Part shown: one piece after another, positions 1 to 64,000 of the stretch
How the letters are laid out: the number at the start of each line of letters is the position of its first letter
How positions within the stretch are numbered: position 1 is the first letter of the stretch
Source: Bacteroidota bacterium
GTDB taxonomy: Bacteria > Bacteroidota > Ignavibacteria > Tepidaquicellales > Tepidaquicellaceae
Assembly (NCBI GenBank): GCA_018266845.1
Contig: JAFDZO010000019.1
Location: forward strand, 1 to 64,000
Length of the DNA: 64,000 nt
Reading direction: 5' to 3'
The notes under the pieces: generated by a model
Database searches by the model: none
What the model was told of the DNA's origin: nothing
Seen by the model: only the letters and a program-made list of their open reading frames with translations
Program-made: the position numbers and the translations under genes

Positions 1-521
1 GGGTTTTCATTGTAAGAAAATAAAATCTGGTTATTGCTAATAAGCTCGCTAAGAGTATCATCATCGCAGTAATAGTTTCCCTCGCCGTGGGCAATGGGAA
101 TATCAATATTTTCCTTTATATCGTATTTGCCTGTAAAAATACTCTTATTATTTTCTACTTTCAATGAAACAGTTTTGCATATAAACTTGAGATTTTCATT
201 CCTTAAAAGCGCGCCCGGAAGCAGCCCTGATTCACACAACACCTGAAATCCATTACAGATTCCCATTACAATTCCGCCATTATTGGCAAACCGGATTACA
301 TCTGTCATAATCGAAGAAAATCTTGAAATCGCTCCGCATCTCAAATAATCTCCGTAAGAAAATCCGCCGGGAAGGATGATTAAGTTCCTATCCTCAATGC
401 TGCCGTTTTTATGCCAAAGGAATTTTGTGTCTGCATTAAGAACATGTTTGCAAACATTGTAAGCATCATGGTCGCAATTTGAGCCTGGAAAAACCACTAC
501 GCCGATTTTCGCTTTGCTCAT
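1..521 (-). CDS. purQ: Phosphoribosylformylglycinamidine synthase glutaminase subunit (3' part missing)
   Basis: Glutaminase subunit of FGAM synthase, which supplies ammonia to PurL in step 4 of purine synthesis. About 173 residues are present, starting [15 protein letters not shown]. The class I amidotransferase nucleophile Cys89 lies in GICNGFQ, and the His/Glu pair is visible in AHGEG near the truncated end. The ATG overlaps the purS stop as ATGA (518-521), so purS and purQ are translationally coupled. The C-terminus runs off the left edge. Identification is secure from motifs and from the purS neighbour. Confidence 0.96.
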
Positions 522-772
522 TTTTCTTCCGTTATTTCAAATTCATAATCTTCCATTACGGGATTTGCAAGCAGCTTCTTGCAGGCATCATCGATAATTT
601 GACGGGCTTTTTCTGAAGAGTCTGCCTCTACCTGAAGCTCGATAAATTTGCCTATGCGTGTATCTAAAATCGAATCATAGCCTATTGATTTTAGCGAATG
701 TTCAATAGCTTTGCCTTGCGGGTCTAAAATGCTTTTCCGCAAAGTAATTTTTATTTTTGAATTAAATCTCAT
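518..772 (-). CDS. purS: FGAM synthase subunit PurS
   Basis: Small 84-residue subunit that bridges PurQ and PurL in the multi-subunit FGAM synthase of bacteria lacking the large single-chain PurL. The length fits the family (about 80-85). It begins [20 protein letters not shown], containing the typical beta-strand followed by [12 protein letters not shown]. It is the first gene of a purS-purQ unit with a 4-base overlap. The 80-bp gap upstream could hold the promoter, but I see no clear consensus there. Confidence 0.95.
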
Positions 773-853
773 TAGTTAGATACAGGTGAGCGTTATAAGT
801 TTAACTGCAAATTAACAATTATAACTTATAATAAAAATTGAGAAAGATTTGTA

Positions 854-1690
854 CTACTTCAACTTATCTCTGAGCGATTCCAATACCGACTTGTTAATAT
901 CAATTACCTCATTTGGCTCTTTTTTCTTCGGCTTTATACTGCTTCTTGATTTCGTCGGATCGGTTACACCGCCTCTGCCGCCTTCTTTGATTGACTTCTC
1001 TGAATCCGTTGAAGTCATCGGCGCTTCAGTTTTTGGAGTATCTTTTTTTTCTGCTTCGGTCTGCTTCTCATCAGGTTTTTTTGTAGGTTCAACCTGTTGT
1101 TTTATTTTGTCTAAAACAATATTGTTTTCGCTTGTTCTTCCGCCTCTTATATTAATCTGTCCGCCTCTTTCATCTGAAACAACTCCTTCTGTTTTTGACG
1201 TTAACTCCTGAATTTTTTCCTTCGGAGCAGTTTTGTCTTTTGAAATATTATCGCTTTCGGTTTTATTTCCGTTCAACGAGTTAGTTGAAGGAGTTTGGGT
1301 ATTTACATCATTTTTTGCAAGCTCTTTCGTTTCGTTTTGCGGAGAAGTTTTTTTATCCTCAGGTTTTTCTTTTGTGATAATTGTTTCCTGATTTTTATTT
1401 CCGGCTAAATTATTTACAACGGAATCTTTTTTATCGGCAAGAACGAAATATACCAATACCGCAACAACAATAACCGATGTAATGCCAAGTGCAGGCATTA
1501 GTCTTGCGCCGAATAAGTTCTTGAAATAACCTGATACACTGCCTTTTTCAACAACGTCTCTTGTCCGCTCTTCAGAATCTAAAATATCAATTTGAATCTG
1601 AAGACGTTTCAGAAAGTTTTCGTCGGCTTGTATTTTTGGAAGTCGTAAAAGTTTTTCTCTTATATCTAAATGTTCGTTTTCGTGTTCCAC
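854..1690 (-). CDS. Membrane protein, probable anti-sigma factor for the adjacent ECF sigma
   Basis: 278 residues with a cytoplasmic N-terminus (about 1-60), one membrane segment at about 64-85 (LMPALGITSVIVVAVLVYFV), and a long low-complexity Lys/Thr/Glu/Asn-rich exterior tail. No zinc HxxxCxxC motif is visible, so it is not a classical ZAS anti-sigma. The role is inferred from topology and from lying directly downstream of, and co-directional with, an ECF sigma gene (48-bp gap). I do not recognise the tail. It could also be an unrelated envelope protein. Confidence 0.55.
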   Translation of the reverse strand: MEHENEHLDIREKLLRLPKIQADENFLKRLQIQIDILDSEERTRDVVEKGSVSGYFKNLFGARLMPALGITSVIVVAVLVYFVLADKKDSVVNNLAGNKNQETIITKEKPEDKKTSPQNETKELAKNDVNTQTPSTNSLNGNKTESDNISKDKTAPKEKIQELTSKTEGVVSDERGGQINIRGGRTSENNIVLDKIKQQVEPTKKPDEKQTEAEKKDTPKTEAPMTSTDSEKSIKEGGRGGVTDPTKSRSSIKPKKKEPNEVIDINKSVLESLRDKLK

Positions 1691-1738
1691 AACCTGTAAA
1701 ATTAGTTTATTCTAATTCTCCCTTTAAATTTTTTAAAA

Positions 1739-2341
1739 TCAGGAATTCGGTTTATAAATTTCTTCTAATAACTCTTTTAATTTCTCTCTGCCTCTGTTTA
1801 TTCTGGATTTCACCGTACCCAGCGGCAGCTTCATTATATCGGCAATCTCTTCGTAGTCCATATCCTGTATGTCTCTCAAGATTATCACTTCCTTGAATTT
1901 TTCATCAAGAGAGTTGATTGCCTGCTGTATGTAATGATTCTCAATTCCCGCCTGAGCCGTTTCTTCAGGGGTTAAAACATCGGCTTTTAAATCAAAATCT
2001 TTTTCATTATCAGGGTCAAAATCGCTGATGGAAATTGAGCTGTAGTTCTTTTTTTTCCTTAAATTAGTTTTCGCAATATTAATTGCTATTGTGTAAAACC
2101 AGGTGGAAAACTTTGCAATTTCTTTGTATAAATGTTTCGACTTATACAATTTCAGAAACGTATCCTGCGCAAGGTCTTCCGCCTCTTCGCGGTTTCCTGT
2201 ATATCTGAATAAAAAATTAATCAGCTTATCTTTATATCTAAGAACAATCTCATTGAAAGCTTCAACTTTGTCTTTTTGAAACTCGGCTATAAGCTGTTCA
2301 TCAGTATAACCTTTATAAACGGAATTCGATTTTAAAAGCAT
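1739..2341 (-). CDS. ECF (group 4) RNA polymerase sigma factor, RpoE-like
   Basis: 200-residue sigma factor with only regions 2 and 4. Region 2 spans about 20-95 and contains RYTGNREEAEDLAQDTFLKL and the core-binding/-10 helix FSTWFYTIAINIAKTNLRKK. After an acidic linker, region 4 (about 135-190) carries the helix-turn-helix YEEIADIMKLPLGTVKSRIN. The length fits the ECF family. It heads a two-gene unit with the membrane protein downstream, the usual arrangement for envelope-stress sigma/anti-sigma pairs. Confidence 0.93.
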   Translation of the reverse strand: MLLKSNSVYKGYTDEQLIAEFQKDKVEAFNEIVLRYKDKLINFLFRYTGNREEAEDLAQDTFLKLYKSKHLYKEIAKFSTWFYTIAINIAKTNLRKKKNYSSISISDFDPDNEKDFDLKADVLTPEETAQAGIENHYIQQAINSLDEKFKEVIILRDIQDMDYEEIADIMKLPLGTVKSRINRGREKLKELLEEIYKPNS

Positions 2342-2396
2342 TAAAGCTTAATTTATATACTAATTAAATTGTAAAATGTTCCGCCGATAGTCTTTG

Positions 2397-3422
2397 TTAA
2401 ATGTTAGTTAAACTAAAAATTAAGTTAGTTATTACGTTTTTTTTATCGGGATTTGATGTTTTTAGCAGTTTATCAGTCTCAAAAATTCTCTGCAAATGAC
2501 CTTTTACAGCGGGTAAAGTGGTAGAATCTTTATATTCTTTCAGCACACCTATCAATTTATCGGAAGCAAACCATAACTTCAATATTCTTTTTAAATCCCT
2601 GCCAAGCGTGCCTGAAGCGGGGTCAAACAGCTTTGCAATACCCACAAAAGCAGTACTGATAAGATACATCAGATAAATTTCCACATCTCTCTGAAGCGAG
2701 AGCTTATCATAAATCTTCAGCGCCTTTTCAAAATCTTTTGAAAGGACTGCCATAAGAAAATCGTCTTCACTGAAATCGCGCGAAATTCCTGCGCATAAAT
2801 TTATCGTTTCTTTTGAAATTTTCTTTTCCTTATAAGAAAATATTTTCAGCTTTTCGGCTTCGTTGTATAGCTCATCAACAGAACTGCCTGACATTGAAAC
2901 GAAATAATTAATATTTTCATCACTTATTTCATATCCTTCAAACAAGTCTTTCATCCAGCTAAAAAGCTCAGCATCGGAAAAATCTTTTATGTTTATTGCT
3001 TTTATATTTGCATGTGTTACATCGGCAAGATTATCGGCAATGTCTGCAAAATCATTTGCAAGAAGAATAATCATTGTATCGGGATTGTAGTCATTCAAAT
3101 ATCTTAAAAATAATTCTCTCTCAGCTTTCAGAAATTTTTTGAAATTTTTATACACAAGAACTTTCTTTGACGAAAAAAAGCTGGTGTTCATACTTTCCTC
3201 CATCATATCTTCAAACATCTTATCATCAGCATAATAGTGCTTAAAATTTTCATCAGTCAGTTTATCGGTTTCAAGAAATTTTAATGCAATGCTCTTTAAT
3301 AACAAAGTAGTAACAACTTTGTTTTTTGAAGACAAGATTAAATTAGGAGGAATTTTTCCTTTTCCGATTTCGAGCGTAAACTCTTTATAGGAAAGATTTG
3401 ATGCCGATGAGGAACCTTTCAT
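2397..3422 (-). CDS. holA: DNA polymerase III delta subunit
   Basis: 341-residue clamp-loader wrench subunit that opens the beta clamp. It shows the HolA pattern: an N-terminal RecA-like fold with a degenerate P-loop region, the segment MMEESMNTSFFSSKKVLVYK, the central FVSMSGSSVDELYNEAEKL, and an all-helical collar domain at the C-terminus. The length matches family members (about 330-345). It lies upstream of the sigma gene on the same strand with a 55-bp gap. Its partner DnaX is also in this window, at 16383-17696. Confidence 0.88.
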   Translation of the reverse strand: MKGSSSASNLSYKEFTLEIGKGKIPPNLILSSKNKVVTTLLLKSIALKFLETDKLTDENFKHYYADDKMFEDMMEESMNTSFFSSKKVLVYKNFKKFLKAERELFLRYLNDYNPDTMIILLANDFADIADNLADVTHANIKAINIKDFSDAELFSWMKDLFEGYEISDENINYFVSMSGSSVDELYNEAEKLKIFSYKEKKISKETINLCAGISRDFSEDDFLMAVLSKDFEKALKIYDKLSLQRDVEIYLMYLISTAFVGIAKLFDPASGTLGRDLKRILKLWFASDKLIGVLKEYKDSTTLPAVKGHLQRIFETDKLLKTSNPDKKNVITNLIFSLTNI

Positions 3423-3550
3423 TATTATAATTTAATGAATTTTGATGAAAGGATAAGTAGAATTATTAGTATTGAGTAGTGGGTATTGAGTAATGTGATG
3501 TGCGTAACGGGTCTAAAAAATAAGGCAACAACTGAAAAACATGGACGTTT

Positions 3551-3580
3551 CCCCCCTCCTTTATAAGCGGGGAGGTCTAA
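3551..3580. repeat. Dispersed C-rich/G-rich inverted repeat ending AGGTCTAA
   Basis: CCCCCCTCCTTTATAAGCGG followed by GGAGGTCTAA. Related copies occur at 5652-5719 and 10527-10567, each ending in (A/T)GGTCTAA in an intergenic gap. The arms can pair (CCTCC with GGAGG). It is non-coding. Confidence 0.7.
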
Positions 3581-3619
3581 GTAAAAATTGTTTTGCCCTA
3601 AAGGGCTTGCCTTTATGTA

Positions 3620-3648
3620 TAAAAAACCCCATCCTAAAGGATGGGGTT
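3620..3648 (-). terminator. Intrinsic terminator after the first cyclophilin gene
   Basis: Inverted repeat AACCCCATCC / GGATGGGGTT with a three-base loop. On the minus strand it is followed by TTTTTTAT. It lies downstream of the cyclophilin gene ending at 3747. Confidence 0.85.
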
Positions 3649-3674
3649 AACACAATATTTTAACTGGGGCTTTT

Positions 3675-3734
3675 CTCGTTACGAAGCTCCAGCTTCGTAA
3701 CGAATACGTTCCCAAGCCGGAGCTTGGGAACGAG
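3675..3734. repeat. Double-hairpin repeat with complementary loops
   Basis: A 60-bp element bounded by CTCGTT and AACGAG. Hairpin 1 has stem GTTACGAAGC and loop TCCA. Hairpin 2 has stem GTTCCCAAGC and loop CGGA. The two loops contain complementary TCC and GGA. The same design recurs at 19095-19426 and, in a variant form, at 24447-24542. A single hairpin of the family is at 5739-5766. Confidence 0.85.
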
Positions 3735-3746
3735 ATGTATTGTTCT

Positions 3747-4214
3747 TTACTTTACTTCATAAACCTTATTCATCACTACATCATCAACAGGTCTGTCGTA
3801 GTGGTCAACTTTTGTCTTTCCGATTTTTTCCACAACATCCATTCCTTCAGCAACTTCACCGAAGATAGCGTGCTTACCGTCAAGCCACGGAGTAGGAACA
3901 AGGGTGATAAAAAACTGTGAGTCGCCTGTGTTCGGTCCGGCATTAGCCATTGAAAGAAGCCCGGGGCGGTTATGAATTAAACCATCGCCGAATTCATCTT
4001 TTATCTTTTTACCCGAGCCGCCGCGACCTGTACCGGTTGGGTCTCCTCCCTGAATCATAAACTGGTCAATCACTCTGTGAAAAATGATTCCGTCATAAAA
4101 TCCTTTTTCAGCGAGCGAAAGAAAATTGCCCGCAGTAAGCGGCGCTTCATTTGTAAATAGTTTTATTTTGATGTTACCCATATTGGTTTCCATCATTATG
4201 TACTTTTCTTCCAT
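3747..4214 (-). CDS. Peptidyl-prolyl cis-trans isomerase, cyclophilin type (cytoplasmic)
   Basis: 155-residue single-domain cyclophilin catalysing proline isomerisation in folding proteins. It has the signature [20 protein letters not shown] with the catalytic Arg, plus [11 protein letters not shown] and [11 protein letters not shown]. There is no signal peptide, so it is cytoplasmic. It is the last of three tandem cyclophilin paralogues on the minus strand (3747-5611), separated from the second by its own terminator. The other two are exported forms. Confidence 0.95.
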
Positions 4215-4319
4215 TTGAGAGAAATTTTATCTTTTAAATATTATTGAGAACATTGTTGATTACAAAAAAATTGACCTGGTCTCACTTAAGCGGGATCAAG
4301 TCGGATGAAAACAGACATA

Positions 4320-4353
4320 AAAAAATCCCGGCTGAAATTATCCAACCGGGACT
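4320..4353 (-). terminator. Intrinsic terminator between cyclophilin genes
   Basis: Inverted repeat TCCCGG ... CCGGGA (4326-4351). On the minus strand it is followed by a T-rich run (forward ATAAAAAAA). It separates the lipoprotein cyclophilin from the cytoplasmic one, so they are probably separate transcripts. Confidence 0.8.
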
Positions 4354-4364
4354 CATTAAAATTA

Positions 4365-5051
4365 TCACTTATCAACCATAGTTACTTTAGTCATCTTTAC
4401 TTCTTCAACCGGTTTATCACCTGCTCCGGTTTTTACTTTTCCGATTTTCTTAACAACATCCATTCCATCTATTACTTCACCGAATACTGAATGTTTTCCG
4501 TCTAAGTGCGGCTGAGGTGCAAGTGTAATAAAGAACTGTGATGTTCCTGTGTTTGGTCCTCTGTTAGCCATAGAAAGAATGCCGGCTTTACTGTGCTTTA
4601 ATCCTTCGCCGAATTCATCTTTGATTGTGGTCTTTGAACCGCCTGTACCTGTTCCTGTCGGGTCGCCGCCTTGAATCATGAATCCGTCAATTACTCTGTG
4701 GAATACAATTCCGTCATAGAATTTTTTGTTAACAAGGTCTATGAAGTTTTGTGTTGTTATAGGGGCTTTATCGGTGTACAATTTTATTTTTATTGTACCC
4801 ATATTTGTTTCCATCTTTACAATATTTTTATCGGATTTCTTATCGTCTTTGCCTGTAGTCTTGTCATCAGATTTTTTTGTTGTGTCCTTTACGTCTGTTT
4901 TTACTGTATCAACTTTTGTCGGCACAGGAGTCGTAGTGTTTGGTGTCGTTTGAGGAGTTGTAGTCGTTGTGCTTTCCTCTTTCTTTTCGCATCCTGTCAA
5001 AATAAATGCGCAAAGAACGATTGCAGCTAATAATAAATTAATTCTTTTCAT
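4365..5051 (-). CDS. Cyclophilin-type peptidyl-prolyl isomerase, lipoprotein
   Basis: 228 residues. A lipoprotein signal peptide ends at lipobox LTGC (Cys21), followed by a Thr/Pro then Lys/Asp-rich flexible linker (about 22-75) and a full cyclophilin domain (about 78-226) with [20 protein letters not shown] and [10 protein letters not shown]. It is predicted to be a membrane-anchored periplasmic foldase. The catalytic domain is close to that of the flanking paralogues, which supports local tandem duplication followed by relocation to different compartments. Confidence 0.94.
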
Positions 5052-5071
5052 TTTTATTTTTTATTGTTGTA

Positions 5072-5611
5072 TTATTGTTGTTCTAAAATTGTTGCTGTGA
5101 TAATTTTTACATCTTGCAGAGGTCTGTCTCCGGGACCTGTTTTCACTTTGCCTATTGCGTAAACAACATCCATTCCTACGATGACTTCTCCGAATACTGC
5201 ATGTTTACCGTCCAAGTGAGGCTCAGGTGCAAGTGTAATAAAAAATTGTGATGTCCCCGTATTCGGTCCGGCATTAGCCATTGAAAGAATACCTGCCTTG
5301 CTATGTTTCAGTCCCTCGCCAAATTCATCGGGAATAATTTTCTTTGAGCCGCCCATACCTGTTCCGGTTGGGTCTCCCCCTTGTATTACAAAACCGTCAA
5401 TTACCCTGTGAAAAATAATTCCGTTGTAGAAACCCTGATTTATAAGGTCAATAAAATTCTGTGTCGTGATGGGAGCTTTATCTGTGAACAATTTTATCTT
5501 AATTGTTCCCATAGTTGTTTCCAACTGAGCAATAGTTTCGTTTTGAGCTTTTACGTTCAAACTAACGGCAAAGCAAAAAACGGTTACGAATAATATTAAA
5601 AAGCATTTCAA
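5072..5611 (-). CDS. Cyclophilin-type peptidyl-prolyl isomerase, periplasmic
   Basis: 179 residues. A cleavable Sec signal peptide (MKCFLILFVTVFCFAVSLNV, then KAQ) precedes a cyclophilin domain with [32 protein letters not shown] and LDGKHAVFGEV. It lies 20 bp upstream of the lipoprotein cyclophilin and is probably co-transcribed with it. The three genes at 3747-5611 place one cyclophilin each in cytoplasm, membrane and periplasm. Confidence 0.94.
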   Translation of the reverse strand: MKCFLILFVTVFCFAVSLNVKAQNETIAQLETTMGTIKIKLFTDKAPITTQNFIDLINQGFYNGIIFHRVIDGFVIQGGDPTGTGMGGSKKIIPDEFGEGLKHSKAGILSMANAGPNTGTSQFFITLAPEPHLDGKHAVFGEVIVGMDVVYAIGKVKTGPGDRPLQDVKIITATILEQQ

Positions 5612-5651
5612 TATAGGTTATTTTAAATTATTTCCGATTTTAAACCTAATA

Positions 5652-5719
5652 TCCCCTTCCTTTTTTAAGAGCCTGTCCCGCACTTGTTGCGGGAAGGGGG
5701 ATAAAGGGGGTGGTCTAAT
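5652..5719. repeat. Dispersed C-rich/G-rich repeat with internal hairpin
   Basis: Variant of the AGGTCTAA-ending repeat. CCCCTTCC and GGAAGGGGG arms enclose an extra hairpin CCCGCACTTGTTGCGGG. It ends TGGTCTAA. The inner CCCGCA/TGCGGG stem also occurs in the direct repeats at 25064-25246. Confidence 0.65.
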
Positions 5720-5738
5720 ATAAACAATATTAAATTTG

Positions 5739-5766
5739 CGTTACGAAGCAGGAGCTTCATAACGAG
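5739..5766. repeat. Single hairpin of the double-hairpin family
   Basis: Stem GTTACGAAGC / GCTTCATAAC with loop AGGA, followed by the GAG border. It corresponds to one half of the element at 3675-3734 and lies between pheS and the cyclophilin cluster. Confidence 0.75.
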
Positions 5767-5778
5767 TTTAATGATACA

Positions 5779-6813
5779 CTAAAATTGTTTTAAAAATCTT
5801 ACATCATTTTCGTAGAACATTCTTATATCGGGAATGCCATATTTCACCATGATTGTTCTTTCTATTCCCATTCCAAATGCAAATCCGGTATATTCGTTAG
5901 GGTCTAAGCCGACATTTTCAAATACCTTTGGATTTACCATTCCGCATCCGGCAATTTCTACCCAGCCGGTGTGTTTGCATATTCTGCATCCTTCGCCTTT
6001 ACAAATGAAACACTCTACATCAACTTCGGCAGACGGCTCTGTGAACGGGAAGAATGAGGGACGCATTCTTGTCTTCAAATCGTTTCCAAAAAACTGCTTT
6101 GCAAAGTAATCGAGCGTGCCTTTCAAATCTCCGAACGTAACATTTTTGTCAACGTACAATCCCTCTATCTGATGAAACTGCGATAAGCTCCTTGCGCTTA
6201 TTGCTTCATTCCTGAACACTTTACCCGGTAAAATAATTCTTATCGGTGGTTTATGCGACTGCATCACGCGCACCTGTCCCGGTGATGTATGTGTTCTTAA
6301 TAAAGGAGTTTTGCTTTTGTCCGAAATATCTTTGCCTTTTGTATCAAGATAAAATGTATCCTGCATATCTCTTGACGGGTGAAACCAGGGAGTGTTCAGC
6401 GCATCGAAGTTATGAAACTCGTCTTCTATTTCGGGACCGTCATAAACTTTGAATCCTATTTTTACAAATATGGATGAAATCTCTTCAAGAGCTTTTGAAA
6501 TCAAATGGCGCGTTCCCTCATTGTAAGTTCTGCCTTCTAAGGTAATATCAATATCGGTTTTTTCTTCTGAAGTGGATAAAGAATTTTTCTTTTCTTCAAA
6601 GAGATTGTTAACCAGGTTTTTTAACTCATTAAGCTCTTTGCCGTATCTTCCTTTTTCTTCTTTTGGAACGTCTTTTAGGTTTTCAAACAGGGTAGCAACA
6701 ACGCCCTTTCTGCTTAAATATTTCAGTCTGAATTCTTCAAGCCCGTTTAAATCACTGACTGACTTAATTTCATTTTCAACCTCAGAATTAATATTGTTCA
6801 GATTATCAAGCAT
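5779..6813 (-). CDS. pheS: Phenylalanyl-tRNA synthetase alpha subunit
   Basis: 344-residue catalytic alpha chain of the (alpha-beta)2 PheRS. An N-terminal coiled-coil (about 1-90) precedes a class II core with motif 2 VFRNEAISARSLSQFHQIEG and motif 3 GFAFGMGIERTIMVKYGIPD. The length is typical. It lies downstream of thrS-infC-rpmI-rplT, the usual translation operon, but behind a hairpin at 6853-6878. pheT, normally the next gene, is absent; the next genes are cyclophilins. Confidence 0.97.
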   Translation of the reverse strand: MLDNLNNINSEVENEIKSVSDLNGLEEFRLKYLSRKGVVATLFENLKDVPKEEKGRYGKELNELKNLVNNLFEEKKNSLSTSEEKTDIDITLEGRTYNEGTRHLISKALEEISSIFVKIGFKVYDGPEIEDEFHNFDALNTPWFHPSRDMQDTFYLDTKGKDISDKSKTPLLRTHTSPGQVRVMQSHKPPIRIILPGKVFRNEAISARSLSQFHQIEGLYVDKNVTFGDLKGTLDYFAKQFFGNDLKTRMRPSFFPFTEPSAEVDVECFICKGEGCRICKHTGWVEIAGCGMVNPKVFENVGLDPNEYTGFAFGMGIERTIMVKYGIPDIRMFYENDVRFLKQF

Positions 6814-6852
6814 TGCTAAAGAAATTTTATAAGAAAGGTTTGTATATAAAAT

Positions 6853-6878
6853 AAAGGCGAGTGTGAAAACTCGCCTTT
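6853..6878 (-). terminator. Terminator or attenuator between rplT and pheS
   Basis: Perfect inverted repeat AAAGGCGAGT / ACTCGCCTTT. On the minus strand it is followed by ATTTTAT. Its place in front of pheS makes it either the terminator of the ribosomal-protein operon or an attenuator of pheS. I cannot distinguish these. Confidence 0.75.
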
Positions 6879-6909
6879 CATATTTTGAATTATCAATGTA
6901 AAAGAAAAA

Positions 6910-7257
6910 TTACGCGAGAGCGAATTTTACTATTTCGTTAAACGCAGGAAGATTATTATATGCTAAATCAGAAAGTACTTTTCTGTTTATATCAATATTC
7001 TTTTTGTTTAATGCATCAATTAGCTTTGAGTATGACGTATTGTTCAGTCTCGCTGCTGCGTTAATTCTGGTTATCCACAAGCTTCTGTAAACTCTCTTTT
7101 TCTGTCTTCTGTCTTTATAAGCATGTGTAAGACCTTTTTCTACGGAGTTTTTCGCTACCGTATATACTTTACTTCTGGCGCCAAAATATCCTTTGGCTTT
7201 CTCAAGGACTCTCTTCCTTCTTCTGTGTGATGCGACTTTGTTTTTTGAACGTGGCAT
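6910..7257 (-). CDS. rplT: 50S ribosomal protein L20
   Basis: 115 residues beginning [20 protein letters not shown], the basic rRNA-threading N-terminal helix of L20, followed by the globular part [20 protein letters not shown]. It is an assembly protein of the 50S subunit. It sits in the conserved infC-rpmI-rplT order. In other bacteria L20 represses this operon by binding the leader mRNA; whether it does so here is not visible. Confidence 0.98.
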
Positions 7258-7323
7258 GTTATTATTCTATTTAAATTTTTTATTTGAACGTTCCCCGTCA
7301 TTTAAGCGGGCAGTAAAAGAAAA

Positions 7324-7518
7324 TTAAGCCTGGATTAATCTAAGCATTTTCTTTGTTTCGGGAGCCGAAACTAATGTTGCTGTTCCAAGATGTCTTTTTC
7401 TTTTGCTTGACTTCTTAGTAAGAATGTGTCTCTTGTATGACTTGCTTCTTTTCAGCTTTCCCGTGGCTGTTGCTTTGAATCTCTTTGCAGCAGCTCTATT
7501 GGATTTCATTTTAGGCAT
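7324..7518 (-). CDS. rpmI: 50S ribosomal protein L35
   Basis: 64 residues, [20 protein letters not shown], the classic L35 start. Very basic. It overlaps the end of infC by 8 bp, which implies translational coupling, and is followed by rplT after 66 bp. Confidence 0.98.
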
Positions 7519-8161
7519 TGGTGTTATTCCCTTCAGAATTATTATTTTGTTCTGTTGTTTCTGTTTGTTTTACTGTTTCCTCAGCTTTCGTTGCAAGCTT
7601 TGCTTCTTTGTCTTTGGCTTTCTGAATGCTTTGTATCTTTACCTTATCAGGTATGAAAAAAGCTATCAGCTGTTTGCCTTCCATTTTCGGAGGAGCTTCA
7701 AGTTTACCTACATCGCTCAAGTTAGCAACTATATCATCCATCAGTTTTCTTCCGAATTCCGGGTGTGTAATCATTCTTCCTTTGAACATTACATAAGCTT
7801 TTACTTTGTGCCCGTCCATTAAGAACTGGTGTAAATGCTTTGTTTTAAATTCAATATCGTGCTTATCGGTGTTCGGGTTGAAGCGTACTTCTTTAACCGA
7901 CATTACCGCCTGATTCTTCTTAGCTTCTTTCTCTTTCTTCTGTCTCTCGTAATTGTATTTGCCGTAATCAACAATTTTACAAACGGGAGGATTACCATTG
8001 GGAGAAATTTCCACAAGGTCAAGACCTCTGTCGTTTGCCATTCTCTTAGCTTCTGCATTTGAAAGTATGCCTAACGGGTCGCCGTTTTCATCTATCACTC
8101 TCAATTGCGGAGCGTTTATGTAGTTGTTTATTCTTTCGCGGTAGCGTTTGTTATCTTTAAT
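7511..8161 (-). CDS. infC: Translation initiation factor IF-3, probable AUU start
   Basis: IF-3 keeps 30S subunits free and polices start-codon choice. The conserved body ([48 protein letters not shown]) extends upstream of any ATG/GTG/TTG in a sensible position. The open frame continues as [18 protein letters not shown], the normal IF-3 N-terminus, back to an ATT at 8159-8161, two codons after an in-frame stop. ATT gives 216 residues and matches the AUU start known for infC in other bacteria, where it provides autoregulation. A TTG start at 8104 would delete conserved residues. The C-terminal tail is Lys/Glu/Asn-rich. Confidence 0.93.
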
Positions 8162-8177
8162 GACTTACTGAATTTAA

Positions 8178-10142
8178 TTAATAAGAAATATCTTTTTTGG
8201 AAACCTTTAATTTAATAATTTCTATAAATTTATTCAATTCCATTTTACCGGTATCTCCCTTTTTATGCTCACGGATTGAAACCAGCCCCTCATTCATCTC
8301 TTTATCGCCTAAAACAAGCATATATGGCACTTTTTTAGTCTCTGCTTCGCGGATTTTATAGCCGACTTTCTCATTTCTGTCGTCTAAACTGACCCTGATT
8401 TTCTCATCTTTCAGCTTTTCAAAGACACCTCTTGCATATTCTTTATGAGCATCGGTTAACGGAATTACCATCACCTGAACCGGAGCAAGCCAAAGCGGGA
8501 AGTATCCTGCAAAGTTTTCGATAAGCAATGCAACAAATCTTTCCATCGAGCCGAACGGCGCTCTGTGAATTACGACAGGTCTGTGTTTCTGTCCATCAGC
8601 GCCTGTATATTCCATGTTGAAATTTACGGGCTGGACGTAATCAACCTGCACTGTTCCAAGCTGCCATTTCCTATTAAGTGAATCCTTAACAATAAAATCA
8701 ATCTTCGGACCATAGAAGCTTGCTTCACCGATTGCAATTGTATAATTAAGTCCCATCCTGTCAGCGGCATCTTTCACATCTTGCTCTGCTTTATCCCATA
8801 GCTCATCTGTTCCGCCATACTTTGTTTTATTTTCTTTATCTCTGAAAGAAAGTCTGATGTTCAGATTATCCAATCCGACAGTCTTTGCAACAAACTGAGT
8901 TAACTCAATTACGTTGCAGACTTCATCAAGCAACTGGTCTTGTCGGCAGAACAAATGCGAATCATCCTGTGTAAATCCGCGTACTCGTAAAAGCCCTGCA
9001 AGCTCACCCGACTGCTCATAACGATATACAGTTCCGAACTCCGCTAATCTTACAGGCAAATCCTTATAGCTTCTAGGCTTATGATTATAAACCTGAAAGT
9101 GATGCGGACAGTTCATCGGCTTTAATAAATATTGTTCTTTCTTTCCTGTTTCATCCTCAAACTCCAACGGAGGAAACTGCGACTCTTTATAATAAGGATA
9201 GTGTCCCGAAGTTTTATATAAATCAATTTTTCCTATATGTGGAGTATAAACCGGCTCATATCCGCGTTTGAACTGCTCATTCTTCAAGAAGTTTTCAAGT
9301 TCCTGCCTTACAATCGCGCCTTTAGGAAGCCAGATTGGAAGTCCGCTTCCAACCATCTGCGAAATCATAAACAATTCTAATTCCTGCCCAAGTTTTCTGT
9401 GGTCTCTCTTCTTTGCCTCTTCAAGATTTTTTAAGTGTTCATCCAAATCTTTCTGCTTAGGAAAAGATATACCGTAAATTCTCTGAAGCTGCTGTCGGTT
9501 TTCATCGCCTCTCCAGTAAGAACCTGAAACTGAAAGCAATTTTACTGCCTTAACTTTTGCAGTTGAAGGTAAATGCGGTCCGCGGCATAAGTCAGTGAAA
9601 TTTCCCTGCTCATATAAAGATACATTATCTTCATCTTTTGCAATTGTCTCAAGAATTTCTACTTTGTACGGGTCGTTTCGTTTTGATTTAAAATATTCAA
9701 TTGCTTCAAGTCTTGGCATTTCAACTCTGTGCGGCTTCAAATCGCGCTTTGAAATCTCAAGCATTTTGTCTTCGATTTTTTTCAAATCTTCATCCGAGAA
9801 TTTTTTATCTGAGTCAACATCGTAATAAAATCCGTTTTCAATAGGAGGACCAACGCCGAATCTTGCGCCCGGGAATAATTCCTCAATTGCCTGTGCCATC
9901 ATATGAGAAGTTGTATGCCAGTAAACTTTTTTGCCTTCATCCGAATCGAACTTGAATAATTTTATCTCTGAATCTTCATTTATCGGCGCATATAAATCTT
10001 TATCAACGCCGTTAACCTGCGCAACAAGCACTTCTTCAGCTAGTCTTTTGCTGATGGAGTTTGCAATATCGAATGCAGAAACTCCTTTATCGAATTCTTT
10101 AACGCTTCCGTCAGGGAAAGTTATTTTTATTTTGTTATCCAT
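8178..10142 (-). CDS. thrS: Threonyl-tRNA synthetase
   Basis: 654 residues. An N-terminal TGS domain (about 1-62) precedes the editing domain with zinc/editing histidines in HTTSHMMAQA (about 76) and RGPHLPSTAK. The class II catalytic core carries MNCPHHFQVY (zinc Cys) and RYEQSGELAGLLRVRGFTQD, and a C-terminal anticodon-binding domain starts at about 555. It is the first gene of the thrS-infC-rpmI-rplT cluster, with only 16 bp to the infC start. The ~170-bp leader upstream is not obviously structured. Confidence 0.98.
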   Translation of the reverse strand: MDNKIKITFPDGSVKEFDKGVSAFDIANSISKRLAEEVLVAQVNGVDKDLYAPINEDSEIKLFKFDSDEGKKVYWHTTSHMMAQAIEELFPGARFGVGPPIENGFYYDVDSDKKFSDEDLKKIEDKMLEISKRDLKPHRVEMPRLEAIEYFKSKRNDPYKVEILETIAKDEDNVSLYEQGNFTDLCRGPHLPSTAKVKAVKLLSVSGSYWRGDENRQQLQRIYGISFPKQKDLDEHLKNLEEAKKRDHRKLGQELELFMISQMVGSGLPIWLPKGAIVRQELENFLKNEQFKRGYEPVYTPHIGKIDLYKTSGHYPYYKESQFPPLEFEDETGKKEQYLLKPMNCPHHFQVYNHKPRSYKDLPVRLAEFGTVYRYEQSGELAGLLRVRGFTQDDSHLFCRQDQLLDEVCNVIELTQFVAKTVGLDNLNIRLSFRDKENKTKYGGTDELWDKAEQDVKDAADRMGLNYTIAIGEASFYGPKIDFIVKDSLNRKWQLGTVQVDYVQPVNFNMEYTGADGQKHRPVVIHRAPFGSMERFVALLIENFAGYFPLWLAPVQVMVIPLTDAHKEYARGVFEKLKDEKIRVSLDDRNEKVGYKIREAETKKVPYMLVLGDKEMNEGLVSIREHKKGDTGKMELNKFIEIIKLKVSKKDISY

Positions 10143-10311
10143 TATAGTTTAAGCATTAATACGCCAAAGGCGAATTAATTTCGTTTTAAATTTTTAAAAT
10201 TGTGAAAAAATTAATGAAATGAAAATAAGGGCGTGCACGTGAAGCGTGAGAATTGGAAAATCGCGATATTTACTTTTACAATGTGTATCATAATTTTAAA
10301 TGTGAAATCAG

Positions 10312-10385
10312 TGGGCGGTAATGGATTCGAACCAATGGCCTTTACGATGTCAACGTAACGCTCTAACCAACTGAGCTAACCGCCC
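10312..10385 (-). tRNA. tRNA-Val (GAC)
   Basis: Full cloverleaf on the minus strand. Acceptor GGGCGGT/ACCGCCC, D-arm GCTC...GAGC, anticodon stem TTACG/CGTAA with loop TTGACAT (anticodon GAC, valine), five-base variable loop, T-arm with loop TTCGAAT. The T-stem has one T-T mismatch at its second pair. The discriminator is A. CCA is not encoded. Confidence 0.95.
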
Positions 10386-10526
10386 TATTAATAATAAAAA
10401 TATAAAATACCTATAATTGAAAATTTATTCAATTGACTACCTTATGCCCTATTCTGCGAAATTAAACTGAAGGAGACCTGACAGGTTTTTAATCCTGTCA
10501 GGTCTGCCGAAAAAAAACACAATTCT

Positions 10527-10567
10527 TCCCCCTCCTTTATAAGGAGGGGGGTAGGGGGGAGGTCTAA
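10527..10567. repeat. Dispersed C-rich/G-rich repeat ending AGGTCTAA
   Basis: CCCCCTCCTTTATAAGGAGG followed by a G-rich run and AGGTCTAA. Third copy of the family at 3551 and 5652. The arms CCTCC/GGAGG pair. Confidence 0.7.
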
Positions 10568-10669
10568 ATTTTGTTTTCATTCACAAGTTGAAAATCTCGG
10601 TTTAGGAGTACATAAAGACAAAAAGAACAATGAAACAAAGTTTCATACAGAAATGCACTATGCTTGGAT

Positions 10670-10690
10670 TCCCGCCTTCGCGGGAATGAC
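10670..10690. repeat. Single-hairpin repeat TTCCCGC-CTTC-GCGGGAA
   Basis: A 7-bp stem with a CTTC loop in context GGATTCC...GGAATGACA. A second copy at 18972-18998 has stem TTCCGGC/GCCGGAA and loop TTTC. The stem bases change in compensating pairs while the flanks are kept, suggesting selection on the hairpin. Confidence 0.7.
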
Positions 10691-10704
10691 ATATTGGATG
10701 AAAT

Positions 10705-11796
10705 CTAAATAGTCTCCCACCACTTACTCTTCGGCAAATCCTTATTCATCACAACAACCTCGCCTATTCTCGGAGTTGTAATTTCCATTTTCACATTTTC
10801 ATTTGCCTTCAATAATCTGTCTATTGGCTCATCCCACGGATGCAGAGCAAGAGCAAACTTCGCCCAGTGCACTGGAAGTAAAACTTTTGTATTTATATCA
10901 ATAGCTGCCTGAAGGCATTGTTCGGGAGTCATGTGTATAAGGGGCCAGCCCTCTCCGTACTGCGCGCATTCAATTAATGCAATATCGAACGGTCCGTATT
11001 TAAAAATTATTTCTTTGAAATGTTTTCCATATCCTGAATCTCCTCCTAGATAAAATCTGTAACCAAAAAAATTCATTACAAATGAATTCCACAGAGTTTG
11101 ATTTCTTTTGAATTGCCTTCCTGAAAAATGCCTTCCTGTTAAAGCAGTGAATTTTATATCGTCAGAGATTTTTACAGTGTCGTTCCAATCTGTTTCAATA
11201 ATTTTGTTTTCATCCACACCCCATCTTCTTAAATGATAACTTACTCCCAGTGATGTAATAATTTTCTTTACTCGAGGATGAAGTTTTTTAATTGTCTTGT
11301 AATCAAGATGGTCGTAATGGTCGTGCGTTAATACCAGTATATCAATATCGGGCATATCATCAACATTGTAAACATCTGCACCTTTAAATGCTTTACCGCC
11401 AACCGGAACGGGAGACACTCTTCCGCTGAAAACCGGGTCAACAAGCACATTCACTTTCTTATAAGAAATAAGGTAAGATGAATGCCCGAACCACACAATT
11501 GCGGGAGCATCATAATCCAGTTTTTTTAAATCGGTTTTTATGGTGGGTAATGCCTTTTGCGGAGAAGTATCTTCCGGCTTATTTAAAAATTTCCATAGTG
11601 CGCCGAGTAACGTCATGTTATTGCTGTGCACCATCATCTGAGTTACCTCAAGATTTCTGAACGCCCCGTTTTTATAATTCGGCGATGCTGAATATCTTCC
11701 TTCAGGTGGAAGCGCTCCGAATACAGCAGACTTTAAAAATAAAAGAACGGATATTACTATAAGAATTATTATACCAAAAAATATAAACCAAGCCAC
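10705..11796 (-). CDS. Metallo-beta-lactamase-fold hydrolase, NAPE-PLD/UlaG-like
   Basis: 363 residues. An N-terminal membrane helix (about 1-25) is followed by an MBL domain: GHSSYLI (about 103), DPVFSGRVSP, the metal motif HDHYDHLD (HxHxDH), GRHFSGRQF, the GGDSGYG metal Asp, and the final histidine in LPVHWAKF. Family members include N-acyl-phosphatidylethanolamine phospholipase D and RomA-like hydrolases. The substrate cannot be read from sequence. It is probably anchored in the inner membrane. Confidence 0.85.
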   Translation of the reverse strand: MAWFIFFGIIILIVISVLLFLKSAVFGALPPEGRYSASPNYKNGAFRNLEVTQMMVHSNNMTLLGALWKFLNKPEDTSPQKALPTIKTDLKKLDYDAPAIVWFGHSSYLISYKKVNVLVDPVFSGRVSPVPVGGKAFKGADVYNVDDMPDIDILVLTHDHYDHLDYKTIKKLHPRVKKIITSLGVSYHLRRWGVDENKIIETDWNDTVKISDDIKFTALTGRHFSGRQFKRNQTLWNSFVMNFFGYRFYLGGDSGYGKHFKEIIFKYGPFDIALIECAQYGEGWPLIHMTPEQCLQAAIDINTKVLLPVHWAKFALALHPWDEPIDRLLKANENVKMEITTPRIGEVVVMNKDLPKSKWWETI

Positions 11797-11800
11797 AATA

Positions 11801-12994
11801 TTAATATTTACTCTTTATTAATTTTTCAAACTCTTTCGTCATCTTCATTCCTCTTCTCGTCATTACAATTTCAGCCGTCTTTAATGCATCAGGAATTTTA
11901 TATTTCACAGGTTTTTTACCTATGATATACCATGAGAACGAATCAACAAACTTTTCTGGAAATCCTCCGCCGGCAATATTTGCAAAAGCCCCGATTACTG
12001 TTCCCGTGTTCAGCATTGTGTTGATACCGATTTTCGTGTGGTCGCCAATAATGCTTCCCAGAAACTGCAAGTCGGTTTCGTATTCTTTTTTGAAAAGCTT
12101 TGCTCTTACCTTTGAATAATTATTTTTCAAATTGCTTGTAACAGTATCTGCGCCGAGGTTTACAAATTCCGAAAAATATGAATTACCCACAAAGCCGTCA
12201 TGCTGCTTATTCACTCTCGCGTGGAAAATACATCCTGAAATTTCTCCCGATACACGCGAACCTTCTCCGATTGAAACAGGTCCGTAAATTTTGCTGCCTG
12301 ATTTTACCAAAGCATTTTTTCCTATGAAACATGGTCCTTTTATATAGGAGAACGGCTCAATCACTGCATGCTCTGAAACATAGATTTTACCCTGCGAATC
12401 ATCCAATATCACAATAGGCGCAACCTTTGCCTTTGGGTGAGTGAGCGTATTCGAATCTTTGCATAAAAAATGAAGCTCTCTTTTTAACTCTTCTTCAAGA
12501 TGTCTTAATGTGTCCCATGCATATTCGATTACCTTCACACCTTTATCTTTGTATTCAGAAACTTTTACTTTCGGCTTTTTGAAATCCACTAATCCAAGTG
12601 GCATTCCCTTAGTAACTTTGGCTGCAATCTTTTTTAAGTTTGCTCCCGAAGCAGTTGCATATAGAACAGTTTTATTTTTATCAATTAATACAACGTCGCC
12701 CTTTGCCTTCGGAAGGTTTTCAAAAAAGAATTTTGAATAGATTACTTTTGAATTCAGAAACACATATGACTTCTTCGCATCCATCTTATTTATAGATGCC
12801 TCGGGATATTTTGAGATCACATATTCCTGCAAAGTTTTTCTCACATGGAGAGAAACCGACGAGCCTTCGGGAAATCTGATGAGATTTTTTGCAAGAAGAT
12901 TTGAAACTCCGCACTTTATTTCAAAGTTCGGGCGAAGAATATTAAGCGGAAATAAATTTTTATAATTTCCGTCTTCGAAGAGTAAAATATTCAT
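11801..12994 (-). CDS. GlmU-like sugar nucleotidyltransferase/acetyltransferase (alternative GlmU type)
   Basis: About 397 residues. A degenerate N-terminal nucleotidyltransferase half (MNILLFEDGNYKNLFPLNIL, with RPNFEIKCG as in this family) is joined to a C-terminal left-handed beta-helix (about 190-370) with hexapeptide-like turns (VIEPFSYIKGPCFIGKNALV, IIGDHTKIGINTMLNTGTVI). The architecture matches the alternative bacterial GlmU group of Bacteroidetes, thought to make UDP-GlcNAc. The ATG at 12994 is preferred; six extra upstream codons are unlikely. It lies four bases upstream of the MBL gene. Confidence 0.8.
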   Translation of the reverse strand: MNILLFEDGNYKNLFPLNILRPNFEIKCGVSNLLAKNLIRFPEGSSVSLHVRKTLQEYVISKYPEASINKMDAKKSYVFLNSKVIYSKFFFENLPKAKGDVVLIDKNKTVLYATASGANLKKIAAKVTKGMPLGLVDFKKPKVKVSEYKDKGVKVIEYAWDTLRHLEEELKRELHFLCKDSNTLTHPKAKVAPIVILDDSQGKIYVSEHAVIEPFSYIKGPCFIGKNALVKSGSKIYGPVSIGEGSRVSGEISGCIFHARVNKQHDGFVGNSYFSEFVNLGADTVTSNLKNNYSKVRAKLFKKEYETDLQFLGSIIGDHTKIGINTMLNTGTVIGAFANIAGGGFPEKFVDSFSWYIIGKKPVKYKIPDALKTAEIVMTRRGMKMTKEFEKLIKSKY

Positions 12995-13010
12995 AGATAT
13001 TATTATAAAC

Positions 13011-13050
13011 AAAAAAAGCCAATGTTGAGATTAACATTGGCTTTTAAAAA
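13011..13050. terminator. Terminator after rpmE
   Basis: Inverted repeat AAAAGCCAATGTT / AACATTGGCTTTT flanked by A/T runs on both sides. It can act in either direction and separates rpmE from the GlmU-like gene. Confidence 0.85.
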
Positions 13051-13070
13051 AGATTAAAACTTAATGAAGT

Positions 13071-13307
13071 TTATTTTTCAGGTGTAACTTCGATTTTCTT
13101 TTTGCCGTATTTTTTATTGAATTTCTCAACTCTACCTGCCGTATCTATAATCTTCTGCGTACCCGTGAAATATGGATGGCATAATGAACAAATTTCAACC
13201 TTAATTTCAGGAACGGTTGAACGTGTTGTAAATATCACACCTCTATTCTCTCCGCAATTGCAGATAACGTCGGTTTTATAATATTTCGGGTGAAAACTCT
13301 TTTTCAT
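13071..13307 (-). CDS. rpmE: 50S ribosomal protein L31, zinc-binding type
   Basis: 78 residues, [20 protein letters not shown], then [20 protein letters not shown]. The CxC and CxxC cysteines are retained, so this is the C+ zinc-bound form and not the zinc-independent paralogue. Lys-rich C-terminus. Monocistronic, judging by the terminator below. Confidence 0.97.
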
Positions 13308-13377
13308 ATTTTCTTTGATTTTAAATGAACAATAAATTTAATAAATATTCACAAAAATTTCAAGGGGGAGAAAAGTA

Positions 13378-13761
13378 TCAAATTTTGAACGGATTTACTA
13401 TTTTTACATCTTCATCTATATTTGTGAAGTCCAATAAATCGTTTGTTACTAATTCCGCATCTAATTTTTTTGCTGTTGCTAGAATAATAGCATCGCTTAT
13501 TTTTATTTTTTTGGAGATTCTGTAATTTATGACTAACTCCATTATTTCCGAATCTGTGTGTACAATTTCAAATGGCTTTACAATATTTATTATTGCTTCT
13601 TTTTCAAAAGGACTAATAAATTTGTACCCAAATGCTTCCATGTATGTTATAGAAGAAACATACATTTCGGTATATTTTTCATAGAAAGTGTCAAAATCCA
13701 ATAATTCCTTTGAAAAATAAATAAGAACATTGGTATCAAGAACCGCCTTAGTCCCATTCAT
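13378..13761 (-). CDS. PIN-domain toxin, VapC-like
   Basis: 127 residues with the PIN nuclease fold. The first acidic residue is in AVLDTNVLIYF, a central Glu in SSITYMEAFGY, then ISDAIILATAKKLDAELVTN with the conserved Asp, and a final acidic patch near DLLDFTNIDE. This is typical of VapC RNases that cut tRNA or rRNA. It overlaps the upstream antitoxin gene by 14 bp, the hallmark of a type II toxin-antitoxin pair. Confidence 0.88.
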   Translation of the reverse strand: MNGTKAVLDTNVLIYFSKELLDFDTFYEKYTEMYVSSITYMEAFGYKFISPFEKEAIINIVKPFEIVHTDSEIMELVINYRISKKIKISDAIILATAKKLDAELVTNDLLDFTNIDEDVKIVNPFKI

Positions 13762-13987
13762 CTCTTTGCTTTCTTTGCCATTTTACAGGGTCATCTATAT
13801 CACCAAATAAATTCATTTCTTTTGCAGCTTTTATTGCTTCCTTTATTTTTTTTGCATCATAATTTCTTCCGTTGCTGTCATCCCATTCTATTGTCACTTT
13901 AGCTTCTTTATCGGAAGAAAAATTTGCGGACTTCGGAATTTTTATAACTCCGTCTCGTACCCTTGCCTTGAATTCTACTGTTTTCAT
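13748..13987 (-). CDS. Antitoxin partner of the PIN toxin
   Basis: 79 residues, MKTVEFKARVRDGVIKIPKS, an AbrB/DUF104-like swapped-hairpin N-terminus (about 1-35) with an acidic helical C-terminus (DDPVKWQRKQRDEWD) likely to wrap the toxin. It lies immediately upstream of, and overlaps, the PIN gene. The antitoxin family assignment is tentative; the pairing is strongly supported by gene order. Confidence 0.8.
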   Translation of the reverse strand: MKTVEFKARVRDGVIKIPKSANFSSDKEAKVTIEWDDSNGRNYDAKKIKEAIKAAKEMNLFGDIDDPVKWQRKQRDEWD

Positions 13988-14040
13988 AATATTGTTTAAA
14001 ACAAATATACTTTTATTTACAACTTATAACAATATTCATT

Positions 14041-14544
14041 CTATATCAACTCCTTAGCCCTCAGTATCATATCAATAATTTCCCTCACACAGCCCTGCCC
14101 CCCGTCTTTTTTACAAACATAATCAACGTGTTTTGTTACTTCTTCCATAGCATTGTTCGGGCAGGCAGAGAAGCCGACCAGCTTTAGCAAACCGATATCA
14201 AACTCATCATCGCCGATGTATGCAAAGTTTTCATCCTTCAATCCATATTTTTCTTTCAACTCTATATATGGAATCGTCTTATCGTCAACATCCTGATATA
14301 AATGGTCAATCTTCAGCCGCTCTACTCTTCTTTGATTTACAAGTGAGCTCATACCGCTGATGACTCCGAATTTTATTCCGAGCTTCCGTGCCCTTGTAAT
14401 TCCGTAGCCGTCATGCGTATTAAAAATTTTTATATCTTCACCAGAGCTAATATAAATTATGTGTCCCGTCGTTAAGCATCCGTCAAGGTCCATTAATATT
14501 ACTTCTATCTTAGAAAGTGATTCTTTTGAAAATGGTTTTGGCAT
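14041..14544 (-). CDS. kdsC: HAD phosphatase, KdsC-type (KDO-8-phosphate phosphatase)
   Basis: 167 residues without a cap domain. The HAD motif I is VILMDLDGCLTTG, where both Asp are kept. The motif II region is VISGMSSLVNQRRVE, and motif III/IV is YIGDDEFDIGLLKLVG, ending in KKDGGQGCVREIIDMIL, the C-terminal GGxGxxRE tail of KdsC. It removes phosphate from KDO-8-P for lipid A core synthesis. The length matches the family. It could be a close C0 HAD homologue. Confidence 0.88.
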   Translation of the reverse strand: MPKPFSKESLSKIEVILMDLDGCLTTGHIIYISSGEDIKIFNTHDGYGITRARKLGIKFGVISGMSSLVNQRRVERLKIDHLYQDVDDKTIPYIELKEKYGLKDENFAYIGDDEFDIGLLKLVGFSACPNNAMEEVTKHVDYVCKKDGGQGCVREIIDMILRAKELI

Positions 14545-14550
14545 TCAGTA

Positions 14551-15198
14551 TTATTTTATGTTGCTGGATGGGCAGGTTTTGTTAAAGGCGCACTCTCCGC
14601 ATTTCGGTTTTCGCGCATCGCAGATTACTCTGCCATGCTCGCCTATGCGCATTGAAAATCTCCACTGGTCAGTGGGCGGTATCAATTCTTTTAATTCAAA
14701 TTCAATTTTAGTCGGGTCTTCATTTTTTATTAAACCTAATCTTCCTGCTACTCTTTTCAAATGCGTATCCACAATTATTACATCGTTCACTCCGCAGGTG
14801 TTACCGAGAACCACGCTTGCAGATTTTCTTCCCACACCGGCAAGCTCAGTAAGCGCATCCATATCGCAAGGGACTTTCCCTTTATGCTTTTCAACAAGTG
14901 TTTCACAGATAGATATTACTGCCTTGGCTTTATTGTTGTAAAAGTTAATCGACTTTATTTCATTCCTGAAATTTTCCAATCCGTCGTTTAAAATATCCTG
15001 CGGCTTTTTGTATTTGCTTTTATAAAGCGGCACCATCGTTGCATTCACTCTTATATCGGTGCACTGCGCTGCAAGTACAGTTGAAATCAAAAGCTGAAAT
15101 GCATTCTGAAAATCTATATGGCACTTTGCATCGGGATAAAGCTCTGCAAGCTTCTTGTTCACAACCAGCGCGTATTTTTTTACTTCGACATTATTCAT
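14551..15198 (-). CDS. nth: Endonuclease III
   Basis: 215 residues from the ATG at 15198; a longer frame adds 16 residues arising from an intergenic repeat. DNA glycosylase/AP lyase for oxidised pyrimidines. Helix-hairpin-helix LTELAGVGRKSASVVLGN contains the catalytic Lys, and the Asp is in IIVDTHLKRVAGRLGL. The C-terminal 4Fe-4S motif Cx6Cx2Cx5C is complete (CDARKPKCGECAFNKTC). It is followed by kdsC with a 6-bp gap. Confidence 0.97.
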   Translation of the reverse strand: MNNVEVKKYALVVNKKLAELYPDAKCHIDFQNAFQLLISTVLAAQCTDIRVNATMVPLYKSKYKKPQDILNDGLENFRNEIKSINFYNNKAKAVISICETLVEKHKGKVPCDMDALTELAGVGRKSASVVLGNTCGVNDVIIVDTHLKRVAGRLGLIKNEDPTKIEFELKELIPPTDQWRFSMRIGEHGRVICDARKPKCGECAFNKTCPSSNIK

Positions 15199-15210
15199 AA
15201 TAAATTTTTT

Positions 15211-15302
15211 ACCGCAAAGACCGCAAAAAAATAGCAAAGACCGCAAGGAAAATAATCTAAAAAATTCTTGCGCTCTTCATAAAGTCTTTGCCTCTTTGCG
15301 GT
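15211..15302. repeat. Intergenic element with ACCGCAAAGA / TCTTTGCGGT ends
   Basis: A 92-bp stretch with 10-bp terminal inverted repeats and two further internal AAAGACCGCAA repeats. A partial relative is at 30561-30598 (AACCGCAAAGATGCAAAG). Non-coding. It lies between nth and the agmatinase-family gene. Confidence 0.75.
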
Positions 15303-15326
15303 TAATTACACAATTAATATTTAATT

Positions 15327-16220
15327 TTACTTTATGAAATAATTAAGCATTTTATAAATTAGCTTTGCAGTCATAAAATCGGGATATGTAAAATCTTTTC
15401 TAGGCGCAAGCTCTACAACATCGAATCCCACAACGTTTTTTGTCTCGCCCAATCTCTTTAATAAATTCATTGTCTCTGCCCAGTATAATCCGTTCGGTTC
15501 GGGAGTTCCTGTCGAAGGCATAATCGAAGGGTCAAAGTAATCCACGTCAAAAGTTATGTAAACATTATCACTTAATGTTGAAAGCACCATGTTCTGCCAG
15601 TCAACTCCGTATCTTCCGTTGCGGATTTCATAGGCATAAAACGTTTTAATATCTTTTTCCTTAATGTAAGAGTACTCTTCAATGCTTTGCGCCCTTATAC
15701 CGACCTGCGTTATATTCGTAGTGAACTCAGAAACTCTCTTTGCAAAACATGCGTGAGAGAACTTTGTGCCTTCGTATTCCTCTCTTAAATCCGAATGCGC
15801 ATCGAAATGCAGTACAGTCATATCAGGATATTTATCGAAGTGCGCTTTTATCGGCGCAGTTGAAATTGTATGCTCTCCGCCTAATGTTACAACAAATTTA
15901 TTATCTGCCATAAGCTGCGCTACGTGCTTCTGAATGTACTCAAGAGCAGCGCTTCCTCTTTTATCTGTCATATCAAGCGACTTCACCGAGCAGATTCCCT
16001 TTTCAAAGCAAAGTTCGCGGTTTAGCTCTTCATCAAAAAATTCTACATAGTGAGAAGCTTTTAAAATTGCCATCGGTCCCTTTGCAGTTCCTTTGCCGTA
16101 AGAAGTTGTTACTTCATAAGGCACAGGGAGAATTGCAATCTTTGAATTTTTATAGTCCGAGTATTGCTCCTCTATTGCCAGAAAGTTTTTCTTTATAGAA
16201 TAGTATTTTTTGTCTTTCAT
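15327..16220 (-). CDS. speB: Agmatinase/arginase-family ureohydrolase
   Basis: 297 residues from the ATG at 16220. The metal ligands are all present: GGEHT, LHFDAHSDLRE (DAHxD), and FDVDYFDPSIMPSTGTPEPN (DxDxxDP). The family splits agmatine to putrescine and urea; the N-terminal GTAKGPMAILKAS matches agmatinases. A 38-codon upstream extension reads through an intergenic repeat and is rejected. The exact substrate is inferred. Confidence 0.87.
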   Translation of the reverse strand: MKDKKYYSIKKNFLAIEEQYSDYKNSKIAILPVPYEVTTSYGKGTAKGPMAILKASHYVEFFDEELNRELCFEKGICSVKSLDMTDKRGSAALEYIQKHVAQLMADNKFVVTLGGEHTISTAPIKAHFDKYPDMTVLHFDAHSDLREEYEGTKFSHACFAKRVSEFTTNITQVGIRAQSIEEYSYIKEKDIKTFYAYEIRNGRYGVDWQNMVLSTLSDNVYITFDVDYFDPSIMPSTGTPEPNGLYWAETMNLLKRLGETKNVVGFDVVELAPRKDFTYPDFMTAKLIYKMLNYFIK

Positions 16221-16257
16221 TTTTATTGTTAACGGAGTGATAAAAAATTTTACTTGG

Positions 16258-16377
16258 TAACCACAGAGGACACAGATTATGTACACAAATGACACAGATT
16301 CTAAAAGAACCTTTTTTGAAAAAATTTTATACAAGCCTCTGTGTTCTCTGTGCGAAAATCTGTGTAATCTGTGGTTA
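16258..16377. repeat. Intergenic element with TAACCACAGA inverted ends
   Basis: 120 bp bounded by TAACCACAGA and TCTGTGGTTA. Internal ACACAGATT and AATCTGTGT-like phrases also pair. It sits between dnaX and the agmatinase-family gene and encodes nothing I recognise. It may be a small non-autonomous repeat. Confidence 0.75.
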
Positions 16378-16382
16378 GATTA

Positions 16383-17696
16383 TTACTGCTTAGGTATTTC
16401 ATAATCTTCTGCGTTGAACATTTCCTTAATCATTTCTGCGAGAGATTTCTTTTCCTGCTTCGCCTCTTCTTTTTTTACTGCCTTATCAATTTCCACAATT
16501 GATTCAGTTATTCTGAAACTCTGCTTTACGGGCTTTAAATTACCGTTTTTTTTTAGCGAGTTTACTACTGCAATCATTTCAGATAAATCTTTCACCTCCG
16601 TATTCACTCTGCACAACTCAATCAGCATTGATTCAAGCAGCAGCTTCTGATTACCCGAAAATTTAAATCTTCCTTCGGACTCAAATAAAATTTTCAGAAG
16701 ACGAAGAACCTGTCCTTCAGTATATTTCCCTGCCGACTGTGTGTAACGGTTTCTTATAACGTCGGATTCGTTCAGCAGTTCGATATTTTTTGTAGAAATT
16801 ATTATTAAAAGATTTCGTAAGTGTTCAAGCAGCCCGTTGTAAAAAGTCTGTAAGTCAAATCCCTGGTCAATAAGCGAGTTGAAATATAAAATTATTTCCT
16901 TACTATTGCCTTCCTGTATGTAATCGGAAATTTTAAAGAAAGTTTCTTTATCGGGAAGATTTAAAAATTTATTAAGCTCATCAAATTTTATATTGCTGCC
17001 GCAGAAAGAAACTGCCATATCGAAAATACCCTGCGCATCTCTCAATGCTCCGTCGCCCAGCTTTGCAATTAAAAATAACGACTCATCATCTACTTTGATT
17101 TTTTCTTCTTTGGCAATTGCCTTTATGCTTTCGATTATCTCTTCAATCTTAATTCTTTTCAGTACAAATCTCTGGCACCTGCTTAAAATTGTTTGCGGTA
17201 CTTTTTCTGGATTTGTTGTTGCAAGAATAAATACAAGATACTCCGGGGGTTCTTCCAGGATTTTCAGCATTGCATTGAATGCCGCTCCGGTAAGCATGTG
17301 TACCTCGTCAACGATAAAGAATTTTTTCTTTCCCTTTATCGGATAAAATTTTGCAGCGTCCTGAATTGCGCGTACATCATCAATACCTCTATTAGATGCA
17401 GCGTCAAGCTCGAATACATCGGGGTGAGTTCCCTTTGTGATTTCGATGCAGCTATCACATTCGTTGCACGGCTCTCCGTTTTTTAAATTTTTGCAGTTAA
17501 GCGCTTTTGCAAAAATTCTTGCAATGGTAGTTTTGCCTACTCCGCGCGGTCCGCTTAAAATATATGCGTGGGCAATTTTATCTGTAACGATAGCATTGCG
17601 GAGAGTCTCGGTTACAAATTCCTGAGACGATACTTCTTCAAATCTCTGCGGTCTGTATTTTCTTGCCGATACCTGATATCCTTTTGTCTCTGCCAA
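16383..17696 (-). CDS. dnaX: DNA polymerase III subunit gamma/tau
   Basis: 437 residues. Clamp-loader ATPase with YRPQRFEEVSSQEFVTETLR, Walker A SGPRGVGKTT, four zinc cysteines (CKNLKNGEPCNECDSC), Walker B/DExH VDEVHMLTGAAFNAMLKILE, and sensor TNPEKVPQTILSRCQRF. Domain III (about 230-360) is complete. The C-terminus is short, closer to a gamma than a long tau, and ends in a Lys/Glu-rich tail. An A7 run lies in the codons for AVKKEE near the 3' end. Confidence 0.96.
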   Translation of the reverse strand: MAETKGYQVSARKYRPQRFEEVSSQEFVTETLRNAIVTDKIAHAYILSGPRGVGKTTIARIFAKALNCKNLKNGEPCNECDSCIEITKGTHPDVFELDAASNRGIDDVRAIQDAAKFYPIKGKKKFFIVDEVHMLTGAAFNAMLKILEEPPEYLVFILATTNPEKVPQTILSRCQRFVLKRIKIEEIIESIKAIAKEEKIKVDDESLFLIAKLGDGALRDAQGIFDMAVSFCGSNIKFDELNKFLNLPDKETFFKISDYIQEGNSKEIILYFNSLIDQGFDLQTFYNGLLEHLRNLLIIISTKNIELLNESDVIRNRYTQSAGKYTEGQVLRLLKILFESEGRFKFSGNQKLLLESMLIELCRVNTEVKDLSEMIAVVNSLKKNGNLKPVKQSFRITESIVEIDKAVKKEEAKQEKKSLAEMIKEMFNAEDYEIPKQ

Positions 17697-17711
17697 GTGT
17701 GTCTTATAGAA

Positions 17712-18962
17712 TTAAAATTGTTTTGTGAAATTTTTTACCGACAGCTTCGTTTCATCAAGCCGCATCCAAAGCGCCGATACAAGATTATTATAGGAAGAAA
17801 TCCCGATATAATCACCGAAGAAAATTTGAGGTGTCGGTGTGAAAGGGGAGTCGCTAATTTTAGTGTTTTTAAAAGTTGTTCCACCGTCAGAGCTTCTTGC
17901 TATGTAAACATCTGTTCTGTTATCATCGTAATTTCTTCTGTCATAAAAAAGAACATTTATAACTCCCGTAACCGGGTCAACACAGAAATGGCTCATAAAC
18001 TGCTCTTTGCCGTTGCCTATTTTATCATCGTTTACCCTTATTGGATTGCTCCACGTTTCACCCTCGTCATTCGATTTTATAATAAAAATATCGTGGTCGC
18101 CATTAGTACTATCTGAATAGTTAATATATATTGTTCCTCTGTAATCGCTTTCTGAAATATCACAGTCTGTAAACGGCAAGCCGTTGCATCTGTAGATTCC
18201 GGGTATTGCATAAGTCCATCCGCCAACTTGCTTTACAACAGGTTTTTCATCTGCGAAAGTTTGTCCGCCGTCAGTAGATTTTGTGAATACAATTCCCTGC
18301 GGACCGCTCCATGCTATATATACTTTTCCTTTTGGACTAACACATGGGACGGCTCCCTCTACAGTTGAATCTCCGTCTTTTGCATCACCAAGAAATTTCG
18401 AAATCTGTATTGGCGCTGAAAAAGTTTCCCCTTGGTCAGTCGAGCGCGAAAATAAAATTCTTGAAGAATCTTTCGGATTGCTGCTTCCATACTTATCAAA
18501 CTGAGTCCATGAAATGTATAAATTATTTTTGAACGGAGTTTCACTTCTATCGGATGTCAGCCATTCCTTATCCATAAACGGAACGCTGCCGTTGTTGCCA
18601 TAGATTTTCTTGCTGCTGCTCCACGTCTTTCCGTTATCAAGCGACTTTGCAATGTAAATTCCGGTATTCCCAAAAGGACCTAAATGGCAATAGTAACCAA
18701 TACCAAGCATATCGAAGTATAGCATCGGGTCGCCGTAGATAACAGGTCCGGGCATTTTTCCTTCAACCCATGTTTTGCCTTTATCTCCCGAAAAATAAAT
18801 CCAGTCAAGATTCGCTCCGCCGATAATATACCGCGGGTTTCTTGGATTGATTGCAATCGAAACTTCTTCCGGTTCAAAGTAAGATGATTTTGTATTCACC
18901 TGTACTTCATTTTGCGCAAACAACAAAGAGGGGAGTAATAATAAAGCTAGTAATATTTTCAT
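17712..18962 (-). CDS. Secreted BNR/Asp-box repeat protein, sialidase-like fold
   Basis: 416 residues from the ATG at 18962, whose signal peptide is MKILLALLLLPSLLFAQNE. It carries at least six Asp boxes (SxDxGxTW-like): SGDKGKTW, SLDNGKTW, STDQGETF, STDGGQTF, SNDEGETW, SSDGGTTF. These mark a six-bladed beta-propeller as in sialidases. The sialidase catalytic Arg triad and FRIP motif are not evident, so glycosidase activity is unproven; it may be a binding propeller. It has no T9SS tail. Confidence 0.8.
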   Translation of the reverse strand: MKILLALLLLPSLLFAQNEVQVNTKSSYFEPEEVSIAINPRNPRYIIGGANLDWIYFSGDKGKTWVEGKMPGPVIYGDPMLYFDMLGIGYYCHLGPFGNTGIYIAKSLDNGKTWSSSKKIYGNNGSVPFMDKEWLTSDRSETPFKNNLYISWTQFDKYGSSNPKDSSRILFSRSTDQGETFSAPIQISKFLGDAKDGDSTVEGAVPCVSPKGKVYIAWSGPQGIVFTKSTDGGQTFADEKPVVKQVGGWTYAIPGIYRCNGLPFTDCDISESDYRGTIYINYSDSTNGDHDIFIIKSNDEGETWSNPIRVNDDKIGNGKEQFMSHFCVDPVTGVINVLFYDRRNYDDNRTDVYIARSSDGGTTFKNTKISDSPFTPTPQIFFGDYIGISSYNNLVSALWMRLDETKLSVKNFTKQF

Positions 18963-18971
18963 GTGTAGAAA

Positions 18972-18998
18972 TGGATTCCGGCTTTCGCCGGAATGACA
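18972..18998. repeat. Single-hairpin repeat TTCCGGC-TTTC-GCCGGAA
   Basis: Second copy of the GGATTCC...GGAATGACA hairpin found at 10670. The stem has compensating base changes relative to that copy. Confidence 0.7.
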
Positions 18999-19084
18999 AA
19001 TTGTAATTAAAATTAAGTTCTTCGAACTCATTGAGAAGCGGAACTATCTCCATTTATCGGGAGTTTTGTAACGTCTGATTATTT

Positions 19085-19520
19085 CTTTCCGCTACTCGTT
19101 ACGACACTCCTGCGTTGTAACGTATTGCTGCCGTTCCAACGCAGGAGCCTTGGAACGAGTTGATGACAATTGATAATATTAATTCATAATTCAAAATTCT
19201 AAATTCTGAATTAAAAGCGTTCTTTCCGCTACTCGTTACGACGCTCCTGCGTCGTAACGTATTACTTCCGTTCCAACGCAGGAGCCTTGGAACGAGTTGA
19301 TGACAATTAATAATATTAATTCATAATTCAAAATTCTGAATTAAAAATGTTATTTCCCCTACTCGTTACGACGCTCCTGCATCGTAACGTATTACTGCTG
19401 TTCCAACGCTGGAGCATTGGAACGAGTTGATGACAATTAATAATATTAATTCATAATTCAAAATTCTGAATTAAAAATGTTATTTCCCCTACTCGTTACG
19501 ACGCTCCTGCGTCGTAACGC
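19085..19520. repeat. Tandem array of ~130-bp units, each with a double-hairpin element
   Basis: Three full units and a partial fourth between the BNR gene and lon. The phrase CTACTCG recurs at 19092, 19229, 19359 and 19489 (steps 137, 130, 130). Each unit has a 65-bp double hairpin (19095-19159, 19232-19296, 19362-19426) plus an AT-rich spacer GATGACAATTAATAATATTA. Loops are TCCT in hairpin 1 and AGGA (or close variants) in hairpin 2. The last unit keeps only hairpin 1 (19492-19519). No gene is seen in 18963-19525. Confidence 0.9.
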
Positions 19521-19525
19521 ACATA

Positions 19526-22060
19526 TTATTTCTTAAATAAAATCTTTGCAGTTCCGAACACATACTTAAACCCTTCTTCAACTTTATCAACAGGGATAAT
19601 CGTCAGCTTTGATTTTATCTCATCCGATATCTCCGCCAAATCCTTTTCATTCTCCTTCGGAATAAGCACTGTCTTAATTCCGCTTCGCAAAGCGGCAAGC
19701 AGCTTTTCATTCAGTCCGCCGATTGCAAGCACGTTGCCTCTCAGCGTGATTTCACCCGTCATTGCAACGTCAGTCTTCGCAGGCATTTTTGTAATAGCTG
19801 AAAGCATTGCCATTATCATTGTAATCCCGGCAGAAGGTCCGTCTTTCGGAATAGCTCCCTCAGGCAGGTGAATATGAATTTCCTTATCCTTGAACCACGT
19901 GGCAGGAATTTTAAACTTCGCCGCGTTTGCCTTTATATACGAATACCCCGCGCTGACCGATTCCTTCATCACGTCTCCAAGCTGTCCCGTAAGCGTCAGC
20001 TTCGAGCTGCCCTTCATTACAGTTACATCTATATAAAGCACATCGCCGCCGACTGAAGTCCATGCCAGCCCCGTAACGCTGCCGACTCTGCTCTTTATTT
20101 TTTCATCCTGCAGCTTGCTTCTGAATCGCGGCACTCCCAGATATTCCCTCGCAAGCTCTTCGGTTATCTTTACTGATTTATTTGTCTTCTTATTTTCGGT
20201 AACAACTTTTCGCGTAACTTTTCTTATAACTGTTGAAAGCTCGCGTTCAAGATTTCTCACGCCTGCTTCCCTTGTATAATCGTGTATTATTCTCAACAGC
20301 ACATCATCTGTAAAATCCACCATTCCTGCATCAAGTCCGTGCTCTTCTATTTCCTTCGGAATTATATGTCTCTTTGCAATCTGCAGCTTTTCAAAATCAA
20401 GATAGCTGCGCATTTCGATTATCTCCATCCTGTCCTGCAATGGCAGCGGAATCTGGTACTGCACGTTTGCCGTCGTGATAAAAAGCACCTGAGATAAATC
20501 GTAATCTATATCTAAATAATGGTCGTTGAACGTCTGATTCTGTTCCGGGTCAAGCACCTCCAGCATTGCTGATGAAGGGTCGCCTCTGAAATCGCTGCTC
20601 ATCTTATCTATTTCATCTATCAAAATTACCGGATTTACAGTTCCCGCCTTTTTCATCGCCTGAATTATTTTTCCGGGCAATGCGCCAATGTACGTTCTCC
20701 TGTGTCCGCGGATTTCCGCTTCATCTCTCACTCCGCCGACGGATATTCTCACAAACTTCCTGTTCAGCGCGCGCGCTATCGAGCGCCCCAATGAAGTCTT
20801 ACCAACTCCGGGAGGACCAACGAAGCAAAGTATCTGCCCTTTAGGCGGCTTTATTATATCTTTCTCTTTTAATCTTTTTAACACGGCAAGAAGGTCAAGC
20901 ACTCTGTCCTTCGGCTTATCAAGTCCGTAATGGTCTTCGTCTAAAATTTTCTTTGCGTTATCAAGGTCAAAGTTATCGTCCGTCTTCTGAGTCCACGGCA
21001 CGCTAACCATCCAGTCTAAGTAATTTCTTATCACTGAAAAATCCGGCGACATCTGCGGAATCTTCTTCAGCTTGGCAAACTCCTCCAATGCCTTATCCTT
21101 TGCAGTGCCGTATATTCCCGATTTCTCTATATCTTCTTTTAATTTAATAAGCTCCGGGTCGGTTTCCGTATCTGCTCCAAGCTCATCCTGCAAAATCCTT
21201 ATCTGCTCCTGAACAATGAACTTCCTCTGATTTTTCTGCATGGCGTTATAAATCTTCGCATCTATATCCTTTTCCACGTTCATAATCTCCATTTCCGAAG
21301 TCATCATATAAATGATTTCGAAATACTGCTTATGCAAATCCTCTATTTCAAGTATCTGCTGCTTTTTCTGAGTATCTATGTTTATTGCCGAGGCAATATA
21401 ATACAGCTTCCTGTCCGCCTCTTTTATGTTATCGAATGCCAGCGTGGATTCCTGCGGCAGATTTTTATTCGACTGCACATAGCTGTGGAAAAGGTCAGTC
21501 GCCCTGCGCACCAATGCAGTAAGCTCGTTATCTTCTGTGTATTCGTGCAGCTTTACCGATATGCCGGCAGAGATGTATTCTGCGTTTGAAAACTTCTCTA
21601 TCTTTGCAGGGGCAATGCCGTCAACAAGGACTTTTATAAGCCCGTTCGGCAGACGCAGCACCTGAAGGATTTTCGCAACGGTTCCCGTCTGATAAAGGTT
21701 TTCAAATGTCGGCTCCTCTATTTTTTCATCCACCTGAGTTACAAGCAGAATGTACTTGTGCGACTCGAGCGAAAAGTTAATTGCCTTAATGGTTGAGTCT
21801 CTTCCCGCAAGAATGGGGAATATCATGTAAGGAAAAACAACTATATCCTTTAAAGGAAGTACGGGCAGAGTTTCGGGTATAAGCGAAAGGTTGTCCTTTT
21901 CGTTCGATGATGCGCTGGTCTGAAAGCCGGCGTTTTGAGTATCCTGAACATTGCTGTCGTCAGTAATCTGCTCACTTAAAGCGTCATTTTCAAAATTTTC
22001 TTCGTTAATCAACTTATGAATTAATAATTTATTAAAAAATGTAAGAGGTAAAATTAGCAA
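19526..22060 (-). CDS. lon: ATP-dependent protease Lon
   Basis: 844 residues from a TTG at 22060. An alternative TTG at 22012 removes 16 residues; there is no ATG before the conserved domain, so the start is uncertain. LON substrate domain (about 63-265), AAA+ module with Walker A GPPGVGKTS (415-423) and Walker B VILIDEIDKM, and a C-terminal protease domain with the Ser743-Lys786 dyad (KDGPSAGITM, NEKLLAALRSG). It degrades misfolded and regulatory proteins in the cytoplasm. An acidic N-terminal extension precedes the LON domain. Confidence 0.97.
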   Translation of the reverse strand: MLILPLTFFNKLLIHKLINEENFENDALSEQITDDSNVQDTQNAGFQTSASSNEKDNLSLIPETLPVLPLKDIVVFPYMIFPILAGRDSTIKAINFSLESHKYILLVTQVDEKIEEPTFENLYQTGTVAKILQVLRLPNGLIKVLVDGIAPAKIEKFSNAEYISAGISVKLHEYTEDNELTALVRRATDLFHSYVQSNKNLPQESTLAFDNIKEADRKLYYIASAINIDTQKKQQILEIEDLHKQYFEIIYMMTSEMEIMNVEKDIDAKIYNAMQKNQRKFIVQEQIRILQDELGADTETDPELIKLKEDIEKSGIYGTAKDKALEEFAKLKKIPQMSPDFSVIRNYLDWMVSVPWTQKTDDNFDLDNAKKILDEDHYGLDKPKDRVLDLLAVLKRLKEKDIIKPPKGQILCFVGPPGVGKTSLGRSIARALNRKFVRISVGGVRDEAEIRGHRRTYIGALPGKIIQAMKKAGTVNPVILIDEIDKMSSDFRGDPSSAMLEVLDPEQNQTFNDHYLDIDYDLSQVLFITTANVQYQIPLPLQDRMEIIEMRSYLDFEKLQIAKRHIIPKEIEEHGLDAGMVDFTDDVLLRIIHDYTREAGVRNLERELSTVIRKVTRKVVTENKKTNKSVKITEELAREYLGVPRFRSKLQDEKIKSRVGSVTGLAWTSVGGDVLYIDVTVMKGSSKLTLTGQLGDVMKESVSAGYSYIKANAAKFKIPATWFKDKEIHIHLPEGAIPKDGPSAGITMIMAMLSAITKMPAKTDVAMTGEITLRGNVLAIGGLNEKLLAALRSGIKTVLIPKENEKDLAEISDEIKSKLTIIPVDKVEEGFKYVFGTAKILFKK

Positions 22061-22238
22061 GGGGGGTAGAGAAGTTCAATGTAAAAACCTATAAGGGTTA
22101 TTTTTCTTAGGGACAAATTTTGTTATAACTAAGAACATAATCTAATTTACTTGCTTATGGGCAAGCAAAATTACTATTTTTTAGTTGTATTTAAAAAGTA
22201 GTTAAAATATTTTGAATGTAAATTTTTTTAAAAAAAAT

Positions 22239-22547
22239 ATGCCTATTACTATTGGTAATTACACGTTTGAAGGACCTTACACATCAACAGGAATGCTTGA
22301 AGATAGGTCGGGAGTTTATGCTATTCATTGCTATTTAAATGGAAAATATTACTTAATAGATGTTGGTGAAAGTTCAGAGGTAAAAAACAGAATTGAAAAT
22401 CATGATAGAAAAGATTGCTGGAATGAAAAATGTAACGGAGAACTAACAGTATCAGTTTATTACACTCCAAATCTTCAACAAGCCGGAAGAAGAGAAGTAG
22501 AACAAGAATTGCGTAATTCGTATAGTGGTTTGTGTGGTGAAAGGTAG
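22239..22547 (+). CDS. GIY-YIG-like nuclease domain protein
   Basis: 102 residues from the ATG at 22239; the nine-codon upstream extension is unlikely. The fold signature reads GVYAIHCYLNGKYYLIDVGE, then VKNRIENHDRKDCW, VYYTP and a terminal Arg/Glu helix (GRREVEQELRNSY), resembling minimal GIY-YIG domains with the second Tyr replaced in YLIDVG. It lies 32 bp upstream of an HNH gene. It could be a nuclease or a damaged relative. Function unknown. Confidence 0.6.
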   Translation: MPITIGNYTFEGPYTSTGMLEDRSGVYAIHCYLNGKYYLIDVGESSEVKNRIENHDRKDCWNEKCNGELTVSVYYTPNLQQAGRREVEQELRNSYSGLCGER

Positions 22548-22579
22548 TAAAACTAATTTGTTAAATTATATATAAGTAT

Positions 22580-22942
22580 ATGGCAAATTTTACAGAAGAA
22601 CAAATTCAACAAGTTTGGAATAAAGGAAAAATAGATGCAGATAATGACAAGAATATATTTCGTAAAGACTGTTGTGATGCTTGGATTAAAAGAGATGAGT
22701 ATGGAACACAAGAAAAGTATGGATGGGAAATAGACCATGTTTATCCTGAAGCAAAAGGAGGAACTGATGATGAAATAAATTTACGACCAATGCACTGGGA
22801 AAACAATAGGAGTAAATCAGATGACTTTCCTGACTATACTTCTTCAATAACATCTGATGGAAATAAAAACATTGATAAACAGCTAAGTAAAACAATAAAT
22901 GATGCTTTATTGGAAAAGCTTAAGGCAAAATATAAGATCTAG
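22580..22942 (+). CDS. HNH endonuclease
   Basis: 120 residues. The HNH core GWEIDHVYPEAKGGTDDEIN, then LRPMHWENNRSKSD, supplies the catalytic His in DH, the central Asn and the final Asn-Lys. An N-terminal helical region includes CCDAWIKRDEYG. It has the layout of small HNH nucleases that cut or nick DNA. Together with the GIY-YIG-like gene just upstream it forms a two-nuclease accessory cassette. Confidence 0.85.
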   Translation: MANFTEEQIQQVWNKGKIDADNDKNIFRKDCCDAWIKRDEYGTQEKYGWEIDHVYPEAKGGTDDEINLRPMHWENNRSKSDDFPDYTSSITSDGNKNIDKQLSKTINDALLEKLKAKYKI

Positions 22943-23071
22943 TATTTTTATTAGTCTAGAAATTATCATTCTTTGAGCTAAGTAATAATATAGCATGATA
23001 ATGTTAAAATATGAATTGCATTTATAAGTTAAGATATTTATCCCAAAATTTCTAAATAATCAAATCAAAGT

Positions 23072-24175
23072 ATGCTCATTTCAAGAATACAACAAGATTT
23101 ATTTGACTTTATTGATTTCGATCCTGAAGAATTAGATGGATTGATTGAATTTTGGTATAGTGCAAACAGCGAAGCATTATCAGCAGCACTAACTAAAGAT
23201 GAAGGATTAAAACTAATTTTAAATGTTAATAACTTTCAACATTTTGAACAACTTTCAAAAAAATTATTTTTAGTTGCTGATACTTTAATCTTACGCGATA
23301 CAAGAAAATGGACGCCTGAAGAAAACAATTTTCAAGCTATACCTATTCCTACTGGCGAATATAAGCCAAAATATTTAGAAGATATTGAAGAAGAATTGAA
23401 AAATCTTCAACCATCTCCTTTGACCCTATTATATAGACCAAATTTATATTGGACAAGTACTACAAAGATTTTAAATAATGGATACAACATAGCTTATGCA
23501 GCCTGGGAGTACAATGCAATACCTAAGGAATTTAAGTCCTGGATTGCAGGATCGGGTAGAGAGTATATGAAAACTGGCAAAATTGTATACGGGCCGTTCA
23601 TACCAACATTAGAAATGGAATTAGAATTTATGAAAAACAAGATTTCAATGCCTGAGCAATTCAACGCACTGCCCTGTTTTTATCAAGATTATAAATGGTT
23701 AGATGATAAAGGATTGGATTCTTTGCTTTTGTTAAAATTTCCTTATCTTCAGAATATTGATATTGAAACTTTATCAAAAATTAAAGAAGATAATTATGAT
23801 GAATTTTCCAAGTTTAGTGATTCTTTACTTGATTCGATCCAAAAAATTAAAACTTCTTACGGTTCAAGTGATTTTTTAAAGGAAATACAATATATACAAA
23901 AAAATCAAATAGATGATAATCTTGCAAAGATAGAACAAAAATTTAATCAATTAAGTAAAATGCAAACTCTTCGTAAGGCAGGGGTTATCACTGGACTAAT
24001 TGGATTAAGCGGAGCAATGTTAGTAGCTGATGCAATAGTTCCCGGAATTGTTACGGGTGCAACAGGAGTCGTAGCAACAATGATAGCTAATAAAGCGGCA
24101 GAATTAAAAGATAAATTTGACGTGAAAGAAAATCCAGCATACTTTTTATGGAAAATAAAAAATTATGGAAATTAA
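23072..24175 (+). CDS. Unrecognised protein with a C-terminal hydrophobic hairpin
   Basis: 367 residues; I do not recognise the family. Residues 1-290 are soluble, acidic and helical, with aromatic-rich stretches (LLYRPNLYWTSTTKILNNGY). A coiled-coil at about 265-300 is followed by a hydrophobic pair at about 303-345 (GVITGLIGLSGAMLVADAIV, then TGATGVVATMIANK) and a short charged tail. There is no signal peptide. It follows the HNH gene after 129 bp on the same strand in an AT-rich accessory patch, so it could be part of a defence or mobile cassette, but nothing in the sequence proves that. Confidence 0.6.
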   Translation: MLISRIQQDLFDFIDFDPEELDGLIEFWYSANSEALSAALTKDEGLKLILNVNNFQHFEQLSKKLFLVADTLILRDTRKWTPEENNFQAIPIPTGEYKPKYLEDIEEELKNLQPSPLTLLYRPNLYWTSTTKILNNGYNIAYAAWEYNAIPKEFKSWIAGSGREYMKTGKIVYGPFIPTLEMELEFMKNKISMPEQFNALPCFYQDYKWLDDKGLDSLLLLKFPYLQNIDIETLSKIKEDNYDEFSKFSDSLLDSIQKIKTSYGSSDFLKEIQYIQKNQIDDNLAKIEQKFNQLSKMQTLRKAGVITGLIGLSGAMLVADAIVPGIVTGATGVVATMIANKAAELKDKFDVKENPAYFLWKIKNYGN

Positions 24176-24393
24176 TTCTGAAATTTTGTTATAGGTTTTC
24201 TTTTCAGCATTATGCACGAAGAAAAATGGCACATATAGGAAATGAAAATTGGATTCTCAAACGACTATGAATTACAACCAAGTTGCTCGAATATACTCTC
24301 CTCAATCCTTCATATAGAAATAAGTTAATTTCATCTTCGTCCCCTCTTTCTTCCCACTTCCATTCTTATTATTTTTACAAAAACAATACTCCT

Positions 24394-24477
24394 ATGGGCA
24401 AACTTGCCGAGATAAAGACAAAGCAGAACGAAACATATAACTTTCTCCTTACGAAACTCTGTTTCGTAAGGCATTGA
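24394..24477 (+). pseudogene. Truncated 5' copy of the DUF1801 gene
   Basis: Encodes MGKLAEIKTKQNE identically to the intact gene at 24596, then diverges into repeat-derived codons and stops. It is a fragment left by the local duplication and not expected to be functional. Confidence 0.75.
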
Positions 24478-24542
24478 CCTTGAAACTCCGTTTCAATGCA
24501 AAACGGAGTTTTGCGGTATATGAATTCCCAAACAGAGTTTGG
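24447..24542. repeat. Four consecutive hairpins with nested complementary loops
   Basis: Stems and loops in order: CCTTACGAAAC-TCT-GTTTCGTAAGG (24447-24471), TTGAAAC-TCC-GTTTCAA (24480-24496), GCAAAAC-GGA-GTTTTGC (24498-24514), CCAAAC-AGA-GTTTGG (24528-24542). Loop 1 is complementary to loop 4 and loop 2 to loop 3. It belongs to the double-hairpin class seen at 3675 and 19095. Confidence 0.85.
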
Positions 24543-24595
24543 AAATTAGTGACCTACATTATTAATTATAAAACTTTTTGAAAAACAATACTCCT

Positions 24596-25036
24596 ATGGG
24601 CAAACTTGCCGAGATAAAAACAAAGCAGAACGAAGCAAGCGTTGAGGACTTTCTCGCCTCACTAAAAGACGAGCAGCAGCGCAAAGACAGCGAAACAATC
24701 ATAAAGCTGATGCAGAAGGCATCGAAGGAAAAGCCGAAGATGTGGGGAGCATCTATGATTGGTTTCGGAAAAAAAATCTATAAATCCCCGGCATCGGGCA
24801 GGGAAGTCGAATGGTTTCTCATCGGATTCTCTCCGCGCAAATCAAACCTCTCGCTGCATCTTATACTCGATATGAAAAGCATGGCAGGCGAACTGAAAAA
24901 GCTCGGCAAGCACAAAATCGGCACGGGATGTCTGTACATAAATAAGCTCGCCGATGTAGATGTAAAAGTGCTGGAAGGATTGATAAAAGAAGCCATGAAG
25001 AAATCTAAACCCGCCCCCGTGGTGAAGAAGCATTGA
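24596..25036 (+). CDS. DUF1801 domain protein
   Basis: 146 residues from the ATG at 24596. The pattern VEDFLASLKDEQQRKDSETI, then MWGASMIGFGKKIYKSPASG and LIGFSPRKSNLSLHLIL, is typical of DUF1801 (YdhG-like) proteins of unknown biochemical role. Lys/Pro-rich tail. Its GC content is higher than that of the preceding accessory genes. The 5' end has been duplicated upstream, and a UUG just before the ATG gives a slightly longer frame that I reject. Confidence 0.88.
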   Translation: MGKLAEIKTKQNEASVEDFLASLKDEQQRKDSETIIKLMQKASKEKPKMWGASMIGFGKKIYKSPASGREVEWFLIGFSPRKSNLSLHLILDMKSMAGELKKLGKHKIGTGCLYINKLADVDVKVLEGLIKEAMKKSKPAPVVKKH

Positions 25037-25063
25037 GTACACCCTCCGCCTCGTTTCACTCGG

Positions 25064-25246
25064 CACCTCTCCCGCATCAAGTGCGGGACAAGCTCTCAAA
25101 GGAGGAGTTGCTTAGCTAAACTCTCCCCTAGAGGGGAGTACTTTCGCGAAGCGAAAGGGAGGGGTGTCAAAGCAAACACCCACCGTCTCGCCTATGGCGA
25201 GCCACCTCTCCCGCATCAAGTGCGGGACAAGCTCTCAAGGGAGGAA
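25064..25246. repeat. Direct repeat of a CCCGCA-hairpin element
   Basis: CACCTCTCCCGCATCAAGTG and its continuation (GCGGGACAAGCTCTCAA, then GGAGGA) occur at 25064-25106 and 25203-25246, 139 bp apart. Between them is a second palindrome, CTCCCCTAGAGGGGAG, and CTTTCGCGAAGCGAAAG. All non-coding. Confidence 0.8.
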
Positions 25247-25275
25247 TTTGGCCGCCGTTGTTGGTTCCCCGTCCC

Positions 25276-26176
25276 GCGGAATTTATCCCGATGTAATCTG
25301 GAGCAAGGGAATTGAAACCCAAAAAGTATTTGTAGAGACGCAACGTATTGCGTCTCCATGAAAGCAATAAATTTTTTCTACCTTCGTTACCTGCGGAATT
25401 TATCCCGATGTAATCTGGAGTAAGGGAATTGAAACCCAAAAAGTATTTGTAGAGACGCAAAGTATTGCGTCTCTACGGAAATAATAAATTTTTTTACCTC
25501 GTTCCATGCGGAACTTATCCCTATATAATCTGGAGCAAGAGAACTGAAACCAAAAAGTATTTGTAGAGACGCAAAGTATTGCGTCTCCATGAAAGTAATA
25601 AATTTTTTCTACCTTCGTTACCTGCGGAATTTATCCCGATGTAATCTGGAGCAAGGGAATTGACACAAAAAAAGTATTTGTAGAGACGCAATACTTTGCG
25701 TCTCCATGAAAGCAATAAATTTTTTCTTCCTTCGTTACCTGCGGAATTTATCCCGATGTAATCTGGAGCAAGGGAATTGAAACCCCAAAAGTATTTGTAG
25801 AGACGCAACGTATTGCGTCTCTACGGAAATAATAAATTTTTTTACCTCGTTACATGTGGAATTTATCCCGATGTAATCTGGAGCAAGGGAATTGAAACCA
25901 AAAAAAGTATTTGTAGAGACGCAACGTATTGCGTCTCTACGGAAGTAATAAATTTCTTCACCCTCGTTCCATGCGGAATTTATCCCGATGTAATCTGGAG
26001 CAAGGGAATTGAAACCCCAAAAGTATTTGTAGAGACGCAATACTTTGCGTCTCCATGAAAGCAATAAATTTCTTCACCCTCGTTCCATGCGGAACTTATC
26101 CCGATGTAATCTGGAGTAAGGGAATTAAAACCAAAAAAGTATTTGAAGAGACGCAATACTTTGCGTCTCATAAAAT
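25276..26176. repeat. Eight-unit ~116-bp tandem array
   Basis: The phrase (A/C)TTATCCCGATGTAATCTGG or a close variant begins near 25281, 25398, 25513, 25629, 25746, 25861, 25978 and 26094 (steps 115-117). Each unit contains that conserved part, a GGGAATTGAAAC phrase, and a perfect 9-bp hairpin GAGACGCAA/TTGCGTCTC. The loop is CGTA, AGTA, AGTA, TACT, CGTA, CGTA, TACT, TACT in order. Long open frames on the minus strand are artefacts of the repeat. There is no gene in 25037-26320. Confidence 0.92.
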
Positions 26177-26320
26177 GTAAATAACTAAATCTGCCTGCAT
26201 GTAATCTGCCAAAGACGAGGATGAAGGATGAGCGTATCAGCCGTTCCCCTTAATTACTCATTACCAATTAACAAAACTCTTTCCTATTTTTGTATTATCC
26301 CGCCACTAAAAATTGTATCA

Positions 26321-26887
26321 GTGAAAAAAATCAAAAAAGAAATTTCGTCGAAAGAAAAAGATGAGCTGCTGAAAGTATTAAAATCGCGCTTTGAAAAAAA
26401 TATGCAGAGGCATAAAGGAATTGACTGGGCTAAGGTGCAGTCGAGGCTGGAAGCAGATGCCGGTAAAATGTCGTCGCTAAATGAAATGGAAAAAACAGGG
26501 GGCGAGCCGGACGTAACGGGCTTTAATAAAAAAACGGGTGAGTACATTTTTTATGACTGCGCGCCTGAGAGTCCTAAGGAAAGAAGAAGTCTCTGCTACG
26601 ATACTGCGGCGCTGAACTCACGAAAAGAACACAAGCCGAAAGACAGCGCTGTGAACATGGCGGAAAATATGGGCGCGGAATTGCTGAGCGAGGAGGAGTA
26701 CCGCGCGCTGCAATTGACGGGTGAGTTCGATTTGAAAACGTCGAGTTGGGTGAAAACTCCCGATGAAATAAGGAAGCTTGGCGGCGCGATTTTTTGTGAC
26801 AGGCGTTTTGGCAGGGTATTCACGTATCACAACGGGGCGGAATCGTACTACGGAAGCCGTGGCTTCCGGTGCGTGCTGAAGGTGTAG
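26321..26887 (+). CDS. DUF4256 domain protein
   Basis: About 188 residues from a GTG at 26321; the frame opens earlier but the upstream 31 codons look non-coding. Family markers are ELLKVLKSRFEKNMQRHKGI, GGEPDVTGFNKKTGEYIFYD, ESPKERRSLCYDTAALNSRK and GGAIFCDRRFGRVFTYHNGA. Function unknown. It is a soluble cytoplasmic protein without neighbours of known pathway, and more GC-rich than the surrounding DNA. Confidence 0.85.
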   Translation: MKKIKKEISSKEKDELLKVLKSRFEKNMQRHKGIDWAKVQSRLEADAGKMSSLNEMEKTGGEPDVTGFNKKTGEYIFYDCAPESPKERRSLCYDTAALNSRKEHKPKDSAVNMAENMGAELLSEEEYRALQLTGEFDLKTSSWVKTPDEIRKLGGAIFCDRRFGRVFTYHNGAESYYGSRGFRCVLKV

Positions 26888-26969
26888 GGAGGGATAAGTT
26901 ATTGTATTAACAATGTTTGAATGGAAAATCCTCGATTTGAAATATTGAAAAAACAACAATTTATCGCAA

Positions 26970-26993
26970 AACTTACGAGGGGGCGTAAGTTTC
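26970..26993. promoter_or_regulatory. Hairpin upstream of purC
   Basis: Perfect 9-bp inverted repeat AAACTTACG / CGTAAGTTT with loop AGGGGG, 81 bp before the purC start. It could be a leader hairpin, a weak terminator of the upstream gene, or a repeat. Confidence 0.5.
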
Positions 26994-27073
26994 GCTATAG
27001 GTTTTTTCAGCAATTTAGCCCCTTCAAAATTTTTAAATAGTAAAAACCTTAAAATTTGCCTAATTTTGTAAAG

Positions 27074-27784
27074 ATGAAAAAAGAGCTTCTATATGAAGGC
27101 AAGGCAAAGCGCATCTGGAGCACGGACGACCATAGTCTCGTCATTCAGGAGTTCAAGGACGATGCCACTGCCTTTAACGGCTTGAAGAAAGACCAAATCA
27201 AAAATAAGGGAGTGCTCAATACGGGCATTTCTTCCGCTATTTTTGAGTATCTTATTGCTCATGGCATTCCGACCCATTTTGTAAAGGCGCTTTCCGAAAA
27301 TGAGATGCTTGTAAAGAGGGTGGAGATTATTAAGGTAGAGGTGGTTATCCGCAATATAGCCGCAGGAAGCCTGGTGAAAAAATTCGGTTTTGCCGAAGGG
27401 GAAGAATTAAAGTTCCCTCTGGTGGAGTATTATTTGAAATCGGATGAGCTTGGCGACCCGCTTTTTTCTCTGGAACATATACTTACTCTTGAGCTTGCTA
27501 CAAAAGATGAGATGGAGAAAATCCATTCATTAGCTTTGAAGATAAATGAGCTTATGCAGAAGTTTTGGTTTGACAGGGGAATTGACTTAGTTGATTTCAA
27601 ATTGGAATTCGGAAGAGCAGCTAATGGAGAAATTATCTTAGCTGATGAAATCTCTCCTGATACATGCCGGTTATGGGACCTGCACACAGGAGAAAAAATG
27701 GATAAGGACAGGTTCCGTTTTGATATGGGAAAAGTAGAAGAGGCATACGCGGAAATTAGCCGTAGAGTAAAAATTCATAATTAA
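27074..27784 (+). CDS. purC: SAICAR synthetase
   Basis: 236 residues from the ATG at 27074. It catalyses CAIR + Asp + ATP to SAICAR in purine synthesis. Motifs are ELLYEGKAKRIWSTDD, VVIRNIAAGSLVKKFGFAEG, the signature LVDFKLEFGRAANGEIILAD, then EISPDTCRLWD. The length is typical of single-domain PurC. It is followed after 13 bp by psd and may be co-transcribed with the phospholipid genes. Confidence 0.97.
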   Translation: MKKELLYEGKAKRIWSTDDHSLVIQEFKDDATAFNGLKKDQIKNKGVLNTGISSAIFEYLIAHGIPTHFVKALSENEMLVKRVEIIKVEVVIRNIAAGSLVKKFGFAEGEELKFPLVEYYLKSDELGDPLFSLEHILTLELATKDEMEKIHSLALKINELMQKFWFDRGIDLVDFKLEFGRAANGEIILADEISPDTCRLWDLHTGEKMDKDRFRFDMGKVEEAYAEISRRVKIHN

Positions 27785-27797
27785 TAAAATTTAAAGT

Positions 27798-28472
27798 TTG
27801 TTTAAAATCACGTATTACGGCAGAGATGTTGTATTGAAGATGGTTATCATCTGCTCTCTGATATTTATAGCAGCGCTATTCATTCCTGTGTTCATAGCAA
27901 AAGTTATTTTGCTTTTGCTTGTAATTTTTTTAATGTCGTTTACCTTTTATTTTTTTAGAGACCCTGAAAGAAAAATTCCCGATAACTATGACGACAGCAT
28001 GATTCTTGCGCCCGGTGATGGAAAAATTTGCCTCATAGAAGACATCATTAATAAAGAAGACAATCTTTATCCTAAAGGAGAAGCGTTAAAACAAGTGAGT
28101 ATATTTCTTTCTCCTTTAAATGTTCACGTTAATAGAAATCCCACGAATGGCACGGTGAAATACTACAAATACATAGAAGGAGAATACTTAGTCGCGTTTG
28201 ACCACAAATCATCCGATAGAAATGAGCGGACGGAAATCGGCATAGAGGATTATAAAGGAAGAAAAGTTTTATTCAAACAGATTGCAGGATTTGTTGCAAG
28301 AAGAATAGTGTGTGATTTAGATGAGGGAGATTCTGTTAAAGCAGGTGAAAGATTTGGGATGATTAAATTCGGCTCACGCGTAGATATTCTTTTGAAGCCG
28401 GATGCCGAGATAAAAGTTAAGCTCAACGATATTGTTAAAGGAGCGGAAACAGTTATTGCGATTAATAAATGA
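27798..28472 (+). CDS. psd: Phosphatidylserine decarboxylase proenzyme (short, PSD-A type)
   Basis: 224 residues from a TTG at 27798; the next ATG would cut into the conserved ITYYGRD start. Two hydrophobic segments (about 15-52) are followed by FFRDPERKIP, APGDGKICLIE, FLSPLNVHVNRNPTNG and the self-cleavage site KFGSRVD, where Ser193 becomes the pyruvoyl group. It makes phosphatidylethanolamine at the inner membrane. It is directly upstream of pssA, which makes its substrate. Confidence 0.94.
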   Translation: MFKITYYGRDVVLKMVIICSLIFIAALFIPVFIAKVILLLLVIFLMSFTFYFFRDPERKIPDNYDDSMILAPGDGKICLIEDIINKEDNLYPKGEALKQVSIFLSPLNVHVNRNPTNGTVKYYKYIEGEYLVAFDHKSSDRNERTEIGIEDYKGRKVLFKQIAGFVARRIVCDLDEGDSVKAGERFGMIKFGSRVDILLKPDAEIKVKLNDIVKGAETVIAINK

Positions 28473-28520
28473 AAAACAATTTAGGAAATATATTTGTTTG
28501 TGATTTAAAGGGATTCGTTA

Positions 28521-29279
28521 ATGATTAATATTCCGCGGAACTTCATACCAAGCTTGTTTACAATTCTAAATGTCTTCTGCGGATTTATGTCTATCATAAA
28601 TTCTGCTCATGGGAATTTTGATACAGCTATATTTTTCATTATATATTCTGCTTTATTTGATGCAGTTGACGGGCTTGCAGCGCGCCTTACAAAATCAGCA
28701 AGCAAGTTCGGTGTAGAACTTGATTCTTTAGCAGATGTAGTTTCATTCGGTGCTGCCCCTTCATTTATTCTATACAATATTTATTTTAAAGATCATGGTG
28801 ATTTGGGAGTTTTTCTCTCTTCTCTGATTCTGCTTTTTGCTGCTATAAGGCTCGCCAGATTTAATGTTCAGCTTGTAGGGTTTGATAAGGATTATTTTAG
28901 CGGAGTTCCTGTGCCGATGGCTGCAATGACAATCTGCTCATATATTTATTTTTACCATAATAAACTTTTCGGTTACGACCTTAGCTCAAAATTTATTATA
29001 GCTCTTTCAATTGTTCTTCCTATATTGATGGTGAGCAAATTCAGGTATGATTCAATTCCGAAAGTTTCACTTAGTGCAATAAAGAAATATCCTGTGAAGT
29101 TTATTTTTCTTTTTGCCGGAATTGTAATTTGTGTGATTACTAAAGGCGAAGGTTTATTTCTTTTTTGCTTATTCTATTTGAGTACGGGAATCTTCAGAGG
29201 TATTTACAATTCGTTAAGAAAATCCGGCAGACATCACCGTTTTTCGGAATCGGAAATTGAATCAAAGGAATTAAATTAA
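28521..29279 (+). CDS. pssA: CDP-diacylglycerol-serine O-phosphatidyltransferase
   Basis: 252 residues, polytopic. The CDP-alcohol phosphotransferase motif DGLAARLTKSASKFGVELDS, then LADVVSFGAAPS, provides DGxxAR...GxxxDxxxD. About seven hydrophobic segments. It makes phosphatidylserine, the substrate of the adjacent psd product (48-bp gap), so psd-pssA is a PE-synthesis pair. It ends eight bases before the convergent cysteine desulfurase gene. Confidence 0.96.
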   Translation: MINIPRNFIPSLFTILNVFCGFMSIINSAHGNFDTAIFFIIYSALFDAVDGLAARLTKSASKFGVELDSLADVVSFGAAPSFILYNIYFKDHGDLGVFLSSLILLFAAIRLARFNVQLVGFDKDYFSGVPVPMAAMTICSYIYFYHNKLFGYDLSSKFIIALSIVLPILMVSKFRYDSIPKVSLSAIKKYPVKFIFLFAGIVICVITKGEGLFLFCLFYLSTGIFRGIYNSLRKSGRHHRFSESEIESKELN

Positions 29280-29287
29280 TTTTCGTT

Positions 29288-30451
29288 TTAATTTATACTT
29301 CTCTTCTTTGCAATCCCTCTTACAATATCAAAAAATTTATCTACTTCTTCAGTTGTATTGTCTCTTCCGAATGAAACTCTAACAGAGCAAAGCGCTGTTT
29401 GGTAATCTAGACCAAGTTCCATCAATATTCTTGATGGCTGAGGAGAACCTGATGTACAAGCTGAACCGCTCGAGCAGGCAGTACCTTTTAAATCGAGATT
29501 AATTAGAAGTGTTTCAGAATCGACATCAAAGTAATTCTGGTCGAATGAAATGTTGATTATATTATCAAGAGTGTGAGCTGAATCACCGTTAATGATAATC
29601 CCCTCAGGATAATATTCTTGTAACTTTGCTTTGAAATACCCTTTTAATTGCTTATAATGTCTAAGGTCTTCATCCATCCTGTCAATCAGAATTTCCAAAG
29701 CTCTTTTAAGACCGACTACACCTGCAATATTTTCAGTTCCACCGCGCATATTACGTTCCTGTTTCCCGCCGTGAATTAATTTATCTATAGGAGTACCGTC
29801 TTTTATATACATCACACCGATTCCTTTAGGACCGTAGATTTTGTGTCCGCTCATGCAGGCAATATTTACATTAAAATCTTTTGTGTTGAATGCGGTTTTT
29901 CCTATTGATTGAACAGTGTCAGCATGGAAAATGATTTCGTTTCTATCTGTGTTATCAGCAATTGTTTTTATATCGTTTACTACTCCAAGCTCATTATTTG
30001 CGTGCATCATTGATATTAAATGAGTCTTAGGAGTTACTGCCGCCAGAATCTTTTGCGGGTCAATTGAGCCGTCTCTTTCAGGCTTGATGTAAGTAATTTC
30101 AGTGCCGAATCTCTCATTTAAATACTTTACACTTTCGTTTAAAGCAGAATGCTCTATAGAAGTGGTGATGATATGATTTTTGCCCGAATTTAAAAAATGG
30201 AATGTCGGTCCTTTGATTGCAAAGTTATCCGATTCAGTACCGCCTGAAGTAAAGAAAACTTCTTTGGGTTTGCACTTTAAAAAATCTGCAACTAAGTCGC
30301 GGGTGTCTTCGAGTATGACTTTTACTCCCTTTCCGAAATGATGAACAGACGAAGCATTTCCGAATTGATATTGTATGTAGGGAAGCATTGCTTCAACTAC
30401 TTCAGGCGCAACGGGAGTCGTTGCTGCGTTATCAAAGTATATTCTTTCCAT
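29288..30451 (-). CDS. Cysteine desulfurase, IscS/NifS family
   Basis: 387 residues. PLP enzyme releasing sulfur from cysteine for Fe-S clusters and tRNA thiolation. It starts MERIYFDNAATTPVAPEVVE. The PLP Lys204 is in MSGHKIYGPKGIG. The active-site loop GTACSSGSACTSGSPQPS holds Cys332, with a nearby Cys326. No iscU or mnmA is adjacent. The group (IscS-like versus NifS-like) cannot be fixed with certainty from one gene. Confidence 0.95.
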   Translation of the reverse strand: MERIYFDNAATTPVAPEVVEAMLPYIQYQFGNASSVHHFGKGVKVILEDTRDLVADFLKCKPKEVFFTSGGTESDNFAIKGPTFHFLNSGKNHIITTSIEHSALNESVKYLNERFGTEITYIKPERDGSIDPQKILAAVTPKTHLISMMHANNELGVVNDIKTIADNTDRNEIIFHADTVQSIGKTAFNTKDFNVNIACMSGHKIYGPKGIGVMYIKDGTPIDKLIHGGKQERNMRGGTENIAGVVGLKRALEILIDRMDEDLRHYKQLKGYFKAKLQEYYPEGIIINGDSAHTLDNIINISFDQNYFDVDSETLLINLDLKGTACSSGSACTSGSPQPSRILMELGLDYQTALCSVRVSFGRDNTTEEVDKFFDIVRGIAKKRSIN

Positions 30452-30560
30452 TTTTGTAAATTGTAAAAATAGCGAAAAAGTTTTTTAAAATATAGGGGAC
30501 TTGGTTTTGCGAAAAAATAACCTTATCACACGACAAAAATTTTTCTTAAAAAATTGAATT

Positions 30561-30598
30561 TAACCGCAAAGATGCAAAGTTTTTGCAAAGCACGCAAA
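30561..30598. repeat. Short AACCGCAAAGA-type intergenic repeat
   Basis: TTAACCGCAAAGATGCAAAG followed by TTTTTGCAAAGCACGC. Related to the element at 15211-15302, but only one end is present. Confidence 0.55.
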
Positions 30599-30679
30599 AA
30601 AATTAAAATATTTTTCCTAAATAACTCAAACATAAAACTAATTGCGCTTTAATGTCTGTAAATAAAGTAATCAGAGTGT

Positions 30680-31426
30680 TTAATGAGCCGCGAATAGATA
30701 TATAAAGGCTAATGCAGAAAGAAGAAAAGCAAACGTAACATATGTAAGAAGAGTTACTCCTAAAGATTTAAAGAAACCGGCGGCAGTCTTTTCATTTGAG
30801 AAACTCATTAAGGCGTAAACATAATATGCAAAAGTTGTTATTAAGCGGATGCTCCAGAACTTAACATTTATCAAAGCAAAGAATACAAGAAAAAGTGAAA
30901 TGAAAAGTCCCATGCCTATTACATAGAATGACGATGCCATGGCTTCGGCAAAATTTAACTTCATTTTTTTGAAAAACAGGGATAAGTAGAGTGCAAAAAT
31001 GGGCGGTATGACAAAGTAAAAATAATTTAGTTTGTTGAAAAAGAAATGCTGCATCTCCACTATGCTGACTCCCATCGGATGATATTTTTCCGCATTTTCT
31101 CCCAAAAAAGTTTTATTCACAAAGCTGACAAAGTTATCACTGAAGAAGTGGAAAGATATTACAAAAACAGTAACCAATAAAATGAAAAATGATACCGGTT
31201 TTGTATAAGACTTTCTTTTTCCGTTAATAAAATTCCTTAAGAACACTCCTGGGGAAACCAGTAATTCTTTTACTGTGTGCGCAAAACTGGATTCCCAATG
31301 GAATGTGCTGTGAATAAAATCATGAAATAGAGATTTTAAGCTAAGGCGTTTTGAAATTTTTTCCTGCCCGCAATTGTAACAAAATTTTCCTTTAAGCTCT
31401 GTTCCGCAGTTTAAGCAATTTTCCAT
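30680..31426 (-). CDS. DUF3667 membrane protein with zinc ribbon
   Basis: 248 residues. An N-terminal zinc ribbon CLNCGTELKGKFCYNCGQEK (two CxxC) is followed by a conserved amphipathic stretch (FHDFIHSTFHWESSFAHTVK), RKSYTKPVSFF, and about five transmembrane segments to the C-terminus. This is the DUF3667 layout common in Bacteroidetes; its function is unknown. It is monocistronic, with no informative neighbours. Confidence 0.85.
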   Translation of the reverse strand: MENCLNCGTELKGKFCYNCGQEKISKRLSLKSLFHDFIHSTFHWESSFAHTVKELLVSPGVFLRNFINGKRKSYTKPVSFFILLVTVFVISFHFFSDNFVSFVNKTFLGENAEKYHPMGVSIVEMQHFFFNKLNYFYFVIPPIFALYLSLFFKKMKLNFAEAMASSFYVIGMGLFISLFLVFFALINVKFWSIRLITTFAYYVYALMSFSNEKTAAGFFKSLGVTLLTYVTFAFLLSALAFIYLFAAH

Positions 31427-31630
31427 TATACAAAATAATCAATTGCTGCGAGAGGAAAAATGTAAAACTGGGTTATTTTAACTCTTGCGTTTTGAAAAAT
31501 AAAAAATCGAAATATTCTGTAGTTAATAGTTGATTGTTATTATAAATAATAGAAGATGAGCTTTTTGAAGTATCAATAAATTTATATATTCATTTTGTTT
31601 AAAAAAAATCTTATTTTTACTTGTGGATAG

Positions 31631-32197
31631 ATGCTAAAAGAATTATTTTATATTTCAAATATTTTTTCTATTTTTAGGATAATTCTTTTATTTCCCCTAT
31701 GTTATCTGTTGGTTACTGATAATGAGGGAAACAGAGTCCTGATAATAGCAATATTAATCGGGATGTATGTAACTGATTTATTAGACGGCTTTTTGGCGAG
31801 AAAGCTTAATCAGGTTACAGAGCTAGGGAAAATAATAGATCCACTGGCAGATAAAATATCCGTAGTTACTCTTGTATTAATTCTCTTACTGCAAAGTAAA
31901 ATACCATTATGGTTTGTTTTGATTGTGGTTTTAAGAGATGTTTTAATCCTGTTGTTCGGGTTAATCTTGAAGGGAAGAAAAAAGATTACGTTAATGTCTA
32001 ACTATCCCGGCAAAATAGCCGTTTTTAGTATAGGCGTAGTAATCTTAATTTCAACTCTTAACTTATCTGCCCTTAAAAATTTTCAGTTTTATTTAATGCT
32101 GCTTTCCACTGCATTAATTTTTTATTCATCTTTTTTATACTTTAAAAGGTTCAACCAAACAATAGGAGAAAAAAATGGCACAAGAGACTTACATTGA
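31631..32197 (+). CDS. pgsA: CDP-diacylglycerol-glycerol-3-phosphate phosphatidyltransferase
   Basis: 188 residues with four to five membrane segments. The CDP-alcohol phosphotransferase motif is DLLDGFLARKLNQVTELGKI, then IDPLADKIS (DGxxARxxxxxTxxGxxxDPxxD). It makes phosphatidylglycerol phosphate, the precursor of PG and cardiolipin. The 3' end overlaps the start of the HU-family gene by 23 bp. Assignment between pgsA and another CDP-alcohol transferase rests on its size and motif. Confidence 0.88.
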   Translation: MLKELFYISNIFSIFRIILLFPLCYLLVTDNEGNRVLIIAILIGMYVTDLLDGFLARKLNQVTELGKIIDPLADKISVVTLVLILLLQSKIPLWFVLIVVLRDVLILLFGLILKGRKKITLMSNYPGKIAVFSIGVVILISTLNLSALKNFQFYLMLLSTALIFYSSFLYFKRFNQTIGEKNGTRDLH

Positions 32198-32549
32198 AAT
32201 CAAAGAAACGAAGAAGAGAAACATTGACCGTGTGAAAACACTTACCCGCAAAGATGTTGAATTAAAAATGGAAGAAAAACTAATCGGCAGAAGAGTAACA
32301 AGAAAGCTGATAGTGGATTCTCTCTTCGATTCAATGAGGGAGCTAATTATGATGGCAGACCCGACCATCCGCATCGAAATAAGAGATTTCGGTGTATTTG
32401 AAGTGAAGAAGACTAAACCGAAACCAAAGGCAAGAAACCTGAAAACAGGTGAATTTGTTTTTGTGCCCGGCAGAAGAAAAATGCACTTCAAACCCGGTAA
32501 AATCCTCAAAAATTTTCTTAAAGAAAAAATAGCAAATCCATTAAGCTAA
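32175..32549 (+). CDS. HU/IHF-family DNA-binding protein with N-terminal extension
   Basis: 124 residues. A charged extension (about 1-24) precedes an HU fold: LTRKDVELKMEEKL, SLFDSMRELIM, IEIRDFGVFEVKKTKPKPKA and the DNA-intercalating arm region RNLKTGEFVFVPGRRKMHFK. A good ribosome-binding site (AGGAG) lies seven bases before the ATG, inside pgsA. It is a nucleoid architectural protein. The extension is unusual against the ~90-residue HU standard. Confidence 0.9.
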   Translation: MAQETYIEIKETKKRNIDRVKTLTRKDVELKMEEKLIGRRVTRKLIVDSLFDSMRELIMMADPTIRIEIRDFGVFEVKKTKPKPKARNLKTGEFVFVPGRRKMHFKPGKILKNFLKEKIANPLS

Positions 32550-32616
32550 TTTTTACAGTTTTTGATTCTATTAATTAATTGTATTTTTGGGAAACAATTA
32601 ATTAAATTTTACTGTT

Positions 32617-33057
32617 ATTAAAAAAGTAATTGCAATAGACTTTGGTTCAAAGCGTGTTGGTTTAGCCGTATCGGACGAATCGCATACGTTTTCTTTTGAA
32701 AGAGGGGCAATAACTAATGACAGTAAACTATTGGCTGAAATACTAAAGTTCGCAAAGGAAGAAGATGCAAGCAAGATTGTAGTCGGATATCCTTTGAGTC
32801 TTAAATCTGAAAAAACATTGCAAACTTTGGAGGTTGATAAGTTTATTGACGACCTTCAAAGTTTTTTTTTGTTAAAAAATGAACCTGTTGAAATAGTTAC
32901 TTTTGATGAGCGGTTTACAAGCAGGATGGCTTCGGGTTTCATTGCAATTTCGGCTATGAGTAAAACCAAAAGAAGAGATAAATCTCTGGTTGACAGCATT
33001 TCGGCGCAGATAATATTGCAGGATTACCTCGATAAAAATATTAACAAGAGAAATTAA
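32617..33057 (+). CDS. ruvX: Putative pre-16S rRNA nuclease / Holliday junction resolvase RuvX, probable ATT start
   Basis: 146 residues if started at ATT 32617. The conserved N-terminus KKVIAIDFGSKRVGLAVSDE (first catalytic Asp) lies upstream of every ATG, GTG or TTG in the frame. The frame is closed by a TAA at 32599-32601, so ATT at 32617 is the only sensible start. Further family motifs are VVGYPLSL, VTFDERFTSRMAS and KRRDKSLVDSISAQIILQDY. A TTG at 32731 would delete the catalytic core. Either a rare AUU start or a base error. Confidence 0.9.
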   Translation: MKKVIAIDFGSKRVGLAVSDESHTFSFERGAITNDSKLLAEILKFAKEEDASKIVVGYPLSLKSEKTLQTLEVDKFIDDLQSFFLLKNEPVEIVTFDERFTSRMASGFIAISAMSKTKRRDKSLVDSISAQIILQDYLDKNINKRN

Positions 33058-33699
33058 ATGTACTTAGTAGAGCTTTACGAGCTTATAGAAAAAGGCGAAG
33101 GATTAAATACAGAATTTAAAAGAAAATTTACCACTCCCGAGAAAATAGCAAAAGAAATAACGGCGTTTGCAAATACTTCAGGCGGAGTGATTTTGTTCGG
33201 AGTTGATGACGATAAAACTATTTATGGAATCGAAAGTGAGAAGGAAGAAATGGAGCTTATTTCCACAGCGGCAAAATTTTATTGCGAGCCGGAAGTTCTG
33301 TTCGATTCGGAAATTCTTTATATAAAAAATAAAGATGTAGTTGTTATTACTATTCCCGAAAGTAAAAGCAAGCCCCACCGTATTGTTTCGGAAGATGAAA
33401 ATGAAAACGGGAAAGTTTATGTCCGCTTTAATGACAAAAGCATTATTGCCTCTAAAGAGGCAGAGAAAATTCTAAGAAGTTCGTCAGAAACTTCAGCTCC
33501 TTTAAAGCTGTACATAGGCGATATTGAAAAAGCGCTTTTCGCTTATCTTGAGGCAAATCAAAAAATTACTGTAAAAGGATTTAAGCGGCTTGTGAATATT
33601 TCTGAAAGAAGGGCTAGCAGAACGCTGATAAATCTGGTGAGGGCGCAAGTGATTCGTCATCACTTTTTAGACAACGAAGAGTTTTTTACTTTAGCTTAA
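33058..33699 (+). CDS. AlbA_2/Schlafen-type DNA-binding domain protein
   Basis: 213 residues. The N-terminal AlbA_2 domain (about 1-140) reads EGLNTEFKRKFTTPEKIAKE, then ITAFANTSGGVILFGVDD and VYVRFNDKSIIASKEAE. It is followed by a winged-helix-like C-terminal part (TVKGFKRLVNISERRASRTL). Probably a transcriptional regulator or RNA/DNA-binding protein. Its ATG starts directly after the ruvX stop, so the two are co-translated. Confidence 0.82.
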   Translation: MYLVELYELIEKGEGLNTEFKRKFTTPEKIAKEITAFANTSGGVILFGVDDDKTIYGIESEKEEMELISTAAKFYCEPEVLFDSEILYIKNKDVVVITIPESKSKPHRIVSEDENENGKVYVRFNDKSIIASKEAEKILRSSSETSAPLKLYIGDIEKALFAYLEANQKITVKGFKRLVNISERRASRTLINLVRAQVIRHHFLDNEEFFTLA

Positions 33700-33705
33700 A
33701 AAATT

Positions 33706-33749
33706 AAAGGAAGCCGGGTTCTGTTATAATGAAACCCGGCTTCCTTTTT
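33706..33749. terminator. Bidirectional terminator between convergent genes
   Basis: GGAAGCCGGGTT / AACCCGGCTTCC followed by TTTTTTT on the plus strand and A-rich on the other side. It ends the pgsA-HU-ruvX-AlbA_2 unit and the convergent lipoprotein gene. Confidence 0.9.
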
Positions 33750-34619
33750 TTAGAAATCTATTCCCTTAAGATTTAAGCTTTTCGAAGCAGAGCCGCGTGT
33801 AAATTTTATGGCATCATCACATGCGTTTCCGTTCGGTGAAAAATCACACTCGGAGGTAACTCCGTTCTTCAGCATTTTTAATACTCCTGAAACAGGGTAT
33901 CGGCAGTTTCCCAGAATTTGGAACGGGCTTGATTGACTAACGCTTAAGTCATAAGCTGCGCTGAATTCTCCATCCACAATGTTTGCACTTCCAAAAATTG
34001 AGTAAACATCGTCAGAGGCTGTTGATGCTGAATTATAATTTACAGTTCCATCCAAAGTGTTAATGGTGATAGTTTTCGAATCTCTTTCCAATGTCAAAAA
34101 TCCTACTTCGCCACCCGCATGAAAGTTATACGTAGATGCAGAGGTTTTCTTTGAGGAAAATCTCAAAAATCCTGTTACTTTTACCATATTAGTATCGTTA
34201 TTTTCAGCATACTTATACACTCTATAATCATTAAAAGACACAGTTGAATAAACCGAATCGGAGGAAATTACCGAAATTGCAAGATTGAAAGTTCCGCTTC
34301 TTTTTACACTGTCTTTGTCAACACAACCGGGAAAGGGGGGGTAGTTAACTGTGAAAGCCCCTACTCCTACACTGTCATAATAATAATTGGGGCAGAATGA
34401 AGATGCAATATTATTTAGAAAAAGCCACTGATATGAATTTGCGCTTGTGATTATATTAGTAAAAGTAGCAAAGTTTTTCGCTGATACAACTTCTTTGTCG
34501 AAATTATCATCTGTTGGAGGAGTAACCGTTGTATCATCAGACTTATTGCATCCTGAATTTATTAAGAAGAGGGAAATGAGAATTGCTATGAGAGGGAACG
34601 AGTAGAATCCTTTTTTCAA
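33750..34619 (-). CDS. Lipoprotein of unknown function (paralogue A)
   Basis: 289 residues. A lipoprotein signal peptide has lipobox NSGC (Cys24), followed by a Thr/Asp-rich linker and a beta-rich domain. The end NACDDAIKFTRGSASKSLNL closely matches the end of the next gene (GACDGVVTLVKGVFSKSINL), so the two are tandem paralogues. Probably anchored in the outer membrane or facing the periplasm. Family not recognised. Confidence 0.8.
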   Translation of the reverse strand: MKKGFYSFPLIAILISLFLINSGCNKSDDTTVTPPTDDNFDKEVVSAKNFATFTNIITSANSYQWLFLNNIASSFCPNYYYDSVGVGAFTVNYPPFPGCVDKDSVKRSGTFNLAISVISSDSVYSTVSFNDYRVYKYAENNDTNMVKVTGFLRFSSKKTSASTYNFHAGGEVGFLTLERDSKTITINTLDGTVNYNSASTASDDVYSIFGSANIVDGEFSAAYDLSVSQSSPFQILGNCRYPVSGVLKMLKNGVTSECDFSPNGNACDDAIKFTRGSASKSLNLKGIDF

Positions 34620-34694
34620 AATTGTTCTCCGTTAGTTTATCCTAATATAGCAAATAATTTTTAATTTATTAACTTAGATATAGGGTAAAAAAGA

Positions 34695-34730
34695 AAAAGT
34701 CCAATCCTGCAAGAGTTGGACTGGACTTTT
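34695..34730 (-). terminator. Terminator between the paired lipoprotein genes
   Basis: AAAAGTCC ... GGACTTTT with inner CCAA/TTGG pairing; T-rich on the minus side. It lies after the lipoprotein gene ending at 34753. Confidence 0.75.
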
Positions 34731-34752
34731 AGTGGAGGGAATAGTTAATCAA

Positions 34753-35688
34753 TTAATTTTCCTGTGCATCAAGATTTATGCTTTTTGAAAACACTCCTTT
34801 TACTAATGTAACGACTCCGTCACATGCGCCGCTGTTCGGGAAAAAATCTACATAAGTTACACTCTGAACTCCCCCTGCCTGATAAGTTAATCCGATTTTT
34901 CCTCTCAATGGGTAGCGGCAATCCGTTCTTATGTTCAGGCTGTCAGCAATTAGATATGCAAACTGCACTCCATATCGGTTATCAAGTACAGCTCCTGCTC
35001 CTTTTATATAATAACTATCATCACTGAACACATTTAAAACCCCCAAATTTGCTCTTAAAGTCAAAGTGAGATTTATAGTTTTTGCTATACCTGTATTGGT
35101 TGTGAGAATATTGTTTACGGTGAATCCGCCTCTGAAATTTGCAGTGTCAATTCTTTTACCCGCAACAAAAGTAAAAAGAGATGCGCTTGTATTCTGAATT
35201 GTAACATAGTTTGTATCAGAGCTGCTTCCTTTAATTCTGTAAACTTTGTACGGGCTTTCAGATGGAAATGTTAAGCTTCCATAAACTGAATCTTTCGCGG
35301 GAGTTATATAGCCGTAAATAATATATTTCCCGCTTCTTCTTATTGAATCAGATATTGTCATACACGGAGTTGAGCCATAGTCAACGGTGATAGTCCATGT
35401 TGTTCCTCCTGTGCTAGTAGCCGTAACAGTCGGGCAGCCTCCTGTATTGACGGTAATTCCGTTTGCTATTTGAGTAAGATATGTAAAAGCATCAGTAGTA
35501 GTAGAAATACTTTCCGATGAATTTTTAGAGGAAGATGATTCTGCATCAACATTCTCTTCTGTAGAGCCTGTAGGTGATACGACATCGCTGTTTTTATTGC
35601 ACGCCTCAAAGGATATGAAGCACACCGCTGCCAGAGCTAAAAACAAATAAGTAAAGCTTTTTCTGAGTATTCCATTTTTATTTTTCAC
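34753..35688 (-). CDS. Lipoprotein of unknown function (paralogue B)
   Basis: 311 residues. A lipoprotein signal peptide ends at lipobox FEAC (Cys29), followed by a Ser/Glu-rich linker and a Thr/Ser-rich beta domain (IRRSGKYIIYGYITPAKDSV, DCRYPLRGKIGLTYQ). The C-terminal region is homologous to the neighbouring lipoprotein (DCRYPL versus NCRYPV). Function unknown. Confidence 0.8.
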   Translation of the reverse strand: MKNKNGILRKSFTYLFLALAAVCFISFEACNKNSDVVSPTGSTEENVDAESSSSKNSSESISTTTDAFTYLTQIANGITVNTGGCPTVTATSTGGTTWTITVDYGSTPCMTISDSIRRSGKYIIYGYITPAKDSVYGSLTFPSESPYKVYRIKGSSSDTNYVTIQNTSASLFTFVAGKRIDTANFRGGFTVNNILTTNTGIAKTINLTLTLRANLGVLNVFSDDSYYIKGAGAVLDNRYGVQFAYLIADSLNIRTDCRYPLRGKIGLTYQAGGVQSVTYVDFFPNSGACDGVVTLVKGVFSKSINLDAQEN

Positions 35689-35929
35689 TTTTTAATTTCT
35701 CCTGAAATTTTGTTTGGTAATAAAGTTAAACAAAAATAAAAATGTTCTGTAATCAGACAAAGTAAATGGATGTAACAAGATGTAACAGAGGTATAAAATT
35801 TTTCTTATTGTTCCGAAGGCATTTTTTAGAGATATTGGATTGTAATTCAGTTTTCATCTCTATAACTGATAAAAATTATTCTCCCGCTTTTTTTTATTTT
35901 TAAAAAGAAAACCCCGAATAAAAACAACC

Positions 35930-36862
35930 ATGGAAAAAATAATCTTTATATTCGCAATTGTTTTGTTTTCAAAACTATCATTTTCACAACCTGTAAATCA
36001 TAGCTTTCCTAATGATTCACTTCTTTTTGACGGCTCCGAGAAAAATGTAAATTATCAGGATAAATCTGATGAACAATGTGTTGCCTGGGTAACATATTAT
36101 GACGGAGATGTCAAAATGATGAAAGATACGCTTATTCCCAATCCCGATGGCTGTGATAAAGGCACACAATTAATTAAATATCAAATCGAAGGATCTCCCG
36201 GCGAACGTACACCGGTCATTATGGGAACACCTCTAAAGACAGGGAAAAACTCTCACATTGAAATTACCTTCGGTGATGGCAGAATGCTTAGACTAGGACC
36301 TGAATCACAAGCAACGGTTGAATGCCTTCCGGCAGCTCCGACAGGAGGACGTAGAATAACAGTAAAGGATGTCGTTAATTTAGCTTGGATGAAGTTGACA
36401 AATGTCTTAGGGGGAGAGCAATTTCAAGTTGAGGGAAGAGCATTTGGCGCAGGTCCAAGAGGTACAATATTTTCAGTTGAAGTTATAAACAACTCTGGAA
36501 TAGTAACTGCTACCACCAAAGTTTATGAGCATTCCGTGTTCTTCACTGCAAAAAAGGAGGCAGACCTTTCAGGTATTTCAAACGATGAATATGAAAAGAA
36601 AGTCCAGGAATTACAGGATGAATATAAAGCCGGAAAAATTACCGCAGCGGAGCTTCAGAAAAAAGTAATGGCTTTGGTAAATTCTAAAACTGATGAGATA
36701 CAAAATAAAGCTTCTGAATCTTCCGTAATTGTTACAGAAGGAAATATGTCAAAGATTATTTACAAAGAAAACGGTGAGGATGTTTCAAACCCAACTAAAC
36801 CTGAGCCTTTTACCGATAGCGGAGACCAATGGTGGGTTGATAAATTTTATGGTAAAAAATAA
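35930..36862 (+). CDS. FecR-domain secreted protein
   Basis: 310 residues. A signal peptide (about 1-20, ending SFSQ) is followed by a FecR-like domain (about 45-200): VTYYDGDVKMMKDT, GTPLKTGKNSHIEITFGDGR, LRLGPESQATVE, and GRAFGAGPRGTIFSVEV. Residues 205-265 form a charged helix, followed by VIVTEGNMSKIIYKENGE. There is no sigma factor beside it, so a signalling role like that of FecR is not supported; it may be a periplasmic scaffold. Monocistronic. Confidence 0.8.
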   Translation: MEKIIFIFAIVLFSKLSFSQPVNHSFPNDSLLFDGSEKNVNYQDKSDEQCVAWVTYYDGDVKMMKDTLIPNPDGCDKGTQLIKYQIEGSPGERTPVIMGTPLKTGKNSHIEITFGDGRMLRLGPESQATVECLPAAPTGGRRITVKDVVNLAWMKLTNVLGGEQFQVEGRAFGAGPRGTIFSVEVINNSGIVTATTKVYEHSVFFTAKKEADLSGISNDEYEKKVQELQDEYKAGKITAAELQKKVMALVNSKTDEIQNKASESSVIVTEGNMSKIIYKENGEDVSNPTKPEPFTDSGDQWWVDKFYGKK

Positions 36863-36891
36863 AGCTTAAAAAAAATAGAATTAATAGATTG

Positions 36892-36933
36892 ACATCCCTC
36901 ATTAATATCTGTAAAATATTTTTTGAGGGATGT
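36892..36933. terminator. Terminator between convergent genes
   Basis: ACATCCCTCA ... TGAGGGATGT with an AT-rich loop. T-rich downstream on the plus strand. Confidence 0.75.
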
Positions 36934-37533
36934 TTATTTTTGTGTAATTGTTTTCGCAGTAGGCGCAAACTCTACACGTAAACCTGTCGGCGCAAATCCG
37001 TTATTTACTACAAAGTCTAATGTATTGATTCCCTCAATAAATCCTGATTTTATTTCAAACGGAAAAAGTCCCCAGCCAAAAGCTTCATAAGGTGTGGTAA
37101 ACCCTGTGCTTTGTCCGTTAACTAATATATCAACTCCGTTATTGTCAGTGCTCCATCCTCCTTTTACAATGGTACTTTTTAAATCGTGCCCAGTTAAATC
37201 AAAATAGATTCTGTAGATGTAAACTCCGGCTTCATTCCATTTTCCTGCATCAGTTCTCGGCGCTATCCATTTTGATTTATCTCCATTAGAAAACCAGTTT
37301 CCAATAGGGAATTCATTTGAGAGAATTACTTTGGAAGCAGGTCCGGGAAACTTTGAATCCGAACTTTGAATTAATTGATAATGCGAATCGGTTTCTCCGT
37401 CAGCAAGCAGATTATTATAGTCATCCATTCCGGTATTATATAGTCCCGGAATAAAGGAATTTTGGCAATATGATAGGTCGAAGAATAGAAATAATGAAAA
37501 GATAGAAATCCAAAATGTAACTAACTTTAGCAT
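36934..37533 (-). CDS. Secreted beta-sandwich protein (PEP-CTERM-type N-domain, no sorting tail)
   Basis: 199 residues. A signal peptide (about 1-23, ending SYCQ) precedes a single domain with LYNTGMDDYNNLLADGETDS, HYQLI, WIAPRTDAGKWNEAGVYIYR, DNNGVDILVNGQSTGF and FVVNNGFAPTGLRVEF. The pattern resembles the carbohydrate-binding-like domain found in many exported PEP-CTERM proteins. No sorting signal is present, so it is probably periplasmic or released. Function unknown. Confidence 0.7.
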   Translation of the reverse strand: MLKLVTFWISIFSLFLFFDLSYCQNSFIPGLYNTGMDDYNNLLADGETDSHYQLIQSSDSKFPGPASKVILSNEFPIGNWFSNGDKSKWIAPRTDAGKWNEAGVYIYRIYFDLTGHDLKSTIVKGGWSTDNNGVDILVNGQSTGFTTPYEAFGWGLFPFEIKSGFIEGINTLDFVVNNGFAPTGLRVEFAPTAKTITQK

Positions 37534-37603
37534 AAAAATGAATTTTCTATATTTAATTCATTTTCTCAAAAAAAGTTTCGTTTAGCGTTTTTTAAACTAT
37601 CCT

Positions 37604-38725
37604 CTATTTTATAGGAAGTTTGCTTAGATTTAATTCATGGTCTAAGCCAAGCGCAAATTTTATAGCTTGAGTTGAAACAAGAGGAAATAAATAGTTTAAC
37701 AAAGGAGAGAACTTTCTGAATAACTTAGCAGGAACGGTTTTCCCTTGCATAATTTTTGTGCTTCGGGATACCATTTCTACTACTTTTTTTACCGCCGGTT
37801 TTCTTAATGAATTATAATAATACTGCTGATTGGTTTTGAATAACTCTGCAAGAACATAGGCATCTTCAATTCCAAGGTTCATACCTCGCGCGCCTAAAGG
37901 TGAATGAATATGTGCTGCATCGCCTGCAAGAAAAATTCTTTCTTTACAGAAGTTATCTACCACTCTATGGTTTACTTGAAAATCACTCTTCCACAAGATT
38001 TTTCCTGTTTTTGTGCCGTAGGGGATTCTTTGTAAGAGATCAGTAACGCAGCCTATCACACGCCAGATATTATCTTTAATTCTTAGCATAAAAATTCCTC
38101 CGTCATCAAAGAGAAATGAATGTCCTTCATCTTTGTTAATCGGAGTATCAAGCTCAACATCATACAGGTTCCAATGACCGTCAAGAGATTCTCCGGGAAA
38201 CTCAATGCCTAAGTTTTTTCTTACAGTACTTTTTGCGCCGTCTGCTCCTATTAAATATGGAAGATTGTTCTTTACAATGTTTCCGTCAGCGCTCTTCAGA
38301 GTTACTTCAACATTTTTTTCAGAAGAATTGCAATCAACTAATTCTGTATTCCTGATTATTTGTATTTTTCTTTCCTGAATTGCTTCACTTAATATTCGTT
38401 CGCTTTCCGCTTGAGTCTGAACTAAAAGAAAAGGGTATTTTGTTTTAGCTTTTGAAATATCATAATGGATAAAGCACTTATTTTTATAGTGAAAATTAAT
38501 TGAATGAGCTTTTCTTCCATTAGCAAGAAATTTTTCGGTAACTCCGCTTTTTTCAAGAAGAGTTAATGTTCTGGCATTAATACCAAGCGCTTTTGAGAAA
38601 ATAGATGGGGAAGGTAGTTTTTCAATGATATTGGATTCAAATCCATTTTCATGTAAAAACAAAGCCGCTGCCAGACCAACTGGACCGGCACCGGCAATCA
38701 GAATTTTATTACTTTCAATAACCAT
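37604..38725 (-). CDS. FAD-dependent aromatic monooxygenase-like protein
   Basis: 373 residues. N-terminal Rossmann motif ILIAGAGPVGLAAALFLHEN, the DG motif LIGADGAKSTVRKNLGIEFP, and the second FAD motif IFLAGDAAHIHSPLGARGMN. These mark the UbiH/phenol-hydroxylase-like flavoprotein hydroxylases. The substrate is unknown; no quinone or aromatic catabolism genes are adjacent. It is separated by three bases from the FTCD gene upstream. Confidence 0.87.
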   Translation of the reverse strand: MVIESNKILIAGAGPVGLAAALFLHENGFESNIIEKLPSPSIFSKALGINARTLTLLEKSGVTEKFLANGRKAHSINFHYKNKCFIHYDISKAKTKYPFLLVQTQAESERILSEAIQERKIQIIRNTELVDCNSSEKNVEVTLKSADGNIVKNNLPYLIGADGAKSTVRKNLGIEFPGESLDGHWNLYDVELDTPINKDEGHSFLFDDGGIFMLRIKDNIWRVIGCVTDLLQRIPYGTKTGKILWKSDFQVNHRVVDNFCKERIFLAGDAAHIHSPLGARGMNLGIEDAYVLAELFKTNQQYYYNSLRKPAVKKVVEMVSRSTKIMQGKTVPAKLFRKFSPLLNYLFPLVSTQAIKFALGLDHELNLSKLPIK

Positions 38726-38728
38726 TAA

Positions 38729-40348
38729 TCAATTTCTACCTGAGAGAATTGAGCAAACTTTTTTACAGTGTTTCTCAGCATTTTTCACGATTGCTTCACC
38801 CTTAGAAATCATATCATTTTTATATTCCACATCTTCTATATTATTCAGGTTAATTAGAACGTTTTTATACGCGCCCCATATACCTGTTTCCAATGATTTT
38901 GCTCCTACTTCCAAATCACTCTTAGAAGATATGTTTCCATCCTTTGCCATCTTTAACATATACTCCCAACAAGAATCTGCAATTGTCATTACAGAAAAAG
39001 GAACAGTAATAGCTTTCTTCAATCCTTCCTGCATTTTTGAATGACGAACTCTTTGTTCTTCTTCGGTTTTCTTTGGCATTTTCATCGCCGTCATATAATC
39101 ATTAAATGCGTTTGTATCGGCATCTATTAGAGGAATAAGTTCCTTCATTTTAAAATGAAGGGGACCAATTAGTTTTCGCATTACAGCGTCTAAATGTTCA
39201 AACTTTTTATTGCCATAGGTCATCCATCCCACCATTGCCCCTAAGGCTGCTCCCATAGAAGCAATTAAAGCTGAAACACTTCCACCGCCCGGTGCAGATG
39301 TACGCGCGCCGACAAGCTCTACAAAGTTTCTTACAGTTAAAGAGGCAAGCGGCTCTGCGCCTTCTTCTTTAATCATATATTCAATAATTCTTTTTTCAGG
39401 AATAAAAGGAGAGATAGATGAAAGTCCCATGCGCTCAATTACTAATCTTATCTTCTGCGCTTCATCAACTAAGAATAAATTTTCTTTTTTGATGTAGTAA
39501 TCGGCAGCCATAAGCATTGCTTCAAGAGGAATAAGCCCGATAAGCTCTGAGCCGGCAACTGCAAGATTCATTTTTCTTGCATCGGATGCGCACTCTTCAA
39601 ATGCAATGTGCGGCGGAGTGATTTTATAGTTATCAAGGTTCATTGATACCTGCGCCATGTTATATTCGGTAACATACCATCCAATTCCTTTAACAGCTTT
39701 TAATCTTCCCGGCTGGTCTGCGCTTCTGCCCTGCTCTCGGACATTCAGAGCTATTTTATGCGCCTGCTCTTTAGTGCCAAGTATATTTACGTTATAAGCA
39801 ATGAGGAAAAATCTTGCGCCTGTTACAGTTGCGCCTGATTTTGGAATAAACTCCTGCGGACCATAATCAGGTTTCCATTCAGGTTTGTAAATTTTATCTT
39901 TGATGCCTTCGTATTCACCCTGACGGATTTGCTTAAGCATTTTTCTGTCAGGATTGTTGGATGCTTCTTCATATAAATAAATCGGAACGTTTAATTCTTT
40001 TCCAACGCGCTCGCCGAATCTTTTTGCGCACTCAACACATTCTTCAGTGGTAACATTCGCAACAGGAACGAAAGGAACAACGTCAACTGCTCCCATGCGC
40101 GGATGCTCGCCTGAATGCTTGGTCATATCAATTAATTCGTATGCTTTCTTTGCAAATTGAAATGCGCCTTCTACAACTGAATCTGCGTCTCCTACAAAAG
40201 TGAATACTGTTCTATTGGTGGATTTCCCGGGGTCAACATCAAGCAATGTAACACCCGGTACAGCGCGGACTGCATCGGCGCAGGCATTAATTATTCTTTC
40301 ATCTCTGCCCTCTGAAATATTAGGGACACACTCTATGATTTTTTTCAT
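38729..40348 (-). CDS. Formimidoyltransferase-cyclodeaminase (bifunctional FTCD)
   Basis: 539 residues, both domains fused. Formiminotransferase (about 1-320) has ECVPNISEGRDERIINACAD, KHSGEHPRMGAVDVVPFVPV and DQPGRLKAVKGIGWYV. Cyclodeaminase (about 335-539) has LVGARTSAPGGGSVSALIAS and FNDYMTAMKMPKKTEEE. It moves the formimino group of histidine breakdown to tetrahydrofolate and closes it to methenyl-THF. No hut genes are adjacent. Confidence 0.96.
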   Translation of the reverse strand: MKKIIECVPNISEGRDERIINACADAVRAVPGVTLLDVDPGKSTNRTVFTFVGDADSVVEGAFQFAKKAYELIDMTKHSGEHPRMGAVDVVPFVPVANVTTEECVECAKRFGERVGKELNVPIYLYEEASNNPDRKMLKQIRQGEYEGIKDKIYKPEWKPDYGPQEFIPKSGATVTGARFFLIAYNVNILGTKEQAHKIALNVREQGRSADQPGRLKAVKGIGWYVTEYNMAQVSMNLDNYKITPPHIAFEECASDARKMNLAVAGSELIGLIPLEAMLMAADYYIKKENLFLVDEAQKIRLVIERMGLSSISPFIPEKRIIEYMIKEEGAEPLASLTVRNFVELVGARTSAPGGGSVSALIASMGAALGAMVGWMTYGNKKFEHLDAVMRKLIGPLHFKMKELIPLIDADTNAFNDYMTAMKMPKKTEEEQRVRHSKMQEGLKKAITVPFSVMTIADSCWEYMLKMAKDGNISSKSDLEVGAKSLETGIWGAYKNVLINLNNIEDVEYKNDMISKGEAIVKNAEKHCKKVCSILSGRN

Positions 40349-40352
40349 AATC

Positions 40353-41072
40353 TTATATTTTTTGAGCTATGCAAAAAACTCTGGAAGAATTTTTTGAAAC
40401 TGCCTTAAAATTTTCGTTATAAGTCTTTATTATTTTGAAATGTTTTTTTATCCCGGATAAAATTTTAGACGTTTCAAAAGCAGATTCAGGAATTCTGCTT
40501 TGAATAAGGTTATATTTAGCCATGGAAACATGTTTAAAATACTTTATATCCCAATTAAACATATTACGGCTCTTTTTATTTACATTTAAAAGTAGAACAT
40601 CGTTTTCCGGAAACTCGGGATAAATATCTGATTGGGATAATATATTCAGTTTATGCAAAGTATTAAAATCAAAAATAAAAATCCCTGTATGATTTAAATG
40701 CGCCTCAACTGATTTGAAAAGACTTATCCATTGTGAAAAACTCTCCAAATGATTTATTGTGTCATAAAGACAAAATATTAAATCGAATTTTTCTTTTAAT
40801 TCAAATTTTGCAATATCACCTTTGTAAAATTTTCCGGTCGGAATTTTTTTGCGGGCATGCTTCAGCATTTCAGCCGAAATATCAATTCCGAATAAATTAT
40901 AATCATTTTTAAATATGGTAAGATTTTCTGCTGTACCGCAGCCAAGCTCCAAAATGTTTGAATTTTTTTTGAGGTATTTTTTAGCTGATGAAAGCAGAAT
41001 TTTTTTTGAGGAACTATTTGAGCCGATTACATCGTCGTAGAAAGGCGCTAATAAATCATATTGAGAAGACAT
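40353..41072 (-). CDS. Class I SAM-dependent methyltransferase
   Basis: 239 residues. Motif I ILELGCGTAENLTIF, then NLFGIDISAEMLKHARKK, GDIAKFELKEKFDLIFCLYD and FIFDFNTL, as in small Methyltransf_25-type enzymes. The substrate is not readable. It lies in a tight minus-strand run: two bases from the HAD gene upstream and four bases from the FTCD gene downstream. Confidence 0.88.
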   Translation of the reverse strand: MSSQYDLLAPFYDDVIGSNSSSKKILLSSAKKYLKKNSNILELGCGTAENLTIFKNDYNLFGIDISAEMLKHARKKIPTGKFYKGDIAKFELKEKFDLIFCLYDTINHLESFSQWISLFKSVEAHLNHTGIFIFDFNTLHKLNILSQSDIYPEFPENDVLLLNVNKKSRNMFNWDIKYFKHVSMAKYNLIQSRIPESAFETSKILSGIKKHFKIIKTYNENFKAVSKNSSRVFCIAQKI

Positions 41073-41074
41073 AA

Positions 41075-41935
41075 TTATTTGCAGTCGTATAAGAGTTTGA
41101 GAAAGTCTCCAACTCCGTCCTCGTCATTCGTCTTTTCAGTAATATAGTTTGCTTTTGCTTTTAGCTCGGGCACGGCGTTATTAAGGGCAACATTAAACCC
41201 TCCAAAATCGAACAGGTCTCTATCGTTATACCAATCACCAAATACAACAACTTCGCTTTTCTTAATGCCAAGATGTTTTGTAAGCGCCTGTAAGCCGGTT
41301 TTTTTAGAAACTCCCTTTTTCAGGATTTCCAGATGATAAACTTTACTAAGGCTATTGGAGCGGTAGTATTTTAATTTAAGCGAGAAGTTAAACGGGAACT
41401 TCATCTTTCGCAGAATATCTTTAACATGCTTCTTATCATTTCCCATCATAATAATTTCGAGCACGTCATTTGTATAGCTATTGTATGAATCAACTAACCG
41501 GTAAGTTGTCCCTACCCTTGACATAAAATCTTTTAAAACAGAATTATCATCGGTGTAAATGATTTCATCATTATAACAAAGAGCAATGCGTACTAATCTT
41601 GTCTGCGCTAATTTAATCGCTTTCAGAACTTTTTTTTCGGGAATACTCGATTTGTTTAATATTTCTCCGTTTCTTCCCTTTACTAAAGCGCCATTCAAAG
41701 AGATTAAAGGAATCTCGATTTCTAAAGAAGAGGCAATCGGCACCAGAGATGAATAGATTCTTTGTGAAGCCAACGAGAACAGAACGTTCTTTTTTTTCAG
41801 CTTTGGCACTAAATCACAGGTTAATTCTCCGATTTTATTTTTATTGTTTACGAGAGTGCCGTCAACGTCTGAAACGATAAGTTTGATGTCTTTAAGGCGT
41901 GATTTTATTTCAGCAATAGATGTGAGCAATTTCAA
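41075..41935 (-). CDS. Cof-type HAD hydrolase
   Basis: 286 residues. Motif I LIVSDVDGTLVNNKNKIGEL, a type IIB cap (about 85-195), then VVFGDWYNDRDLFDFGGFNV and ALNNAVPELKAKANYITEKT. This is the usual Cof/YbiV sugar-phosphate phosphatase pattern. It is upstream of the methyltransferase by two bases, so the five genes down to 37604 may be one operon. Confidence 0.9.
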   Translation of the reverse strand: MKLLTSIAEIKSRLKDIKLIVSDVDGTLVNNKNKIGELTCDLVPKLKKKNVLFSLASQRIYSSLVPIASSLEIEIPLISLNGALVKGRNGEILNKSSIPEKKVLKAIKLAQTRLVRIALCYNDEIIYTDDNSVLKDFMSRVGTTYRLVDSYNSYTNDVLEIIMMGNDKKHVKDILRKMKFPFNFSLKLKYYRSNSLSKVYHLEILKKGVSKKTGLQALTKHLGIKKSEVVVFGDWYNDRDLFDFGGFNVALNNAVPELKAKANYITEKTNDEDGVGDFLKLLYDCK

Positions 41936-42012
41936 TCAAAAGTTAATACTGAGCGTATCTCAGCTAAAAGAATGCGATGAAATGGTAATAAGCAATGTAA
42001 CATAAAAAGAAA

Positions 42013-42035
42013 AACCCGTAAATACGTAACGGGTT
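42013..42035 (-). terminator. Terminator next to tRNA remnant A
   Basis: AACCCG ... CGGGTT inverted repeat with A-rich sequence below, which reads as T-rich on the minus strand. It lies on the 3' side of the tRNA remnant and may be the native terminator of the tRNA gene. Confidence 0.7.
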
Positions 42036-42043
42036 TAACTTTC

Positions 42044-42087
42044 GGCGGAATCGTCGGGATTTGAACCCGTAACTACCAATAAGGGAG
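42044..42087 (-). other. tRNA 3'-end remnant A (candidate attachment site)
   Basis: A 44-nt sequence on the minus strand, from anticodon-loop position CTCCCTT through T-loop TTCAAAT to the acceptor end CGATTCCGCC. No matching 5' half exists: the 3' anticodon stem ATTGG has no CCAAT partner just upstream. It aligns without gaps to the tRNA-Asp remnant at 54690 and shares the final CGATTCCGC. The anticodon identity is uncertain. Confidence 0.65.
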
Positions 42088-42190
42088 TTCACCTATGCAA
42101 TTCCAATAATAAAACAACTGTATGCAATATATATTACTTAAAACTTCTATACAATGAAGAAAAATTCTCTTTACAAGCAATGTTTTTTAT

Positions 42191-42224
42191 AAAAAAGCCC
42201 GCCGGCAGAACACCGGGGGCTTTT
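42191..42224 (-). terminator. Terminator after the first T9SS gene
   Basis: AAAAAAGCCCGCCGG ... CCGGGGGCTTTT. On the minus strand the stem is followed by TTTTTT. It lies ten bases beyond the stop of the gene at 42234. Confidence 0.85.
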
Positions 42225-42233
42225 GCAATTAAG

Positions 42234-45200
42234 TTATTTAAGTAACAACATTTTTTTTGTTTGAATAAACTCTCCTGCCTGAAGCCTATAGAAATATGTG
42301 CCCGAAGATAATGATGCGCCGTTCATATCAATTGTGTAATACCCTGACTGATAAAGTTTATTATCAATAAGAGATGCTATCAGTTTTCCCGTTATGTCAT
42401 AAATCTCAAGGGTAACATTAACTGCTTCGGGAATATTAAAACTTATTTTCGTTGAGGGGTTAAACGGATTCGGATAATTTTGCGATAAAGCAAATTTTTG
42501 CGGAACCCCAACACTCACTTCGTTCTGCAATGCGTAATATTTATAGTTACCATTGTTATCTATTTGCTTGAGTCTGTAGTGATACTTTCCCGTGGCGAGA
42601 TTTTTATCCTCATATTTATAATTTACTTGCGCATTGGAATTTCCCGCGCCGTTAATAAAACTTATTTTTTTCCAGCTTGTATCGGAAGATGATTTTCTTT
42701 CAATTTCAAATCCTCTGTTGTTTTGTTCCTGCGAAGTGCTCCAGTTTAGAGTAACATCGTTTTTAGAAACGGAACTATTGAAAGAAGAAAGCTCGACAGG
42801 CATCGGCTGTGAATTGGTTGACGAAAGAGCAAAGAAATCAAAATCAGAACAGTATTCAGATGTAACATACCCTGAGGATGGTGTTCCGTAGCGTGTTACA
42901 TTACCCTTGTTTTCCCATTGGGAACCGTTCCAGCGGGCTATTCTAAGGCTGTCAATATTGCTTACACCGCTTTCAGGACCGAAACTTAATCCAACATAAG
43001 CTCCAATAATTGAAGTAAATTTATTTATAAAATAGTATTCATTGCTGCTAATGTTATTTATCCCCGGACCATACGTTGATCCGATTGTATGCGGGTCTTG
43101 AGTATCATATTGGACAATCCACTGGGAAGGGGTAACGTCAGCTGGTTGGAAATACAAAGATCTTAACTTTCCGTTTTTGCCAAGAGGGATAATTTTCGTT
43201 AATGTTGACTTTGTAAATAATCTAACCGGAGCTTCAATGTATGATGTACTTGTTGCGCCTTTATAGGCAGTTGTATCGGTGAATTGCAAATAAACCAAAG
43301 TCGAATTTACTTTTCCCTGAACAAATCTTAAAGTATCGGTAATTGTAACTATTTCGTTAATGGTAATTCCGTTAGGATTGTTTATTACAAGGTTTGGAAT
43401 GTTCGGCATTGGTGTAGTTCCTGCCTTGTATAGTTTTTGGTTTTCATATCCTGCAAGTTCAAGCATACCGCCGTCTTCAAACGTAATATTTTGGAGGTTG
43501 TGAAGTTCAAAGTTAATTCCCTCTTTGTTTCTGATAATTATTTTGCCTCCGCTTTTTACTCTTATTCCCATTCCTCTGAACGCAAACGTATCACAATCCA
43601 AAACTCCTCCTTCGTTTACTTCGAGGAAATCTACAGCGTTGAATGGCTGATTAATTGAGTTATAAAAATTTGTTTTTAAAACTACTGTATCACCGAACCA
43701 GATTTCATTTGGGTAGTTTGATGTCCCTATATTATAAACCGGCTGGTCAGCAGGTTGATAACTTGAGATAAAGTGTTTTCTGTTAAGGGATATGCCGCCA
43801 AATTTCAAAGTTCCTTTACCTGCAATCACATTTTCTTCTGAATGAATCTTACCTCGTTGTATATCAAGATTGCCGTTAATAGATAATGAACCTGCTGTGG
43901 AGTTAAACGGCTGGCTTGTTCCGAAAGAAAGATTAATAACAGGATTTGCATCGGGCGCAATTAATGAATCTCCGAGTTGCAAGTTTCCTCTAATAAACAT
44001 TGGAAAAAGAGAAGGATTTTCGTTGCCTTCTCCTACAAGACATAATTCATATCCTGAAGATTGAATGTACTGCAAATTCCGGCAGAAATAATTTGAGGGT
44101 AAAAATTTAGAATTTCTCCATCTCCCGTTTACTCCCGGGTCGGCGAGGTTGGTAAAATTTATTACAAGGTTTGACAATTGTGATTGCAAGCCATCTCTGA
44201 TAGCATTTGCTGTATCAGACCACATTGTGATATTGAATGTAGATTTTTCCGAGAAGCTTTCTTTTCCGGCAAAGATTGAGTTCGCCGCCACACCAATATT
44301 ATTATGATTGTAAGTGCAACTATCGTACAGCTCAAAATTTCCTAAATTTATTATCGGTTGATTTGAAGTAATCTGCCCGTTTCCAGTAAGGCGCAGAATG
44401 GTTTTAATTGAAAATACTATTGAGCTGTTAAAAACTGCGTTTTTATTTTGAGGTACATGGAAAATTTCGTATCTATCGGAACTCTGCGGACTTGCTCCTG
44501 TACCGTCAGCATTTCTTTTCCAGCTTGTGAGTGATGCTGCGTTTCCTGAATTATAAAAGTAGTATTCGTAAATACCTCTTTGCAAACCAACCACGTATTT
44601 ATTGTTCGTATTGAATTCGCTAAATATACCATTGTTTCCAATTGCAAAAGTGTTTGAGGAGCGCGAAATGGTAGTATCAAATGTTCCTGAAAAAGGAGGT
44701 TCAAAAACTGCAGCATCGTGCGGCTTATATCCATTATAAGAACCTTCATTATAAACTCCAACGTCTCCAAAGTCCGGCTTATCGTATGTTTTGTTAAAAT
44801 TTGAACCTTCATCCGAACGCCTCCATTGAAACAACAATCTAAGCACACTTCCGCCGGGAATATTCTCGACTATATCCCATGTTTTTCTTATGCAGCAGCT
44901 TGTATCGGAGGGCATTGCGGAAGGGTCAAACCCGCTTTTAACTCTTATTGAAAATGTGTCCGCAGTATGAGCAACAGTAGGGGCTAACCAAACGGGACTA
45001 TAGGTTGTATTTCCGACAGGTATTTTTGGGAATTCGTTACTTGGTACAAAAGTTTTGAAGTAACCATTGCCATTTGTATTTATAAAAGTATTTACATTTA
45101 CTCCGGTAATATATGTAACGTTTGGAACGATTAAATTGTAATCTCCTAAATTTAGTGTGCCTGAAGTAAGGTAAAGGTCAGATGTTTTTAGATTTTTGCT

Positions 45201-46424
45201 AAGGGTTACCCCGGAGGGATTATTAATTTCAATGCTTGGAAATATATACGGCATTCCTAAACCTGTTACCTGCGGCGTTCCGCCTGCAAAACTTATTAAG
45301 GAACTGTTTGAAATATTCACTATTCCACCTGTGGCAATGTTACCGGAGTAGCCGTCAGGGCTTCTGAAAAAGATTTTCGTATTATTAGTTGCGGTAAATG
45401 AAATGAGTCCCGTAAGTTTTGCATATTGAAAGTCTATGTATGTGCGGACAGAACCATTGCCGCCCTCTGCATATAATCCGCCAAGCGCGCTGAAACCGAT
45501 ACTGCCTATATCGGATAGGAGTCTTAATGAACAGCCAAAAGGTACATAGAGTTGTACATCTCCAGAAATACTTATTGGCAAATAGTTGTAAAAAGTCTGA
45601 TAGGTTGTATCAAAGGAATCAATTTGTTTCACAAAACTTATCCTTCCGTATTTAGCACCCGAAGTTACAATGCTGCCGCCGTTCTGAATAAAATTTTTGG
45701 ATAGTCGCATATCCATTCCAAAAGAACCGCTGCCAATAGAATTTGTAGATAAATCTAAAGTTCCTCCGTTTTGAATATAATCACCTTTAATCCTGACAAC
45801 CTGCTGCTCTCCAACATCGTGAGAAGGATAATGGAAAAGAAACTTACCGGTGCCGGTGCTATTTAAAACAAAATTATTTTCGCATAAAATAAGATTCGGA
45901 TTCCATATATATTGGTACCACATTCCTGAATTTAAAGTCCAGTTGATTTCCAGATTTCCAAAATACCTGTTGAAAAGATTATAATTAACGCCGTTGATTA
46001 TTGATTCATTAACGCTGCTCCAATTATCAATTCTTACTGTGCTATACTTATTAAAACTTTCATATCCTTTGAAAATAGTTTGAGAAGCAATTGACACATT
46101 ATTGTTTACGTAGAGCGCTCCGCTATCTAAGTAAAGAACGGAATTAGAATCCATCTGAACAGATAAGTCATTTTGCAATGTTGCTCCGTGCAGTACTACG
46201 AGTCTCCAGCCATGAAAATACCATGGCGAAAAAACTGTTGCAGTTTTTCCGGTTGGAATTACATAATCTACGTTTTGAGCAAAATCTACTGCATTTGTGC
46301 CGCTGCCATCCGGCATAGTGTTCCAGTTAGCCGGATCAGCGGGAGAGCCGGACTGGTAGTAATAGTTCTGCGCCTCTGCGCCTGAGAAAATTAGTAATAT
46401 GAAAATGAATACTAATGTTTTCAT
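42234..46424 (-). CDS. Giant T9SS-exported surface protein (paralogue A)
   Basis: 1396 residues. Signal peptide MKTLVFIFILLIFSGAEAQN, then a long beta-rich body made of repeated strand-turn units (GGILELAG-, IINGVNYN-like), suggesting a parallel beta-helix or filament. An Fn3-like segment (ELSSFNSSVSKNDVTLNWST, QNNRGFEIERKSSSD) is near 1230, and the C-terminal type IX sorting domain includes FALSQNYPNPFNPSTKISFN and ends IQTKKMLLLK. It is a surface or released protein. A paralogue with the same plan lies at 48461-52660. Confidence 0.9.
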   Translation of the reverse strand: MKTLVFIFILLIFSGAEAQNYYYQSGSPADPANWNTMPDGSGTNAVDFAQNVDYVIPTGKTATVFSPWYFHGWRLVVLHGATLQNDLSVQMDSNSVLYLDSGALYVNNNVSIASQTIFKGYESFNKYSTVRIDNWSSVNESIINGVNYNLFNRYFGNLEINWTLNSGMWYQYIWNPNLILCENNFVLNSTGTGKFLFHYPSHDVGEQQVVRIKGDYIQNGGTLDLSTNSIGSGSFGMDMRLSKNFIQNGGSIVTSGAKYGRISFVKQIDSFDTTYQTFYNYLPISISGDVQLYVPFGCSLRLLSDIGSIGFSALGGLYAEGGNGSVRTYIDFQYAKLTGLISFTATNNTKIFFRSPDGYSGNIATGGIVNISNSSLISFAGGTPQVTGLGMPYIFPSIEINNPSGVTLSKNLKTSDLYLTSGTLNLGDYNLIVPNVTYITGVNVNTFINTNGNGYFKTFVPSNEFPKIPVGNTTYSPVWLAPTVAHTADTFSIRVKSGFDPSAMPSDTSCCIRKTWDIVENIPGGSVLRLLFQWRRSDEGSNFNKTYDKPDFGDVGVYNEGSYNGYKPHDAAVFEPPFSGTFDTTISRSSNTFAIGNNGIFSEFNTNNKYVVGLQRGIYEYYFYNSGNAASLTSWKRNADGTGASPQSSDRYEIFHVPQNKNAVFNSSIVFSIKTILRLTGNGQITSNQPIINLGNFELYDSCTYNHNNIGVAANSIFAGKESFSEKSTFNITMWSDTANAIRDGLQSQLSNLVINFTNLADPGVNGRWRNSKFLPSNYFCRNLQYIQSSGYELCLVGEGNENPSLFPMFIRGNLQLGDSLIAPDANPVINLSFGTSQPFNSTAGSLSINGNLDIQRGKIHSEENVIAGKGTLKFGGISLNRKHFISSYQPADQPVYNIGTSNYPNEIWFGDTVVLKTNFYNSINQPFNAVDFLEVNEGGVLDCDTFAFRGMGIRVKSGGKIIIRNKEGINFELHNLQNITFEDGGMLELAGYENQKLYKAGTTPMPNIPNLVINNPNGITINEIVTITDTLRFVQGKVNSTLVYLQFTDTTAYKGATSTSYIEAPVRLFTKSTLTKIIPLGKNGKLRSLYFQPADVTPSQWIVQYDTQDPHTIGSTYGPGINNISSNEYYFINKFTSIIGAYVGLSFGPESGVSNIDSLRIARWNGSQWENKGNVTRYGTPSSGYVTSEYCSDFDFFALSSTNSQPMPVELSSFNSSVSKNDVTLNWSTSQEQNNRGFEIERKSSSDTSWKKISFINGAGNSNAQVNYKYEDKNLATGKYHYRLKQIDNNGNYKYYALQNEVSVGVPQKFALSQNYPNPFNPSTKISFNIPEAVNVTLEIYDITGKLIASLIDNKLYQSGYYTIDMNGASLSSGTYFYRLQAGEFIQTKKMLLLK

Positions 46425-46773
46425 GTTGTTGTATTTTGTTTTGATAAAAAAAATTTATTAACTTTACTTTTAGGGAGCTATAAGAAATGCCCTGCCAAGC
46501 TAAGACAGGGCGTTCCTTTTTGTTAGCGCAGGATAAACCAAAGTTCATCTTTGCGTGGAATGAAACTCTTTTGATTAAATTTTGATGTGCAATTAATGTG
46601 ATTCATGATAAACTTGTTTACTACGCTAACGTGTGCAAATTATATAGTATTTATCTTTTCAACAAAGAAAGTTTTTTGAAAATTAACCACAGAAGCAGCG
46701 CTGATTTTAAAAAAAGCATCATTTAACCGCCATATATTAATAGTGGTTACAGCTTGCTCCATTAACAACCTAT
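46425..46773. other. Divergent intergenic region of module A
   Basis: 349 bp between the divergent T9SS gene and helical-protein gene. It holds the leader inverted repeat and hairpin (46489-46630). It must contain both promoters; I do not see a confident consensus for either. Confidence 0.7.
46489..46630 (-). promoter_or_regulatory. Candidate structured leader of T9SS gene A
   Basis: Reading the minus strand toward the start at 46424: GTTAGCG (46624-46630), 95 nt, CGCTAAC (46522-46528), then a hairpin CGCCCTG...CAGGGC (46489-46512). The closing helix is only 7 bp and could be chance. The layout of closing helix then hairpin then start codon is the same as in the other T9SS leader. Confidence 0.4.
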
Positions 46774-48237
46774 ATGCATACGCACATTGCAATTGAGCTT
46801 TTAAAAACATTTAATGATGAAGAATTAAATAGATTTGGAGACTTTGTTCGCTCGCCGTTTTTTAATAAAAGAGAGGCGGTGATAAAACTATTTGATTTGA
46901 TTTCCAAGTATTCGCCTGAATACACGAGTTCTGCATTAAAGAAAGAGAATATTTATAAGAAGATATTTCCCGGGAAAAAATATAACGAGCAAACGTTACG
47001 AAGCAGGATGTCAGAGCTATCAGCGCTTATAAAGACATTTATGATTGAAGTAAATTTTAAAGAGGATATCTTTTATCAGAAAAAAAAATATACGAAGGAA
47101 CTTGTTAAAAGAAGAAAATTTGATTTAGCCGAAAGGAGTATTTCTGAAACTGACGAATTTTTGAAAAATTCTCATCAAAATAAAGAAATAAGTGATTTGA
47201 ATTTTTTATACTCTAAACGAGTTAATGTGGATAATTATATTTCCCTGATGCACGCAAAGGATTGTAATATAGAAGCAATGGGAAAGGCATCGGAGCAAGG
47301 AGAATTTTTAATTCATAATTTTCTGCTGGAAGTATTAGCGTGCAATAGTGATGTAATCTGTTACGAGATAGAAACAAAAAAGAAATTTGAAGATAGTTAT
47401 GTTAAATCTTTTTTTGAGAAATTTGACTTTGAAGGGTATATTAATTTACTTAAGGAAAAAAATTACAGGTTTTACCCGATAATAGCAGTCTATTATTATG
47501 GAAATTTAGCTCAAAATCATCCTGACAGTGAGCGTTACTTTTATGAGCTTAAAAATTTAGTTTATGAGTATCATAATCAGTTTAGCAAAACAGAGTTATC
47601 AAATTACTGGGTAATGCTTTCCAATAGCGCTTATACAAATTTTATAAAGTATGGCACAAAGTTTAAACTTGAAGGGCATGAAGTAAATAAATTTTTCATA
47701 GATAATAATCTTTATGATGAGAATAATCCGTTCTCTGTTTCAGGTTATCAGAATATAGCTGTAAATGCTTTAAATGTCGGAGATTTGGATTGGGGGGAAG
47801 AGTTTCTGGAAAAATTTAAGAATAACTTCCTGCCTGAACTTATTGACAGCAGGTACCATTATTGTAAGGCAATTTTTTTGTTTGAAAAGAAAAAATTTGA
47901 AGATGCTATTGAAAATTTAAGCAAAGTTAAGTTTACAGACTGGAATATTAAGTTGGAAATAAGATTAAATTATCTTAAAAACTATTATGAACTCAGTATG
48001 AGCGAACAGGTATTTTCATTAATTGATTCTTTTAAACATTTTGATTCAAACAATCCCGATATAGCCCCTGAATACATGGATGAAAAAATAAAAAATACTA
48101 TCCGATATATAAGTAAAATATCCAATGCGAAATTTGGAGGCAAGCAGCTTGATTACGCGGCTTACAAAGAAATGGAAGATACCCGAAACGTTCTTTACAA
48201 AAAATGGATACTTGAGAAGATGAAGGAATTGATATAG
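46774..48237 (+). CDS. Unrecognised helical protein paired with the T9SS gene (paralogue A)
   Basis: 487 residues, no signal peptide or membrane segment; almost entirely charged alpha-helix with TPR-like spacing in the second half (YHYCKAIFLFEKKKFEDAIE). The N-terminus LLKTFNDEELNRFGDFVRSP, FFNKRE and NEQTLRSRMSELSALIKTFM is shared with the 486-residue gene at 52970. The family appears in Bacteroidetes-type genomes without an assigned role. It is divergently transcribed from the T9SS gene. Confidence 0.75.
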   Translation: MHTHIAIELLKTFNDEELNRFGDFVRSPFFNKREAVIKLFDLISKYSPEYTSSALKKENIYKKIFPGKKYNEQTLRSRMSELSALIKTFMIEVNFKEDIFYQKKKYTKELVKRRKFDLAERSISETDEFLKNSHQNKEISDLNFLYSKRVNVDNYISLMHAKDCNIEAMGKASEQGEFLIHNFLLEVLACNSDVICYEIETKKKFEDSYVKSFFEKFDFEGYINLLKEKNYRFYPIIAVYYYGNLAQNHPDSERYFYELKNLVYEYHNQFSKTELSNYWVMLSNSAYTNFIKYGTKFKLEGHEVNKFFIDNNLYDENNPFSVSGYQNIAVNALNVGDLDWGEEFLEKFKNNFLPELIDSRYHYCKAIFLFEKKKFEDAIENLSKVKFTDWNIKLEIRLNYLKNYYELSMSEQVFSLIDSFKHFDSNNPDIAPEYMDEKIKNTIRYISKISNAKFGGKQLDYAAYKEMEDTRNVLYKKWILEKMKELI

Positions 48238-48312
48238 TTATTATTTTAGCGAATCATATTCTTGTGAATTATTTGCAGATAGTAGTCACTGTCGCTCAAT
48301 AATAGTTGTACA

Positions 48313-48344
48313 AAAAAGGATTACCAAATTCTGATAATCCTTTT
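48313..48344. terminator. Bidirectional terminator between module A and module B
   Basis: AAAAGGATTA / TAATCCTTTT inverted repeat between the convergent ends of the helical-protein gene and the second T9SS gene. Confidence 0.8.
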
Positions 48345-48460
48345 AAGTTAAGTAAGGTTAGTTATTTTGTAAAATTTCGAGAGTTTTTATTCTGTTCGAT
48401 TCTAATTGCGCTTATTCGGATGAAATTTATACCATAGTATGTCGAACTATTTTCTCTCTT

Positions 48461-51400
48461 TTATTTTATTAATGTCATTTTTTTCGTCTGCGTAAAATCC
48501 TTTGCTGTTATTCTATAAAAGTAAGTTCCACTCGAAAGCTCCGCAGTGTTAAAATCTACCGTGAAATAGCCGGCTTTCTTTGCTTCATTATTAATCAATA
48601 CTGCCATCTCCTTTCCCGTCATATCGTAAACTTTTATTGTTACGTTTGCATCTACAGGCAGACTAAAATTTATCTTTGTTGCCGGATTAAACGGATTCGG
48701 ATAATTCTGCGAAAGCTCAAACTTAGCCGGAATGCCTACAGTAACATTCGACTGAAGATTGAAATAATGATAATTCCCATTGTAGTCAATCTGCTTTAAC
48801 CTGTAATTGAATGTACCCGCTGTGAGATTTCTATCTTCGTACTCATATTGCTTAGGTGAAGAAGAACTTCCGGTTCCGGCAATAAAATTTACTTTGCTCC
48901 AGTTTGTATCCTGAGTTGATTTTCTTTCTATTTCAAATCCTGAGTTATTCTGCTCAGTTTCAGTTTTCCATTTGAGATTTACATTGTTACCATTTACGGA
49001 TGCTGAAAAAGAGGCAAGCTCTACAGGAAGCTGCTGCCCGTCAGTTGATGCAATTACAAAAGGGCTGAACTGTGTAATCATGTTTGAGTAAACAATACCA
49101 CCTGTTGCATCGCCTGAATAGTTTGAATTTCCCTTATCTTCCCATTGGAAGTCATTCCATCTGGCAACACGAAGATTAGCGGGATTTGTAACTCCGCTGT
49201 TTGCTCCCCATGTAAGACCAATGAATGCATTGGAAGGCGAAGCCCCGCTTCTGTTGATTAAAAAATATTCATTATTGCTGATAGATGTAATCCCTGCACT
49301 TAGTGTATTGCCGAAAGCCTGCTGCTGATTAAAATATTCAACTGTCCAGTCAGTCGAGTTTGAATTTGCAGGTGTAATAACCAGATTTCTCTGGTTGCTT
49401 CCTTTGCCCAACGGAATTGTAACAGTGTTCATCGAAGTTGTATTTACTTTTAAAGGACCGTTAATAAATGAATTTGTATTAACTCCGTAAAACTGTACGT
49501 TTTCATTTACAGACAGGTAATTCAAATTACTGGAAATTAATTTTCCGCTGATGAATGTTATTGAGCCGGTGATGCTGACATCAGGAACATTCACAGTAAC
49601 ATCATTTGGATTATTAATTATAAGATTCGGTATGGATGCTAGGTTATATGCTCCGGCTTTTTCTAAATTCTGCGGTGTGCTGCCTGCAAATTCCAGAGAC
49701 GCATTTGATTCAAATGTTACATTCTGGTTTGCAAGGTCGGCATAAAATCCTTCGGGGTTTTTCGTGATGAGCTTTCCGCCGTTTTTGATTTTTAAATTTA
49801 AGCTTCTTATTCTATACACATCTGTATTTAATGCTGCGCCGGACTCAACCTGCCAGGCATCTGTAAACAAAAACGCCGGATTTCCTGAGCGGTACATGTC
49901 ACTCTTCAATGTCAATGTATCAGATTCAATTCTGTTAGGAAAAGCATTATTGCCTAAATTTGAAGTCTGCCAGAGAAATGGATTGAAGCAGTAAAATGTA
50001 TGACTTTTTGGGACGTTCATTGTCTCTCTTGCAAAAACAATTCTTCCTCTTGCGACAGCAGGGAAATCCTGTGAAGTGAGTCCACCGTTTTGAATATCAA
50101 GATTACCATTTATTACTAATGTCCCGGCAGTTGTATCCACCGCTCTCGTTGTTCCGCCTGAAAGATTCATAATAGGAAAAGCAGTATTATTCAGAGAGTC
50201 GCCAATCTGAACATTGCCGGTAACAATAAATTTTGTCAAAACGCTGCCGAATCCTATCGGCGCAAATTGATAACCGGATGACTGAAGGTAAGTTAAATTT
50301 CCTCTTACTGTATATTCTGTGCGGTAAGGCAAAGCATCGTTTTTGAATACTGTCCAATAGTTATTTGAACCGAAAGGAGCGGGGAGATTATCAAAGTTTA
50401 TAACGAGATTCCCATATCCTGATTCTAAATTATCAAAAGCTTTATCCGTTGTATCTGACCATTTAAGAATTTTGAAAGTACTTTTACTTGAAAAGAACTC
50501 ACGCCCTCCAAAAGAAGACTGCCCCGGCGCAATAGTGTTATTATGATTATAAACCGAACTATCTTTTAACTCAAGTATTCCGTTGACAAAAAGCGGTGCA
50601 TTGGCATTTATAATTCCGCTGCCGCTGCTGCGAAGCCATGCTTTATCTGTTAATGTTGCGCTGTTATCGAATGATGCCGTTCGTCCCGAGGGCACAGAAA
50701 ATATTGCATACCTGTCAAAACTGGGAGGATGCAGCCCGTTAAGAGAAGTCCAGCTACCTAAAATAGAAGCATTACCTGTATTATCAGGATAGTATGTCTC
50801 GAATACTCCGTCCTCATTGCCAAATACATAATAATCATCTCCAGAGGTAACATATGATAATCCTCCGCTAAGAGCTTTTGATATGGATGAATCAGGCGGA
50901 ATATAAAAATTTTCTGCAATATGTACGATTGAAGGTCTGTATCCGTTGTAGCCTCCTGCTTCATATTGTCCAACGGCGAATATAGAATTTAAATCCATGT
51001 TGACTCCTATATCATTTTTCATAAACTGGGCGTAAGCTCTGAATGATGTAGGGTTGCTTGGATTTTCATCGAAAACTCTCCATAGTTTTCTTACACATCT
51101 TGACGTATCAAACGGAGCGTGTGAGCCGAAACTGTTTTCAACTCTTATTCCGATTGTATCTGTATTTCCTGTATAAGCCTGAGTAATATAAAACGGGCTG
51201 AAAGTTCCGTTTCCTACCGGAAACTTTGCGGTGTATCCCTGATTAAGACCGATTCGTAAAACTCCAGTTCCGTTTGTATTGAAGAAGCTATTTTCATTTA
51301 CTCCTTTAATACTGTCAGGAGATGCAATTTTGAAATTGTAGTTCCCTAAGTTCAATTTCCCCTGTATAAAGCTTAACGTAGATCTCTCTCCCATTCGTAT

Positions 51401-52660
51401 ATCCTTGCTTAGAGTTACTCCGTTTGGATTATTAATAATAACACGCTGGTCTTGATTGTTGGGTGTAACATCTTTTAAATTTTCTGGCAATGAATCTCCT
51501 GTCATTTGAGCAGTTGAGCCGCAATACTCAAAGGTGGACCCAATAAAATTTTTTTGTCCTGAAATAGGAAAATCTCCGCCCGAAATTCCATTTTTAAATC
51601 CTTCCGCGCTTCTTAATTTTAATGTTGATTGATTAATCTGACAAACTGTATTTCCGGTTACTTTGTAATTATTGCAGTCTATTGTAGAAAGGGTTGCCGT
51701 AAAAACGCACTGTGGATTTGAAGTAAACACAGGGAAATCGCTCAGCAATTTAATTTTACATGAGTTAATTGAAATACCGTTGTTTCTAAATGTTCCTGTA
51801 TTTTCAAAAGTATTATACTTTGATGAATCTAAAGTACTAAATACAATTATTCCATAAGTTGTTACTGAATTTGCATCTATAATGCCTCCTGTTTTCTGAA
51901 AATTTCCTGCTACGTTAATAATAGAGGCAAAGCCGTTAGTAACGGGAGAACCTAAAGCTAAATCTACTTCCCCGCCTGTTTGAATATAAGTATTAACTTT
52001 TATAAACGAGCCACTCCCCGGAGAATTTGGACTGGGTATTAAGATTTTACCTATACCTGAACCAGTAACTCTAAAATTATTTCCTGCTAATAGATACAGA
52101 CTATTTAGTGAATTCTTATTCATATTCCAATTTCCGGTTTGACTTACCCAGTCAAGTTCAAGATTGCCAAATAAATAATAGTTATTAGTTTGCCCTGAAT
52201 AATTTATAGCTGTGCTCATTATGGGGTCATTTAAACCTGACCAGTTTTTAATAATAAAATTGCTGTGCTTGTGAAAATTTTCCGTACCATTAAAAAGAGT
52301 ATTGTTTGCAAAACTTGTTGTGTTGTTAATCAAAGTTCCGTTTGAATCAATTCTCAATGTTGTTCCAGTTCCCATATTGAGCGTATGATTTACTTGTAAT
52401 GTTGCTTCAGAATTGACTCTGAGAGTTGCAGAATTATCAATGAACCATTGGAAGTCAAGCACTGCTGTTTTGCCGGATTCAATAATGTATTCGGTATTTT
52501 CGCCAAAGCTTGAGGGCGGAGTGCCGGCGCCTCCCGGCTGATTTCCCCAGTTTGCTACAAGACTTGGAATGCCGGAATTGTAATAATAGGGCTGGGCATT
52601 ACTTTCCGCACAAAATAAAAATAGCGCGAAAAGAGATAAAATTAGAATAAAGTTTTTCAT
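48461..52660 (-). CDS. Giant T9SS-exported surface protein (paralogue B)
   Basis: 1399 residues from the ATG at 52660. Signal peptide MKNFILILSLFALFLFCAES, ending NAQ. The long beta-rich body includes the same phrases as paralogue A (INNPNGVTLSKDI, ILELKDSSVYNHNN, TAGTLVINGNLDIQ). Fn3-like part ELASFSASVNGNNVNLKWKT, then T9SS sorting domain with FELSQNYPNPFNPATKINFS and end FTQTKKMTLIK. A 56-codon longer frame upstream runs through the leader hairpin and is rejected. Confidence 0.9.
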   Translation of the reverse strand: MKNFILILSLFALFLFCAESNAQPYYYNSGIPSLVANWGNQPGGAGTPPSSFGENTEYIIESGKTAVLDFQWFIDNSATLRVNSEATLQVNHTLNMGTGTTLRIDSNGTLINNTTSFANNTLFNGTENFHKHSNFIIKNWSGLNDPIMSTAINYSGQTNNYYLFGNLELDWVSQTGNWNMNKNSLNSLYLLAGNNFRVTGSGIGKILIPSPNSPGSGSFIKVNTYIQTGGEVDLALGSPVTNGFASIINVAGNFQKTGGIIDANSVTTYGIIVFSTLDSSKYNTFENTGTFRNNGISINSCKIKLLSDFPVFTSNPQCVFTATLSTIDCNNYKVTGNTVCQINQSTLKLRSAEGFKNGISGGDFPISGQKNFIGSTFEYCGSTAQMTGDSLPENLKDVTPNNQDQRVIINNPNGVTLSKDIRMGERSTLSFIQGKLNLGNYNFKIASPDSIKGVNENSFFNTNGTGVLRIGLNQGYTAKFPVGNGTFSPFYITQAYTGNTDTIGIRVENSFGSHAPFDTSRCVRKLWRVFDENPSNPTSFRAYAQFMKNDIGVNMDLNSIFAVGQYEAGGYNGYRPSIVHIAENFYIPPDSSISKALSGGLSYVTSGDDYYVFGNEDGVFETYYPDNTGNASILGSWTSLNGLHPPSFDRYAIFSVPSGRTASFDNSATLTDKAWLRSSGSGIINANAPLFVNGILELKDSSVYNHNNTIAPGQSSFGGREFFSSKSTFKILKWSDTTDKAFDNLESGYGNLVINFDNLPAPFGSNNYWTVFKNDALPYRTEYTVRGNLTYLQSSGYQFAPIGFGSVLTKFIVTGNVQIGDSLNNTAFPIMNLSGGTTRAVDTTAGTLVINGNLDIQNGGLTSQDFPAVARGRIVFARETMNVPKSHTFYCFNPFLWQTSNLGNNAFPNRIESDTLTLKSDMYRSGNPAFLFTDAWQVESGAALNTDVYRIRSLNLKIKNGGKLITKNPEGFYADLANQNVTFESNASLEFAGSTPQNLEKAGAYNLASIPNLIINNPNDVTVNVPDVSITGSITFISGKLISSNLNYLSVNENVQFYGVNTNSFINGPLKVNTTSMNTVTIPLGKGSNQRNLVITPANSNSTDWTVEYFNQQQAFGNTLSAGITSISNNEYFLINRSGASPSNAFIGLTWGANSGVTNPANLRVARWNDFQWEDKGNSNYSGDATGGIVYSNMITQFSPFVIASTDGQQLPVELASFSASVNGNNVNLKWKTETEQNNSGFEIERKSTQDTNWSKVNFIAGTGSSSSPKQYEYEDRNLTAGTFNYRLKQIDYNGNYHYFNLQSNVTVGIPAKFELSQNYPNPFNPATKINFSLPVDANVTIKVYDMTGKEMAVLINNEAKKAGYFTVDFNTAELSSGTYFYRITAKDFTQTKKMTLIK

Positions 52661-52969
52661 AATATTTTTACTTAAATTCTCAAAAAAAGGCGTGCACAAA
52701 ATGCGCACGCCCTTCGACATCGTAAGGAATAATTTAGCATTACTACTTACGTTAATTTTTGTTTGCTGATTGAATCGGGAGCAATTCCTGATTGTAAGGA
52801 ATGAAAATTGTATTTTTGAGTATGCCATAATTTTTACGATGTCGCATGCAAGTTAAAAATGATTTGGTGCCCGTTCAAAGAAAAATTTTTCGTAAATAAT
52901 AAAAAAACCATGGAGGATTTCCTTTTAAATATGTGTGTAACAGCTATTTAATTGGTAAAATTGTAAGAA
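52661..52969. other. Divergent intergenic region of module B
   Basis: 309 bp between the divergent genes, mostly occupied by the structured leader of the T9SS gene (52682-52844). No further gene is seen. Confidence 0.7.
52682..52844 (-). promoter_or_regulatory. Candidate structured leader with terminator, T9SS gene B
   Basis: On the minus strand: CGACATCGTAA (52834-52844), 108 nt, then its exact complement TTACGATGTCG (52715-52725), then at once a GC-rich hairpin GGGCGTGC...GCACGCC followed by TTTTTTT (52682-52711), 22 nt before the ATG at 52660. The hairpin plus T-run is a textbook intrinsic terminator placed inside a leader. The 11-bp perfect closing helix suggests an attenuator or riboswitch-like fold. 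The inner loop holds further short inverted repeats (ATTCC...GGAAT). Confidence 0.6.
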
Positions 52970-54430
52970 ATGATAAATCACAAAATATTTGATACTTTAA
53001 AGAGTTTTGACGAAAACTACCTTAAACGGTTGAGAGATTTTACCAACTCGCCGTATTTTAACTCAAATAAAAAAGTAAAGGAATTATTTGAAATTATTTA
53101 TTCCGCCAAGCCGGAGTTTACAGGAAAGAAGCTTGAGAAGAAAAATCTGATAGCGAAATTTTTCCCCGTAAAAGAAAAAAATTCGGAACAGCTTTTGAAA
53201 AATTTATTTAGCGAGCTTTCAGGACTGGTCAAAGATTTTTTGGTGCATAACGGCTTGCAGAGAAATGAATATGTAAGAGAAAATTTATATCTGGATGAAT
53301 TATTTTATCTTTCAAAATTTAGTGACGGAGTAAAGCAGTCAAATAATCTTATAGCGAAATATAAAGGCGACCAGCTTTTCAGTCCGCATTATTTTGATTC
53401 ATATTCAAAAGCAATTTCTAATTTATCAAGATGTCTTTATATGGAAGGCAGGAGCTTTGAGACGGAAGGGCTTTCAGAAAAATCTTATGAAATTTTTATC
53501 TTAAAATTTATTTACGACTTTATTGATCTAAAGAACAGCGTTGCGCTATATGATAAGTCTGGTAATGCTATTGAAATTCCCGAGTTTATAACAAAGTTTC
53601 AAAACAGTTTTAATCTTGCCGAAATAGTTGAAAGCTTAAAAAAATACAATCGGAATTATGCAGGTATATTAGATGCTTACAGTGATATGGATGAGATGCT
53701 TGGACGTGAAGATAACTCTGAAATTTTTTTAAAGCTGAAGCAGAAAGTTTTTGCGAATATTGATAAAGTTTCATATGAAGAAAAATATTTTTTATATACG
53801 GTCCTCACCAATAATGTTTATTCCAATCTTGGTGCAGCAAAGCCGGAATATTATAAAGATGCCTTTGAAATTGTAAAATTCTTTTTAGAAAAGGAAGTTT
53901 TTTTGTATCCGGGCTCACCGTATATGCTTACCTTAAACTATGAAAACATCGCATCCTGTTCATCATTTATGGAAGATAATGTTTGGACCGAAAATTTTCT
54001 AATTGAATACAAAAAATTCCTGAATCCTGAATTGAGAGATATGATTTTTAATAAGTCTATGGCAAGTTTTAAACTGGGTATAAGAGAGTTTGATGACGCG
54101 CTTAAATATATAAACTGCTACAAAGCAGGGGATGTTTATGAGAAAGTATATGTAAAATTTTATATAATAATAATTTTTTATGAAAAAGGAGATTTGGAAC
54201 GCTCGCTTTACGAGCTTGATACACTTCTTCACTATGTAAACTATAACGATGATAAGCTTCCAAAAAATCTTGAAGCAGTGTTAAGAAATACAGTACCTGC
54301 TCTCAAAAAAGTGATAACCACTAAAGCTAACTATAAAAAAATTGATTACGCGGATTTTAAAGCATTTCAAGAAACGCCAAATATTTATTTCAAAAACTGG
54401 ATAATTAAAAAAATGGAGGAATTGTTGTAA
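52970..54430 (+). CDS. Unrecognised helical protein paired with the T9SS gene (paralogue B)
   Basis: 486 residues, cytoplasmic by sequence. N-terminus TLKSFDENYLKRLRDFTNSP, YFNSNK and NSEQLLKNLFSELSGLVKDF matches paralogue A, and both end in a ...KKWILEKMKEL(I) / KNWIIKKMEELL motif. Charged helical repeats with many Lys/Glu. Divergent from the T9SS gene as in module A. No catalytic motif is visible. It may be a regulator or assembly factor of its neighbour, but that is inference from conserved pairing only. Confidence 0.75.
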   Translation: MINHKIFDTLKSFDENYLKRLRDFTNSPYFNSNKKVKELFEIIYSAKPEFTGKKLEKKNLIAKFFPVKEKNSEQLLKNLFSELSGLVKDFLVHNGLQRNEYVRENLYLDELFYLSKFSDGVKQSNNLIAKYKGDQLFSPHYFDSYSKAISNLSRCLYMEGRSFETEGLSEKSYEIFILKFIYDFIDLKNSVALYDKSGNAIEIPEFITKFQNSFNLAEIVESLKKYNRNYAGILDAYSDMDEMLGREDNSEIFLKLKQKVFANIDKVSYEEKYFLYTVLTNNVYSNLGAAKPEYYKDAFEIVKFFLEKEVFLYPGSPYMLTLNYENIASCSSFMEDNVWTENFLIEYKKFLNPELRDMIFNKSMASFKLGIREFDDALKYINCYKAGDVYEKVYVKFYIIIIFYEKGDLERSLYELDTLLHYVNYNDDKLPKNLEAVLRNTVPALKKVITTKANYKKIDYADFKAFQETPNIYFKNWIIKKMEELL

Positions 54431-54637
54431 TACCTTTGGAATAAAAAAAATCTACAGAGTGATAAAATTGAGGGGATGTTTGAATCTACAAAGGGGTTTT
54501 CGATTTGAGTTGTTACTAAACAAATTTAATAGATTAGGACGGATAAAACATTTTTCCGCATAGTCTTTTCAGGAATTTTCTACCTGTTTATTAGCAATAG
54601 TAAGTAAAAATTGCGGCAAAGAATTATATGCAAACTA

Positions 54638-54670
54638 AAAGAGGGTCAGCAAATTTTGCTAACCCTCTTT
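54638..54670. terminator. Terminator beside the tRNA-Asp remnant
   Basis: AAAGAGGGT(C/T)AGCAAA...TTTGCTAACCCTCTTT, strong stem flanked by A/T runs. It lies on the 3' side of the tRNA remnant, where the original tRNA terminator would be. Confidence 0.85.
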
Positions 54671-54689
54671 ATTATTTGAAACTTAATCC

Positions 54690-54733
54690 TGCGGAATCGA
54701 CGGGACTCGAACCCGCGACCTCCTGAGTGACAG
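54690..54733 (-). other. tRNA-Asp (GTC) 3'-end remnant, candidate att site
   Basis: Minus-strand 44 nt from the anticodon loop CTGTCAC (GTC, Asp) through stem TCAGG, variable AGGTC, T-arm GCGGG-TTCGAGT-CCCGT and acceptor CGATTCC to GCA. The 5' half (acceptor, D-arm, 5' anticodon strand) is missing: upstream bases read AAGTGA, not CCTGA. This is the piece left where tyrosine-recombinase elements enter a tRNA at its anticodon loop/3' end. The element lies on the high-coordinate side. Confidence 0.88.
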
Positions 54734-54795
54734 TCACTTCAAGAACATCGAAACCGTGAAAATGTAAGGCTTTTTAAAGTTTTTATTTCCCATAT

Positions 54796-54847
54796 TTACC
54801 CAAATATCACCCATTTTTATCAAAAGTGTTACCCAAACTGTTACCCG
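54796..54847. repeat. GTTACCC-like direct repeats beside the tRNA remnant
   Basis: TTTACCCAAA (54796), TATCACCC (54805), GTTACCCAAA (54828) and GTTACCCG (54840) lie on the element side of the tRNA-Asp remnant. Short direct repeats in this position resemble integrase arm-type binding sites. The interpretation is inferred. Confidence 0.5.
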
Positions 54848-55152
54848 AGATATTAAGCTATTTCGTTAAAATTAAAACAAGAATTAATTTATATATTTTT
54901 GCGATTAAATTAAATGGAAAAATAAAGAAAAATGGGGAACAACAGAACTAGTAAATTTATAACTACTTTTTAAGTTAGATATTGTTGATTGATTATTTAC
55001 TGGTTCTATTCAATTCTCAAAACAATTCTTTCAATAGACGGTACTGGTTTAAGAATAGAAACAAAAATTGTAAGATTAGTTTAAATAGTACCAGATTTAA
55101 TTAATTATTCTTAACTTTGTATAAGTTTATTAAACCTAATATATAAAAATTT

Positions 55153-55267
55153 ATGACTCACGCACAAGCATCTGTAATTAGGAATGATTGGTATGCAAAG
55201 TTACCCAACTAATGGAAGCTCAATAACTTTAAAAAGCGGCATTGTCTTACCTGACTGGGTAAAATAA
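55153..55267 (+). other. Two overlapping mini-ORFs, possibly one frameshifted small gene
   Basis: ATG at 55153 encodes MTHAQASVIRNDWYAKLPN and stops. A second frame from ATG 55193 encodes MQSYPTNGSSITLKSGIVLP, then DWVK. Joined by a frame change they would make a ~40-residue peptide. This is weak evidence: there is no recognisable family and no clear ribosome-binding site. Confidence 0.3.
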
Positions 55268-55368
55268 ATTTTTATTGAGTCGAGTAAAATTCATTGAAGC
55301 TCTTCAGGAGTTTTCATAAAATTAATATATTGGTCAATTAACTTTTTTATAAAAAATATTAAATTTTT

Positions 55369-57375
55369 ATGAATGCTAATTACTTTTTTCTATGTAAAAG
55401 TTTATTTAACTCTATTAGAGTTACTTCAGATATGTTTCAAGATTTTGTTAAACAACCTGTTCGCTATAATTCCTTTATTAGAAATAAAAGCTGGAGTGAA
55501 CTTAAAAGACACAGTTTACAAGATATTTTAAAATCTTTTTATTACATCAATTTGATGCAAAAAGATGTTAAAAAGTTTTACATGTTAAGAAAAGTAAATA
55601 GTTTAAATTACAATAAGTGCGTTAAATTAATTGAACAATTATTTGATAAAAAGAATTCTGAAATACTAAAAAAAATAATTACTAAAGAAGAAAAAAATCA
55701 AAAGAATAGAGAAGCTATTTTAAACTTTAAAAGTCTTAGAAAAAAGATTGATGGAAATAAGATTATAAAAATAACTCAGAAAGTTTTTAGTAGTGATAGC
55801 TTAAGTCAAAATTTATTGTATTCTATAAACTCTCAAATTCATTTTGCAAAAAATGCATTTGAAACTTTGATGAAGGTTTCAATGACGGATTCAAGAAAAT
55901 ATTTTGAATCGTCCAAGTTTATAATAACACAGAAAGATTTTAAACTTTTAGTTCGTAATTACCGGAATTTTCAAGCACAATTAAATTATTTACAAAAAGA
56001 AATATACCTAAACTCAATTAAAGATAAAACAAAAGTAAAATATGCTCTTCAGAATTTAACTCACTGGGTAACTCAAAACTTTGAGGAGCTTATTAAATTA
56101 AATTCGTTTGCTCAGTATTTGTGCAGTAAGCAAAACAAAGAAGACAGAAGTTTTTATGAAAAACAAAAGATTTGTATTTCATGTAGTATGTTGGCAAGAG
56201 AAACTATTGCAAGTTATATTTCTGCAACTATAATGTTATATGAAGTTCTCGGTGTTAATCTCAATAGAAATACTAATGAAATTCTTAATTCCGCTCTTTT
56301 CATACCTTTTAATGGGAAAATTCAGATTGGCAAAAAAAGTGATTTTAAAAGAATAAACAGATTGCCAAATAATATGCTTGTTTCTGTTTTTGGAATCTTA
56401 AAATCTACAGATATTGTAAAAAAAGGTAGAGTGTTATATTATAAAGGTGTTCTATTTGATGATAAAAGTAAAAAAACAATTACAATTTATACCAAATCAA
56501 ATTTTGTTGAAGAAGGACTAACAATTGGGAGTTTGATAAGAATAACTGGAAAACTGTTAAAAGAAAACACCCTTAATAAAACACCGTGTATTGAAGTTGA
56601 ACAACTAAAGATTCAGGAACATTATAAAGATCAATTTTGGAAAATTGCTTTTTTAAATAATTCCTCAGGATATTATAATTATTGGTTGCAATATCTTAAC
56701 ATAGACTTCACTTATAATCCCGAAGACCTTTCTAAAAACTCTGTCACTGCTGAATCTCAATCAAATTGTGATCAGGAATATCTGGATTATCTTAATTTAT
56801 GTATAGAGTATGATGAAGCTCAAGAAGATTTTACTATATCAGAAGCTGAAGTAATAGGAGCTCAAACTGCAGCTTTAATTTCATGTGTTGTTGGAGGAGT
56901 TTGGACGGGTGGTGCATCTTGTATCTTGGCTACTATAACTCTTGCTATTGCTATATTTCATGCAGAAGCAGAAAAGAAAAAGGTAGATAAGGCTAAAGAA
57001 AAAATGGATAAGGCTAGAAAAAAATGGCAGGACTGTATAAATCCTATTTCAGGGATTGGGAATATAGGTATAGGAAATATTGGAATAGGGAATATAGGTG
57101 TAGGAAAAATAGGTGTAGATCGTACAGGGTCAGGTAATACGGGAAGTGGAAACACTGGAAATGGAAATATTGGAATTGGAAATACTAGCATAAGTAGTAT
57201 TGGTAGAGGGACATCAATTGACGGATTTGCTAATTTCAGCTTCAATTCATTTTATTCTGAAGATAATAGTGAAAGCGTAGATAATTGGAATGAAGATACT
57301 TCCATAGATGAGGGTACGAGTATTCCAGATAACAATACAGATGAACCGAGTGAAGAAGGAAGTTATATAGTTTAG
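55369..57375 (+). CDS. Unrecognised multidomain protein with Gly-Asn pentapeptide-like repeats
   Basis: 668 residues. A Lys-rich helical N-half (about 1-310) leads to a probable OB-fold-like beta segment (about 340-430: NNMLVSVFGILKSTD, RITGKLLKEN). A hydrophobic hairpin follows at about 500-532 (VVGGVWTGGASCILATITLA), then a charged coiled-coil. A tandem repeat of GIGNI/GxGNT units occupies about 562-614, and the tail is acidic. The repeat resembles the NxGxGN repeats of mycobacterial MPTR proteins by composition only. No signal peptide. Function unknown. Confidence 0.7.
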   Translation: MNANYFFLCKSLFNSIRVTSDMFQDFVKQPVRYNSFIRNKSWSELKRHSLQDILKSFYYINLMQKDVKKFYMLRKVNSLNYNKCVKLIEQLFDKKNSEILKKIITKEEKNQKNREAILNFKSLRKKIDGNKIIKITQKVFSSDSLSQNLLYSINSQIHFAKNAFETLMKVSMTDSRKYFESSKFIITQKDFKLLVRNYRNFQAQLNYLQKEIYLNSIKDKTKVKYALQNLTHWVTQNFEELIKLNSFAQYLCSKQNKEDRSFYEKQKICISCSMLARETIASYISATIMLYEVLGVNLNRNTNEILNSALFIPFNGKIQIGKKSDFKRINRLPNNMLVSVFGILKSTDIVKKGRVLYYKGVLFDDKSKKTITIYTKSNFVEEGLTIGSLIRITGKLLKENTLNKTPCIEVEQLKIQEHYKDQFWKIAFLNNSSGYYNYWLQYLNIDFTYNPEDLSKNSVTAESQSNCDQEYLDYLNLCIEYDEAQEDFTISEAEVIGAQTAALISCVVGGVWTGGASCILATITLAIAIFHAEAEKKKVDKAKEKMDKARKKWQDCINPISGIGNIGIGNIGIGNIGVGKIGVDRTGSGNTGSGNTGNGNIGIGNTSISSIGRGTSIDGFANFSFNSFYSEDNSESVDNWNEDTSIDEGTSIPDNNTDEPSEEGSYIV

Positions 57376-57662
57376 GTATTTTTAAAAATTAACTTTTTTT
57401 CATAATTAATATTGCTGTATTTCAATATTTTTTTCTGAGCATAAATATCTACAAATTTTCCGGTTTTTTTTTGAAGTTCTAACTGACATTTTTTAATATC
57501 AAGATTGAATGTTTTATTATAATCTATTTCTACATATAAATCTATGTCACTTTTAAAATCTGCATCTCCTCTTGCGTAAGAACCGAAAATAAAAACTCTT
57601 TTGACAGGAAGTGCTTTAAAATAGTTTTTAATAATTTTAATATTTTTATTACTTAAAACCAT
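57372..57662 (-). CDS. MNT-type nucleotidyltransferase domain protein
   Basis: 96 residues. Minimal nucleotidyltransferase with FIFGSYARGDADFKSDIDLY (GSx10DxD) and a second acidic residue in KFVDIYAQKK. Such proteins usually pair with a HEPN toxin and AMPylate it, but no HEPN gene is adjacent. It is convergent with the 668-residue gene and overlaps it by four bases. Confidence 0.85.
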   Translation of the reverse strand: MVLSNKNIKIIKNYFKALPVKRVFIFGSYARGDADFKSDIDLYVEIDYNKTFNLDIKKCQLELQKKTGKFVDIYAQKKILKYSNINYEKKLIFKNT

Positions 57663-57701
57663 ATATAGGAAAATTTTATTTGGTTAATCATAAGATGTTA
57701 A

Positions 57702-57950
57702 ATGACGCCACGAATTGTCCCGGTTAATCAAACTGAAGTTTATTATAATGGTCAATATTATTCTGTAAATAGTTTTGAAGTTACAAAAGAAAATATAATT
57801 GAAAATCTTAAAAACAATTTGGAAAATTTGCATTGTGAAATGGTAGGAAATTCCAAAAGATTACCATATAAATTTGATAATGTGTATTGCACTATATTAA
57901 TAGACAAAGAAACACAAGATGTGCAAAAAACAAACGTTACTAAATCATAA
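57702..57950 (+). CDS. Small hypothetical protein
   Basis: 82 residues, MTPRIVPVNQTEVYYNGQYY, single small domain with two Cys (HCEMVGN, VYCTIL). No family recognised. It starts 40 bases from the divergent MNT gene. Coding potential is moderate; it could be an antitoxin-sized or phage-type protein. Confidence 0.5.
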   Translation: MTPRIVPVNQTEVYYNGQYYSVNSFEVTKENIIENLKNNLENLHCEMVGNSKRLPYKFDNVYCTILIDKETQDVQKTNVTKS

Positions 57951-58037
57951 ATTGATAAAAATTGAAACGAAAAATAGATGTCAAAATTGAAGTTAGTAAA
58001 TATGGATAAAGTAACTTTTGTTAAGTCTTGATTGATT

Positions 58038-58559
58038 CTAGTTAGCCAAATAATATTCACTAGCGAATTCTTTCACTAACCCATTTATAACATTTTCTAG
58101 AGTTAACTTAATATTTTCTTTACTTCCTTTTGGATTCATAAAAAGAACTTTCGAACTGTATTCACTAACAACATAAAGTACAGAATAATTACAATCCACG
58201 TCTTCTATTTTAGCACGTCTCCAAACTTTTAAAAATATATTTCCATAAGAAACTTCTTCAATTCCTAATTGTGCATCCACTATATCAAATTCTAAACCAA
58301 CTATACATTGAGCAAAAGTATCAACAATTTTAATTTTGGGAATTTTATTTTTTATGACATTAATTAAATAATTTTTGGTCGGAAAATATTTTTCTAAGTA
58401 TGATGTTCCTTCACCTTGTAAATTATTATAACCAATATCACAACTTTTAAAATTTCCTAAATGACATTTTGCAAATCCAACTTCAAAATCATCTTTTTGT
58501 GCAAATGCTGAATTACAGAGAATAATATAAATAGCTAAAATAGAAAATTTGATTTTCAT
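58038..58559 (-). CDS. Secreted hypothetical protein
   Basis: 173 residues with a signal peptide (MKIKFSILAIYIILCNSAFA, then QKDD). The mature part has Cys in GFAKCHLGNFKSCDIGYNN, AQCIVG and DVDCNYS, which could form disulfides. No family recognised. Predicted to be periplasmic. Confidence 0.65.
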   Translation of the reverse strand: MKIKFSILAIYIILCNSAFAQKDDFEVGFAKCHLGNFKSCDIGYNNLQGEGTSYLEKYFPTKNYLINVIKNKIPKIKIVDTFAQCIVGLEFDIVDAQLGIEEVSYGNIFLKVWRRAKIEDVDCNYSVLYVVSEYSSKVLFMNPKGSKENIKLTLENVINGLVKEFASEYYLAN

Positions 58560-58742
58560 ATTTAAATTTTAAAATGAATATTCTGATTTTTTAATTTCTT
58601 AACAATACAATTTTCAATATAACCAAATAATATCAAAGTGATAAAAGACAAATCAATAAAAGAGTATTAAATAATTCATTTCATTTTCGGGTATAATATT
58701 AATGAAGGAAAATACTTTTCTTATTAATCAAAAAGAATAACA

Positions 58743-58886
58743 ATGTACTCTCCAAAAATCTCCGAGGATTTAATTCCCATCTTATATGTTACAGCTAAAT
58801 CAAAAAAACAACCAATGACAAAGTTAGTTGATAGCATTTTAAGACAGCATCTCACTCAATCTTCCATTCCAACCTCCAACAAATAA
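58743..58886 (+). CDS. Small ribbon-helix-helix-like protein
   Basis: 47 residues, MYSPKISEDLIPILYVTAKS, then KKQPMTKLVDSILRQHLTQS. A short strand followed by two helices, as in CopG/Arc-type repressors. It lies upstream of the Gam-like operon and would suit a local regulator of it. Too short for most gene finders. Confidence 0.6.
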   Translation: MYSPKISEDLIPILYVTAKSKKQPMTKLVDSILRQHLTQSSIPTSNK

Positions 58887-58952
58887 GCACTGCTTATTCT
58901 GGTATAATATCATTGAATCCAAATTAATCTAAATTTAAAAAGGAGAATTCAA

Positions 58953-59072
58953 ATGAGTTATTACCTAATGCTTATAAAGCATGTTGCAAAAATTGTATGT
59001 CGTGAATGCATTGAATTACTTTTTACAAAGCTCGCCAAATTTAAATGGAGACCTTATGTTAGGAAAAGATAG
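58953..59072 (+). CDS. Short ORF with strong ribosome-binding site, overlapping the Gam gene
   Basis: 39 residues, MSYYLMLIKHVAKIVCRECI..., preceded by AAGGAGAATTCAA, the best Shine-Dalgarno in the region. It ends at TAG 59070-59072, 14 bases after an internal ATG (59056) of the Gam frame. It may be a leader peptide coupled to Gam translation or a small protein. It could equally be accidental. Confidence 0.45.
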   Translation: MSYYLMLIKHVAKIVCRECIELLFTKLAKFKWRPYVRKR

Positions 59073-59673
59073 TTCAGCGCAAGTTTTAACATCCCTTGAT
59101 GAATCCAATATTCATTCAATCGAAGAAGCTAAGTCTTTAACAAAGCCTTTATCTGATAAAGAAACACTGGAAGAAATAATAAATAGTATGAATCTGGATG
59201 AAGGCTTTTTAACTGATAACCTGAAGGAAGCTTCTCCTGAAGTCCAACTTGATACATACTTATATGTAATCAGGAAGAAAGAGGAAGAACTTTTTAAGTA
59301 TCAGCAAATAGCCACAGAAACTATTGCAAGAACTGAAAAATGGCTTGAAGGCAGGGAAAAGAATATCAATTCATCCATTTCGTATTTAAGCAATCGCTTA
59401 AGATATTATCTGAAGTCAAATAACCTCAAATCTCTTTCTCTCCCAAACGGAGTTATAGGACTTCGCAAACTTCCAAAGAAATTGGAAATCTCAGATGAAG
59501 AATTATTCTTCAGAGATGCAAACCCGGATTTATTAAAACATCATCCTGAAAGCTACGAACCTGACTTACAAGCAATTAAGAATTTCATTAACAAAGCAAA
59601 TGAAATTCCTAAAGGTGTCATCGTCAAAAGCCAGGAGCCAAAGTTCTATTACAAGCTTTCAGAACAAAATTAA
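58981..59673 (+). CDS. Gam-like host-nuclease inhibitor family protein
   Basis: 230 residues from the ATG at 58981; an internal ATG at 59056 (MLGKDSSA) is an alternative. A central coiled-coil (KKEEELFKYQQIATETIART) and the conserved core EKWLEGREKNINSSISYLSN, RLRYYLKSNNLKSLSLPNGV, IGLRKLPKKLEI and HHPESYEPDLQAI match Mu Gam-superfamily proteins that bind DNA ends and block exonucleases. This is a typical phage or integrative-element gene. Downstream partners suggest a recombination/replication module. Confidence 0.85.
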   Translation: MLQKLYVVNALNYFLQSSPNLNGDLMLGKDSSAQVLTSLDESNIHSIEEAKSLTKPLSDKETLEEIINSMNLDEGFLTDNLKEASPEVQLDTYLYVIRKKEEELFKYQQIATETIARTEKWLEGREKNINSSISYLSNRLRYYLKSNNLKSLSLPNGVIGLRKLPKKLEISDEELFFRDANPDLLKHHPESYEPDLQAIKNFINKANEIPKGVIVKSQEPKFYYKLSEQN

Positions 59674-59697
59674 TTTTAAAACCTTTAAACTAAAAAA

Positions 59698-60153
59698 ATG
59701 AGTAAACCAAAATTTGAATTAGACATAAACATTCCACGCACATTCAAACTGCTTCAGACAGACCCTGCAACAGGTCAAAGCTCTTATGGTGCATGGTGGC
59801 TGTATAATGTAATATCTGATGGTACAGAGTATTCATTCTTTGCACCTGAGAAAGTTGTAAATCACTTTAAGCAACATCATGTAGGGCAACAGGATGAAAT
59901 TACTATCACAAAGAAAATCACTAAGAGCGGAAAAGCTAACATAGTGGATTATGAAATAAGCATAAAGAAGCCAGAGCCGAAACAAGCTCAAAACTCTGAA
60001 AATCCTTACAATGACAATGAAACGATGTCAACTGATTATCCGGTTATGTTACAAGCTATGTCAGATGCAGTGAAATTAAGAGAGGAACTTGGTGTCGATA
60101 TTGACATTAACAAGCTCGGAGTAACTCTGTTTTTAAGAAGAGTTAGAGCTTAA
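59698..60153 (+). CDS. Probable OB-fold ssDNA-binding protein of mobile-element type
   Basis: 151 residues. The N-terminal beta region reads FELDINIPRTFKLLQTDPAT, then WWLYNVISDGTEYSFFAPEK, suggesting an OB fold. The acidic linker and C-terminal helix read MLQAMSDAVKLREELGVDID. It lies 25 bp downstream of Gam-like on the same strand, as single-strand-binding proteins often do in phage recombination modules. The ssDNA-binding role is inferred from pattern and position, not from a catalytic motif. Confidence 0.6.
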   Translation: MSKPKFELDINIPRTFKLLQTDPATGQSSYGAWWLYNVISDGTEYSFFAPEKVVNHFKQHHVGQQDEITITKKITKSGKANIVDYEISIKKPEPKQAQNSENPYNDNETMSTDYPVMLQAMSDAVKLREELGVDIDINKLGVTLFLRRVRA

Positions 60154-60228
60154 CAATTAACAAACATAATTTCAAAAGAGAGAATTGTTTTCGGATGATT
60201 CTCTCTTTTCATTTAAATTAAAATTAAC

Positions 60229-60543
60229 ATGGAACTCTTTACAAAAGAAATTGAAGCAAAAGCACAAGAGCAATATCAAAAAGGAAATGCCCTTGAATCA
60301 CAAGTTGTTGTTGCAAAGTTCTTTAATCCTACAGGAGCGGGAACTTGGTATTTACTCAATCAAGACCCGGAAGATACAAATTACTGCTGGGGAATATGTC
60401 ACATCTTTGAATGGGAGATAGGAAGCTTTTCAAAATCTGATTTGGTGGAATTTAAAGGAAAGTTCGGGTTAGGAATTGAAAGAGATTTAAACTTTGAAGA
60501 AGTAAATGCTAAGAAATTATGGGATGAATTAAGAAAGCAATAA
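60229..60543 (+). CDS. DUF2958 protein
   Basis: 104 residues. The family markers are VAKFFNPTGAGTWYLLNQDP, EDTNYCWGICHIFEWEIGSF and GLGIERDLNFEEVNAKKLWD. DUF2958 proteins are common on conjugative plasmids and integrative elements; their function is unknown. Its presence supports an integrated element here. It forms a run with Gam-like and the OB-fold protein. Confidence 0.88.
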   Translation: MELFTKEIEAKAQEQYQKGNALESQVVVAKFFNPTGAGTWYLLNQDPEDTNYCWGICHIFEWEIGSFSKSDLVEFKGKFGLGIERDLNFEEVNAKKLWDELRKQ

Positions 60544-60547
60544 TTCG

Positions 60548-61501
60548 TTATTGCTTTTTATTTTTAATACGAAAAGCTAAAGTATAACCAGGTATGAAAC
60601 CAAATACAGAAAATACTAGCCCAAATGCTATGATATCTACAAAACTTTTGATTCTAAAAAACAAATCCAACTCTTCTATTGCAATTAATAACCCGAAGCT
60701 GATACCCACTAGAAAAAATATTAACATACCTATATATCCTCCTTTAAATTTTATTTGATTATGTTTTAAATTTTTATTTTTAAAAGTTATTTGTTCCTGC
60801 CTATTTTTATAATTTATATCAAGAACCATTAGTTTTTCTTTGTATTCATTTGACCGTTTTTTAAGGTAATCACCGTATTCCTTAAATTCTAATTGATACT
60901 GAATGTTTTTAATAATTTCTGGTGTTATTTGATCTAAAAAAGTTAAAATTTCTATATTTTGGGGACTATAAGTCACAGCTTTTTCTAACATTGTAATTAA
61001 CTGCTTACAATTTTCAAAATACTGTAGCATTTTATTTTTACCTTTGATACTTAGTGTTTTATAATTTGTAGTTATCGTCGTATAATAATTGTGACAAATG
61101 TAATTTAGTTCACAAGCAATAGTTGATTTTAGGGAAGCAATATCTTCAGAATCAGAATACTCAAGGCATTTTTCAAAAGCTGTCAGTATTTCTGCTTCAT
61201 TAATGTCTTTTTTTTGATGAAGAAATCCATACGATACAGCTTTACCAAACCATGCCTGACTATTATTTACATCAAATTCTAATACTTTATTAAAATAATT
61301 ATAAGCTTCAGCATAATTTTTTGTTTTCAATGCTTCATTTCCTAATTTAAGTAAATTGGGAACATTGCCATCTATCACAACTTTAATAACTTCCCGAACT
61401 CTAATATCAACACCACAGTACATACATTTTACAAAATCTTTATTGTCAGGAATCTGTAGTTCACCATTACAGCTTGGACATTTTGCAGCAACAAATTTCA
61501 T
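60548..61501 (-). CDS. Zinc-ribbon TPR membrane protein
   Basis: 317 residues from the ATG at 61501; the longer frame reads through a structured repeat. N-terminal zinc ribbon CPSCNGELQIPDNKDFVKCM, ending in CMYCG, then a TPR pair (about 55-125: KLGNEALKTKNYAEAYNYFN, then AWFGKAVSYGF). A helical middle and two membrane segments near 265-310 (MLIFFLVGISFGLLIAIEEL, VDIIAFGLVFSVFGFIPGYT) complete it. Unknown role. Its leader carries the inverted-repeat element at 61542-61701. Confidence 0.8.
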   Translation of the reverse strand: MKFVAAKCPSCNGELQIPDNKDFVKCMYCGVDIRVREVIKVVIDGNVPNLLKLGNEALKTKNYAEAYNYFNKVLEFDVNNSQAWFGKAVSYGFLHQKKDINEAEILTAFEKCLEYSDSEDIASLKSTIACELNYICHNYYTTITTNYKTLSIKGKNKMLQYFENCKQLITMLEKAVTYSPQNIEILTFLDQITPEIIKNIQYQLEFKEYGDYLKKRSNEYKEKLMVLDINYKNRQEQITFKNKNLKHNQIKFKGGYIGMLIFFLVGISFGLLIAIEELDLFFRIKSFVDIIAFGLVFSVFGFIPGYTLAFRIKNKKQ

Positions 61502-61877
61502 GTGGAATTTTAAAAAGTTTAAATAAATATTTACCGAAAAAAAAGAGCGTGACCTTACGTCACATTTTCGGCTGAGCCACTGGTATGGCATTCACAAAAA
61601 ATAGACAATAAGGCACGCTCTTTCGAGCGTAGCCTCATTGCAATAGTTCTTCGTGAATTTTTACATCTACCAGTTTTCAGCCGAGAACATAGCAATTGCT
61701 ACGTTAATATTTTATAGAACTTTTTTATTTAATCAATAAGGAAATGTTTAGTTTCTTGAAGTTAAAAAAAACGAGTTTAAATTTCATTATTAAAATTTAA
61801 TTGATAATTATAATCTGTGCATTCGCTTATTCTTTTATACCATTTTATTGTTATGTTTGAGTAAGTGTAGAGTTTTA
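61502..61877. other. Intergenic region dominated by a long structured element
   Basis: 376 bp between the hsdS stop and the zinc-ribbon gene. It holds the nested hairpin at 61542-61701. The rest is AT-rich, with no gene. Confidence 0.7.
61542..61701 (-). ncRNA. Candidate structured leader or ncRNA with nested helices and a competing pairing
   Basis: Four nested helices: TCGGCTGA/TCAGCCGA (61568-61575 with 61677-61684), ACTGGTA/TACCAGT (61579-61585 with 61668-61674), ATTCAC/GTGAAT (61590-61595 with 61653-61658) and a 14-bp hairpin CAATaAGGCACGCTC / GAGCGTAGCCTcATTG (61606-61640). In addition, AAAGAGCGTG (61542-61551) is an exact complement of CACGCTCTTT (61614-61623), next to an eight-base T-run on the minus strand. 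The palindrome TAGCAATTGCTA lies at 61690. It could be a leader switch, an attC-like or MITE-like element, or a terminator of the hsd operon. Confidence 0.55.
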
Positions 61878-63770
61878 TTAAGATGCAGTTTTTGTCTCGA
61901 TTCGATTACCCCAACCATCTGGCACAAATTCATTCTCTCTCATCCAATTTAATGCTTTATGCAATCTCTCTTCTTTATATCTTTTTTTACTCGTATCCCA
62001 ATTATAAAAATCTGCAATTAATAGTTCATCTGAAATATCTTCACCTGAAATAATTCTATTATTCCAAACAGCATACAAAGTCGAAACTATTTCAGCAGGT
62101 TCATAAGATGAAGTTTTAAAATAGTTAATTATTTTATCAATTTTTTTAAACTCCTCATCAGAAAAATAATTGTAGTATTTCTCTGATGCAGAATGCTTTT
62201 CACCTTTTTTAAAAACATATTGCTGACCAACTTTTCTACGTATAAACAATTTATCTTTTTCTATTTGCTGAAAGTATGGATAAGTAAATTTATTATCAAA
62301 AGGTCCGGCTGCTTTTTTAAAATATTTTTGATTAAGATTTCTTTTTATTCCATAATACTCACATAAGTGTAACAACTTTTCAAACTTAACATCTCCAAAT
62401 TTATCATCTTCAAGAGATTGATTTACAATATAATTTGCAAGAATTTTTCTTTTAGCAAAATAATTCTCTTCGGGCTCAAGTGTATGCGATAATTCTAAAA
62501 TATTTGAAGGTGATTTCAATGCATCTCTTAATACACCTTGTAACAATTTTTCATTTTCAATTTTACTTTGCTGAATTCTGTTTTGCAATTCATCGCAAAG
62601 GTGCATAAGTTTCTCAATTCTTTTGATAATGCGATGTTGTTCAGGTAGTGGAGGAAGAGGAAAAAGAGTATTGTAAAAATACTCAGATGGAACTCTTTGT
62701 TGTCCGGCAACACCGCGCATAATTTTTTTCCCATTTAATAAAAAATCAGGACTTTTTATAAAAGCATAAATAAATTCTGGAATAACATATTTACTCCCAC
62801 GAATAACATGGAGTTCTGTAGTTCCTGCTCCTATGCTATTTGGTAAGTTTCTTATAATACCTGCTTTAGAATTTTCAAAGCAAGGAGTAATTTTAGCAAC
62901 GACAACATCATCATTTGAAAAATGTGTGAAACCAGATTTTATATCCTTCCAAGATCTAATTTCAAATCTTGGAGACTCATTATATCTTTGGGAGATCAGT
63001 GGCATAGGGATAAAAGCAGCTTCTAAATTTTCATCTGCTTTATTTCTTGGGTTTAATTGACAAGCCTCCCCCAATCTACTCCAAATCCAATTACAAGGGA
63101 TATCAAATGGAAGTTCTTCAACTTTAATTAGTGGCAAAGGATATTCTTTTACACCTAATTTTTTCCTTTCCCTTTTAATCTTTTCTAGCAGTTCCGTTGC
63201 ATTACCGTCTTTCTCATTTTGTTTAACCAACTTTCCTTGTACAGCTTCTCTTAAAAATGTCTGACGAAGTTTAGTTACATCTTTAGATTGTGATACTAGT
63301 TTATCTTCTAATAAATCTTTGTATTCGGATGCTTTTGTTGCTAAAGAAATTATCTCCATTTGTTTTTGTAAACTTGGAACTTCAATCTCAACTTCGCCCA
63401 GTTTATTCATTGGTAAACTAACATTAGCAGCACCTTTCATTAAAGGAACAAGTAATGTTTCTTTGAATTGCTGTAAATATAAATGAAGATATTTTGCACA
63501 CAATTGCTTATCATCTTTGGGAATTACTGCACATAAAATATTTCCAAGAGCAAATTTACCTTCCTGATAGTGTACACGTTTCATACTCGCATGTCCATGA
63601 CCCGTGCTGCTGATAAGTGGAACAATAACAGCTTTGGCATCGAACTGAAATTCATTATGGCTTCTGCGTTCATCACTTAATGCAACTAACGGATATTTAC
63701 CCGGAATGGCTTTCATGATTCCAATAGCACCTTTAGTTAATGTACAAATATCTTTTAGTTTATATATCAT
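61878..63770 (-). CDS. hsdS: Type I restriction-modification specificity subunit HsdS with C-terminal extension
   Basis: 630 residues. Two target-recognition domains (about 1-150, MIYKLKDICTLTKGAIGI..., and about 225-395, WSRLGEACQLNPRNKADENL...) are separated and followed by the conserved coiled-coil helices (LPPLPEQHRIIKRIEKLMHL, CDELQNR; RQTFLREAVQGKLVKQNE). About 190 extra residues at the C-terminus (ILANYIVNQSLEDDKFGDVK, KFEKLLHLCEYYGIKRN) form an added domain beyond a normal ~400-450-residue HsdS. Start ATG overlaps the hsdM stop by four bases. Confidence 0.93.
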   Translation of the reverse strand: MIYKLKDICTLTKGAIGIMKAIPGKYPLVALSDERRSHNEFQFDAKAVIVPLISSTGHGHASMKRVHYQEGKFALGNILCAVIPKDDKQLCAKYLHLYLQQFKETLLVPLMKGAANVSLPMNKLGEVEIEVPSLQKQMEIISLATKASEYKDLLEDKLVSQSKDVTKLRQTFLREAVQGKLVKQNEKDGNATELLEKIKRERKKLGVKEYPLPLIKVEELPFDIPCNWIWSRLGEACQLNPRNKADENLEAAFIPMPLISQRYNESPRFEIRSWKDIKSGFTHFSNDDVVVAKITPCFENSKAGIIRNLPNSIGAGTTELHVIRGSKYVIPEFIYAFIKSPDFLLNGKKIMRGVAGQQRVPSEYFYNTLFPLPPLPEQHRIIKRIEKLMHLCDELQNRIQQSKIENEKLLQGVLRDALKSPSNILELSHTLEPEENYFAKRKILANYIVNQSLEDDKFGDVKFEKLLHLCEYYGIKRNLNQKYFKKAAGPFDNKFTYPYFQQIEKDKLFIRRKVGQQYVFKKGEKHSASEKYYNYFSDEEFKKIDKIINYFKTSSYEPAEIVSTLYAVWNNRIISGEDISDELLIADFYNWDTSKKRYKEERLHKALNWMRENEFVPDGWGNRIETKTAS

Positions 63771-64000
63771 TCCGAAGTTAATAAAGCTTTTAGTTTGCCA
63801 ACAATTTCATGAATCTTATTTTGTTCCGTGTCTATCCGTGTCAATATTTCCTCAGATGTTTCTTCGTTCTCTTCAACCACACCATTGGGGTTTTTAATAT
63901 CCAAATCATATCCCCGCTCAATTAATGAATCAATAGATACTTTCCAACTAATTTCACTTTCAACTCTCTTCTTCCACCATTTTTTTATTGGTTCCAATTC
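63767..64000 (-). CDS. hsdM: Type I restriction-modification methylase HsdM, C-terminal end only
   Basis: About 77 residues from the C-terminus; the rest lies beyond the right edge. EPIKKWWKKRVESEISWKVS, then IDSLIERGYDLDIKNPN is the typical HsdM end. It couples to hsdS by an ATGA-type four-base overlap. HsdM methylates the recognised sequence and needs HsdS for specificity. hsdR is not in the window. Confidence 0.88.
   Translation of the reverse strand, partial: ELEPIKKWWKKRVESEISWKVSIDSLIERGYDLDIKNPNGVVEENEETSEEILTRIDTEQNKIHEIVGKLKALLTSE

Follow-up and report, generated by a model that had tools for sequence, protein, structure and literature searches.

A family of divergent gene pairs in Tepidaquicellales, joining a TPR-like helical protein to an exported, usually T9SS-sorted partner, as candidate units of local surface-protein control

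Introduction

Regulators of the RRNPP type (Rgg, PlcR, NprR and AimR) combine a small N-terminal helical domain with a TPR-like solenoid, and are often encoded beside the gene that they control. In Bacteroides, SusCD loci are accompanied by ECF sigma/anti-sigma systems, local regulators that are paralogs of one another, number in the dozens and adjoin one surface-protein locus each. Structured 5' UTR regulators, such as riboswitches, leaders and ompA-type 5' stems, place a 5'-terminal stem and a hairpin or pseudoknot before the start codon. Organisms with a T9SS may have well over 100 sorted surface proteins, and how each of these is controlled is largely unknown. PorX/PorY-SigP exerts global two-component and ECF control over the T9SS secretion machinery (PMC8265659).

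Here, we describe a gene pair that shares features with all of these systems, found twice in a stretch of 64,000 nt (the window; positions 1-64,000, forward strand, of contig JAFDZO010000019.1) from Bacteroidota bacterium GCA_018266845.1 (GTDB lineage Bacteria; Bacteroidota; Ignavibacteria; Tepidaquicellales; Tepidaquicellaceae). One member belongs to a family of cytoplasmic helical proteins (487 and 486 aa in the window) that we call HEL. Like RRNPP regulators, HEL has a small N-terminal helical domain and a TPR-like C-terminal solenoid, as judged from an AlphaFold model and profile matches, and adjoins its presumed target; it differs in having no HTH, XRE-type or other, by Pfam, in its 30-50 copies per genome, and in its T9SS cargo partners and leader RNA. 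As with the ECF systems, HELs are dozens of paralogs that each adjoin a surface-protein locus, but their partners are T9SS cargos, their partners' promoters look like housekeeping rather than ECF promoters, and they carry no sigma or anti-sigma domain. Since the defining domains of both groups are missing, we do not file HEL with either. The leaders found in these pairs resemble structured 5' UTR regulators in layout; they differ in having no Rfam match, in varying in sequence between classes while keeping their structure, and in being tied to one facing protein family. PorX/PorY-SigP likewise regulates T9SS genes, globally (PMC8265659), whereas HEL would offer one dedicated protein per cargo. 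In a limited search of libraries and open-access literature, both the HEL and the leader families appear to be undescribed.

Results and discussion

Two gene pairs in the window

The two pairs comprise the following genes, whose coordinates and sizes had been correctly given in the initial annotation of the window.

42234..46424, minus strand: giant exported protein 1, 1396 aa, with a signal peptide and a T9SS type A sorting domain at residues 1317-1393
46774..48237, plus strand: HEL1, 487 aa, a TPR-like helical protein with a conserved N-terminal SPFFN...P domain
48461..52657, minus strand: giant exported protein 2, 1398 aa from the signal-peptide Met, with a T9SS type A sorting domain
52970..54430, plus strand: HEL2, 486 aa, a TPR-like helical protein

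Both giants carry the type A sorting domain well above threshold (TIGR04183, 40.5 and 43.9 bits against a cut-off of 23; PF18962, 39.2 and 42.7 against 27). The same genome encodes the T9SS translocon SprA in one frame (929.5 bits) and has at least 150 sorting-domain genes, based on scoring 150 of 290 candidates. The giants are 38% identical across 1352 aa and the HELs 26% identical across 491 aa, and both protein pairs are thus paralogous. The claim that every part of the module is paralogous between the copies holds for these proteins; the leaders have a common architecture and no detectable sequence similarity.

Size and spread of the HEL family

Far from being a pair of copies, as the window alone had suggested, the family runs to roughly 30-50 copies per genome. 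A single query finds 34 matches in the source genome (3.53 Mb, 46 contigs) and a profile finds 36, while a congener has 45 and a genome from another family of the same order has 50. HEL is present in 39 of 40 relatives, the source genome counted, and in just 4 of 99 genomes of a phylum sample, the source again included and at most 16 candidates scored per genome; because it is so rare there, the family looks concentrated in the order Tepidaquicellales. When contigs were scanned with the single HEL1 query no match was obtained, and with a tight HEL alignment 16 Ignavibacteria loci were recovered; named matches come from MAGs of Ignavibacteria, Chlorobi bacterium OLB5 among them. That the helical protein belongs to no described family was borne out, in that no family in Pfam, NCBIfam, PADLOC or PHROGs covers it. 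On sequence grounds, then, the two window loci belong to an extensive, order-wide gene-pair family, and some 30-50 pairs per genome suggest that a great many surface proteins are each controlled separately.

Divergent pairing with exported proteins

Among 93 HELs with a visible 5' neighbor in three genomes, 74 have a divergent one, including 43 T9SS cargos and 17 genes with exported-looking N termini; a further 9 of the 93 are the second member of a HEL tandem (genes were called mechanically and signal peptides judged by hydropathy). A divergent T9SS cargo is thus the 5' neighbor of 43/93 HELs compared with 9/474 other genes at the same loci (Fisher p = 1e-29, a guide only, because HEL copies are related by descent and not independent). 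Where the 5' neighbor is a T9SS gene, it is divergent for HEL in 43 of 45 cases and for other genes in 9 of 50. The conserved pairing proposed from the window is therefore upheld: the contrary pattern, with HELs lying mostly away from T9SS genes, was looked for, and instead 43 of 93 face such a gene and 17 more face one that looks exported. In one set of orthologous HELs (L125-L132), the divergent neighbor is mostly the same ~603-aa protein, and what lies on the 3' side varies. About one fifth of HELs have no divergent 5' neighbor, which counts against a regulatory role.

The giant beta-helix protein named as the partner in the initial annotation is found in both window copies; across the family the partner need not be such a giant and is a varied exported protein, usually a T9SS cargo and sometimes a lipoprotein. 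A module specific to the giants was rejected, as the partners are mostly unrelated exported proteins, and a relative of the giants in one other genome (G102) has no adjoining HEL.

The partner promoter

Read from HEL toward the partner, most of the intergenic regions contain TTTCTTTG, 20 nt and TAnnTTTG, which fits the housekeeping-type Bacteroidota promoter with TTTG near -33 and TAnnTTTG near -7 (PMC7366714). Using a generic consensus that was not tuned on the partner set, exact TTTG-N19-21-TAnnTTTG occurs upstream of 28/64 partners, compared with 2/50 other T9SS cargos, 3/81 HELs and 7/234 other genes. The window giants have the following predicted promoters, the first placed by a published box position rule (PMC9723704).

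46635..46670, minus strand: predicted promoter of giant 1, TTTCTTTG-N20-TAATTTGC
52848..52883, minus strand: predicted promoter of giant 2, TTTCTTTG-N20-TAACTTGC

Both, together with the ortholog of giant 2 in the congener, have TAnnTTGC instead of TAnnTTTG, a box that resembles SM5, a motif that in Flavobacterium psychrophilum is reported to precede gliding genes (PMC9723704).

Two further features of these regions were observed. In the congener, a tandem duplication takes in part of one HEL promoter region and shows as repeated GTCCCAAACCCCTGTTTGGGACG blocks (L116:5583-6145). Five HEL-partner gaps (L049, L092, L098, L103 and L106) contain a palindromic GTGCAC followed by an ORF of ~50-60 codons with a common ISKGYRLKPETH-like start; this ORF has no Pfam match and perhaps encodes a small DNA-binding protein.

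Structure and proposed role of HEL

The AlphaFold prediction (22 sequences, mean pLDDT 87) is an all-helical, TPR-like solenoid of 24 helices, with a conserved helical N-terminal domain of ~100 residues followed by TPR-like repeats. The best PDB profile matches are consensus TPR proteins, and NprR and an arbitrium receptor are among the weak fold matches; Foldseek returned nothing below E 0.001. Modeled alone, the N-terminal 102 aa have the CadC winged-helix domain as the top PDB match (rmsd 1.8 over 48 columns), which at E = 3.4 is not significant, and the DNA-binding domains of TcpP and SaeR rank lower, with worse and likewise non-significant E values. The domain is weakly basic and its model has no predicted wing strands. 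When 22 N-terminal domains were searched against Pfam, no HTH or other DNA-binding family came up even with E allowed to reach 10. The lack of any known DNA- or RNA-binding domain in HEL by Pfam and NCBIfam counts against a regulatory role; no sigma or anti-sigma domain was found with the same libraries.

The reading that we favor, and to which we give about even credence from sequence comparisons, is that HEL acts as a dedicated local regulator of the facing gene, at its promoter or its leader. By sequence, each pair consists of a cytoplasmic alpha-solenoid HEL and, across an intergenic region that the two divergent genes share, a partner that has a strong promoter there and encodes an exported protein, usually a T9SS cargo; in about a third of pairs the predicted 5' UTR can fold right from the first nucleotide (a closing helix, then a hairpin or pseudoknot). 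By acting on promoter or transcript leader, HELs would control dozens of surface proteins one by one, and the body of the surface protein can be swapped by recombination while HEL and promoter stay, as seen at one locus. We infer the regulation itself, its direction and any binding of DNA or RNA; local regulation is what best explains four features together, namely a dedicated divergent cytoplasmic protein, promoters of a special class, leaders that go with HEL and not with the cargo, and exchangeable bodies. If each of dozens of cargo genes has a dedicated partner protein, a promoter class of its own and RNA folds at the 5' end, T9SS control would gain a layer at the level of single cargos, and an unannotated family with 30-50 copies per genome would gain a role.

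The solenoid fold would also suit a HEL that serves in the cytoplasm as a chaperone or secretion pilot, keeping the T9SS protein encoded opposite it unfolded or handing it over to Sec, since TPR proteins often bind other proteins, the partners are exported, and the weak TPR-type matches of HEL include BamD and PilW. We consider this possible, if unlikely: the layout is divergent and not operonic, the partner bodies are unrelated or have been exchanged beside a conserved HEL, and the promoter class and leader of the partner are left unexplained. Such a chaperone could possibly recognize only the common C-terminal region (~190 aa) of its partners.

What travels with HEL

In two bacterial families, the type of leader goes with the clade to which the HEL belongs. 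All nine HELs with leaders of class R1, from the source genome and the genome of the other family, fall in one 27-member clade (support 95), which also contains HEL2 of the window and some leaderless members; the pseudoknot leader classes B, C, D and G are in a different clade. HEL1 and its closest relative (L036) are 50% identical and have a leader family in common, and their partners have no similarity outside the sorting domain. Co-inheritance alone is no proof of function, because linked genes duplicate together.

At one orthologous locus (L043/L116), identity is 87-94% for HEL and the promoter region. DNA homology ends at the partner start codon, and the bodies of the surface proteins differ, with similarity returning only in the last 187 or so residues; HEL thus stays with the promoter and not with the product. 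In these T9SS cargos of unrelated body (L043:4740-5300 and L116), the C-terminal ~190 aa are 61-78% identical, beyond the sorting domain, and this common region could, by its sequence, serve as the homology for body exchange. Copies of the pair turn over rapidly between congeners: the congener retains giant 2 (67% identity) and HEL2 (59.5%) in divergent arrangement at a different place, and at the congener site that matches the window the module is absent.

Rapid turnover, the module missing from the matching site and the body exchange would all fit a purely evolutionary unit, in which HEL has a function unrelated to its neighbor and the divergent block is a handy recombination unit for diversifying surface proteins. 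Such a unit does not account for the fact that two bacterial families preserve the same orientation and the special promoter class, nor for a leader type that follows HEL clade, and we regard it as distinctly unlikely.

Structured leaders

Placing the -7 box at -12 to -5 (PMC9723704) puts the predicted +1 at 46630 for giant 1 and at 52843 for giant 2, and defines the following leader features, with both start sites inferred.

46425..46630, minus strand: leader 1, predicted 5' UTR of giant 1, ~206 nt
46624..46630, minus strand: leader 1 closing helix, 5' arm GTTAGCG, beginning at the predicted +1
46522..46528, minus strand: leader 1 closing helix, 3' arm CGCTAAC
46489..46511, minus strand: leader 1 hairpin, GCCCTGTC...GGCAGGGC (p ~0.02 against shuffles)
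52658..52843, minus strand: leader 2, predicted 5' UTR of giant 2, ~186 nt
52834..52844, minus strand: leader 2 closing helix, 5' arm CGACATCGTAA, beginning at the predicted -1/+1
52715..52725, minus strand: leader 2 closing helix, 3' arm TTACGATGTCG
52689..52712, minus strand: leader 2 hairpin, GGGCGTGCGCATTTTGTGCACGCC, then T7

Both leaders consist of a 5'-terminal closing helix and then a hairpin. They do lie in the intergenic stretches to which they had been assigned, confined there to the minus-strand predicted 5' UTRs (~46425-46630 and 52658-52843), and start-site anchoring and compensatory changes support the initial annotation in treating them as a probable RNA feature. The giant-2 ortholog keeps the closing helix, and its hairpin differs by two double-sided changes and two one-sided ones, none of which breaks pairing.

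Across the family, a closing helix (score >=22) with its 5' arm at the predicted start is found for 29% of 107 partner promoters, compared with 2% of shuffles and 3.7% of position-shifted controls, and for 10/44 partners compared with 0/44 other genes with such a promoter, where the promoter score behind these starts was tuned on partners. The enrichment of inverted repeats is weak without promoter anchoring and clear once anchored. Arms vary in sequence between leader classes while complementarity is kept. A hairpin follows the closing helix in both window leaders and in L036, L087, L144, L148 and others; classes TTCGGCTATG, GGCTATATGATGC, CTAATGGCGTT and others have a pseudoknot between the loop and a downstream strand. 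At p <=0.05 each, 18 of 41 leaders have the pseudoknot pairing and 15 the hairpin, with ~2 of each expected by chance.

Neither window leader matches Rfam 15 above the gathering threshold, and a sensitive search gave scores far below it; the leaders of HEL pairs would add structured RNA families that Rfam lacks. At E <0.01 and in loci picked for HEL, a covariance model built on the GTTAGCG/GATAGCG leaders matches only beside HEL genes and recovers L146, which was outside its training set, and the giant-2 ortholog (L191); a cmsearch with leader model R1 places leader 1, one of its training sequences, at 46478-46631. The shared leader layout is real for both window copies and not universal: several pairs in the source genome are leaderless, with a predicted 5' UTR of just ~30-40 nt, so a leader is not required for a HEL-partner pair.

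Two other readings of the leaders were tried and not adopted. The open frame of giant 2 extends beyond the signal-peptide Met to 52828, leaving 56 leader codons stop-free in frame and free of indels in both species (window 48461-52828; L191:4075-8436); the differences by codon position are 23/12/15, and with no third-position excess this pattern does not support a coding leader. Short ORFs in other leaders are, by eye, broken in relatives. An intrinsic terminator or attenuator, suggested by a hairpin and T-run in leader 2 and its ortholog, was not adopted in general, since most other leaders lack them.

If the inverted repeats were DNA recombination sites, serving an invertible switch or cassette exchange, and not RNA structure, their arms of 7-17 bp would be within the size range of invertible elements and body exchange at one locus would be in keeping. 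We nonetheless find this very unlikely: the promoter is not flanked by repeats as in an inverton, the 5' arm lying at the predicted +1 with the predicted promoter outside; the giant-2 hairpin stays paired through compensatory changes; the pairs downstream are interleaved, giving pseudoknots; and at the exchanged locus itself the predicted 5' UTR is just a short one. A toxin-antitoxin or defense module might also be suggested by the number and diversity of the copies, their rapid turnover and an RNA element beside a protein gene; the lack of any PADLOC or PHROGs match for HEL, the lack of a plasmid match and the identity of the partners as T9SS cargos and lipoproteins make it extremely unlikely.

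Within the favored reading of HEL as a local regulator, the family might constitute a new class of RNA-binding solenoid regulators, each recognizing the 5'-terminal fold of the mRNA whose start lies next to the HEL gene itself. We hold this to be rather unlikely; if true, dozens of cognate protein-leader pairs per genome would switch surface proteins singly.

Outside the two pairs, the window encodes at 57372-57662 (minus strand) a small protein that by eye resembles an MNT-type nucleotidyltransferase (FGSYARGDADFKSDIDLYVE).
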